From: a virus
Virus record (IMG/VR): IMGVR_UViG_3300032116_001099
Span: 1 to 27,290 of that record
Direction: 5' to 3' (one strand)
Length of the DNA: 27,290 bases
A program made the translations under genes and the position numbers. The notes beneath the pieces were generated by a model. The model did no database searches. It was not told where the DNA came from and saw only the letters and a program-made list of their open reading frames with translations. Positions 1 through 27,290 of the stretch are shown here, in pieces (within the stretch, counting starts at the first letter, position 1; each line of letters opens with the position of its first letter).

Positions 1-160
1 GGCAAACCCACTGGCATCGTACAAGGTCATCAAACAAGCGGGATTGCTGCTGATGACGCACTTGTATAACAACCGCGCCAACGCGACAGAGACAAAGCTG
101 AAGGACATCCCATTTGGGGTAACAACGCTGCTGAGAAGCTACAAGCCATTGGTGATGTAA
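1..160 (+). CDS. Head-tail connector protein, gp6-like (3' end only)
   Basis: This is the last 52 codons of a gene entering from the left edge, in the frame that starts at base 2 and ends at TAA 158-160. The helix-rich stretch ending in DIPFGVTTLLRSYKPLVM resembles the C-terminus of HK97 gp6-like connector proteins, where a 'PFGV..LL..Y' segment is typical. These proteins form the ring joining the portal to the tail. The next gene starts at the base after this stop and is head-closure-like, which fits the usual connector, closure, terminator order. The N-terminus is outside the window, so the assignment rests on a short segment plus context. Confidence 0.65.
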   Translation, partial: ANPLASYKVIKQAGLLLMTHLYNNRANATETKLKDIPFGVTTLLRSYKPLVM

Positions 161-505
161 ATGTCAATTGCTCGTTTTGAAAACATCAACGTCAACAACC
201 TGACTTTCACCAAGTCAGATTTTGGTGAGTCTGCGACAGTTCAGGCATTGTGGTTCTCGACTCGGGCAAGAGTTCATGATGTTGCAAACAGCCTGAAAAT
301 CGCTGACAAGTATCGTCTGTATCAAGACATGACCAACTTCACGCTGAACTACACGCCAAACATGAAGACGATAGTGGATAACCAAAACCTCTATTCGATT
401 ACGTGGCGCGGCAAAGATTGGCGTATTGATAATGTGCGTGAGTCTGATGACAGGATGAATGTTACTTTCATGTGTTATCGCTCTGATCCAGTTACGGCGG
501 TGTAA
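161..505 (+). CDS. Head closure / head-tail joining protein
   Basis: A 114-residue protein of mostly beta character, with the tail YSITWRGKDWRIDNVRESDD followed by a final strand. Length and pattern (N-terminal barrel, then a 'W.v..v' segment near the C-terminus) match the SPP1 gp16 / HK97 head-tail joining family, which closes the filled capsid and docks the tail. It starts directly after the connector stop and its own stop overlaps the next ATG (TAATG). Assignment is by pattern and by position between connector and tail terminator. Confidence 0.6.
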   Translation: MSIARFENINVNNLTFTKSDFGESATVQALWFSTRARVHDVANSLKIADKYRLYQDMTNFTLNYTPNMKTIVDNQNLYSITWRGKDWRIDNVRESDDRMNVTFMCYRSDPVTAV

Positions 506-924
506 TGGCAACTCAACTCAACCCTGTTGTTTACGGCAAAGCCATCCAGTACCAACTGGCTAACATTGTCACGCCTGTGCCTGTGTATGCGGCTTTTAAC
601 CGCAACTTTGCGACACAGCCCAAGTTCATTACTTGGATGCTGCGTAATGTGCATCAGCCTGTATATACGGGACCGCAGCAAAACAACAAAGGCATCGACC
701 GTCCTGTTTTCCAGATTTCTATTTTCACTCAGCAGATTGAAGATGGATTTACAATCTCAAATCAGATTCTGCAAGCCTTGCATGGGTATAGCGGGATTTT
801 GGGAAGCCCGGCTGAAGGGTTTTACATCTCCAAAGCTGATGTCATGTGGCTGTATAACAGTTATAACGATGAGGAAAAAATGGGGCAAATCTTTTTAGAC
901 TGCACCATTGACATTCCTGCGTAA
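505..924 (+). CDS. Tail terminator / tail completion protein
   Basis: A 139-residue protein whose start overlaps the previous stop. The region GIDRPVFQISIFTQQ followed by a helix (ISNQILQALHGYSG) and a C-terminal strand (GQIFLDCTIDIPA) resembles the lambda gpU / DUF3168 type tail terminator fold, in which a central 'FQI' strand precedes the long helix. Such proteins form a hexamer that caps the tail tube and binds the head closure ring. Position immediately before the major tail genes is the expected one. Sequence similarity in this family is weak, so context carries much of the call. Confidence 0.6.
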   Translation: MATQLNPVVYGKAIQYQLANIVTPVPVYAAFNRNFATQPKFITWMLRNVHQPVYTGPQQNNKGIDRPVFQISIFTQQIEDGFTISNQILQALHGYSGILGSPAEGFYISKADVMWLYNSYNDEEKMGQIFLDCTIDIPA

Positions 925-961
925 TACAAGACAATTGTTCAACTTTTGAAGGATACTCAAA

Positions 962-1456
962 ATGGCTTTACCAAACAAAATTCTTCCCGGTTTTAGCGCG
1001 GCACTGTACGCACAGCCGGGTGCTACTCCAACTCCTTTGACAATTGCTCAGTTGTCTTTGGTTGCAAGCGTTTCGCCTCTTGCGGTTACTGGAAACTTGC
1101 TGCCTGTGCAAGCTGTTCCTGCCTTTGGCATGGATGATGCTGTTGCCAGTTACAGCGTGGCTGGTTCGCGTCAATCTGACAAAATCCCGGTCCAAGCTGC
1201 TCCTACCAGTTTGACAGTTACTGCCGCATGGAACCCTGCTGACACCAACTTGCTGTTGATGCGAGCAGATGCCTATTCTGGCGTAATTGACCGCACATTT
1301 GTGGTTGAGGCAGAAGATGGTGCGAACATTGTTTACTACGCCTTTAACGGTCGTGTAGGCCAGTTCCAGATTGATGCCCAACCCGGTGCTGAAGCGAAGT
1401 GCATTTTCACAATCCATCCTCGCGGCAATCAGTTCGGCTGGTCCAACAACGCATAA
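962..1456 (+). CDS. Major tail (tube) protein, copy 1
   Basis: A 164-residue protein with an AAGGA Shine-Dalgarno shortly before ATG 962. It is rich in small and beta-forming residues and has a closing segment DAQPGAEAKCIFTIHPRGNQ typical of a tube subunit C-terminal strand. It is followed 9 bp later by a clear paralog of nearly the same length. The two share the N-terminal ILPGFSAALYAQ / VLPGFSTSLWMQ segment, a central AGSRQSDK.PVQAAPTSLT block and a C-terminal FNGRVGQFQIDAQPGAEAKC block. Its place between tail terminator and chaperones identifies it as a tail tube component. Which copy is the main tube protein cannot be told from sequence. Confidence 0.7.
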   Translation: MALPNKILPGFSAALYAQPGATPTPLTIAQLSLVASVSPLAVTGNLLPVQAVPAFGMDDAVASYSVAGSRQSDKIPVQAAPTSLTVTAAWNPADTNLLLMRADAYSGVIDRTFVVEAEDGANIVYYAFNGRVGQFQIDAQPGAEAKCIFTIHPRGNQFGWSNNA

Positions 1457-1465
1457 GGAGTCATC

Positions 1466-1984
1466 ATGGCTATTCCTGCAAAAGTTCTTCCCGGTTTTAG
1501 CACCTCGCTGTGGATGCAGTCGGCTGCAACCCCAACTCCATTGACCACGGCAAACTTGTCTGTGTGGCTGGCGCAAGTGACCACCATTGTTGGCACTGTT
1601 GCCAACGGCACTGGCACTGTTGGTGTTGCTGTGCCTGTTGAGGCCATCCCTGCGTTTGGCATGGATGACGCAATGGCAAACTTCAGTGTTGCTGGTTCGC
1701 GTCAAAGCGACAAGATGCCAGTGCAAGCGGCTCCTACTAGCCTGACCATTACATCTGCTTGGGACCCATCTAATACTGCATTGCTTCAGATTCGTTCTGA
1801 TGCTTATTCTGGTGTTGTGGATCGCACTTTTGTGGTCGCAGCAGTGGAAGGCACAAACACTGTCGCTTATGCCTTCAACGGTCGCGTGGGTCAGTTCCAA
1901 ATTGACGCACAACCCGGCGCTGAAGCTAAGTGCATGTTCACGATTCATCCACGGGGCAACCAGTACGGCTGGTCGAACAACTGA
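1466..1984 (+). CDS. Major tail (tube) protein, copy 2
   Basis: A 172-residue paralog of the preceding gene, with AAGGAG placed just before ATG 1466. It has a few extra residues in the region after residue 35 (TIVGTVANGTGTVGVAVPVE), where copy 1 has a shorter loop. The central and C-terminal blocks are nearly the same in both. Similarity also holds at DNA level around the start (both carry the stretch ttcttcccggttttagc), pointing to a tandem duplication with later divergence. Both copies have intact frames and their own ribosome sites, so both are probably made. The stop overlaps the next start (ATGA-type, TGA 1982-1984). Confidence 0.7.
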   Translation: MAIPAKVLPGFSTSLWMQSAATPTPLTTANLSVWLAQVTTIVGTVANGTGTVGVAVPVEAIPAFGMDDAMANFSVAGSRQSDKMPVQAAPTSLTITSAWDPSNTALLQIRSDAYSGVVDRTFVVAAVEGTNTVAYAFNGRVGQFQIDAQPGAEAKCMFTIHPRGNQYGWSNN

Positions 1985-2208
1985 TGACACTCACTGACGC
2001 AATTGAAGCGATTGTGACCAGCTACGGCGACATCAATCTTGTTGCCCGTGGCTTGGAGGTTGACGCTGGTGAGCTTGCAGAAGCCACTGCCGAGCCAGAC
2101 ACAGCAGAAGCCATTGCTTTGGCCCTGCTGAAAAAATACAACGTGACCGCACCCGTGGTGGTCATTGAAGAAGTTGCCCCAGAGGTTGCACCAGACACAA
2201 CAGAGTAA
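1984..2208 (+). CDS. Small acidic protein downstream of tail tube genes
   Basis: A 74-residue protein. I choose ATG 1984, which overlaps the preceding TGA; an in-frame ATG at 1930 lies inside the tail tube gene and is less likely. The N-terminal half (MTLTDAIEAIVTSYGDINLV) is helical. The C-terminal part is strongly acidic with alternating Val/Ala/Pro/Glu (VVVIEEVAPEVAPDTTE). I do not recognise the family. Its position suggests a tail assembly accessory protein, but nothing in the sequence proves it. Confidence 0.6.
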   Translation: MTLTDAIEAIVTSYGDINLVARGLEVDAGELAEATAEPDTAEAIALALLKKYNVTAPVVVIEEVAPEVAPDTTE

Positions 2209-2213
2209 AAGAA

Positions 2214-2435
2214 ATGATAGTAAAAGACAGCAATGACCTCCTAAACTTTCTTGTAGCCCAATCCGATTCCTCCAAGAATTGGTTTGGGTTTCAGCAACAG
2301 AGAATTACAGCAATTGCTCTTGCACATGACATTGCAAGAAACCATGCTGACAAAATGACTCCAGACGAAGTGGTGGATTACGCCATGAGTCTGAACGAGT
2401 CCATCTACCACAAGATCATCAAAACGACACGATAA
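2214..2435 (+). CDS. Small protein of unknown function in the tail module
   Basis: A 73-residue, mostly helical protein starting 5 bp after the preceding stop. It has a hydrophobic helix around RITAIALAHDIARNH, then a TPDEVVDYAMSLNESIY segment that resembles the end of many small phage proteins. No membrane segment or Cys cluster is present. The ribosome site is weak (AAAGAA), and translation may be coupled to the upstream gene. I do not recognise the family. It could be a tail assembly factor or a minor accessory gene. Confidence 0.55.
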   Translation: MIVKDSNDLLNFLVAQSDSSKNWFGFQQQRITAIALAHDIARNHADKMTPDEVVDYAMSLNESIYHKIIKTTR

Positions 2436-2445
2436 GGAAAAAACC

Positions 2446-2910
2446 ATGTCACGCATTCAATCCGCTTTTGGCGACAGCTATCAAAAAGCACATCTACGCA
2501 CCAAGACATTCGAGCTTGGTGGTCATGTCTTCAAAGTTCGTATCCCTTTGACCAAAGAGATGGAACAGATTGAAGAAGCAATCGAAAAAATCAACCCCGA
2601 AGACCTGCAAACTCGTTACGAGAAAATGTCTGCCAGCTTCCGCACGGGAACTGTGATTGAAGGCATTGAAATCACCGAGGACGATGTGATTATCGAAGGC
2701 CGATCCACAAAGGATTTGGTCAAGAAGATCATCATGATGGAAAATCGGATGGTCCAATTCATCAGGTTGCTTGTGCCAGAAGTCGGCACTCTTGATGACA
2801 TCACCTACGAAGACATTGACGCTGAGTGGCCGATGGCAGTTCAGCTTGAGATGATCGCAAAGATTACTGAGTCGATTCAACCCGGCTACAAGGACTCTCG
2901 AAAAAACTGA
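2446..2910 (+). CDS. Tail assembly chaperone, lambda gpG-like
   Basis: A 154-residue protein preceded by AAGGAAAA before ATG 2446. After a basic N-terminus it has a beta segment (KTFELGGHVFKVRIPLTKEM), then acidic helices and a C-terminal helical domain. This layout is usual for tail assembly chaperones that coat the tape measure protein before tube assembly. Its last three sense codons CGA AAA AAC and the stop TGA contain the heptamer A_AAA_AAC at 2901-2907, so part of the ribosomes should slip back one base into the next reading frame and make a longer G-T type fusion. Position upstream of the tape measure supports the call. Confidence 0.7.
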   Translation: MSRIQSAFGDSYQKAHLRTKTFELGGHVFKVRIPLTKEMEQIEEAIEKINPEDLQTRYEKMSASFRTGTVIEGIEITEDDVIIEGRSTKDLVKKIIMMENRMVQFIRLLVPEVGTLDDITYEDIDAEWPMAVQLEMIAKITESIQPGYKDSRKN

Positions 2911-3251
2911 TTCAGGACGCTCACTCACAGGCCAGAGCGTACATTTACGCTCACGGTGGGTGTCCTGACGATGTTCCAGTGGACGACTTGATAAACATAG
3001 AGATTATGTTGAGCGATGGGATGATTGGGAACAAAGCGATGCTGCTTGCGCTAAGTTCCTTGACCACGGGCAACTTAAACTCGAAAATTCAGAAGACGGC
3101 AGCGCCATTCCGCATGAAGGATGTTTTGCCGTCAACGCATGATTACATCGTCCCGCCTTTGACCGAGAAACAGCAGCAAGAACAAGTCAACCAGCAACTG
3201 CTGAGTTTCATTGCGACTAGACCCGGCTCGGAGGCATTCTTGAAAGTTTGA
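2446..3251 (+). CDS. Tail assembly chaperone GT-type fusion by -1 frameshift
   Basis: Predicted 268-residue product: 154 residues of the G-like frame up to AAC 2905-2907, then a -1 shift so that reading continues with CTG at 2907-2909 to TGA 3249-3251 (114 more residues, beginning LIQDAHSQARAYIYAHGG). The downstream frame has no ATG start near its beginning; its first possible starts are internal (GTG 2979), which agrees with production only through slippage. In lambda and many other siphophages the T domain recruits the tail tube protein while G binds the tape measure. Seen: slippery heptamer and open downstream frame. Inferred: function and use of the shift. Confidence 0.7.
2901..2940 (+). 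promoter_or_regulatory. Programmed -1 ribosomal frameshift site with downstream stem
   Basis: The heptamer A_AAA_AAC occupies 2901-2907 in the correct phase relative to the G-like gene and is followed at once by the zero-frame stop TGA. Nine bases later ACGCTC (2917-2922) can pair with GAGCGT (2935-2940) across a 12-base loop, at a spacing usual for a stimulatory structure. A competing 7-bp hairpin, GAGCGTA (2935-2941) with TACGCTC (2946-2952), could form instead and might make a switch or a pseudoknot-like arrangement. The heptamer is among the most efficient in Escherichia coli. Confidence 0.75.
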
Positions 3252-3252
3252 A

Positions 3253-3744
3253 ATGGCCTACAACCCGCAAAGCAAATCTTTCAAGCTGGAAGGGTTTGCC
3301 GAATTTGAGCAGCAGTTGAGAGAAATGGCTGAAGGGTTCAGGGGTGACTTAGTTGCTCGAAATACACTTGTTCCGTCAGCCAAAGCAGCAATGGAGTCTG
3401 TGCTGAACTCGGCCAAGACCAAAGCGCCAGTTGGCGAAAAGCCACGGGACGACAAAAACCCCATCCACATGAGAGACACGATCCGCTTGGATGCTCGTAT
3501 CCCAAGCGAGAAGGACAAGCGCAGCGATTACGTCAACGAGACTGACGCAGCTATTGCTGTTGTATCGGTCAAAAAGAGTGCTGTATCGCTTGCAAACGAG
3601 TTTGGCACATCTAGGATGGGGGCTAACCCATTCTTGCGCCCTGCACTGCAAGAAAACTCTCAAACAGTGCTTACTGAACTAAAATCTCAGTTGGCGGTCA
3701 GAATCCCTGAATACGCCAAGAAACTGGCGCGAAGGAAGAAATAA
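3253..3744 (+). CDS. HK97 gp10-like tail/neck component
   Basis: A 163-residue protein starting one base after the GT stop. The N-terminus has LEGFAEFEQQLREMAEG, then a helix ending in AKTKAPVGEKP and the near-C-terminal block ANEFGTSRMGANPFLRPALQ. This combination (G-x-x-E-x-x-x-x-L, A..aP.g, 'EfGTs...PFlrPAl') is the hallmark of the HK97 gp10-like family. In HK97-type phages that gene sits between head closure and tail terminator; here it is between the chaperones and the tape measure, about 2.7 kb downstream of its usual place. Its exact role in neck or tail completion is not established in the family. Confidence 0.7.
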   Translation: MAYNPQSKSFKLEGFAEFEQQLREMAEGFRGDLVARNTLVPSAKAAMESVLNSAKTKAPVGEKPRDDKNPIHMRDTIRLDARIPSEKDKRSDYVNETDAAIAVVSVKKSAVSLANEFGTSRMGANPFLRPALQENSQTVLTELKSQLAVRIPEYAKKLARRKK

Positions 3745-6179
3745 TGTCATCACAAAACATTGCCCGACTTGGTGTTGTCCTTGGTCTGGATACTGCTGAA
3801 TTTACGGCATCTATTGATAAGGCCATCTCAGAAAACGCCAAGCTGAAAAACGCCATTCGCAGGGATACCAACGCTGCTGCTGGTGAGTTGAAGGCATTGG
3901 CTCATGCAACAGATGACTACGGCAAAGCTCTTACAAAGGTAGAGTTGATCCAGCGCGAGGTTACTTCTGGCAGGTTTATGAATGCCACGAAGGACATGAA
4001 GGACAGGTTGTTGCAGCAAGCGGCTGCTTACGACAAGATTGCTTCATCTGCCAAGAACGCTACTAATGCTCAGTTCAAGATGAACGAGCAGCAAAAGATT
4101 CAGTTGACCTATCAAACAACTGACTTGGTGACGCAGATCGCATCAGGTCAAAGCCCGTTCATTGCCATCTTGCAGCAAGGTGGTCAATTGAAAGATGTGA
4201 TGGGCGGTATTGGAAATATGTTCCGAGCAATCGGCACATTGTTCACGCCATTCACTGTTGGCCTTGGCGCTGTTGCAGTTGGCTTGGGGAGTGTTGCCAT
4301 TGCAGCATATCAAGCAGCAGATGATTTGGATAAGTTGCGCGATGCTCTTACGTTGACTGGCAATTATTCAGGGGTCACTGAAGCGTCTTTCCAAAAGCTG
4401 GCAAACACATTAAGCGGCGCAACCAATGCAAGCCTTGGCACAACCAAGGAAGCATTGATGGCCGTGATTTCGTCTGGTCAATTCACTGGCGAATCAATAA
4501 ACGCAGTGACTCAGGCAATCATCACCTATTCGCAAATTGCAGGTGTATCTGCTACAGAGGCAGCACAAAAACTCAAGGGTGGATTAAGTGGAACGGCTGA
4601 AGGGGCCAAGTCGCTTAACAAGGAAATGAATTTTTTGACGCTTGAGCAATACAAGCAGATTGAAGCATTGGAGAAGGCGAATAAAAAGCAAGAGGCCGCG
4701 CAGGTTGTGGCTGTTGCCCTGAATACGAAACTTGCACAGCAACGCCGTGAGCTTGGTTTTCTTGAGGGTGCGTGGAAGACAGTCACGACTGCAATGAGCA
4801 ACTATTGGGAAAAGTTCAAGGAGTTCTTGACTGGCCCTACTCAATCTCAAACTCTTGATGCTCTTGATAAGCAAATTTCTGACATCAAGCAAAAACTTTC
4901 TGGAACATCAGAAGAGGAAGACACTGTTTTTGCAAGAGGCTGGCGCAAAACATTGGCGTCCTTGCAAGCAAGCAAAGAAAACTTGCTAGAAATTCAACGT
5001 CTTCAAAACAGGTCTACTGCATCAAAAGCTGTTGGAAGTGCCAAAGAGAAAATTGACGAGTACGACAAGTACAAAGGAATGCTCAAGAGCAAAGCAGATG
5101 AAGTTGCCAAGGCTGAAGCAGAAGCCAAATTTGCAGTTGCCAAGCAAGGCTTGAATGAAATACAAATGCTTGAGCTTGAAGCAGCCAAAAAGCTGGAGGA
5201 TGCTCGCAGAGAAATGAATGAGAAGAACCGTCAAGAAGATGGTCGTGCTACTTCTCAAAACCTTGCAATTTTCAAAAGCAAAGAAATTGCAATTTCCGCT
5301 GAAACTGCGGAAAAGGTGCGGCAGATTCGCAACAAGACAATGATGTCTGAATACGAAGAATTTTTAAGAACAGAAAAAGAAAAAACAGATGCCGAAGTTG
5401 CCGAAGAAAACAGACGCCAAACAATTCGCACTAGCAATCAATCCAGAACAAAGGACATGGAATACCAAAAGGAATCCCTTGATTTGAAGTACAAGTTAAT
5501 TTACGCCACAGAAAAAGAGCAGCGTCTTGCTCAGATTTCTTTGGAGTACGCCAGAAAGCGCAAAGAAGTCGAGGAAGGTCCAGACAAACAATTCAATCTT
5601 GACCAAATTGATCGCCAAGAGCAAATGGCAAAAATGTTTGTGACGATGGAAGATTCCATGAAGCGCACACAGGAGGTCTTTGATTCCGTTTGGGGCAACA
5701 TGAGTTCTGCAATTGACAACTTTGTCAAGACTGGCAAGTTGAACATGAAGGACTTTGCTCGTAGCACCATACAAAGCCTGATAGCAATTGAAATGAAGAT
5801 GCAAGCCATGTCGTTGCTGCGTGGCTTGTTTAGCTCATTTGCTGGTAGCTTTTCTGGTGGTGGTTTTGGAACTGGCAAGGCTTTTGGCAACATGGACTTA
5901 GGCGGCTTTTTGGCCGAAGGTGGTCCAGCAGAAGCCAACACGCCATACATCATTGGTGAGCGTGGACCTGAGTTGTTTGTTCCACGAACAGCGGGTACAG
6001 TTATCCCGAACAATGCTTTGTCCAGCATGGGCGGTCAAACGATTAACTACAATGGCCCGATCATTCAAAACATGAGCGCCATTGATACACAGTCGGGACT
6101 TCAGTTCTTGGCTAAAAACAAACAAGGCGTGTTTGCTGCTTATCAAAGCGCGAACCGCAGCATTCCAGTGTCACGTTAA
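3744..6179 (+). CDS. Tail tape measure protein, lambda H-like
   Basis: An 811-residue protein with AAGGA shortly before an ATG that overlaps the previous stop (TAATG). Residues about 115-200 hold the TMP_2-type block (DLVTQIASGQSPFIAILQQG) and a hydrophobic, glycine-rich segment (GLGAVAVGLGSVAIAAYQAA) that may insert into the inner membrane during DNA entry. The middle, about 380-640, is charged and coiled-coil-like. The C-terminal region near 645-700 resembles the lambda tape measure C-terminal domain, and near 720-755 is the familiar FLAEGGPAE...GERGPELFVP motif of these proteins. The protein sets tail length and probably forms the channel for DNA. At about 1.5 angstrom per residue the tail should be roughly 120 nm; this figure is an estimate. 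Confidence 0.9.
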   Translation: MSSQNIARLGVVLGLDTAEFTASIDKAISENAKLKNAIRRDTNAAAGELKALAHATDDYGKALTKVELIQREVTSGRFMNATKDMKDRLLQQAAAYDKIASSAKNATNAQFKMNEQQKIQLTYQTTDLVTQIASGQSPFIAILQQGGQLKDVMGGIGNMFRAIGTLFTPFTVGLGAVAVGLGSVAIAAYQAADDLDKLRDALTLTGNYSGVTEASFQKLANTLSGATNASLGTTKEALMAVISSGQFTGESINAVTQAIITYSQIAGVSATEAAQKLKGGLSGTAEGAKSLNKEMNFLTLEQYKQIEALEKANKKQEAAQVVAVALNTKLAQQRRELGFLEGAWKTVTTAMSNYWEKFKEFLTGPTQSQTLDALDKQISDIKQKLSGTSEEEDTVFARGWRKTLASLQASKENLLEIQRLQNRSTASKAVGSAKEKIDEYDKYKGMLKSKADEVAKAEAEAKFAVAKQGLNEIQMLELEAAKKLEDARREMNEKNRQEDGRATSQNLAIFKSKEIAISAETAEKVRQIRNKTMMSEYEEFLRTEKEKTDAEVAEENRRQTIRTSNQSRTKDMEYQKESLDLKYKLIYATEKEQRLAQISLEYARKRKEVEEGPDKQFNLDQIDRQEQMAKMFVTMEDSMKRTQEVFDSVWGNMSSAIDNFVKTGKLNMKDFARSTIQSLIAIEMKMQAMSLLRGLFSSFAGSFSGGGFGTGKAFGNMDLGGFLAEGGPAEANTPYIIGERGPELFVPRTAGTVIPNNALSSMGGQTINYNGPIIQNMSAIDTQSGLQFLAKNKQGVFAAYQSANRSIPVSR

Positions 6180-6188
6180 GGACAAATC

Positions 6189-7631
6189 ATGCCAGTGCCA
6201 AATTCATTTGCTACCGCAACCAGTGCAATTCCTCTTGCTAATTTGGATGCAAACTTTCAGTATTACGACAATGCCTTCACCATTGCTGGTACGGCTATGG
6301 AGGTCAACTACACCTTCAGACTAGAAGACCCAACTGACAACACCAAGAAGGCTGAGTTTGTGATGAGTGGCATCACAACTGCAACCACCCGGCAATACAC
6401 GCTGCCAAACATTACAGGCACACTGGCAACCCTTGCAAACACCGCGCAGACATTCACTGGTGCGACTACATTCAGTTCCACATTCACAGTTAACGGCAAC
6501 GCAACTATCTATGGCATGACCGTAGGTAGAGGCTTGGCTAACTTGGCTACCAATACGGCTGTTGGCGGTGCTGCTTTGGGCGCGACTACGACAGGCTCTG
6601 GCAACACGGCGGTAGGCGCTAATGCTGCCGATGCCATCACCACTGGCGCAAGTAACGTAGCTATTGGCAGCGGAGCTTTGGGCGCGGCGCAAACCGTTTC
6701 AAGCGTCATTGCAATTGGCGCTGCTGCGCTTACTTCTGCAACTGCTGGTGACAATAACATTGCTATTGGCGCATCATCAATGAACGGAGCTGTCACTGGC
6801 GGCAACAACACCGCTGTTGGAACTTCCTCTCTAAACGCAAACACTTCTGGCGCAGAGAACACGGCCATCGGTTACCTTGCAATGTCCAGCAACACCACGG
6901 GGTCACTTAACACCGCTGTTGGTCGCCGTGCTCTGTGGGGCAACAGCACCACCAGCAACAACGTGGCGATTGGCTACTTTGCGCTGGATGATGTGCTGAC
7001 TGCTGGCAACGGCACGGCTGTTGGTTATGCGGCCCTCACAGCGGCAACAGGAGGCAGCAACACGGCTCTGGGTTACAACGCAGGAACTGCTGTAACAACG
7101 GGCGCTACAAACCTGTTCCTTGGAGCAAGCTCTGGTGCTTTGATGACTACGGGCAGCAACAACGTGGTTGTCGGCAGCTACCAAGGCAACTCTGGTGGCT
7201 TGGACATCCGCACGGCCAGCGGCTACATTGTGTTGTCTGATGGCGCTGGCACTATCCGTCAGGTTGTTGACTCGTCTGGGAACACGCAGTTTCCGGGAGC
7301 AATTGTTGTTGATGCGCCAGCACCTGCGGCCATTAGCGCCGCCGCAACACTGACCAACGCAAACATCCAAGCTCAGATCATCAACACAACTGGCACGACA
7401 TACACGGTCACAATGCCTCTTGGCACGACTATGGAAACATTGGTCCCGTGGATAGGTGTTGATTTTGGCTACGACTTTACCGTTATCAACACTGCTTCTG
7501 GAACAATCACGATGGCTGTCAACACAGGCGTAACATCGCTAGGCTCTTTGACAATTGCCACTGGCATTTCAGCCAACTTCCGAATTCGGCGTACTGCGGC
7601 AAACACGTTCATCCTGTACCGCATCAGCTAA
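6189..7631 (+). CDS. Beta-roll repeat tail fibre-like protein
   Basis: A 480-residue protein with AAGGA before ATG 6189. After an N-terminal attachment-like part (residues 1-100), residues about 115-340 hold some twelve degenerate repeats of 12-25 residues with the cores NTAVG, NVAIG, NNIAIG, NTALG, NLFLG and NNVVVG, each followed by a turn such as TTGS or TSGA. This pattern is like the YadA-type left-handed parallel beta-roll of trimeric adhesin heads. The segment GLDIRTASGYIVLSDGAGT closes the roll, and a C-terminal beta domain follows (residues about 385-480). It is probably a trimeric fibre or tail-tip decoration used in host contact. Its place between tape measure and tip proteins is unusual. 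Confidence 0.65.
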   Translation: MPVPNSFATATSAIPLANLDANFQYYDNAFTIAGTAMEVNYTFRLEDPTDNTKKAEFVMSGITTATTRQYTLPNITGTLATLANTAQTFTGATTFSSTFTVNGNATIYGMTVGRGLANLATNTAVGGAALGATTTGSGNTAVGANAADAITTGASNVAIGSGALGAAQTVSSVIAIGAAALTSATAGDNNIAIGASSMNGAVTGGNNTAVGTSSLNANTSGAENTAIGYLAMSSNTTGSLNTAVGRRALWGNSTTSNNVAIGYFALDDVLTAGNGTAVGYAALTAATGGSNTALGYNAGTAVTTGATNLFLGASSGALMTTGSNNVVVGSYQGNSGGLDIRTASGYIVLSDGAGTIRQVVDSSGNTQFPGAIVVDAPAPAAISAAATLTNANIQAQIINTTGTTYTVTMPLGTTMETLVPWIGVDFGYDFTVINTASGTITMAVNTGVTSLGSLTIATGISANFRIRRTAANTFILYRIS

Positions 7632-7650
7632 GTGAAAGATTGGATAAATT

Positions 7651-8328
7651 ATGAGTCTTCAAACAATTCTTTCTGTGGCTGAGTCTGTCAGCATCAACGA
7701 CCACAAGTTTGCAGGTCAGATGATGTCGAGGAATATGCGAATCAGCACCTCGGAAATTCTGACGGTCCAACCATTTCAGTTTGGCATCAGGCCAATGAAT
7801 TATTTGTTGTACTCGCAAAACCGTGGGGTGCTTTCTACCTTGCGAGAGGCTGATCGAATCACAGAGCAGTACATGAATTTTGGCTCCACTGGCTGGCTGA
7901 ACTACATTCGCTATCAAGGCGACATGACTCAAGCTCAGATCATTGCTTGTCAGGTGCAAACATCGTCTGCCAACAAGACCATTGTTCTTGGCTCTTTGCC
8001 GGCCATCAGTGCTGGATCGTTCATCGTCAAGGTTGGCGACTTCATTCAGATTGGCCGCTACTCCTACATTGCCACTGCAAACGTCACCAGAGGCGCTTTG
8101 ACAACAGTTAGCATTCCTGTCCACCGCACTCTTTTAAGCACCGTCACGGCTCCTGTAGCCGCTGTTATTGGTCAATTTGGAACTGTGATACTTGGAGCAA
8201 CTGCGTACACTGGCGTGACATTCCCTGTTGTGTTGAGAGAGTATCCAACCTACACTCTGGTTCCAATGACAAACGACAGCTTTATCCAATGGGACGGCCA
8301 ATTTAGCGCCGTTGAGGTTGTGCTATGA
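7651..8328 (+). CDS. Tail tip protein in the distal tail (Dit) position
   Basis: A 225-residue protein, predominantly beta, without a sequence motif I can name. The gene lies after the tape measure block and directly before a DUF2163-like hub gene, the slot used by distal tail (Dit or lambda M-like) proteins. Segments such as IKVGDFIQIGRYSYIATANV look like a small inserted barrel (GDfIqIG...Y). The stop overlaps the next start (ATGA). The assignment is by position and beta character; a generic minor tail protein is the alternative. Confidence 0.45.
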   Translation: MSLQTILSVAESVSINDHKFAGQMMSRNMRISTSEILTVQPFQFGIRPMNYLLYSQNRGVLSTLREADRITEQYMNFGSTGWLNYIRYQGDMTQAQIIACQVQTSSANKTIVLGSLPAISAGSFIVKVGDFIQIGRYSYIATANVTRGALTTVSIPVHRTLLSTVTAPVAAVIGQFGTVILGATAYTGVTFPVVLREYPTYTLVPMTNDSFIQWDGQFSAVEVVL

Positions 8329-9041
8329 ACGAAATCTTGCCAGTTGTAAATACAAACGTAATTCGCTATGCGGATTTCTTTAAGTTGACAACGCCTTCAG
8401 GCACTTATTATTTTTCAACAGCACCCTACACCATCAATGTTGCTGGCGTTGGGACATTCACGGCGCTTGGTCAACTTATTCAAGTAAGTTCGGCACAGCG
8501 AGACATTAAAAGCACGGCCAATGAAACAACCATCACACTGGTTGGTATTGACACTGCGATGCTTGGACTTGTTCTTAGCTCAAACATCAAAGGCTCGCGG
8601 ATTCAGTTGTGGCATGGTTTTTTCAATGACAACAATCAGCTTCTGACACTAAGCTATGCCAACTGGATAAACAACAGTTCTTTTACGGTGGATTGGAAGA
8701 ATAATTCCGAGACTGAAATTCCGTGGACACTTGCCACTGGTGGCAACGGGCTTTATCAGTACTTCAATGGTTACGTCAACTCTTTTTCAATCTCTGAACA
8801 GTGGATGGAAGAGGCAAGGCAATATGCTGGTGCTGTGACCTTGAGTGCATCCAGCTTTCAATTGATCTTGCAGAACAGGACTTCTGGGCGCTATACCAAT
8901 GACAATTCATGGCAGTCAGTCAACCCCGGCGACACATCAATGAATCGCGTGAACTTCATTTCTACAATCAACTATGCGTTTGGTAGAGCGCCGACAGTGC
9001 CAAACAAATTGGTTTTAAGGTCAAGAAATAATGCGTCCTAA
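8325..9041 (+). CDS. Tail hub protein, DUF2163-like
   Basis: A 238-residue protein. The N-terminus runs VIRYADFFKLTTPSGTYYFS and is followed by FTALGQLIQVSSAQRDIKST and ETTITLVGID. This succession (substrate-like 'f.l.t..G...y.t', 'y.alG.l..v....re' and '..v.l.gid') resembles the DUF2163/BR0599 family, of which the RcGTA g13 hub component is a member. Such proteins form the ring where the tail tube meets the tip. The gene overlaps the previous one by 4 bp and the following one by 11 bp. Its neighbour order (Dit-like, hub-like, small enzyme, J-like) matches gene transfer agent and lambda-like tips. Confidence 0.5.
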   Translation: MNEILPVVNTNVIRYADFFKLTTPSGTYYFSTAPYTINVAGVGTFTALGQLIQVSSAQRDIKSTANETTITLVGIDTAMLGLVLSSNIKGSRIQLWHGFFNDNNQLLTLSYANWINNSSFTVDWKNNSETEIPWTLATGGNGLYQYFNGYVNSFSISEQWMEEARQYAGAVTLSASSFQLILQNRTSGRYTNDNSWQSVNPGDTSMNRVNFISTINYAFGRAPTVPNKLVLRSRNNAS

Positions 9042-9483
9042 CATTCGTCACGCATCGCCGTTTGACATTCCTACAATCTATAAATTGCTTATGGAGTATC
9101 GCGCTGAACTGCCATATGGATTTTTGTCTGATGCCGATGACGAGAGGTATGTGTCGCAAATGCTTTCTAATTTGATAGCAGGTCAAGGAATTGTTTTGAT
9201 TGCTGAGACTGACCAAATTGAAGGGATTCTGATTGCTGGAGTGATGCCAAGTCTGTGGTCGCCCAAGCATTTCTTTTTGACAGAGTTTGCTTATTTTGTG
9301 AAGCAAGAATGTCGCAACGGAACATCAGGCTATCGTTTGCTTGCAAAGTACCTTGAAGAGGCCATAAAGATGAAAGAGGAAGGGCGTGTGACAAACTTCT
9401 TTATCAGTAAAATGGTCAACAGTCCAAACCTTGATTACGGTCGGTATGGGTTTCAAAAGCTTGAAGAATTTTGGGTGATCTAA
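9031..9483 (+). CDS. GNAT-family acetyltransferase in the tail tip operon
   Basis: A 150-residue protein overlapping the preceding gene by 11 bp. The N-terminus RHASPFDIPTIYKLL is a typical GNAT beta1-alpha1, the middle strand IEGILIAGVMPS and FAYFV fit beta4, and RNGTSGYRLLAKYLEEAIK (residues about 94-112) is the acetyl-CoA pyrophosphate-binding loop and helix in the R-x-x-G-x-G/A-x-x-L style. The C-terminal NLDYGRYGFQKLEEFWV is the usual GNAT end ('Y.r.GF...e..w'). It should transfer an acetyl group to an unknown amine. It sits between hub-like and J-like genes, where lambda-type phages have the NlpC/P60 peptidase K and gene I. Confidence 0.75.
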   Translation: MRPNIRHASPFDIPTIYKLLMEYRAELPYGFLSDADDERYVSQMLSNLIAGQGIVLIAETDQIEGILIAGVMPSLWSPKHFFLTEFAYFVKQECRNGTSGYRLLAKYLEEAIKMKEEGRVTNFFISKMVNSPNLDYGRYGFQKLEEFWVI

Positions 9484-9484
9484 T

Positions 9485-12400
9485 ATGCCAGCATCAATTG
9501 TACTTGGAGCGGTTTTTGGTGATGCTCTCTTAGCAGCCGCTGCGCTTGGGGCTACTGGTTACGCAATGGCTTCTTTTGCCATCAACATTGTTGCCTCAAC
9601 AATCATCAGTAAAGCCTTTGCGCCAAACATCAACACAGGCGCGGAAAACCCCGGCAATAGAACTCAAGTTCCTCCTGCTGGCGACAACAAGCTTCCAGTC
9701 ATTTACGGTTCAGCTTATGTTGGTGGAATCATCACCGACTTGAGCATCACCGAAGACAATCAAAATTTGTACTATGTTATTTCTCTTGCTGAAGTAACCA
9801 ACACTGAGACTGGCGGCACTCCAGATACTTTCACGTTTGGCGATATTTATTTCGGTGGCAAGAAGTGCATATTTGATGTTACTGATACAACTAGAATTGT
9901 TGCATTGCTTGATGAATCAACTGGTGTACAAGAAACAAATGTCGATGGCAAGATGTTCATGTACTTGTATCGAAATGGCTCTTCCTCTGGGGTCAATACA
10001 TCTTTGACGGCCATTCAGGTCATGCAAGATTCTTTGTTGACTTACCAGTGGGACACAACAAAATTGATGTCAAATTGCGTTTTTGCAATTTTAAAAATTA
10101 CATACAACGCAGAGGCAAACTTAACTGGTCTTCAGGTAACCAACTTCCAACTTACCAACAGCCGCCACGCTCCCGGTGATTGTTTTTACGACTACCTGAC
10201 ATCAACAAGATATGGCGCAGCAATTCCAGTTGCTGGCGTTGACACAGGTAGCTTGGCGGCATTGAATACCTACAGTGCTGGTCTGTACACATATACGCCA
10301 TCTGGTGGTGGTACGGCTACTCAAGCAAGATTTCGATTTGATGGTGTTCTTGATACAAATCAATCCATCATGAATAACTTGCAATCAATGGCAACTTGTT
10401 GCGATTGCTTGCTGAAGTACAACGAAATCACGGGTCTTTGGGGGGTGATTGTTCAGTCGCCTTCATATTCGTATGCGATGGCCTTAAATGACTCAAACAT
10501 CATTTCGTCCATTCAGGTCACGCCATTGGATATGGTGTCAAGCTACAACATTGCTGAAGTCAAATTCCCTGACGGCGCAGACAATGATTCTTTCAACACA
10601 GCCACATACAACTTGGCCGTTTTGAACCCTTCTTTGATGTACCCAAATGAACCTGTCAACAAGCAATCAATCGCATTGCCTCTGGTAAACAACAGCGTTC
10701 GGGCGCAGTACTTGGCAAACCGATTCCTTGAGTCTGGACGCGAAGATTTGCAGGTCAAGCTGACCATCAATTACTCTGGCTTTCAGCTTGAGGCTGGCGA
10801 TCTTGTGACCGTGACAAACACCAACTATGGCTGGGTTGCAAAAGTATTCCGAGTCAGTCAAGTCGTTGAAAACTTTGAGCAAGGTGGACAGTTAACTACA
10901 TCATTGACATTGATGGAATACAACCCGTCCGTCTACGATGACATCCCTGTAACTCAGTTCACGCCATCACCAAATACGGGCATTGGCTCTCCACTGACAT
11001 TTGGTACGCTGTACGCTCCAACAGTCACAAATATCTTGCCATCGTCTCCAATACCTTCTTTTGATGTTGCAGTTGTTGCGGCAGCAAATGGTATCGTTCA
11101 ATATGCGGAAGTTTACTATTCTGCATTTTCATCACCTACTGAAGTGCAAAGGTTTTTTGCAGGGACAACAGCAATCAACCCTTCTGGAAGTCCATATGCA
11201 CCAAACGGGCCTATGGGTGTTGTTACTATTGCAAACCTGCCTCAAGGCGATTGGTATTTCAGCGTCAAATATGTCAACAGCCTTGGCGCAAGTGGATTCT
11301 CTGGATCGTCAGCCGTCCTTAACTGGAGGCCATTGACATTCCAATACGAAAACAGATGGCTGGCAATTGCTTATGCAAACAATGCCACTGGTACGTCTGG
11401 CTTTAGTTATGACCCTCGCAACAAGTCATATTTTGGCCTTTACAACAACGTATCGGCCAACGGTGGTACAGACCCAACGCTATACAAATGGTATTTGTCG
11501 CCAGTGAACTTTGGTGCAGCGTTACAAAATTATTTGTTGTACGCAAACCGCAGCAACAGAAAATTCAGCTTTAACGTGGGCAACGCTGGCTACGTCAATC
11601 TTGGCGGTGCTTTTGTGCCTACAGAAACATCTGTGTACGACTCAACGGTTTGGTCTGGTTTGGTTGACCCTACTGGTGGAGTTCAGAGTTTTATTGACTT
11701 GGACAAGTCTACTGGGCAAGTAATTGTTAACGGCTTTTCTAGCTCAAACCAAAACGATGGATTCCTGTCCATTACAAACAACACCGATGGACAGATGCGA
11801 GTTAACTTGCAGCAGTTCTTAAATTTTGGCGCTGGAATCTACACAAAATCTTTTGACGTAGCCAAGTTGACTGTTGATGTCTATGGCCGAGTTGTCGGGT
11901 TCTTGGAGCAAGATCAATTCTTCTACACAGAAACCGTCTACTCAGCCACTGCTGCACAAACGACATTTAGCAACACGCACACTGTTGGCTGGATATTGGT
12001 TTTCCGAAATGGTATTCTGCTGGACACAACAGAGTACTCCGAGACATCAACCACGGTGGTAATGGCTAACGCTTGCGCTGCTGGCGAAATTGTCACTGTC
12101 TTCTATATGCGAGGCGTCAGCACCTCGGCATCGTATGTCCAGACAAACATGACAATTGCATCCAGCACCAGCAACACCATCACATACAGCAATGCGCCTT
12201 GGCAAGTTGTTAACGTGGGCGACAAGTTGACGTTCACAGACGTTGTGTTGCCAAGTCCACCAACGCAGTACACAGTACAAAGCATCAACACCACGACAAA
12301 GGTGATTACCTTTACCACGACCATTGCTGGCGCAACTGCTGGAAGTCAAGTGTTCATTGCTCGGGCTGCTGGTTCAAACTATAAGCCATTTAGCCGATAC

Positions 12401-12829
12401 ACATTTGCTTTGACTAACGCCACGACATACACGCCAACAACATGGGCGATTCAAAACGGAGCCGAGTCAATCTATGTTAACGGCTCTCAAATCAACGAAA
12501 TTGATTACAACATCACTGGAGCAGCAATTGATGGATTCCCTGCCCCTTTGACTGGAAACATGACCGTTATTTTGTATTCGCCAAACAACTTGAACGTACC
12601 AGCCTCCAACATAGTGAACGTCACGGCATACTCGACAGCAGGTCAGACAACTTACCCATTCGTAAGCAACCCTTTGTCATTGGAGATTTATGCCAACGGC
12701 GCTTTGCTTGCTCAGGGTGCGTCATACGATTACACTGCTAGTTCGTCAAACTACATTTTGACGACAGCATTCAACAACAATTCAACTCTCTTGAATCAAC
12801 AAACCTTTGCCCGAGATGGAGCCGCATAA
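9485..12829 (+). CDS. Tail tip / host attachment protein, J-like
   Basis: A 1114-residue protein starting one base after the acetyltransferase stop. Residues about 3-45 are hydrophobic and small-residue rich (VLGAVFGDALLAAAALGATG), resembling the glycine-zipper segment of lambda gpI. Then comes RTQVPPAGDNKLPVIYGSAY, typical of the J-like N-terminal region. Around residues 297-325 the MNNLQSMATCCDCLLKYN segment matches a conserved J motif, and residues about 390-480 (AQYLANRFLESGREDLQV, GDLVTVTN) the hub domains. About 510-620 looks like a fibronectin-III-like region, and the C-terminal half is beta-rich and fibre-like. It should form the central hub and recognise the host receptor. Confidence 0.85.
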   Translation: MPASIVLGAVFGDALLAAAALGATGYAMASFAINIVASTIISKAFAPNINTGAENPGNRTQVPPAGDNKLPVIYGSAYVGGIITDLSITEDNQNLYYVISLAEVTNTETGGTPDTFTFGDIYFGGKKCIFDVTDTTRIVALLDESTGVQETNVDGKMFMYLYRNGSSSGVNTSLTAIQVMQDSLLTYQWDTTKLMSNCVFAILKITYNAEANLTGLQVTNFQLTNSRHAPGDCFYDYLTSTRYGAAIPVAGVDTGSLAALNTYSAGLYTYTPSGGGTATQARFRFDGVLDTNQSIMNNLQSMATCCDCLLKYNEITGLWGVIVQSPSYSYAMALNDSNIISSIQVTPLDMVSSYNIAEVKFPDGADNDSFNTATYNLAVLNPSLMYPNEPVNKQSIALPLVNNSVRAQYLANRFLESGREDLQVKLTINYSGFQLEAGDLVTVTNTNYGWVAKVFRVSQVVENFEQGGQLTTSLTLMEYNPSVYDDIPVTQFTPSPNTGIGSPLTFGTLYAPTVTNILPSSPIPSFDVAVVAAANGIVQYAEVYYSAFSSPTEVQRFFAGTTAINPSGSPYAPNGPMGVVTIANLPQGDWYFSVKYVNSLGASGFSGSSAVLNWRPLTFQYENRWLAIAYANNATGTSGFSYDPRNKSYFGLYNNVSANGGTDPTLYKWYLSPVNFGAALQNYLLYANRSNRKFSFNVGNAGYVNLGGAFVPTETSVYDSTVWSGLVDPTGGVQSFIDLDKSTGQVIVNGFSSSNQNDGFLSITNNTDGQMRVNLQQFLNFGAGIYTKSFDVAKLTVDVYGRVVGFLEQDQFFYTETVYSATAAQTTFSNTHTVGWILVFRNGILLDTTEYSETSTTVVMANACAAGEIVTVFYMRGVSTSASYVQTNMTIASSTSNTITYSNAPWQVVNVGDKLTFTDVVLPSPPTQYTVQSINTTTKVITFTTTIAGATAGSQVFIARAAGSNYKPFSRYTFALTNATTYTPTTWAIQNGAESIYVNGSQINEIDYNITGAAIDGFPAPLTGNMTVILYSPNNLNVPASNIVNVTAYSTAGQTTYPFVSNPLSLEIYANGALLAQGASYDYTASSSNYILTTAFNNNSTLLNQQTFARDGAA

Positions 12830-13390
12830 ATGACACAAGCTTTTAACCTTTCGCAGCTTGCGAACAACCTGAACACTGCCGGGCAGCTTGATGCTGCCGA
12901 TGGTCTGGTGAACGCTGTTCCTGTTGCCAACGGCGGTACTGGAGCAACAACCGCTGCTGCTGCAAGAACTAACCTTGGGCTTGTAATTGGAACAAACGTA
13001 CCAAGCCCTACTGGTGGAGGTGCTTCAGGATCATGGGCTATCAACATTACTGGCAATGCTGCTACAGCAACAAGCGCAACAACTGCCGGGAACGGTGGCG
13101 TGACAAGTGTAAACGGATTTACAGGAGCAGTTACAGTAACAATACCCGCTCCTACAACAGCCCAAGTGCTTGCGGCAACCGCAGGGGCTCTTGTCGGTGC
13201 AGTTGGTACTTATGCTTATTTGTGTCCAAATCCAAGACAGCAATTAAATCCGGGAACAACTTTAGCGGGCTCTTCTTTAGAATATCTTAGCCCGACTGGT
13301 TTTGTTGGCACTCCCGGCCCGTCCGGGACATGGCGACTTATGGGTGCAGTAGATGCTGCTTGGTCTGCTGTTTGGTTAAGAATTTCCTAA
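12830..13390 (+). CDS. Distal tail fibre / tip protein
   Basis: A 186-residue protein beginning at the base after the J-like stop. It carries VANGGTGATTAAAARTNLGL, a segment very common in phage tail fibres, and WAINITGNAATATSAT, another fibre collagen-like linker motif. The C-terminal part (about residues 125-186) is a small beta domain ending WSAVWLRIS. Such proteins are usually trimeric and extend a tip or side fibre. The direct fusion to the J-like gene's end indicates joint production. Receptor specificity cannot be inferred. Confidence 0.65.
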   Translation: MTQAFNLSQLANNLNTAGQLDAADGLVNAVPVANGGTGATTAAAARTNLGLVIGTNVPSPTGGGASGSWAINITGNAATATSATTAGNGGVTSVNGFTGAVTVTIPAPTTAQVLAATAGALVGAVGTYAYLCPNPRQQLNPGTTLAGSSLEYLSPTGFVGTPGPSGTWRLMGAVDAAWSAVWLRIS

Positions 13391-13400
13391 GAGATAAATC

Positions 13401-13622
13401 ATGCAATCTACACTTACATCCGTAACCAACCCACGTTGGTCAAATGCAGAACACACAATGATCGACTGCGAAATTACAACATCGCAGTTTGGTAACGAAG
13501 TTTTGCCATTTACCGCTGCACAGCATGACGTAGAGTCACATGGCCGTGCCATGTTTGCTGACATTACCGCTGGTAAATATGGCCCAATTGCTGAGTATAT
13601 TCCACCACTTACGCCTGTTTGA
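13401..13622 (+). CDS. Small conserved phage protein after the fibre gene
   Basis: A 73-residue protein with the pattern SVTNPRWSNAEHTMIDCEIT, then VLPFTAAQHDVESHGRAMFA and a Pro-rich end (GPIAEYIPP). I recall similar small proteins after fibre genes in many phages ('tnPrya....t.Idl...', 'pFtA...D.e.hGr.ly...gefG.Iapy'), usually left as hypothetical. It may be a fibre-associated or fibre assembly protein. No signal or membrane segment is seen. Confidence 0.6.
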   Translation: MQSTLTSVTNPRWSNAEHTMIDCEITTSQFGNEVLPFTAAQHDVESHGRAMFADITAGKYGPIAEYIPPLTPV

Positions 13623-13762
13623 CCAAAAATTAACGAACGCATCATTTGCAAATTTAATCATTTCACTTTCATTGTGACGCAAAACGGTCTAATGCTTGTT
13701 GATGTGTTTTCTGAAGGCAAGTATTGATAAAATGCGGTAACATTTTTTTGTCGAGTCGCAAC
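13623..13762 (+). promoter_or_regulatory. AT-rich spacer before the lysis block; weak promoter candidate
   Basis: This 140-bp spacer separates the structural genes from the lysis block and has no plausible gene. A possible promoter is TTGATG at 13699-13704 with TATTGA at 13722-13727 (17-bp spacing); GATAAAAT at 13726-13733 is an alternative -10. Neither is strong. No terminator hairpin with a T run was found, though a run of seven T follows at 13743-13749 without a stem. Confidence 0.25.
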
Positions 13763-13987
13763 ATGGACAACCAACAGCTTTTCAACTTAGTCGTATCAGT
13801 TGCCGGGTTCTTGGCGATCTATGTCATCAACAACCTGACTCGCACGATTCAGAAGCTAGAAGACAAAGTAAACGACTTGCCGCACACCTATGTGGCAAAA
13901 GACGATTACCGTTCAGACATTGCCGAGGTCAAGTCCATACTCAAGCAAATCTTTGACAAACTGGACAACAAACAAGATAAGCCATGA
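13763..13987 (+). CDS. Small membrane protein with coiled coil, lysis block
   Basis: A 74-residue protein. I take ATG 13763; in-frame codons upstream belong to the spacer. The N-terminal segment LFNLVVSVAGFLAIYVINNL is one membrane span, followed by TRTIQKLEDKVNDLP and a C-terminal acidic-basic helix (DIAEVKSILKQIFDKLDNKQ) that should form a coiled coil. This single-span-plus-coiled-coil layout resembles haemolysin XhlA-like or spanin-like accessory proteins found beside holins. Its stop overlaps the next start (ATGA). The lysis role is inferred from layout and location. Confidence 0.6.
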   Translation: MDNQQLFNLVVSVAGFLAIYVINNLTRTIQKLEDKVNDLPHTYVAKDDYRSDIAEVKSILKQIFDKLDNKQDKP

Positions 13988-14076
13988 AAGACTGGGCTGT
14001 AGCATTTATTGCCGCAGCCTTCCTTGTAGGGCTCATCGTCTGGTGCGCCAAAGTGTTTGTTGAGGTGCTTCTATGA
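13984..14076 (+). CDS. Thirty-residue single-span membrane protein
   Basis: A 30-codon gene (MKDWAVAFIAAAFLVGLIVW, then CAKVFVEVLL) that is nearly all one hydrophobic helix. Both its ends are 4-bp ATGA overlaps with its neighbours (ATGA at 13984-13987 and 14073-14076), which strongly suggests it is translated. It could be a small accessory of the holin or a lysis regulator. No family is recognised; such small genes are usually missed. Confidence 0.55.
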   Translation: MKDWAVAFIAAAFLVGLIVWCAKVFVEVLL

Positions 14077-14519
14077 TTGCAGAGATAGCTGCTGCTAATG
14101 CTGCTTTTGCGGTCATCAAAGGTGCGCTTGCCAATGGCAAGGAGTTGCATCAGCTTGGTAGCCGGGTGTTCGACTACTTTGACAACAAAGCCAAGATTCA
14201 GGAAAAGGCCACTCAAAAAGGTGGCGGCTCGGACCTTGCGGAGTTCATGGCGCTGGAGCAACTCAAGCAGCAAGAGGAAGAGTTGCGTGAGCGCATGGTC
14301 TACGCTGGTAGGCCGGGAATGTGGAATGATTGGGTGAGGTTCCAAGCTGCCGCAGCCAGAAAGCGTAGAGAGGCACAGGAAGCCGCCAAACGCGAACAGG
14401 CTCGTAGGGCAGCACAGTTGGAAAAGATGGCTGAGTACATCGCCATAGGCATGGCCTCCATCATTTTTGCTGCACTTCTGATCTATGGTCTTGTCATTTA
14501 CATCAAGTACATCCGATGA
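14073..14519 (+). CDS. C-terminally membrane-anchored coiled-coil protein
   Basis: A 148-residue protein. The N-terminal part (MIAEIAAANAAFAVIKGALA) is a hydrophobic helix, the middle is strongly charged and helical (residues 45-125, with the recognisable ELRERMVYAGRPGMWNDW), and residues about 122-145 form a membrane span (YIAIGMASIIFAALLIYGLV). I recall a similar protein in marine and freshwater phages near the lysis genes, always of unknown function. Overlap with the genes on both sides suggests it acts with them at the inner membrane. Confidence 0.6.
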   Translation: MIAEIAAANAAFAVIKGALANGKELHQLGSRVFDYFDNKAKIQEKATQKGGGSDLAEFMALEQLKQQEEELRERMVYAGRPGMWNDWVRFQAAAARKRREAQEAAKREQARRAAQLEKMAEYIAIGMASIIFAALLIYGLVIYIKYIR

Positions 14520-15130
14520 GCGAAAAACTAGACGCCAATTCCACGCTCGACAAGGTGCTCGGGTATGTGGATAGCCCATTCAAGCTGTTTGCCATCCTCC
14601 TGATGGGCGTAGTAGCCTTTGCCGGGTACTTCCTGTGGCAAAACCAGACCTTTATGCTGGATGCCTACAAAGAGTCCAAGAAGCTGCCAGAAATCAACGC
14701 CAGCCGATCCGATGAAGCCAGTGCAATGCTGTTCAAGCAAACTGGTGCTGCCGTGGTTGCCATCTTTAAGGTCAACCCTCTGTTTAACTCTCGGGTTCTC
14801 TACAAGGCGTACACCAAGGATGGCAGGGACAAGAGCATTGAAGACATTGACGTTGGTTTGTTTACCCAAAACTCGGGAAACAACAGCGATGTGGTCAAGT
14901 TGATGACCAACGAGATTCCTTGTTCTGAGTATCGTTACGCACAGTCTGAAGTGGGTCTGTGGTACATCGAAAAGGGTGTGGCCTTTACCTGCCGGGTGAG
15001 CGTACCGCCAGACAGCCACAGGTTTGTCGGTCAAGTCACAGTGGGTTGGACGCAGCCGCCTGAGAACTTGGAGCAGACCAGATTCATGCTGGAGATTGCC
15101 AGCGCCATGTTGACCAAAAGGGGAAATTGA
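14516..15130 (+). CDS. Membrane protein with periplasmic domain, lysis block
   Basis: A 204-residue protein starting inside the previous stop (ATGA). Residues about 19-43 (PFKLFAILLMGVVAFAGYFL) form a membrane span, and the remainder is a soluble domain with two Cys (in IPCSEYRYAQ and AFTCRVSVPP) that could form a disulfide bond. I do not recognise its family by name. The orientation predicted from the positive charges before the span would place the large domain in the periplasm. It may be an envelope-acting accessory of lysis or of superinfection exclusion. Confidence 0.55.
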   Translation: MSEKLDANSTLDKVLGYVDSPFKLFAILLMGVVAFAGYFLWQNQTFMLDAYKESKKLPEINASRSDEASAMLFKQTGAAVVAIFKVNPLFNSRVLYKAYTKDGRDKSIEDIDVGLFTQNSGNNSDVVKLMTNEIPCSEYRYAQSEVGLWYIEKGVAFTCRVSVPPDSHRFVGQVTVGWTQPPENLEQTRFMLEIASAMLTKRGN

Positions 15131-15628
15131 ATGGATTGGCTTAAACAAATTGCACCCACCATTGCTACGGCGCTTGGCGGTCCTTTGGCTGGCATGGCAG
15201 TCTCGGCCATCTCAAAGGCTGTTGGTGTCGAGCCTGACCAAGTTCAGGACATGATTTCCAACAACAAGCTGTCTGCCGAGCAGATCGCACAGGTCAAGCT
15301 GGCAGAGATTGAACTCCAGAAGCAAGCGCAAGAGTTGGGCCTAAACTTTGCCAAGCTGGAGGTGGAGGACAGGAAGTCTGCTCGGGAGATGCAAGCCACT
15401 ACCCGGTCGATGATGCCTCCTATCTTGGCTGGCGCTGTGACCATTGGCTTCTTTGGCATCATGGTGATGATGTTCTTCAACCAGATCGACAGCAACAACC
15501 CGGCCATCCTGATGATGCTTGGTAGCCTTGGCACAGCATGGACGGGCATCATCGCCTATTACTTTGGCTCCAGTGCAGGATCGCAAGCCAAGACCGACTT
15601 ACTCTCTAAAGCAGGACCAGTGAAATGA
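15131..15628 (+). CDS. Holin-like protein (GTA 3TM-type)
   Basis: A 165-residue protein with GGGGAAATTGA just before ATG 15131. An N-terminal hydrophobic helix (IAPTIATALGGPLAGMAVSA, residues 7-26) is followed by a charged helix, and two membrane spans come at residues about 96-117 and 124-146 (MVMMFFN end; GTAWTGIIAYYFG). The 'aP.ia..lGGPla' start and this three-helix layout fit the 3TM holin family described for gene transfer agents. It lies directly upstream of the endolysin and overlaps it by 4 bp, as expected for the pair that permits endolysin release. Confidence 0.7.
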   Translation: MDWLKQIAPTIATALGGPLAGMAVSAISKAVGVEPDQVQDMISNNKLSAEQIAQVKLAEIELQKQAQELGLNFAKLEVEDRKSAREMQATTRSMMPPILAGAVTIGFFGIMVMMFFNQIDSNNPAILMMLGSLGTAWTGIIAYYFGSSAGSQAKTDLLSKAGPVK

Positions 15629-16221
15629 TTACCGCAGAACAACTCAAAGAACTGAAAATCAGTGAAGATTGGCTTGAGCCTTTGAACGAGGCCATGATCC
15701 GCTACGACATCAACACTACATTGCGGATGGCAGCTTTCATTGGTCAATGCGCTCACGAATCAGGCAACTTCAAGACGCTGCAAGAGAACTTGAACTATTC
15801 AGCGGAAGCCCTGTGCCGTGTCTGGCCTAGCCGCTTCCCGAATCTTGAGGCAGCACAGCCGTATCACCGCAATCCCGACAAGATCGCAAACAAGGTATAC
15901 GGTGGTCGTATGGGGAATGGAACCGAAGAAACCGAGGAGGGCAGTCTGTATAAAGGCCGTGGCCTGATCCAATTGACTGGCAAGGATAACTACACCTTGT
16001 GTGGTGATGCTTTGCGTGAAGACTTCATTCATTCGCCTGACCTTTTGTTGTCGCCAAAATATGCTGCGCTGTCGGCTGCATGGTTCTGGAATAAGCGTGG
16101 CCTCAACAAAGAGGCAGATGCCAAGGATTACACCGCCATGACCAAGAAAATCAATGGCGGCGTAATTGGCCTAGATGACCGCATCAAGCACATCAATCAC
16201 GTTCTGGAAGTCTTGTCTTGA
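15625..16221 (+). CDS. GH19 endolysin (chitinase-like muramidase)
   Basis: A 198-residue protein with start at 15625 overlapping the holin stop. The block RMAAFIGQCAHESGNF (catalytic Glu about residue 45), a second acidic cluster GNGTEETEEG at about 98-106, and YKGRGLIQLTGKDNY (about 109-123) are the signatures of the glycoside hydrolase 19 lysozyme family. It should cleave the sugar backbone of peptidoglycan. No signal peptide or membrane span is seen, so export depends on the holin. The length of about 200 residues is usual for stand-alone enzymes of this type. Its 3' end overlaps the convergent HNH gene by 25 bp. Confidence 0.85.
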   Translation: MITAEQLKELKISEDWLEPLNEAMIRYDINTTLRMAAFIGQCAHESGNFKTLQENLNYSAEALCRVWPSRFPNLEAAQPYHRNPDKIANKVYGGRMGNGTEETEEGSLYKGRGLIQLTGKDNYTLCGDALREDFIHSPDLLLSPKYAALSAAWFWNKRGLNKEADAKDYTAMTKKINGGVIGLDDRIKHINHVLEVLS

Positions 16222-16868
16222 TACTGCAATTCCAGCAGCAACTCTAGGTAGTGAATGGCCTTGCGGATGTCAGCAGCGCCATTCTGATGCTTTGCTAAAT
16301 ATTCGATCAGCTTTGCAAGCCTAGTTTGATTGTCATTCACATGACCAAGTGATGCATTGCAGTTAAAGCAAAGAACGCCTCTAACTTTGTCGGTCTTGTG
16401 ACAATGATCTATGTGTCGATCTCTAGGGTCGCTAAATTCTTTTTCACAAACAAAGCAATTTGTTTCGCTGGCTAGTTTTTCGGCCACATCTTTTGTGACT
16501 TTGTAAATTGTCGCAATCCTAGAAATCCTATTTTTATGTTGATTCTTAGGAAGGCTATTATTTTGCTTATCTCTTTTTGCCTGACATTCTTTGCATAGCC
16601 GATGCTGCTTTCTACGTGGATTTATTTTGCATTCAAAACACGTAGCGGAGCAAGAAAGGCAAAGCCTTGCGCCTCTTGAGACTCCCTGTTCTTTTGGGTT
16701 TCCACAAGAAATGCATGGCTTGCCAACTCTTTTTAGCCTCGCTCTTTCTGCAAAACAATCTTTGCATTGAGACTGCTTTCCATCAAGCAAGCCGGGATGA
16801 TCTGAGAAATCAAACAATGACTTGTCACTTTTGCACCTTGTGCAACACTTGCTCATTAGTTTGACCAT
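16197..16868 (-). CDS. Endonuclease VII-like HNH protein with a DUF3310-like tail
   Basis: I choose the ATG at 16868 because GGAG lies seven bases upstream of it; a longer frame starts at 16919 and a shorter one at 16856. The protein is about 223 residues. The N-terminus has Cys pairs (KCCTRCKSDK, CISCGNP, CLSC..CFEC) that should bind zinc. The C-terminal half has CFVCEKEF, DRHIDHCHKTDKVRGVLCFNC and NASLGH, the His-Cys signature of the T4 endonuclease VII / HNH recombination nuclease family. The last 28 residues (ADIRKAIHYLELLLELQY and onward) copy the C-terminus of the neighbouring DUF3310-like protein. The gene is therefore probably a mobile homing endonuclease. Confidence 0.75.
   Translation of the reverse strand: MVKLMSKCCTRCKSDKSLFDFSDHPGLLDGKQSQCKDCFAERARLKRVGKPCISCGNPKEQGVSRGARLCLSCSATCFECKINPRRKQHRLCKECQAKRDKQNNSLPKNQHKNRISRIATIYKVTKDVAEKLASETNCFVCEKEFSDPRDRHIDHCHKTDKVRGVLCFNCNASLGHVNDNQTRLAKLIEYLAKHQNGAADIRKAIHYLELLLELQYQDKTSRT
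16222..16274. repeat. Direct repeat copy A: 3' end of HNH gene
   Basis: A 53-base segment that aligns by hand, without gaps, to 16868-16920 (36 of 53 bases identical). On the minus strand both encode the same peptide core KAIHYLELLLEL. This copy lies at the 3' end of the HNH gene. Confidence 0.7.
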
Positions 16869-17142
16869 ACTCAAGCTCCAAAAGCAATTCAAGATAATGA
16901 ATCGCTTTAAGTATATCATCTTTCCCGGCTTTGGATTTATGACGGGTGACGTATTTCACTACGTTGCCTTCACAAAAGCCTAGATCGTTTGCATGGATGT
17001 AGACGATAGGCTGGATGCCTTTGTCCTTGTAGTGGTTGCCCGATACCTGCTTGTCGAGCGCAGAAACACGGATGGTTGGTTTCTGGCAAATCGGACCAGT
17101 GTTGTAGCACTGTGCTGCTGTTTCACAAGAGTTGCAAAGCAT
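16825..17142 (-). CDS. DUF3310-like nucleotide kinase-region protein
   Basis: A 105-residue protein with AAGGAG six bases upstream of ATG 17142 and a start overlapping the MazG-like stop (TAATG). The block VSGNHYKDKGIQPIVYIHAN, then GFCEGNVVKYVTRHKSKAGK and DDILKAIHYLELLLELEY, is the classic DUF3310 pattern ('hY...gi.pi.yI....l.f.eGNvvKYv.Rhk.K.g..Dl.KA..YLe.l'). An N-terminal extension has four Cys (C3, C6, C12, C19) that could bind zinc. DUF3310 genes are common near nucleotide metabolism genes in phages; their biochemical role is not established. The 3' end overlaps the HNH start by 44 bp. Confidence 0.75.
   Translation of the reverse strand: MLCNSCETAAQCYNTGPICQKPTIRVSALDKQVSGNHYKDKGIQPIVYIHANDLGFCEGNVVKYVTRHKSKAGKDDILKAIHYLELLLELEYGQTNEQVLHKVQK
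16868..16920. repeat. Direct repeat copy B: 3' part of DUF3310 gene
   Basis: The partner of the repeat at 16222-16274. It lies inside the DUF3310-like gene, upstream of its stop, and its first base is the A of the HNH start codon (minus strand). The body of the HNH gene is thus flanked by two diverged direct repeats. Confidence 0.7.
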
Positions 17143-17447
17143 TATGACTCCTTGACGAACACGCCATTGGGCATCAGTGTGCCCTTGCGGTGCTTGATTT
17201 CGGCATAAGCCTGTTCCATGCAGGTCACCAAATTGATGTCTTGCAGGGCGCAGTAATTGATAAGGCAGACCATCACATCACCAACGCCGTCAACGATGCC
17301 TTCACGGTCCTTTTTGATGGTTGCATCAGCCAGTTCGCCAAGCTCAGACATAGCCTTGAGCAACTGCGTGTCAGGTGTGCTGTTTGGAATGATCTTCCGA
17401 GCTTCAGCCCACTGGATGATTTTCATCTCAACGTCTGCGTAGCTCAT
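17142..17447 (-). CDS. MazG-like nucleotide pyrophosphohydrolase
   Basis: A 101-residue, all-helical protein. It has KAMSELGELADATIKKD in the first half and GIVDGVGDVMVCLINYC in the second, the ExxE...ExxD-type metal-binding layout of the MazG superfamily (seen here as E-x-x-E in SELGEL... and D-x-x-x-D in DGVGDVM). These enzymes hydrolyse nucleoside triphosphates, or in some phages ppGpp-like molecules, to monophosphates. It overlaps both neighbours by 3-4 bp. The substrate cannot be told. Confidence 0.75.
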   Translation of the reverse strand: MSYADVEMKIIQWAEARKIIPNSTPDTQLLKAMSELGELADATIKKDREGIVDGVGDVMVCLINYCALQDINLVTCMEQAYAEIKHRKGTLMPNGVFVKES

Positions 17448-17653
17448 GCTTGCTCCAGTGCAAGGCTGTCTTGCTCTTGGCGCAGCGCAGTCTCAACAGA
17501 GCCGCCTTTGGAAATAAGATCAATCAACTGATCTTGTGTTGGAACTTGGACCTTGATGACTCCTTGAGCAACGTGGTGCAAGGCTTGTGCGCGAGTGTTG
17601 GCGCGGATAAGGCGGGTTTCTTGGCCGTAGCCAACGATGTAAATGCGGGACAT
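17444..17653 (-). CDS. Small protein of unknown function
   Basis: A 69-residue protein. I choose ATG 17653 because AGGAGA lies a few bases upstream; an in-frame codon at 17683 is unsupported. The sequence MSRIYIVGYGQETRLIRANT, followed by RAQALHHVAQGVIKVQVPTQ, resembles a family of small phage proteins in which a 'iy.V......rli.A.s..qA..hv' pattern is seen. No catalytic motif is visible. It overlaps the MazG-like start by 4 bp, so the two are translationally coupled. Confidence 0.6.
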   Translation of the reverse strand: MSRIYIVGYGQETRLIRANTRAQALHHVAQGVIKVQVPTQDQLIDLISKGGSVETALRQEQDSLALEQA

Positions 17654-17692
17654 ATCTTCTCCTGTGGTTAAAAAAATTGGCAATTAAATGCT

Positions 17693-18019
17693 TTATTTGT
17701 TGTGAGCAATGTATAAGGCAATGCGAGTGCTTACCGACAGAGGCTTGCGGTAATAGCTTTCCTCTTCATTGGTCTTTTCAGCAATTCCCAAAGCAGACAG
17801 CAAGGTATGCGCTTGAGAAAGTTCGTTTTGCGCCTCGGCGCGGCTTTCGTTGGCGTATTTAATAGAGTCCCCTTGTGCTGAGAGCTTCTTCTCCAAGTCG
17901 GCAACACGGACGGCATTCTCTTTACGCAACTTGTAAAGTGCCGCGACTTCTTCCGATGTCAGCTCAATGTTCAAGTTCTCCAGCTCTTCTCCAGCAACCG
18001 TGATCGTAATTGTGTTCAT
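17693..18019 (-). CDS. Helical protein of unknown function
   Basis: A 108-residue protein. It begins with a beta segment (MNTITITVAGEELENLNIEL) and then has a long helix from about residue 28 to 85 with heptad-like spacing (EKKLSAQGDSIKYANESRAE). A short C-terminal basic helix ends the protein. It is probably a dimeric coiled coil. The ribosome site is poor. A 103-bp gene-free spacer lies upstream. I do not recognise the family. Confidence 0.55.
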   Translation of the reverse strand: MNTITITVAGEELENLNIELTSEEVAALYKLRKENAVRVADLEKKLSAQGDSIKYANESRAEAQNELSQAHTLLSALGIAEKTNEEESYYRKPLSVSTRIALYIAHNK

Positions 18020-18122
18020 AAGACTCTTTCTAGTAAATGGGTGGGCCTACTCGCTGCGTCTGTGCCGACCTTTATGGCTATGGGCCATACGTCATCACAC
18101 AGCATCCGCTTTCAGCCCGAAA
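18020..18122 (-). other. Gene-free spacer with nested complementary segments
   Basis: This 103-bp spacer on the minus-strand operon holds no plausible gene. Three nested complementary pairs can be drawn: GGGC/GCCC (18115-18118 with 18043-18046), CTGTG/CACAG (18098-18102 with 18060-18064) and a 6-bp hairpin TATGGC/GCCATA (18084-18089 with 18073-18078, 5-base loop). The stacking is regular but each pair is short. It may be a structured leader, or chance. Confidence 0.25.
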
Positions 18123-18617
18123 TCATTTGATTGTCAATCTGTCCTTGCGAACAATGTAGGCTCCAGCAACAGGCTCACCAGCAAGGATCGCTGCCTTGAT
18201 CTTGGTTTTGCTTGGTTCTGGAGGCTTGGGGTCGCCGCACAATTCAGCAGGGAACTTTGCGCCCTCCTCAATCACAACGGATTCATCGCGGTCAACATAC
18301 AGCTTGACAATGAAAGACCCGTCAGCAGCCTTTATTTCGTGGATTCCAGCCGTTTTCATGTTCTCGGCAAGGTAATCCCTCAACTTCTCTGCTTTTCGCT
18401 CGTAGGCTGTTTGCAAGGCTTTGATGCGTTTGATAGCGTTCTTGGCCTGTTCAGCATCTGACTCGCAGTTCAGGACGTAGGCAGCGACAGCGTTTGCTTT
18501 GTTGCCGAGCATGACTCGGAACTCGTCAAACGCTGGCAGTGCCTCGCCAGTCTCAGGGTCAAACAATTCGTCAAGCTGTTCGCGAAACGATGTTGCAAGT
18601 TCGTAGAGACTGGTCAT
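18123..18617 (-). CDS. Gp157-like phage protein
   Basis: A 164-residue protein starting two bases after the stop of the SSB-like gene. It has an N-terminal ELATSFREQLDELFDPETGE, a long helix (AEQAKNAIKRIKALQTAYER) with KAEKLRDYLAENM, and a beta-rich C-terminal part (FIVKLYVDRDESVVIEEG). This order, in particular the helix 'a.ai..eikrL..r......e.lk.yl...m', is the siphovirus Gp157 family. Related phage proteins have been connected with replication or phage-resistance phenotypes, but no biochemical role is known to me. Pairing with an SSB-like gene supports an early DNA-metabolism role. Confidence 0.7.
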   Translation of the reverse strand: MTSLYELATSFREQLDELFDPETGEALPAFDEFRVMLGNKANAVAAYVLNCESDAEQAKNAIKRIKALQTAYERKAEKLRDYLAENMKTAGIHEIKAADGSFIVKLYVDRDESVVIEEGAKFPAELCGDPKPPEPSKTKIKAAILAGEPVAGAYIVRKDRLTIK

Positions 18618-18619
18618 GG

Positions 18620-19246
18620 TCAGAAATCAGGTTCGTCAGATTGCTGATCTTGGCCGACTGAATGACCTGCTGCTTGTGCGAACTCTGGGCTGCGCTTGAT
18701 CGCATCTTTAAGCTTGTCGTGGAAGCTGTCAAACAAAGCCCAATCAGGATTGTCCAAGTCAAACATCACAGTCTCATGGACTGGTGCTGGCTTGCTGGCC
18801 TTCAGTGCTGTCGGCAACGGAGTCAGGTTTGCCACGTTGCTGTACGTCTTGCCATTGGTTTCGCTTGTTGTCACGTTGACCATGCAGTACGCACCAATCA
18901 GCTTGCTGATGTCAAAGCCTTTGGCCTCTTCATCCGTAAACTCACGTCCACGCCACGATTGCAAGTCTTTACGCAGCGATGCCTTCTCGCTGAGTGACAA
19001 CGTGTATGACTTGCTGATGGTCATGGGCATCTCTTTGCCGTCAAACTCAACGGTCAAAGGCTTGCCCTCTTCATCCTCGCCAAACAACTCCCAAGCAACA
19101 CGAATTTTGTGCTGCAATTTCTCGCCGTACTGACCAGAAGACAACTGTGTGCCAAGGTCAATCAACGAATAGCAACGACCAACATGAACGCCAGAAGGCA
19201 CACGTTTGAAGTTACCACCACCACTATCAGAAGCTACAAAGCCCAT
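18620..19246 (-). CDS. Single-stranded DNA-binding-like protein
   Basis: A protein of 208 residues if ATG 19246 is used. GGAG lies 7 bases before 19246 but only 2 before the ATG at 19252, so the inner start is better placed. The N-terminal half is beta-rich, and CMVNVTTSETNGKTYSNVAN followed by LTPLP looks like an OB-fold strand pair of phage SSB-like proteins. The C-terminal end is disordered and very acidic, finishing SDEPDF, like the acidic tip by which bacterial SSB binds its partners. It would coat single-stranded DNA during replication or recombination. No named family is certain. An intrinsic terminator lies immediately upstream. Confidence 0.6.
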   Translation of the reverse strand: MGFVASDSGGGNFKRVPSGVHVGRCYSLIDLGTQLSSGQYGEKLQHKIRVAWELFGEDEEGKPLTVEFDGKEMPMTISKSYTLSLSEKASLRKDLQSWRGREFTDEEAKGFDISKLIGAYCMVNVTTSETNGKTYSNVANLTPLPTALKASKPAPVHETVMFDLDNPDWALFDSFHDKLKDAIKRSPEFAQAAGHSVGQDQQSDEPDF

Positions 19247-19257
19247 TTTCATTCTCC

Positions 19258-19285
19258 AAAAAAAACAGCCGTTACAGGTCGGCTG
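19258..19285 (-). terminator. Intrinsic terminator just upstream of the SSB-like gene
   Basis: Read on the minus strand, CAGCCG (19285-19280) pairs with CGGCTG (19271-19266) across an 8-base loop, and eight T follow (19265-19258). The T run leads straight into the GGAG ribosome site of the SSB-like gene. It should end transcripts of the two mini-genes upstream unless the polymerase is made resistant or the hairpin is disrupted. Confidence 0.7.
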
Positions 19286-19291
19286 AACACC

Positions 19292-19444
19292 TTATCTAAA
19301 CCAAAGGTAAAAGCCGTGCAAGATTCCAATTGGAAACAGCAATGCGCCAGCAATTAAAAAACCCCACAAGCCTTCTGCAAAGCAAGTGAAGATGTGTGTG
19401 AACCATGCAAAAATGCAAGCAAAACCAAATATTGCCGCCATCAT
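19292..19444 (-). CDS. Fifty-residue membrane protein
   Basis: A hydrophobic protein of 50 residues starting MMAAIFGFACIFAWFTHIFT, probably with two membrane spans (about residues 3-20 and 25-45). The start at 19444 forms an ATGA overlap with the stop of the upstream gene; an in-frame codon at 19510 is less likely. The function is unknown. It could be a membrane-acting early protein such as an exclusion or host-modifying factor. Confidence 0.5.
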   Translation of the reverse strand: MMAAIFGFACIFAWFTHIFTCFAEGLWGFLIAGALLFPIGILHGFYLWFR

Positions 19445-19596
19445 TGCACTCTCGTAATGGGTTGAGCCAGAAGCCAGTTGGAGCCAAGCTGATGGACAGA
19501 TCGTGCCCACTTGCGCTGGTAGCTGCGAATCACAGCAGGGGGTGCATCATAAGTCTGAAACAGTCGCCGTGCGTGGCGTAAAAGTGAAATGTTCAT
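19441..19596 (-). CDS. Small basic protein, first gene of the leftward operon
   Basis: A 51-residue basic protein beginning MNISLLRHARRLFQTYDAPP and ending HQLGSNWLLAQPITRVQ. I choose ATG 19596 because AGGAGT lies a few bases upstream; the ATG at 19641 has no such site. The pattern 'r..nrraWlrsv..LG.kWLLA.pv' is one I recall from small phage proteins of unknown function. Its positive charge suggests DNA or RNA contact. It is the first gene after the divergent spacer, so it should be expressed early. Confidence 0.6.
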   Translation of the reverse strand: MNISLLRHARRLFQTYDAPPAVIRSYQRKWARSVHQLGSNWLLAQPITRVQ

Positions 19597-19702
19597 TTGA
19601 ACTCCTGTCTTGTTGAGCCTCCACTGTAATCCAGCCAACAAGAAAAATTAACTAGGACAAACCCCTATATACAAGCAGGTCAACGATGATAATCTCTGCC
19701 GA
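19597..19702. promoter_or_regulatory. Divergent early promoter region (candidate)
   Basis: This 106-bp AT-rich spacer separates the leftward and rightward early operons, so it should carry promoters in both directions. On the plus strand GATAAT (19688-19693) is a good -10, but no good -35 is seen; transcription from it would begin a few bases before ATG 19703. On the minus strand TTGACC (19683-19678) resembles a -35, but no good -10 follows at the usual distance; TATATA lies too close. A phage-specific promoter type or an activator is possible. Confidence 0.4.
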
Positions 19703-19894
19703 ATGAAAACACCAGACCAACACGAAATAGATGCCGCTTGGGAGCTTTGCATAGACGCACTGCAATCCATTCGGAAATATACTTTTGACCCCGGCGACTT
19801 TGACGCAGCATCAATTGGGGTGCTGTGCAAAGCCATTGAATTACTCGCAAAGAAAGAAGTTGAAATATGCTACAAGAAAAACAGTTCTATCTGA
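19703..19894 (+). CDS. Small protein of unknown function, first rightward gene
   Basis: A 63-residue helical protein (MKTPDQHEIDAAWELCIDAL at the start, a C-terminal helix GVLCKAIELLAKKE). No Shine-Dalgarno is visible before the ATG, and the -10 candidate at 19688-19693 would leave almost no leader. The gene overlaps the next by 28 bp. It could be a leaderless early protein. No family is recognised, and expression is not proven. Confidence 0.5.
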   Translation: MKTPDQHEIDAAWELCIDALQSIRKYTFDPGDFDAASIGVLCKAIELLAKKEVEICYKKNSSI

Positions 19895-20271
19895 ACTGCC
19901 TTGCTGAAGGGCCAGTGAGCCATCGCAAGATCGCCAACAGGATGTCTTCAAGGTTTGGCACTTCACCTGCAACAGTCAAAAATGCTTTGCTGCAAGATGG
20001 ATTGATTGAACTGCATGAAAAAAAGCGTAAAGGGAAAACCAATAAATACAACCACTACTACAAGATCACAGACAAAAAGCTCAAGCCAGTCATCCTTGTC
20101 GAGCCAGAAATCATCGTCAGCGACACATGGGAAGACGGCACACCCAAGTCCAAGGGCAACGCCTTTGACCTGTCGTTAATCAAGAAAAGCCTGTTCGACA
20201 AGATGGAGTTGGCACGGTCAACCCAGAAGTACCACCAGAACAAGCCCATCACCATTTACAGCCGCGCTTGA
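19867..20271 (+). CDS. Winged-helix DNA-binding protein, putative early regulator
   Basis: A 134-residue protein. Residues about 5-60 form a helix-turn-helix / winged-helix domain (CLAEGPVSHRKIANRMSSRF, then GTSPATVKNALLQDGLIELH), with a basic wing (KKRKGKTNKYNHYYKITDKK). The C-terminal half is less structured. Such small proteins beside phage replication genes often act as regulators. The gene ends just before the structured RNA at 20291-20394, and the -35 box for that RNA lies in its last codons. Confidence 0.6.
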   Translation: MLQEKQFYLNCLAEGPVSHRKIANRMSSRFGTSPATVKNALLQDGLIELHEKKRKGKTNKYNHYYKITDKKLKPVILVEPEIIVSDTWEDGTPKSKGNAFDLSLIKKSLFDKMELARSTQKYHQNKPITIYSRA

Positions 20272-20284
20272 TTGGTGGTATAGT
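20255..20284 (+). promoter_or_regulatory. Promoter candidate for the RNA at 20291
   Basis: TTTACA (20255-20260, five of six to TTGACA) and TATAGT (20279-20284, five of six to TATAAT) are separated by 18 bp. The predicted start falls at about 20290-20292, right at the first base pair of hairpin I. The -35 box lies inside the end of the winged-helix gene. Confidence 0.55.
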
Positions 20285-20290
20285 TTAGTC

Positions 20291-20394
20291 AGACGGTTTA
20301 GATGTTGTGCGGACTAGGCACAGATACATCTAAGCCGTCAAAGGCTGACCCCTGAAGGTCTGGTGCTAGTCCCACCAGCTTTCAGGGGTTTTTT
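20291..20394 (+). ncRNA. Structured RNA with two hairpins and a predicted kissing loop
   Basis: Hairpin I pairs 20292-20305 with 20326-20339 (14 bp, one G-U) and continues with TGTGC/GCACA (20306-20310 with 20318-20322), with a three-base bulge GAT at 20323-20325. Its 7-base loop is GGACTAG (20311-20317). Hairpin II pairs CCCCTGAA (20349-20356) with TTCAGGGG (20381-20388) and CTGGTG (20360-20365) with CACCAG (20373-20378). Its 7-base loop is CTAGTCC (20366-20372), and a run of six T follows. The two loops are exact reverse complements. The segment has a promoter-like pair upstream and no open frame. It fits a roughly 104-nt small RNA or an attenuator leader of the replication gene. Confidence 0.7.
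20349..20394 (+). terminator. Intrinsic terminator before the O-like replication gene
   Basis: An 8-bp lower stem and a 6-bp upper stem separated by a small internal loop (GGT against CT) are followed by TTTTTT at 20389-20394. The GGAG ribosome site of the next gene lies at 20398-20401. A competing 4-bp hairpin GACC/GGTC (20347-20350 with 20357-20360) could disrupt the lower stem. Confidence 0.8.
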
Positions 20395-20407
20395 ATTGGA
20401 GATTTGT

Positions 20408-21148
20408 ATGGCACGGATTAGGACGATTAAGCCTGATTTTTGGCGTGATGAGCTTTTGGCTGGCGTATCTGCTGAAGCTGCCTTGCTTGCAATAGGTTTG
20501 CTGAACCATTGCGATGATGAAGGGTATTTCAATGCCAATCCAAAATTGGTTGAATCCGATGTATTTCCATTACGGAACTTGTTGAGGAAGACTACCGAAC
20601 TACTACGGGAGTTGTCATGTATAGGTTATATAGAAGTGTTTTCTGGGTCTGATGGAAAGACTTATGGAAAAGTTGCAAACTTTGAGAAGCATCAGGTCAT
20701 AAACAAGAAAACTCCTAGCAAAATCAAGGACTTATGTGAATTACTACAAGACTCCCACACTACTACCGTAGTCCTACCTACTGGAAAGGAAGGGAATGGA
20801 AAGGAAGTGGAAAAGGAAAGGAAGAAGGTAAGCGCTGTCGCGCCTCGTCCTGAAGATGTAAATCAGCAAGTTTGGGATGATTGGGTTGCCCTTAGGAAGC
20901 GCAAAGGTACAACCATTTCTGAGACAGCCATTGAAGGAGCAAGAGAGGAAGCCGCAAAGATTGGTTGGACTCTTCAGCAGTTTTTGGTTGAGTGGTGCAC
21001 CCGAGGATCACAAGGGCTGAAAGCTGAGTGGATTAAGCCTGACCAACAGAGCATGAGCAAGACTGGTCAAATGAACAAGAAGGTCATTTCTGGCCTTACC
21101 CGTGGCCTTATTGGAGGTGACAACAATGTCCGCTTACTTGGAAACTGA
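20408..21148 (+). CDS. Replication initiator-like protein (lambda O-type)
   Basis: A 246-residue protein. ATG 20408 has GGAG six bases upstream; codons from 20363 belong to the terminator. The N-terminal domain reads MARIRTIKPDFWRDELLAGV, then LLAIGLLNHCDDEGYFNANP and VANFEKHQVINKKTPSKI. This is the winged-helix pattern found in many phage replication initiators ('RirtIKPeFw.de.l......aRllfigLwn.aDdeG...'). A basic Lys/Glu-rich linker (residues about 126-140) is followed by a C-terminal helical domain (QQVWDDWVALRKRKGTTISE). It would open the origin and recruit the helicase loader encoded next. A purine-rich repeat sits in the linker. Confidence 0.75.
   Translation: MARIRTIKPDFWRDELLAGVSAEAALLAIGLLNHCDDEGYFNANPKLVESDVFPLRNLLRKTTELLRELSCIGYIEVFSGSDGKTYGKVANFEKHQVINKKTPSKIKDLCELLQDSHTTTVVLPTGKEGNGKEVEKERKKVSAVAPRPEDVNQQVWDDWVALRKRKGTTISETAIEGAREEAAKIGWTLQQFLVEWCTRGSQGLKAEWIKPDQQSMSKTGQMNKKVISGLTRGLIGGDNNVRLLGN
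20783..20823 (+). repeat. Three GGAAAGGAA repeats in a purine tract (origin candidate)
   Basis: GGAAAGGAA occurs at 20783-20791, 20798-20806 and 20815-20823, in a stretch from 20783 to 20828 that is almost all purine. It lies in the linker of the O-like gene, the same place as the iterons of the lambda origin. A short palindrome, ACTACCGTAGT, is at 20762-20772. No strong AT-rich unwinding region follows. Confidence 0.4.
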
Positions 21149-21512
21149 TTTTTGCAAGCCTGATGACGGGCTTGATTACATCTTTGGCCGAATGATGGCC
21201 ATTTTTGGCTCTTCGTTTGCTAGACACTTTGACGAGGTTGATCCTCAACTTGTTCGGCAAGAGTGGAAGAAGCAACTTGGCAACTTTTTGACTTACAGGC
21301 CAAGCATGGACTTTGCCATTGATAACCTTGATGGCAACTTTGTCCCAAGCGCAATTAAGTTCCGAAACCTTTGCAATGCTGGACCTGAAATTCCTGTCAA
21401 ACCTGTTCCTCAAATTACAAAGCAGCGTACACAAGCCGAAATCGCGTCTACAGAGGCCGCAAAAGCTAAAGCCAGAGCAATGCTTGAAGAACTAAAGGTA
21501 AAGTACAAATGA
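21126..21512 (+). CDS. Helicase loader-like protein (lambda P-type)
   Basis: A 128-residue protein with GGAGGTGA a few bases before ATG 21126. The block IFGRMMAIFGSSFARHFDEV, with DPQLVRQEWKKQLGNFL, and the segment FVPSAIKFRNLCNAGPEIPV match the short P-like proteins found after O-like genes in phages of proteobacteria ('f..m...YG..f...w....p..lk..Wa..l..f.......al......p..pP...eFr.lc'). Its role would be loading the host replicative helicase at the phage origin. The C-terminus is a charged helix rich in Ala/Lys/Glu. Confidence 0.65.
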   Translation: MSAYLETDFCKPDDGLDYIFGRMMAIFGSSFARHFDEVDPQLVRQEWKKQLGNFLTYRPSMDFAIDNLDGNFVPSAIKFRNLCNAGPEIPVKPVPQITKQRTQAEIASTEAAKAKARAMLEELKVKYK

Positions 21513-21700
21513 CAAAAACCTACGCACTTAAACGCCTGTTGGAACACGGTGAGTTGTCCAGCAAGGAAATCGAAGAAATTACGTTCTGGACAACAAAGCA
21601 AGTCTGGGCAACCCTCCAGCGTCTGCAAAAGACAAAAGTTGTTCGCAAGTACCCAAAGATGAAGTGGGGCTTGATTTCACTCAACCCATTGCCGTACTAA
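21509..21700 (+). CDS. Small winged-helix protein
   Basis: A 63-residue protein overlapping the previous stop by 4 bp. It reads MTKTYALKRLLEHGELSSKE, then EEITFWTTKQVWATLQRLQK, and ends in a wing-like strand (KVVRKYPKMKWGLI). This is a minimal helix-turn-helix of the winged type. It may act on the replication region or regulate nearby genes. I cannot name a family. Confidence 0.55.
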   Translation: MTKTYALKRLLEHGELSSKEIEEITFWTTKQVWATLQRLQKTKVVRKYPKMKWGLISLNPLPY

Positions 21701-21711
21701 GGGTAAACACC

Positions 21712-21924
21712 GTGGCTTACAGCAGAAAGACGATAGAAAATCAAAGCGATAGGTACATACTTGAACTTAGCGAAGCTAGGGTTTTGTTGTGTACTTATCA
21801 AACGCTGAAAAAAAGCGTGTTGACAAAAGAACGCATCGAATACTTGGAACGCATTTACGGCACTGGCTGTGTGGATCGCATTCGCGGTTACATGAAGAAG
21901 CTACAAACAGGAGAATTGGAATGA
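21712..21924 (+). CDS. Small basic protein of unknown function, GTG start
   Basis: A 70-residue protein if GTG 21712 is the start. It lies 11 bases after the previous stop with a purine-rich AAGGG upstream; the in-frame codon at 21664 is inside the previous gene. The sequence AYSRKTIENQSDRYILELSE continues into two helices ending RIRGYMKKLQTGELE. No motif is recognised. Its stop forms an ATGA overlap with the HNH gene. Confidence 0.5.
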   Translation: MAYSRKTIENQSDRYILELSEARVLLCTYQTLKKSVLTKERIEYLERIYGTGCVDRIRGYMKKLQTGELE

Positions 21925-22421
21925 GCAGGTCTAATTTAACACCTACAGTAGAAGAAATAAAAAAAGTGCTTTGGTATGACAAAGAAAGTGGTTTGTTTTT
22001 AGCTAGATTTGCAGCAAGAAACCACAAGCCTTGGCGACAAATTGGTTCCATTGAAAGCAAAGGTTATTTGCAAATCAAAGTTGGAAAAAATCTTTACATG
22101 GCGCAAAGGCTTGCTTGGAAATATGTCACTGGAGATGATCCCGGCAATTTTCAAATAGATCACATTGATTTAAACAAAACTAACAATTCTTTTTCTAATT
22201 TGCGATTAGTCACAAACAAACAAAATTGTGAAAACAGAAAAATAAATGTTAGAAATAAAACAGGTCATCGCGGTGTTTATATGAAAGGCAAACGGTATGT
22301 AGCTGAAATATGTCACAACTATGTGCGTATAAAAATTGGCAAATACGATACGCTTCAAGAAGCAATTGACGCTGTAACAAACAAAAGAAAGGAATTGTTT
22401 TCTCATGCAGAAAAAAACTAA
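21921..22421 (+). CDS. HNH homing endonuclease with AP2-like domain
   Basis: A protein of about 166 residues starting at ATG 21921 with AGGAG upstream. The N-terminal strand-rich part ends with LAWKYVTGDDPGNFQIDHID, followed by LNKTNNSFSNLRLVTNKQNC, the HNH signature (hID.HiD.n..NN...NLR.vt...N..N). The C-terminal part (NKTGHRGVYMKGKRYVAEIC, then IKIGKYDTLQEAI) resembles an AP2 DNA-binding domain ('GhrGVy...grw.A.i......i.lG.y.t.eeA'). Its base composition is clearly more AT-rich than that of flanking genes. It is probably a mobile element inserted between two small genes. Confidence 0.75.
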   Translation: MSRSNLTPTVEEIKKVLWYDKESGLFLARFAARNHKPWRQIGSIESKGYLQIKVGKNLYMAQRLAWKYVTGDDPGNFQIDHIDLNKTNNSFSNLRLVTNKQNCENRKINVRNKTGHRGVYMKGKRYVAEICHNYVRIKIGKYDTLQEAIDAVTNKRKELFSHAEKN

Positions 22422-22533
22422 TGATCCTTATTGGCCTTGGCCACCACCATCAGGACCAACACCTTGGACGCAAAAGCAGATCAAAGCGTATGCCAAGCAA
22501 CAACGTGAAGAAGCTGGCGAGGCTCCGTTATGA
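22405..22533 (+). CDS. Small Trp/Pro-rich protein
   Basis: A 42-codon gene overlapping the HNH 3' end by 17 bp and the next gene by ATGA (22530-22533). It reads MQKKTNDPYWPWPPPSGPTP and ends in a charged helix (KQIKAYAKQQREEAGEAPL). The Trp/Pro-rich head is notable. Similar very small genes are common in phages but not described. It could be made only by coupling to its neighbours. Confidence 0.5.
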   Translation: MQKKTNDPYWPWPPPSGPTPWTQKQIKAYAKQQREEAGEAPL

Positions 22534-23219
22534 CTCCTTTAATAAAAGAAATGGTCAAGATGGTTTCAGTTGCTGATCTTGACCCTACGCAAATGCAATG
22601 GTTTGATGTGACTGGTGCAATTAAAGAATATATTGGCTATGACCAACGTGATTATTTGTTGCATCCAGCACCTTACAAAAACATGATGTTATGTGGTCGC
22701 ACAGAGCAAGGTGATTTCATGTTGTCAGTTCTTGCAGAAAAAGAAGCCACAATTGTTACGGGTTGGATTATGAAACCAACTGGATATAAAGCCCTTGGTT
22801 CTTTTTTGTTTGCTGAACATGAAGGAGAACCTAAAGTTGGCGAAGTTGATGGGCCAATAGACCCGCAAGATTGTTCAATGATGTGCGCGATTGTGACCAT
22901 GTTTTACGCATCGCTTGACATGAAAGTGCAAGCGTATGTGCCAACACCCCACAAAGCTAACGCAAGTCGAGCCAAACGTGGATTAAAGCCACTATACGAC
23001 TGGCATACAGTTGTAATTGAACCATCTAAGCCAAAGAACGAGCCACAAGGCGGGACACACGCAACTCCGAGAAGACATCAAGTGCGTGGTCATTGGAGAA
23101 CATACAAGTCTGGGAAACGTGGTTGGGTCAAGGAATGCTGGAAAGGTGATGCAAGCAAAGGCGCAGTTTTTAAAGACTACAAAATAAAGGAACAAGATGC
23201 GATATGCCGCCCGAGTTGA
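22530..23219 (+). CDS. Phage protein of unknown function, paralog of the gene at 24980
   Basis: A 229-residue protein. The N-terminus has MQWFDVTGAIKEYIG, and the C-terminus reads GTHATPRRHQVRGHWRTYKS followed by GKRGWVKECWKGDASKGAVF. The same blocks (MKWFDMTGAV; GTHASPRLHDRRGHFRRLAS; VWVKSCKVGDAGRGAIF) are in the gene at 24980-25690. The C-terminal 'RrGHwR...sGk..WVk....Gd...G.v..dY' pattern is one I have seen in many phage accessory proteins of unknown function. No catalytic site is evident. The last residues overlap the start of the next gene by 23 bp. Confidence 0.6.
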   Translation: MTPLIKEMVKMVSVADLDPTQMQWFDVTGAIKEYIGYDQRDYLLHPAPYKNMMLCGRTEQGDFMLSVLAEKEATIVTGWIMKPTGYKALGSFLFAEHEGEPKVGEVDGPIDPQDCSMMCAIVTMFYASLDMKVQAYVPTPHKANASRAKRGLKPLYDWHTVVIEPSKPKNEPQGGTHATPRRHQVRGHWRTYKSGKRGWVKECWKGDASKGAVFKDYKIKEQDAICRPS

Positions 23220-23460
23220 CGCAAACCAGACACAAGTGGTGTCATCACTTAGAGCCGCTGGCGCTTATGTGTGGGTCATTGGCCTACCTGTTGACCTGCT
23301 GGTCGGCTACAACGGCCAGACATACTTGGTTGAAATCAAGGATGGCCCCAAAAAGACTTTGACGAGGCTACAGCAAGACTTTTTCGGGAATTGGATTGGT
23401 GGTAGCTTGCACCGCATTGATGGCCCTGAAGACGCTTTGCGAATGATTGGGGTGCTATGA
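23197..23460 (+). CDS. PD-(D/E)XK nuclease-like protein (VRR-NUC type)
   Basis: An 87-residue protein. The sequence DANQTQVVSSLRAAGAYVWV, then GLPVDLLVGYNGQTYLVEIK and DGPKKTLTRLQQDFFGNW, shows the core of a PD-(D/E)XK nuclease: Asp in PVDLLV, Glu-x-Lys in VEIK, and the following Gln. The family is common in phage nin-like regions and may process recombination intermediates or branched DNA. It overlaps the next gene by 4 bp. Its small size is usual for stand-alone members. Confidence 0.75.
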   Translation: MRYAARVDANQTQVVSSLRAAGAYVWVIGLPVDLLVGYNGQTYLVEIKDGPKKTLTRLQQDFFGNWIGGSLHRIDGPEDALRMIGVL

Positions 23461-23783
23461 CGCCTGACATGAAAAGCCGGGATCAGGAAAAGCTTTACCA
23501 CTCCATCATTGGTCAAATCGCCAAGCAAGCCATGCTGCACGGTAGCCGCTGGACGCAAGAGTCGTGGAAACGATTTCTGATTGACCAGTGGGCACACGAA
23601 AGCGGCGAGATGAAGTCCATCAGCAAGATCATGCCAAGCATTGATGGCGAACGAGTCGTGCAGCTAGGCCATCAAAGCAGACGCTTCACCAAAGAACAAG
23701 CCATCAGCTTTACCGAGTGGCTGATGTATTGGGCAAACACAAACGGGGTGAACATTGATGAAATTCACAGAAACAATCGGTGA
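23457..23783 (+). CDS. ninB: NinB-like recombination protein
   Basis: A 108-residue protein. KSRDQEKLYHSIIGQIAKQA, SRWTQESWKRFLIDQWAHES and SIDGERVVQLGHQSRRFTKE, then a final ISFTEWLMYWANTNGV, match the NinB family closely (conserved 'ddWKr.ll' and 'pslDG.rvvqLg.qSr.ftk.e...lie.i'). In lambda NinB (Orf) assists RecBCD-independent recombination and binds SSB and DNA. The start overlaps the nuclease stop. The gene lies next to a nuclease and a Ref-like protein, as in a nin region. Confidence 0.85.
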   Translation: MTPDMKSRDQEKLYHSIIGQIAKQAMLHGSRWTQESWKRFLIDQWAHESGEMKSISKIMPSIDGERVVQLGHQSRRFTKEQAISFTEWLMYWANTNGVNIDEIHRNNR

Positions 23784-24024
23784 CTTTCACCAAAGAATCG
23801 CCAAAGGTGGAAGAAAGCCGCCGTTGCGTAATTTCCATGAGATATGCGAAATGCTTGGCGTTCCTGAAGTCAATGTCAAGGCTAGGATGGTGCGCAAAGA
23901 CTCTCCAAAGCCATTGGTAATTCACAAATCAAACAGCGCTGGCAAGAACAGTTGGTACAACCCTGTCGAATTCAAAGCTTGGTGGAAGAAAGTGCAAGAT
24001 GAAATTGCAAGAGAAAAAGCATAA
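23758..24024 (+). CDS. Small HTH-like protein of unknown function
   Basis: An 88-residue protein. I take ATG 23758, which lies inside the NinB end. It reads MKFTETIGDFHQRIAKGGRK, then LRNFHEICEMLGVPEVNVKA and SWYNPVEFKAWWKK. The segment 'fheicemlGvpe..vkarm' looks like a helix-turn-helix used by phage accessory proteins ('lG.......l.....rw...g....W....'). It may bind DNA in the same recombination block. The 3' end overlaps the Ref-like gene by 26 bp. Confidence 0.55.
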   Translation: MKFTETIGDFHQRIAKGGRKPPLRNFHEICEMLGVPEVNVKARMVRKDSPKPLVIHKSNSAGKNSWYNPVEFKAWWKKVQDEIAREKA

Positions 24025-24289
24025 GCAAGCAGTTGCAAGCCTTGGCTGTGCGTTATGTCATCACTTGCATGGCGATCACGAACCCGGTCCTGTAGAGCTA
24101 CACCACCTCCGTGCTGGCGGCTGGGGAAAAGGTGACTACAAGACACTTATTCCGTTATGCGTAGACCATCACCGTGGCAATAAGGGTTTTCACGGGCTAG
24201 GCAGTAAAGGCTTTGTTGACTACTATGACATCACTCAGCAAGAACTGCTTGAGTGGACACTAAACAAGATAGGACAAAAACATGATTGA
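23999..24289 (+). CDS. Ref-like / DUF968-like HNH nuclease
   Basis: A 96-residue protein. The block CALCHHLHGDHEPGPVELHH, then LRAGGWGKGDYKTLIPLCVD and HHRGNKGFHGLGSKGF, is the Ref / DUF968 pattern: two Cys (C-x-x-C) followed by 'EaHHl.....G.K.sD...iPlC..HHr..H..g'. Members are RecA-dependent or structure-specific HNH nucleases located in phage recombination regions. The His-His pair and the downstream HH are the likely metal and catalytic residues. It overlaps the gene before and the next one (8 bp). Confidence 0.75.
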   Translation: MKLQEKKHKQAVASLGCALCHHLHGDHEPGPVELHHLRAGGWGKGDYKTLIPLCVDHHRGNKGFHGLGSKGFVDYYDITQQELLEWTLNKIGQKHD

Positions 24290-24476
24290 AGAAATCAGAT
24301 TTAAAGCTGTAGAAGCAAAACAAGGCACTCATGTGCTTGTGCTTCAAGTGCGTCTTTATGAAGTAAGTGGTATGGGCTATACAACGTCTTTGCCAACTTG
24401 GAGGGATGCAACTGTTGAAGATTTACTTCATGTTGCTGAATTTATTAAGCCTTGCAGAGCCTTGGAGTTGACATGA
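24282..24476 (+). CDS. Small protein of unknown function
   Basis: A 64-residue protein starting inside the Ref-like stop. It reads MIEEIRFKAVEAKQGTHVLV and ends EFIKPCRALELT. It looks like a short beta sheet followed by one helix. No motif is recognised. Close packing with both neighbours supports expression. Confidence 0.5.
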   Translation: MIEEIRFKAVEAKQGTHVLVLQVRLYEVSGMGYTTSLPTWRDATVEDLLHVAEFIKPCRALELT

Positions 24477-24727
24477 ACTACGCAGCAATTGCAACGGCTA
24501 TGCAAGCCGAAATTGACAATCCTTTGAAGTTGTATATGCCTAACAGCCCCGGCGCATTTGTTCGGGATAGGCTGTTCAAAGACTGCCATTGGGAAGAAGC
24601 GACTTGGTTCTGGTCGCATTATTGCAGCCGCAGCTTTGGCGACCCCGGATTGGACAATCTTTACGTCCAGCTTGAAGCACTTGCAGCCAAAGAATCAATG
24701 CCCGATTGGGGAACAAGGGGGACATGA
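24473..24727 (+). CDS. Small protein of unknown function
   Basis: An 84-residue protein. ATG 24473 has TTGGAG just upstream and overlaps the previous stop; the in-frame ATG at 24452 is less likely. It reads MNYAAIATAMQAEIDNPLKL, then GAFVRDRLFKDCHWEEATWF, with many aromatic residues. The segment DRLFKDCHWEEATWFWSHY may form a helix-turn-helix. I do not recognise the family. Confidence 0.5.
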   Translation: MNYAAIATAMQAEIDNPLKLYMPNSPGAFVRDRLFKDCHWEEATWFWSHYCSRSFGDPGLDNLYVQLEALAAKESMPDWGTRGT

Positions 24728-24819
24728 TGAGCGAATGCAAGCATCTATGGGAGCCGTTAAACGACATGCCCTTGTACCGATGCGCTCGTTGTGGCGCTTT
24801 TCTTAGGATTATCAAATGA
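24724..24819 (+). CDS. Zinc-ribbon mini-protein
   Basis: A 31-codon gene (MMSECKHLWEPLNDMPLYRC, then ARCGAFLRIIK). Its Cys/His arrangement (C5, H7, then C-x-x-C) fits a small zinc ribbon. Small phage proteins of the type 'C.HvW.......yrC..CGa' are common but not characterised. It overlaps both neighbours by 4 bp. Confidence 0.55.
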   Translation: MMSECKHLWEPLNDMPLYRCARCGAFLRIIK

Positions 24820-24983
24820 ACTGCTGTGATGAATACGGTAACTGTCACCAAGGCAGAGATTGCCCAATACGCAAGCAATTGGAAGAAGAAAAGCCAACTC
24901 CTGCTGATGGGCAATTGGTGTGGGCTGTGGTGGGATTCATTGTCCTGATGCTTGGCCTGATGACATTGAGGAGTTGTTTATGA
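24816..24983 (+). CDS. Cys-rich small membrane protein
   Basis: A 55-codon gene. The N-terminus MNCCDEYGNCHQGRDCPIRK has five Cys, a pattern I have seen in small phage proteins. Residues about 33-50 (VWAVVGFIVLMLGLMTL) form a membrane span. It may be a membrane-anchored zinc or redox protein. It overlaps both neighbours by ATGA. Confidence 0.55.
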   Translation: MNCCDEYGNCHQGRDCPIRKQLEEEKPTPADGQLVWAVVGFIVLMLGLMTLRSCL

Positions 24984-25690
24984 CCACACAACTTGTTCGT
25001 TCGTCCATGAAGCTGATGGCTGACGCTGGAGTCGATATTGTTGACATGAAATGGTTTGACATGACTGGTGCAGTTGGGGATAAGCAAAAAGCCAATCTTG
25101 ATCCGGTGATGACGCATAGACCGCCTTTCGGTAAATGTTTTGTTGCGTGGCAGGGAAAGACAAGTCACCACCCAAGCTACGAGGTTTTGATGCTGGTGGC
25201 GGGAGAAGACCCAGATGAGGGTATTTCTGTGTCCATGTGGAAAGGCCCCTCTGGAACACGCTTGCGCCCTATTCCTGCAATGTTTTACTTCATTGAAGGT
25301 GACGAGATTCGTTATGGTTCTGTAAACGAAGATGAGCCTGTAGACAAAGAACTTGCTGAATTAATGCTGGCGCAGCTTGGAGCTTGGTATAGCGGAATGG
25401 ATCGTCGTATGGAGGCATACATCCCATCAGTGCGCGACACGTTCACCAACCGCCGCAAGATTCAGCAAGGGAAATTGCCAACCTACGACTGGACAACGGT
25501 CTGGATTGAGCCAGCCAAGCCTCGATCAGAGGGCAAGGGGGGCACACACGCATCCCCTCGCTTGCATGACCGCCGTGGTCATTTTCGGAGGCTTGCAAGC
25601 GGAAAAAATGTTTGGGTCAAGTCCTGCAAGGTGGGTGACGCCGGCAGGGGTGCGATATTTCACGACTACGCTATCAAGGAGAAACCATGA
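24980..25690 (+). CDS. Phage protein of unknown function, paralog of the gene at 22530
   Basis: A 236-residue protein with GGAG before ATG 24980; an in-frame upstream codon at 24920 is inside the previous small gene. It shares with the gene at 22530 the MKWFDMTGAV block, the central Leu/Val-rich strands, and the C-terminal GTHASPRLHDRRGHFRRLAS, VWVKSCKVGDAGRGAIF and DYAIKE. The two copies are separated by eight genes. Function is unknown. Divergence is considerable except in the C-terminal module, which is therefore likely to be the active part. Confidence 0.6.
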   Translation: MTTQLVRSSMKLMADAGVDIVDMKWFDMTGAVGDKQKANLDPVMTHRPPFGKCFVAWQGKTSHHPSYEVLMLVAGEDPDEGISVSMWKGPSGTRLRPIPAMFYFIEGDEIRYGSVNEDEPVDKELAELMLAQLGAWYSGMDRRMEAYIPSVRDTFTNRRKIQQGKLPTYDWTTVWIEPAKPRSEGKGGTHASPRLHDRRGHFRRLASGKNVWVKSCKVGDAGRGAIFHDYAIKEKP

Positions 25691-26220
25691 CCAAAGACGA
25701 AGCACTCGACTTGGCGCTGGAGGCGTTGGAATACATCTACGAGGGCGCTAACAATCAAGGGCCGCATACAGGCATTTCATGGCGATGCGTAGCTGTTAAA
25801 GCTGAACCAGCTATCAAGGCAATCAAGCAAGCCCGTGCCCTCGACAAGAAGGCAGAGAACGCCAGAGAGTTGGGGCTGGACTATGAGCCCGCTGATGGCA
25901 CTCAGGTGTCAAAAGTCTGGTGGGATGGCGAGAGGCTGATGGCTAAACCGATTCCTTTTGTGGAATTTTATAAGGCAGCAACCGCAGCACCTGTGCAGGA
26001 GCCTGTGGCGTACATCGAGCACCACAAAGGCGGCGACAACTTGGTGTGGGATGACCCCGGCGGCAAGCGCTCACCTCTCTACACCACCCCACCCGCAGCA
26101 CAGCGGCCTTGGGTTGGGCTGGATTGGAAAGACATGCCGGATATTCGCGCTGGCGACCATGCTTTTTTGGCTGGTGCGCGTTGGGCCGAAGACAAACTCA
26201 AGGATAAGAACGGCGTATAA
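25687..26220 (+). CDS. Conserved phage accessory protein
   Basis: A 177-residue protein beginning MTKDEALDLALEALEYIYEG. It has an N-terminal helix pair ending in AIKQARALDKK, a central PVAYIEHHKGGDNLVWDDPG and the recognisable SPLYTTPPAAQRPWVGLDWK. I recall this architecture in many beta- and gammaproteobacterial phages, never with a function. The N-terminal helix pair and the 'YTTPPAA' linker seem modular. The C-terminus (ARWAEDKLKDKNGV) is helical. Confidence 0.65.
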   Translation: MTKDEALDLALEALEYIYEGANNQGPHTGISWRCVAVKAEPAIKAIKQARALDKKAENARELGLDYEPADGTQVSKVWWDGERLMAKPIPFVEFYKAATAAPVQEPVAYIEHHKGGDNLVWDDPGGKRSPLYTTPPAAQRPWVGLDWKDMPDIRAGDHAFLAGARWAEDKLKDKNGV

Positions 26221-26241
26221 TGAAACACAAGGAGTTTTGTT

Positions 26242-26697
26242 ATGACCATTGAAAAAATGATTTTGGAACACTTGATGTACACGCCACAAGATGGAAAAGT
26301 TTGGTGGATTAAACACCCAAGACGCTCAACAGCCAACGAAACTGAAGCTGGAAATTTACGGCAAGACGGCTACCGAAAGCTCAAGTTTTGCGGCAAACAA
26401 TACTTGGTTCATCGTGTTGCTTGGCTATTGCATCATGGGTCTTGGCCTGTAGGTGATATTGACCACATTGACGGGAACCCATCAAACAACAAACTTGAAA
26501 ATTTACGAGATGTTCCGCACAGCATAAATTTGCAAAACAGAAAAACGGCAACCACAAAAAACAAGACTGGACTTTTGGGTGTTGTGAAGCGCCGGAACAA
26601 ATACGCTGCACACATCCACAAGAACGGCAAACAAATTTATCTTGGTTTGTTTCCAACGGCTGAATTGGCTCATCAAGCCTACAAGGAGAACACATGA
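26242..26697 (+). CDS. HNH homing endonuclease with AP2-like domain, second copy
   Basis: A 151-residue protein with AAGGAG before ATG 26242. LVHRVAWLLHHGSWPVGDID, then HIDGNPSNNKLENLRDVPHS, is the HNH signature, and KNKTGLLGVVKRRNKYAAHI with IYLGLFPTAELAHQAY is the AP2-like DNA-binding part. It resembles the protein at 21921 in layout (HNH then AP2) but differs clearly in sequence, so these are independent insertions or old relatives. It lies between two packed accessory genes. Confidence 0.75.
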   Translation: MTIEKMILEHLMYTPQDGKVWWIKHPRRSTANETEAGNLRQDGYRKLKFCGKQYLVHRVAWLLHHGSWPVGDIDHIDGNPSNNKLENLRDVPHSINLQNRKTATTKNKTGLLGVVKRRNKYAAHIHKNGKQIYLGLFPTAELAHQAYKENT

Positions 26698-26939
26698 GAG
26701 ACACGATAGACATGGCCCGTGAGGCTGGCGCAATTCACTATTGGCATATGTCAAGGCTCAAAGCCTTTGAAGCCCTTGTCCGTGCTGATGAGCGCAAAGC
26801 CATTTATGACCTTGTGATGGAAGCTCCTTTTAAGGAGTTTGACAGGCAAGAAGAAGACTTTGACGGAGAAGCGGCAAACGCCATGAAGGCTATGGCTTTT
26901 TCTCTTACCGCCGCCATCCGAGCAAGGGGAAACACATGA
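26694..26939 (+). CDS. Small conserved phage protein
   Basis: An 81-residue helical protein (MRDTIDMAREAGAIHYWHMS, then FEALVRADERKAIYDLV). Its pattern ('t..ma.eaG......l..le.fa.lvr.dEr.a', ending 'aIRargn') is common among phage proteins of unknown function. It starts inside the HNH stop (ATGA) and ends with an overlap to the next gene. The C-terminal AAIRARGNT is a strong family sign. Confidence 0.6.
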   Translation: MRDTIDMAREAGAIHYWHMSRLKAFEALVRADERKAIYDLVMEAPFKEFDRQEEDFDGEAANAMKAMAFSLTAAIRARGNT

Positions 26940-27271
26940 CACGACAAGAAAATTACGAACAATTGCAGTCAGCCCTGCATCAAGACTTTCTTGCCAAAAA
27001 GCAAGCATGGCTGGAATGGCACACAGCCAACCCAATGGTCTGGAAGATGTTTGAGCAATTTGCCTTTCAAGCCGTCAAGATGAACCGAAAGAAGATTAGC
27101 CATTGGCTCATTATCAATCGTATCCGTTGGGAGACATCCATCATGACCACAGGCAATGAATTTAAGATAAGCAACGACTTCATTGCTTTTTACGCCCGTC
27201 ACTGGAGGGAGAAATACCCGGCATACAAAGACCTGTTCAACATCAAACGCATGATTGGCGAAACACCATGA
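26936..27271 (+). CDS. Conserved phage protein of unknown function
   Basis: A 111-residue protein (ENYEQLQSALHQDFLAKKQA, then MVWKMFEQFAFQAVKMNRKK and INRIRWETSIMTTGNEFKIS). The pattern 'F..fh..np.vw..fe.fa.q........s....i.rIRWe....t....fKi.n....yyaR.w...yP' is known to me from phage genomes without a function. The strong RIRWE and YARHWREKYP segments suggest a nucleic-acid-binding helical protein. It overlaps both neighbours by ATGA. Confidence 0.55.
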   Translation: MTRQENYEQLQSALHQDFLAKKQAWLEWHTANPMVWKMFEQFAFQAVKMNRKKISHWLIINRIRWETSIMTTGNEFKISNDFIAFYARHWREKYPAYKDLFNIKRMIGETP

Positions 27272-27290
27272 TCGTTTTGAGAGAGAAAAA
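27268..27290 (+). CDS. Start of a further gene (truncated by the window end)
   Basis: ATG 27268 overlaps the previous TGA (ATGA), the same junction used throughout this operon, and is followed by seven sense codons (MIVLREK). The frame continues beyond the window. Nothing further can be said. Confidence 0.35.

Follow-up and report, generated by a model that had tools for sequence, protein, structure and literature searches.

The question raised by this locus was whether two adjacent hairpins with exactly complementary 7-nt loops, located directly upstream of a phage replication gene, form a functional RNA, and what such an RNA would do there. The locus lies in a 27,290-nt stretch of viral DNA (positions 1 to 27,290 of the IMG/VR record IMGVR_UViG_3300032116_001099), which is called the window here.

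Structure and signals of the predicted RNA

The segment 20291-20394 was predicted to give an RNA of about 104 nt, which consisted of hairpin I, a 7-nt linker and the terminator hairpin II. The features of the locus were as follows.

19867-20271, plus strand: 134-aa upstream gene without a match in Pfam or PHROG
20255-20284, plus strand: predicted promoter, TTTACA (20255-20260), 18 nt, TATAGT (20279-20284), extended -10 TG
20292-20339, plus strand: hairpin I, lower stem of 14 bp, 3-nt bulge (20323-20325), upper stem of 5 bp
20311-20317, plus strand: loop I, GGACUAG, which forms the 5' side of the kissing helix and matches loop II by complementarity in all family members
20340-20346, plus strand: linker AAAGGCU, with GGC invariant in the 29-member alignment
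20347-20390, plus strand: hairpin II, which forms the terminator, with stem parts of 12 bp and 6 bp separated by one bulged U
20366-20372, plus strand: loop II, CUAGUCC, 3' half of the kissing helix
20389-20394, plus strand: T-run of six T, intrinsic terminator and predicted 3' end, read from the sequence
20396-20401, plus strand: likely ribosome-binding site TTGGAG, read from the sequence
20408-21148, plus strand: downstream gene, replication initiation protein with an O-like C-terminal part (phrog_1408, E 4.7e-37; phrog_678, O-like, E 1.7e-14)

The minimum free energy of the segment was -58.7 kcal/mol (z -8.1), and equal stability was reached by none of 200 shuffles. The computed fold agreed with the original prediction for hairpin I (14 bp plus 5 bp) and for the 6-bp part, the loop and the six T of hairpin II; for the lower part of hairpin II, 12 bp followed by a bulged U were found where 8 bp had been counted. 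The two loops, 49 nt apart on one strand, were exact reverse complements in the sequence and in the fold, as had been noted. A simple terminator scan missed hairpin II, probably because of the bulge in the stem, though the hairpin and the T-run were plain in sequence and fold. The linker GGC (20343-20345) was unpaired in the proposed fold despite its invariance in the 29-member alignment, and could serve in a tertiary contact or for binding of another molecule.

The TTTACA-18-TATAGT pair had 10 of 12 promoter matches and was the sole promoter-like site in 20100-20600, with a predicted transcription start at about 20291; no promoter-like site was present on the minus strand of the same interval. 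The proposed discrete RNA unit of about 104 nt, from promoter to terminator, was supported, with both ends predicted. When the whole 27-kb window was scanned for hairpins with stems of at least 5 bp and 7-nt loops, in pairs within 75 nt, this was the only pair with complementary loops (once per strand), and such pairs were absent from 60 dinucleotide shuffles of the window. An Rfam 15 search of the window gave no match at or above the gathering cut-off, and the weak matches near the RNA were far below it, consistent with the first reading, which knew of no RNA family with this arrangement in this place.

Relatives of the RNA and covariation of the loops

A blastn search revealed one phage genome, MW202710, which was 72% identical over the RNA. 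Its loops were GGUUCAG and CUGAACC, with three adjacent loop pairs altered on both sides. Pattern scans of IMG/VR and a covariance model yielded 46 distinct full-length members, designated as type 1. No search pattern required loop complementarity, and two patterns required G....AG in loop I. In the alignment of 29 members, L029 and one L124 copy were first spotted by a loop-complementarity scan, and the other 27 were not. Beyond the 46 members, one very divergent copy (57.6 bits) was found as a second copy within one phage. The type-1 RNA is a conserved phage RNA family missing from Rfam 15.

All 46 distinct members had loops with 7/7 Watson-Crick complementarity, and these represented 12 kinds of loop pair. 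The divergent copy added a 13th, AUAAGAG/CUCUUAU, which was also 7/7 complementary and broke the otherwise invariant first G-C pair. In the 29-member alignment, the loop helix was Watson-Crick in 203/203 cells, and four of its seven pairs (22-85, 23-84, 24-83, and 25-82) were altered on both sides, with pair 25-82 taking all four Watson-Crick forms. The observed loop covariation score was reached by 0/500 shuffles and by no slid register. About 20 loop changes were counted on a tree built without the loops, a rough figure since the tree was poorly resolved. In the same alignment, the hairpin I stems covaried, with 97.8-100% of cells paired, and 11 of the 18 pairs of hairpin II had changes on both sides. 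The hairpin lengths and the loop spacing (53-57 nt) were nearly constant among members.

The paired loop changes that had been sought in homologous phages were thus found, and the perfect complementarity across 46 members and the covariation in the 29-member alignment show that the loop-loop pairing is under selection. This is the firmest result of the analysis. The alternative that the loops match by accident, with a stable hairpin that simply happens to precede an ordinary terminator, draws on the fact that stable terminator hairpins are common in phages; it is contradicted by 46/46 complementary members over 12 loop pairs and by the 500 shuffles, so that a chance match, which the first reading had also thought improbable, was rejected and has only a negligible probability.

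Genomic position of the type-1 RNA

Each of the 46 members had a -10 box (two mismatches at most) whose end was 7-9 nt away from the first base pair of hairpin I, on its upstream side. A box with at most one mismatch was present in 41/46 members, versus 26% in shuffled upstream sequence. The stop codon of the upstream gene was usually about 13 nt before the RNA, and the distance from the end of the U-run to the next start codon had a median of 14 nt. The spacings of the -10 box and the start codon indicate that the type-1 RNA occupies the whole leader from an early promoter to an early gene.

The genes downstream of the RNA encoded replication initiators, DUF1376 proteins, HNH-like proteins and unknown proteins. 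The RNA was sometimes located one gene upstream of O, and most relatives of the O gene had no such RNA directly upstream. The proposed tie to O-like genes did not hold; the RNA precedes several early or replication gene families and can occur twice per phage. Of 13 contigs longer than 30 kb searched with the model, nine had one copy and four had two copies with different loops. The difference in 4/4 two-copy phages compares with about 60% expected by chance, as estimated from loop frequencies. In L158 (a contig of 33,983 bases), the two RNAs were located at 19421-19522 on the minus strand and 26246-26345 on the plus strand, pointing apart; one preceded a replication-type gene and the other a gene that appeared Rha-like by eye, an arrangement resembling leftward and rightward early operons.

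A second RNA type in the same position

A different structure, designated as type 2, was found upstream of the same replication gene at loci L017, L022, and L045 (L017:2160-2255; L045:2880-2990), and further at L182-L261. Its pattern matched at least 120 viral contigs, from which 83 distinct sequences were read. The type-2 RNA has a hairpin with the loop UUGGCG, which is complementary to CGCCAA. It further has a 5' strand that forms a pseudoknot with an inner hairpin through the loop of the latter (6-8 nt), and an 18-bp terminator stem enclosing that hairpin. Covariation was found in the strand-loop helix as well as in the terminator stem; since the search pattern prescribed CGCCAA and the inner stem, invariance there is not evidence. 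Rfam 15 gave no family at the type-2 loci. With its terminator and its covarying pseudoknot, type 2 is a further phage RNA family that is not listed. No description of either RNA was found in a partial survey of the literature.

Both types were flanked by the same protein families, including the families upstream and downstream of the RNA in the window; the family of the 134-aa gene was found ahead of type 1 in four distinct sequences and ahead of type 2 in one. The type-2 pattern had no match in 20 type-1 contigs, and the type-1 model had none in 15 type-2 contigs. The two types never occurred together in these 35 phage contigs, so phages seem to use either one. At L052:817-1059 and L053:2902-3144 (MW202462 and MW202544), the small CDS UOF77143.1 and UOF78377.1 were annotated antisense across a type-2-like RNA; they are probably spurious calls.

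Searches of cellular genomes and plasmids, and other features of the window

A 19-base pattern searched in 84,980 bacterial and archaeal species genomes gave two matches only, both without hairpins or terminator. The type-1 covariance model found nothing in 399 Burkholderiales genomes, in a search without a positive control, and the type-2 pattern found none in the 399 Burkholderiales and 398 genomes of the phylum. In plasmids, one 29-base match was found, which was not the RNA. The lack of true copies in these bacterial and archaeal genomes suggests phages that rarely lysogenise, which argues against an immunity role; prophage immunity by a kissing RNA (P4 CI-like) was considered less likely.

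The only hint of a host came from the tape-measure protein, 29% of which could be matched, at 43%, to that of a Methylophilaceae phage. Two tandem paralogues, 68% identical, were located at 962-1456 and 1466-1984 within the structural gene region, possibly two tail proteins. The long ORF at 6189-7631 had NTAVGxxAL-type repeats and resembled, by eye, trimeric adhesin-like fibre proteins.

Proposed function

We read the segment as the leader at the 5' end of an early (replication) operon of the phage, and most likely as a terminator/antiterminator switch, with a probability of about 45% for the whole reading. RNA polymerase would start at hairpin I, as predicted from the promoter with its -10 box conserved in all members. 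Hairpin I, whose stems are shown by covariation, would fold first and present its 7-nt loop. Once the terminator has been transcribed as far as its apical loop, a 7-bp helix would form between the two loops, a pairing shown by covariation and presumably made in cis. With a connection of only about 7 nt between the hairpins, this kiss would strain closure of the terminator base, and some polymerases would enter the replication gene; if the kiss were absent or broken, the terminator would close and the RNA of about 104 nt would be left. These last two steps are suggested by coarse geometry. In a crude rod model with the 7-nt linker and assumed bend limits, at most 0.4% of conformations let the loops meet when the terminator was complete, compared with 30-46% when six basal pairs were open. 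The original suggestion that the kiss could break the terminator agrees with this rough estimate, provided that the kiss forms within one molecule.

As base pairs, the stem of hairpin II, a strong terminator, and the kiss are formally compatible, so their exclusion in type 1 depends on the rod model. The 5' strand of type 2 lies immediately next to the terminator stem, and its partner loop is at the far end of these 18 bp, for which reason the pseudoknot and the complete stem should be mutually exclusive in one molecule. The type-2 RNA would then act alike, through a pseudoknot incompatible with its full terminator stem. Both types have a 5' element that is transcribed first and pairs with the apical part of the terminator hairpin, which is transcribed last; an antiterminator contact competing with terminator closure would fit both. 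We infer cis pairing, competition, read-through and control of the downstream gene from these arrangements. That two unrelated RNA classes, interchangeable between phages at the same early-gene junctions, have converged on a leader in which a loop helix of 6-8 bp lets the 5' part capture the tip of the terminator hairpin, as a protein-free switch or timer for replication genes, is possible but doubtful.

Other functions are compatible with parts of these data. A stand-alone small RNA, that is, a promoter-RNA-terminator cassette in gene junctions with a compact kissed fold acting in trans on host or phage targets, would explain the predicted promoter and terminator of all members and the varied downstream genes. 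The RNA is nearly always directly before early or replication genes, however, with a ribosome-binding site just past the T-run, and it has no conserved unpaired seed-like region except the linker, which makes this reading unlikely. Pairing between two molecules would yield the same covariation as cis pairing and is permitted by the complementarity within one RNA; it could produce dimers or rings, as in phi29 pRNA, or a concentration sensor in which the terminated RNA acts on new transcripts, much as in the plasmid copy-number control that the first reading had suggested. The steric conflict between the full terminator and a cis kiss in the rod model is in its favour, and pRNAs vary their interlocking loops likewise (PMC5340915). 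A trans contact would not need the near-constant hairpin lengths and loop spacing, and type 2, in the same position, has a loop-to-strand contact with a geometry suggesting an intramolecular switch; intermolecular pairing is rather improbable.

The folded RNA might also bind its own polymerase, which would then ignore this and later terminators in the manner of put. Like putL, the type-1 RNA has two hairpins at the start of early transcripts (PMC9378689), and one phage has two copies on divergent strands. However, put RNAs are about 70 nt and are not themselves terminators (PMC9378689), and hairpin II is not fully synthesised until the polymerase reaches the termination point, so that a put-like function appears quite improbable.

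The analysis adds two unlisted, covariation-supported RNA families common before phage replication genes, each with a long-range contact to the terminator hairpin, and makes RNA-only control of early genes by capture of the terminator loop accessible to experiment, with 13 natural loop pairs for such tests. If true, convergent loop capture would be a previously undescribed kind of antitermination.

Comparison with known systems

Transcription attenuators consist of a promoter, a structured leader, an intrinsic terminator and a gene, and the usual antiterminator re-pairs a strand of the terminator. The type-1 RNA likewise has an intrinsic terminator between a (predicted) promoter and a gene; unlike in the usual attenuators, the proposed antiterminator contact would come from a separate hairpin that captures the terminator at its apical loop. 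In ColE1 (RNA I and RNA II) and similar antisense copy-number systems, 7-nt kissing loops are found near a replication function, as in type 1, but the partners are transcripts of opposite strands and are complementary automatically. In type 1, both loops are in one RNA, so their complementarity must be selected, and the minus strand of 20100-20600 has no promoter-like site.

The HK022 put RNA has two stem-loops in about 70 nt near the start of the early transcript, needs no phage protein, binds the beta' zinc-binding domain and acts in cis as an antiterminator at terminators further downstream (PMC9378689). Two stem-loops near an early promoter, predicted here, are common to put and type 1. 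Antitermination by put is proven and no kissing loops were reported for it (PMC9378689), whereas the function of type 1 is proposed, its length is 104 nt and hairpin II itself precedes a T-run. The phi29-type pRNA is also a phage RNA of about 100 nt with two variable, mutually complementary loops, but its fold contains a three-way junction and its loops join separate molecules within the packaging motor (PMC5340915); type 1 has two tandem hairpins without such a junction, one of them a terminator, and is located in the replication region. GOLLD and ROOL are phage RNAs of unknown function with conserved kissing loops, and they differ from type 1 in being hundreds of nt long, often near tRNA islands, and in forming cages of many molecules (PMC12286853). 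When the defining features of the put RNA, the pRNA and the ColE1-type systems were compared one at a time, the type-1 RNA lacked at least one tested feature of each.
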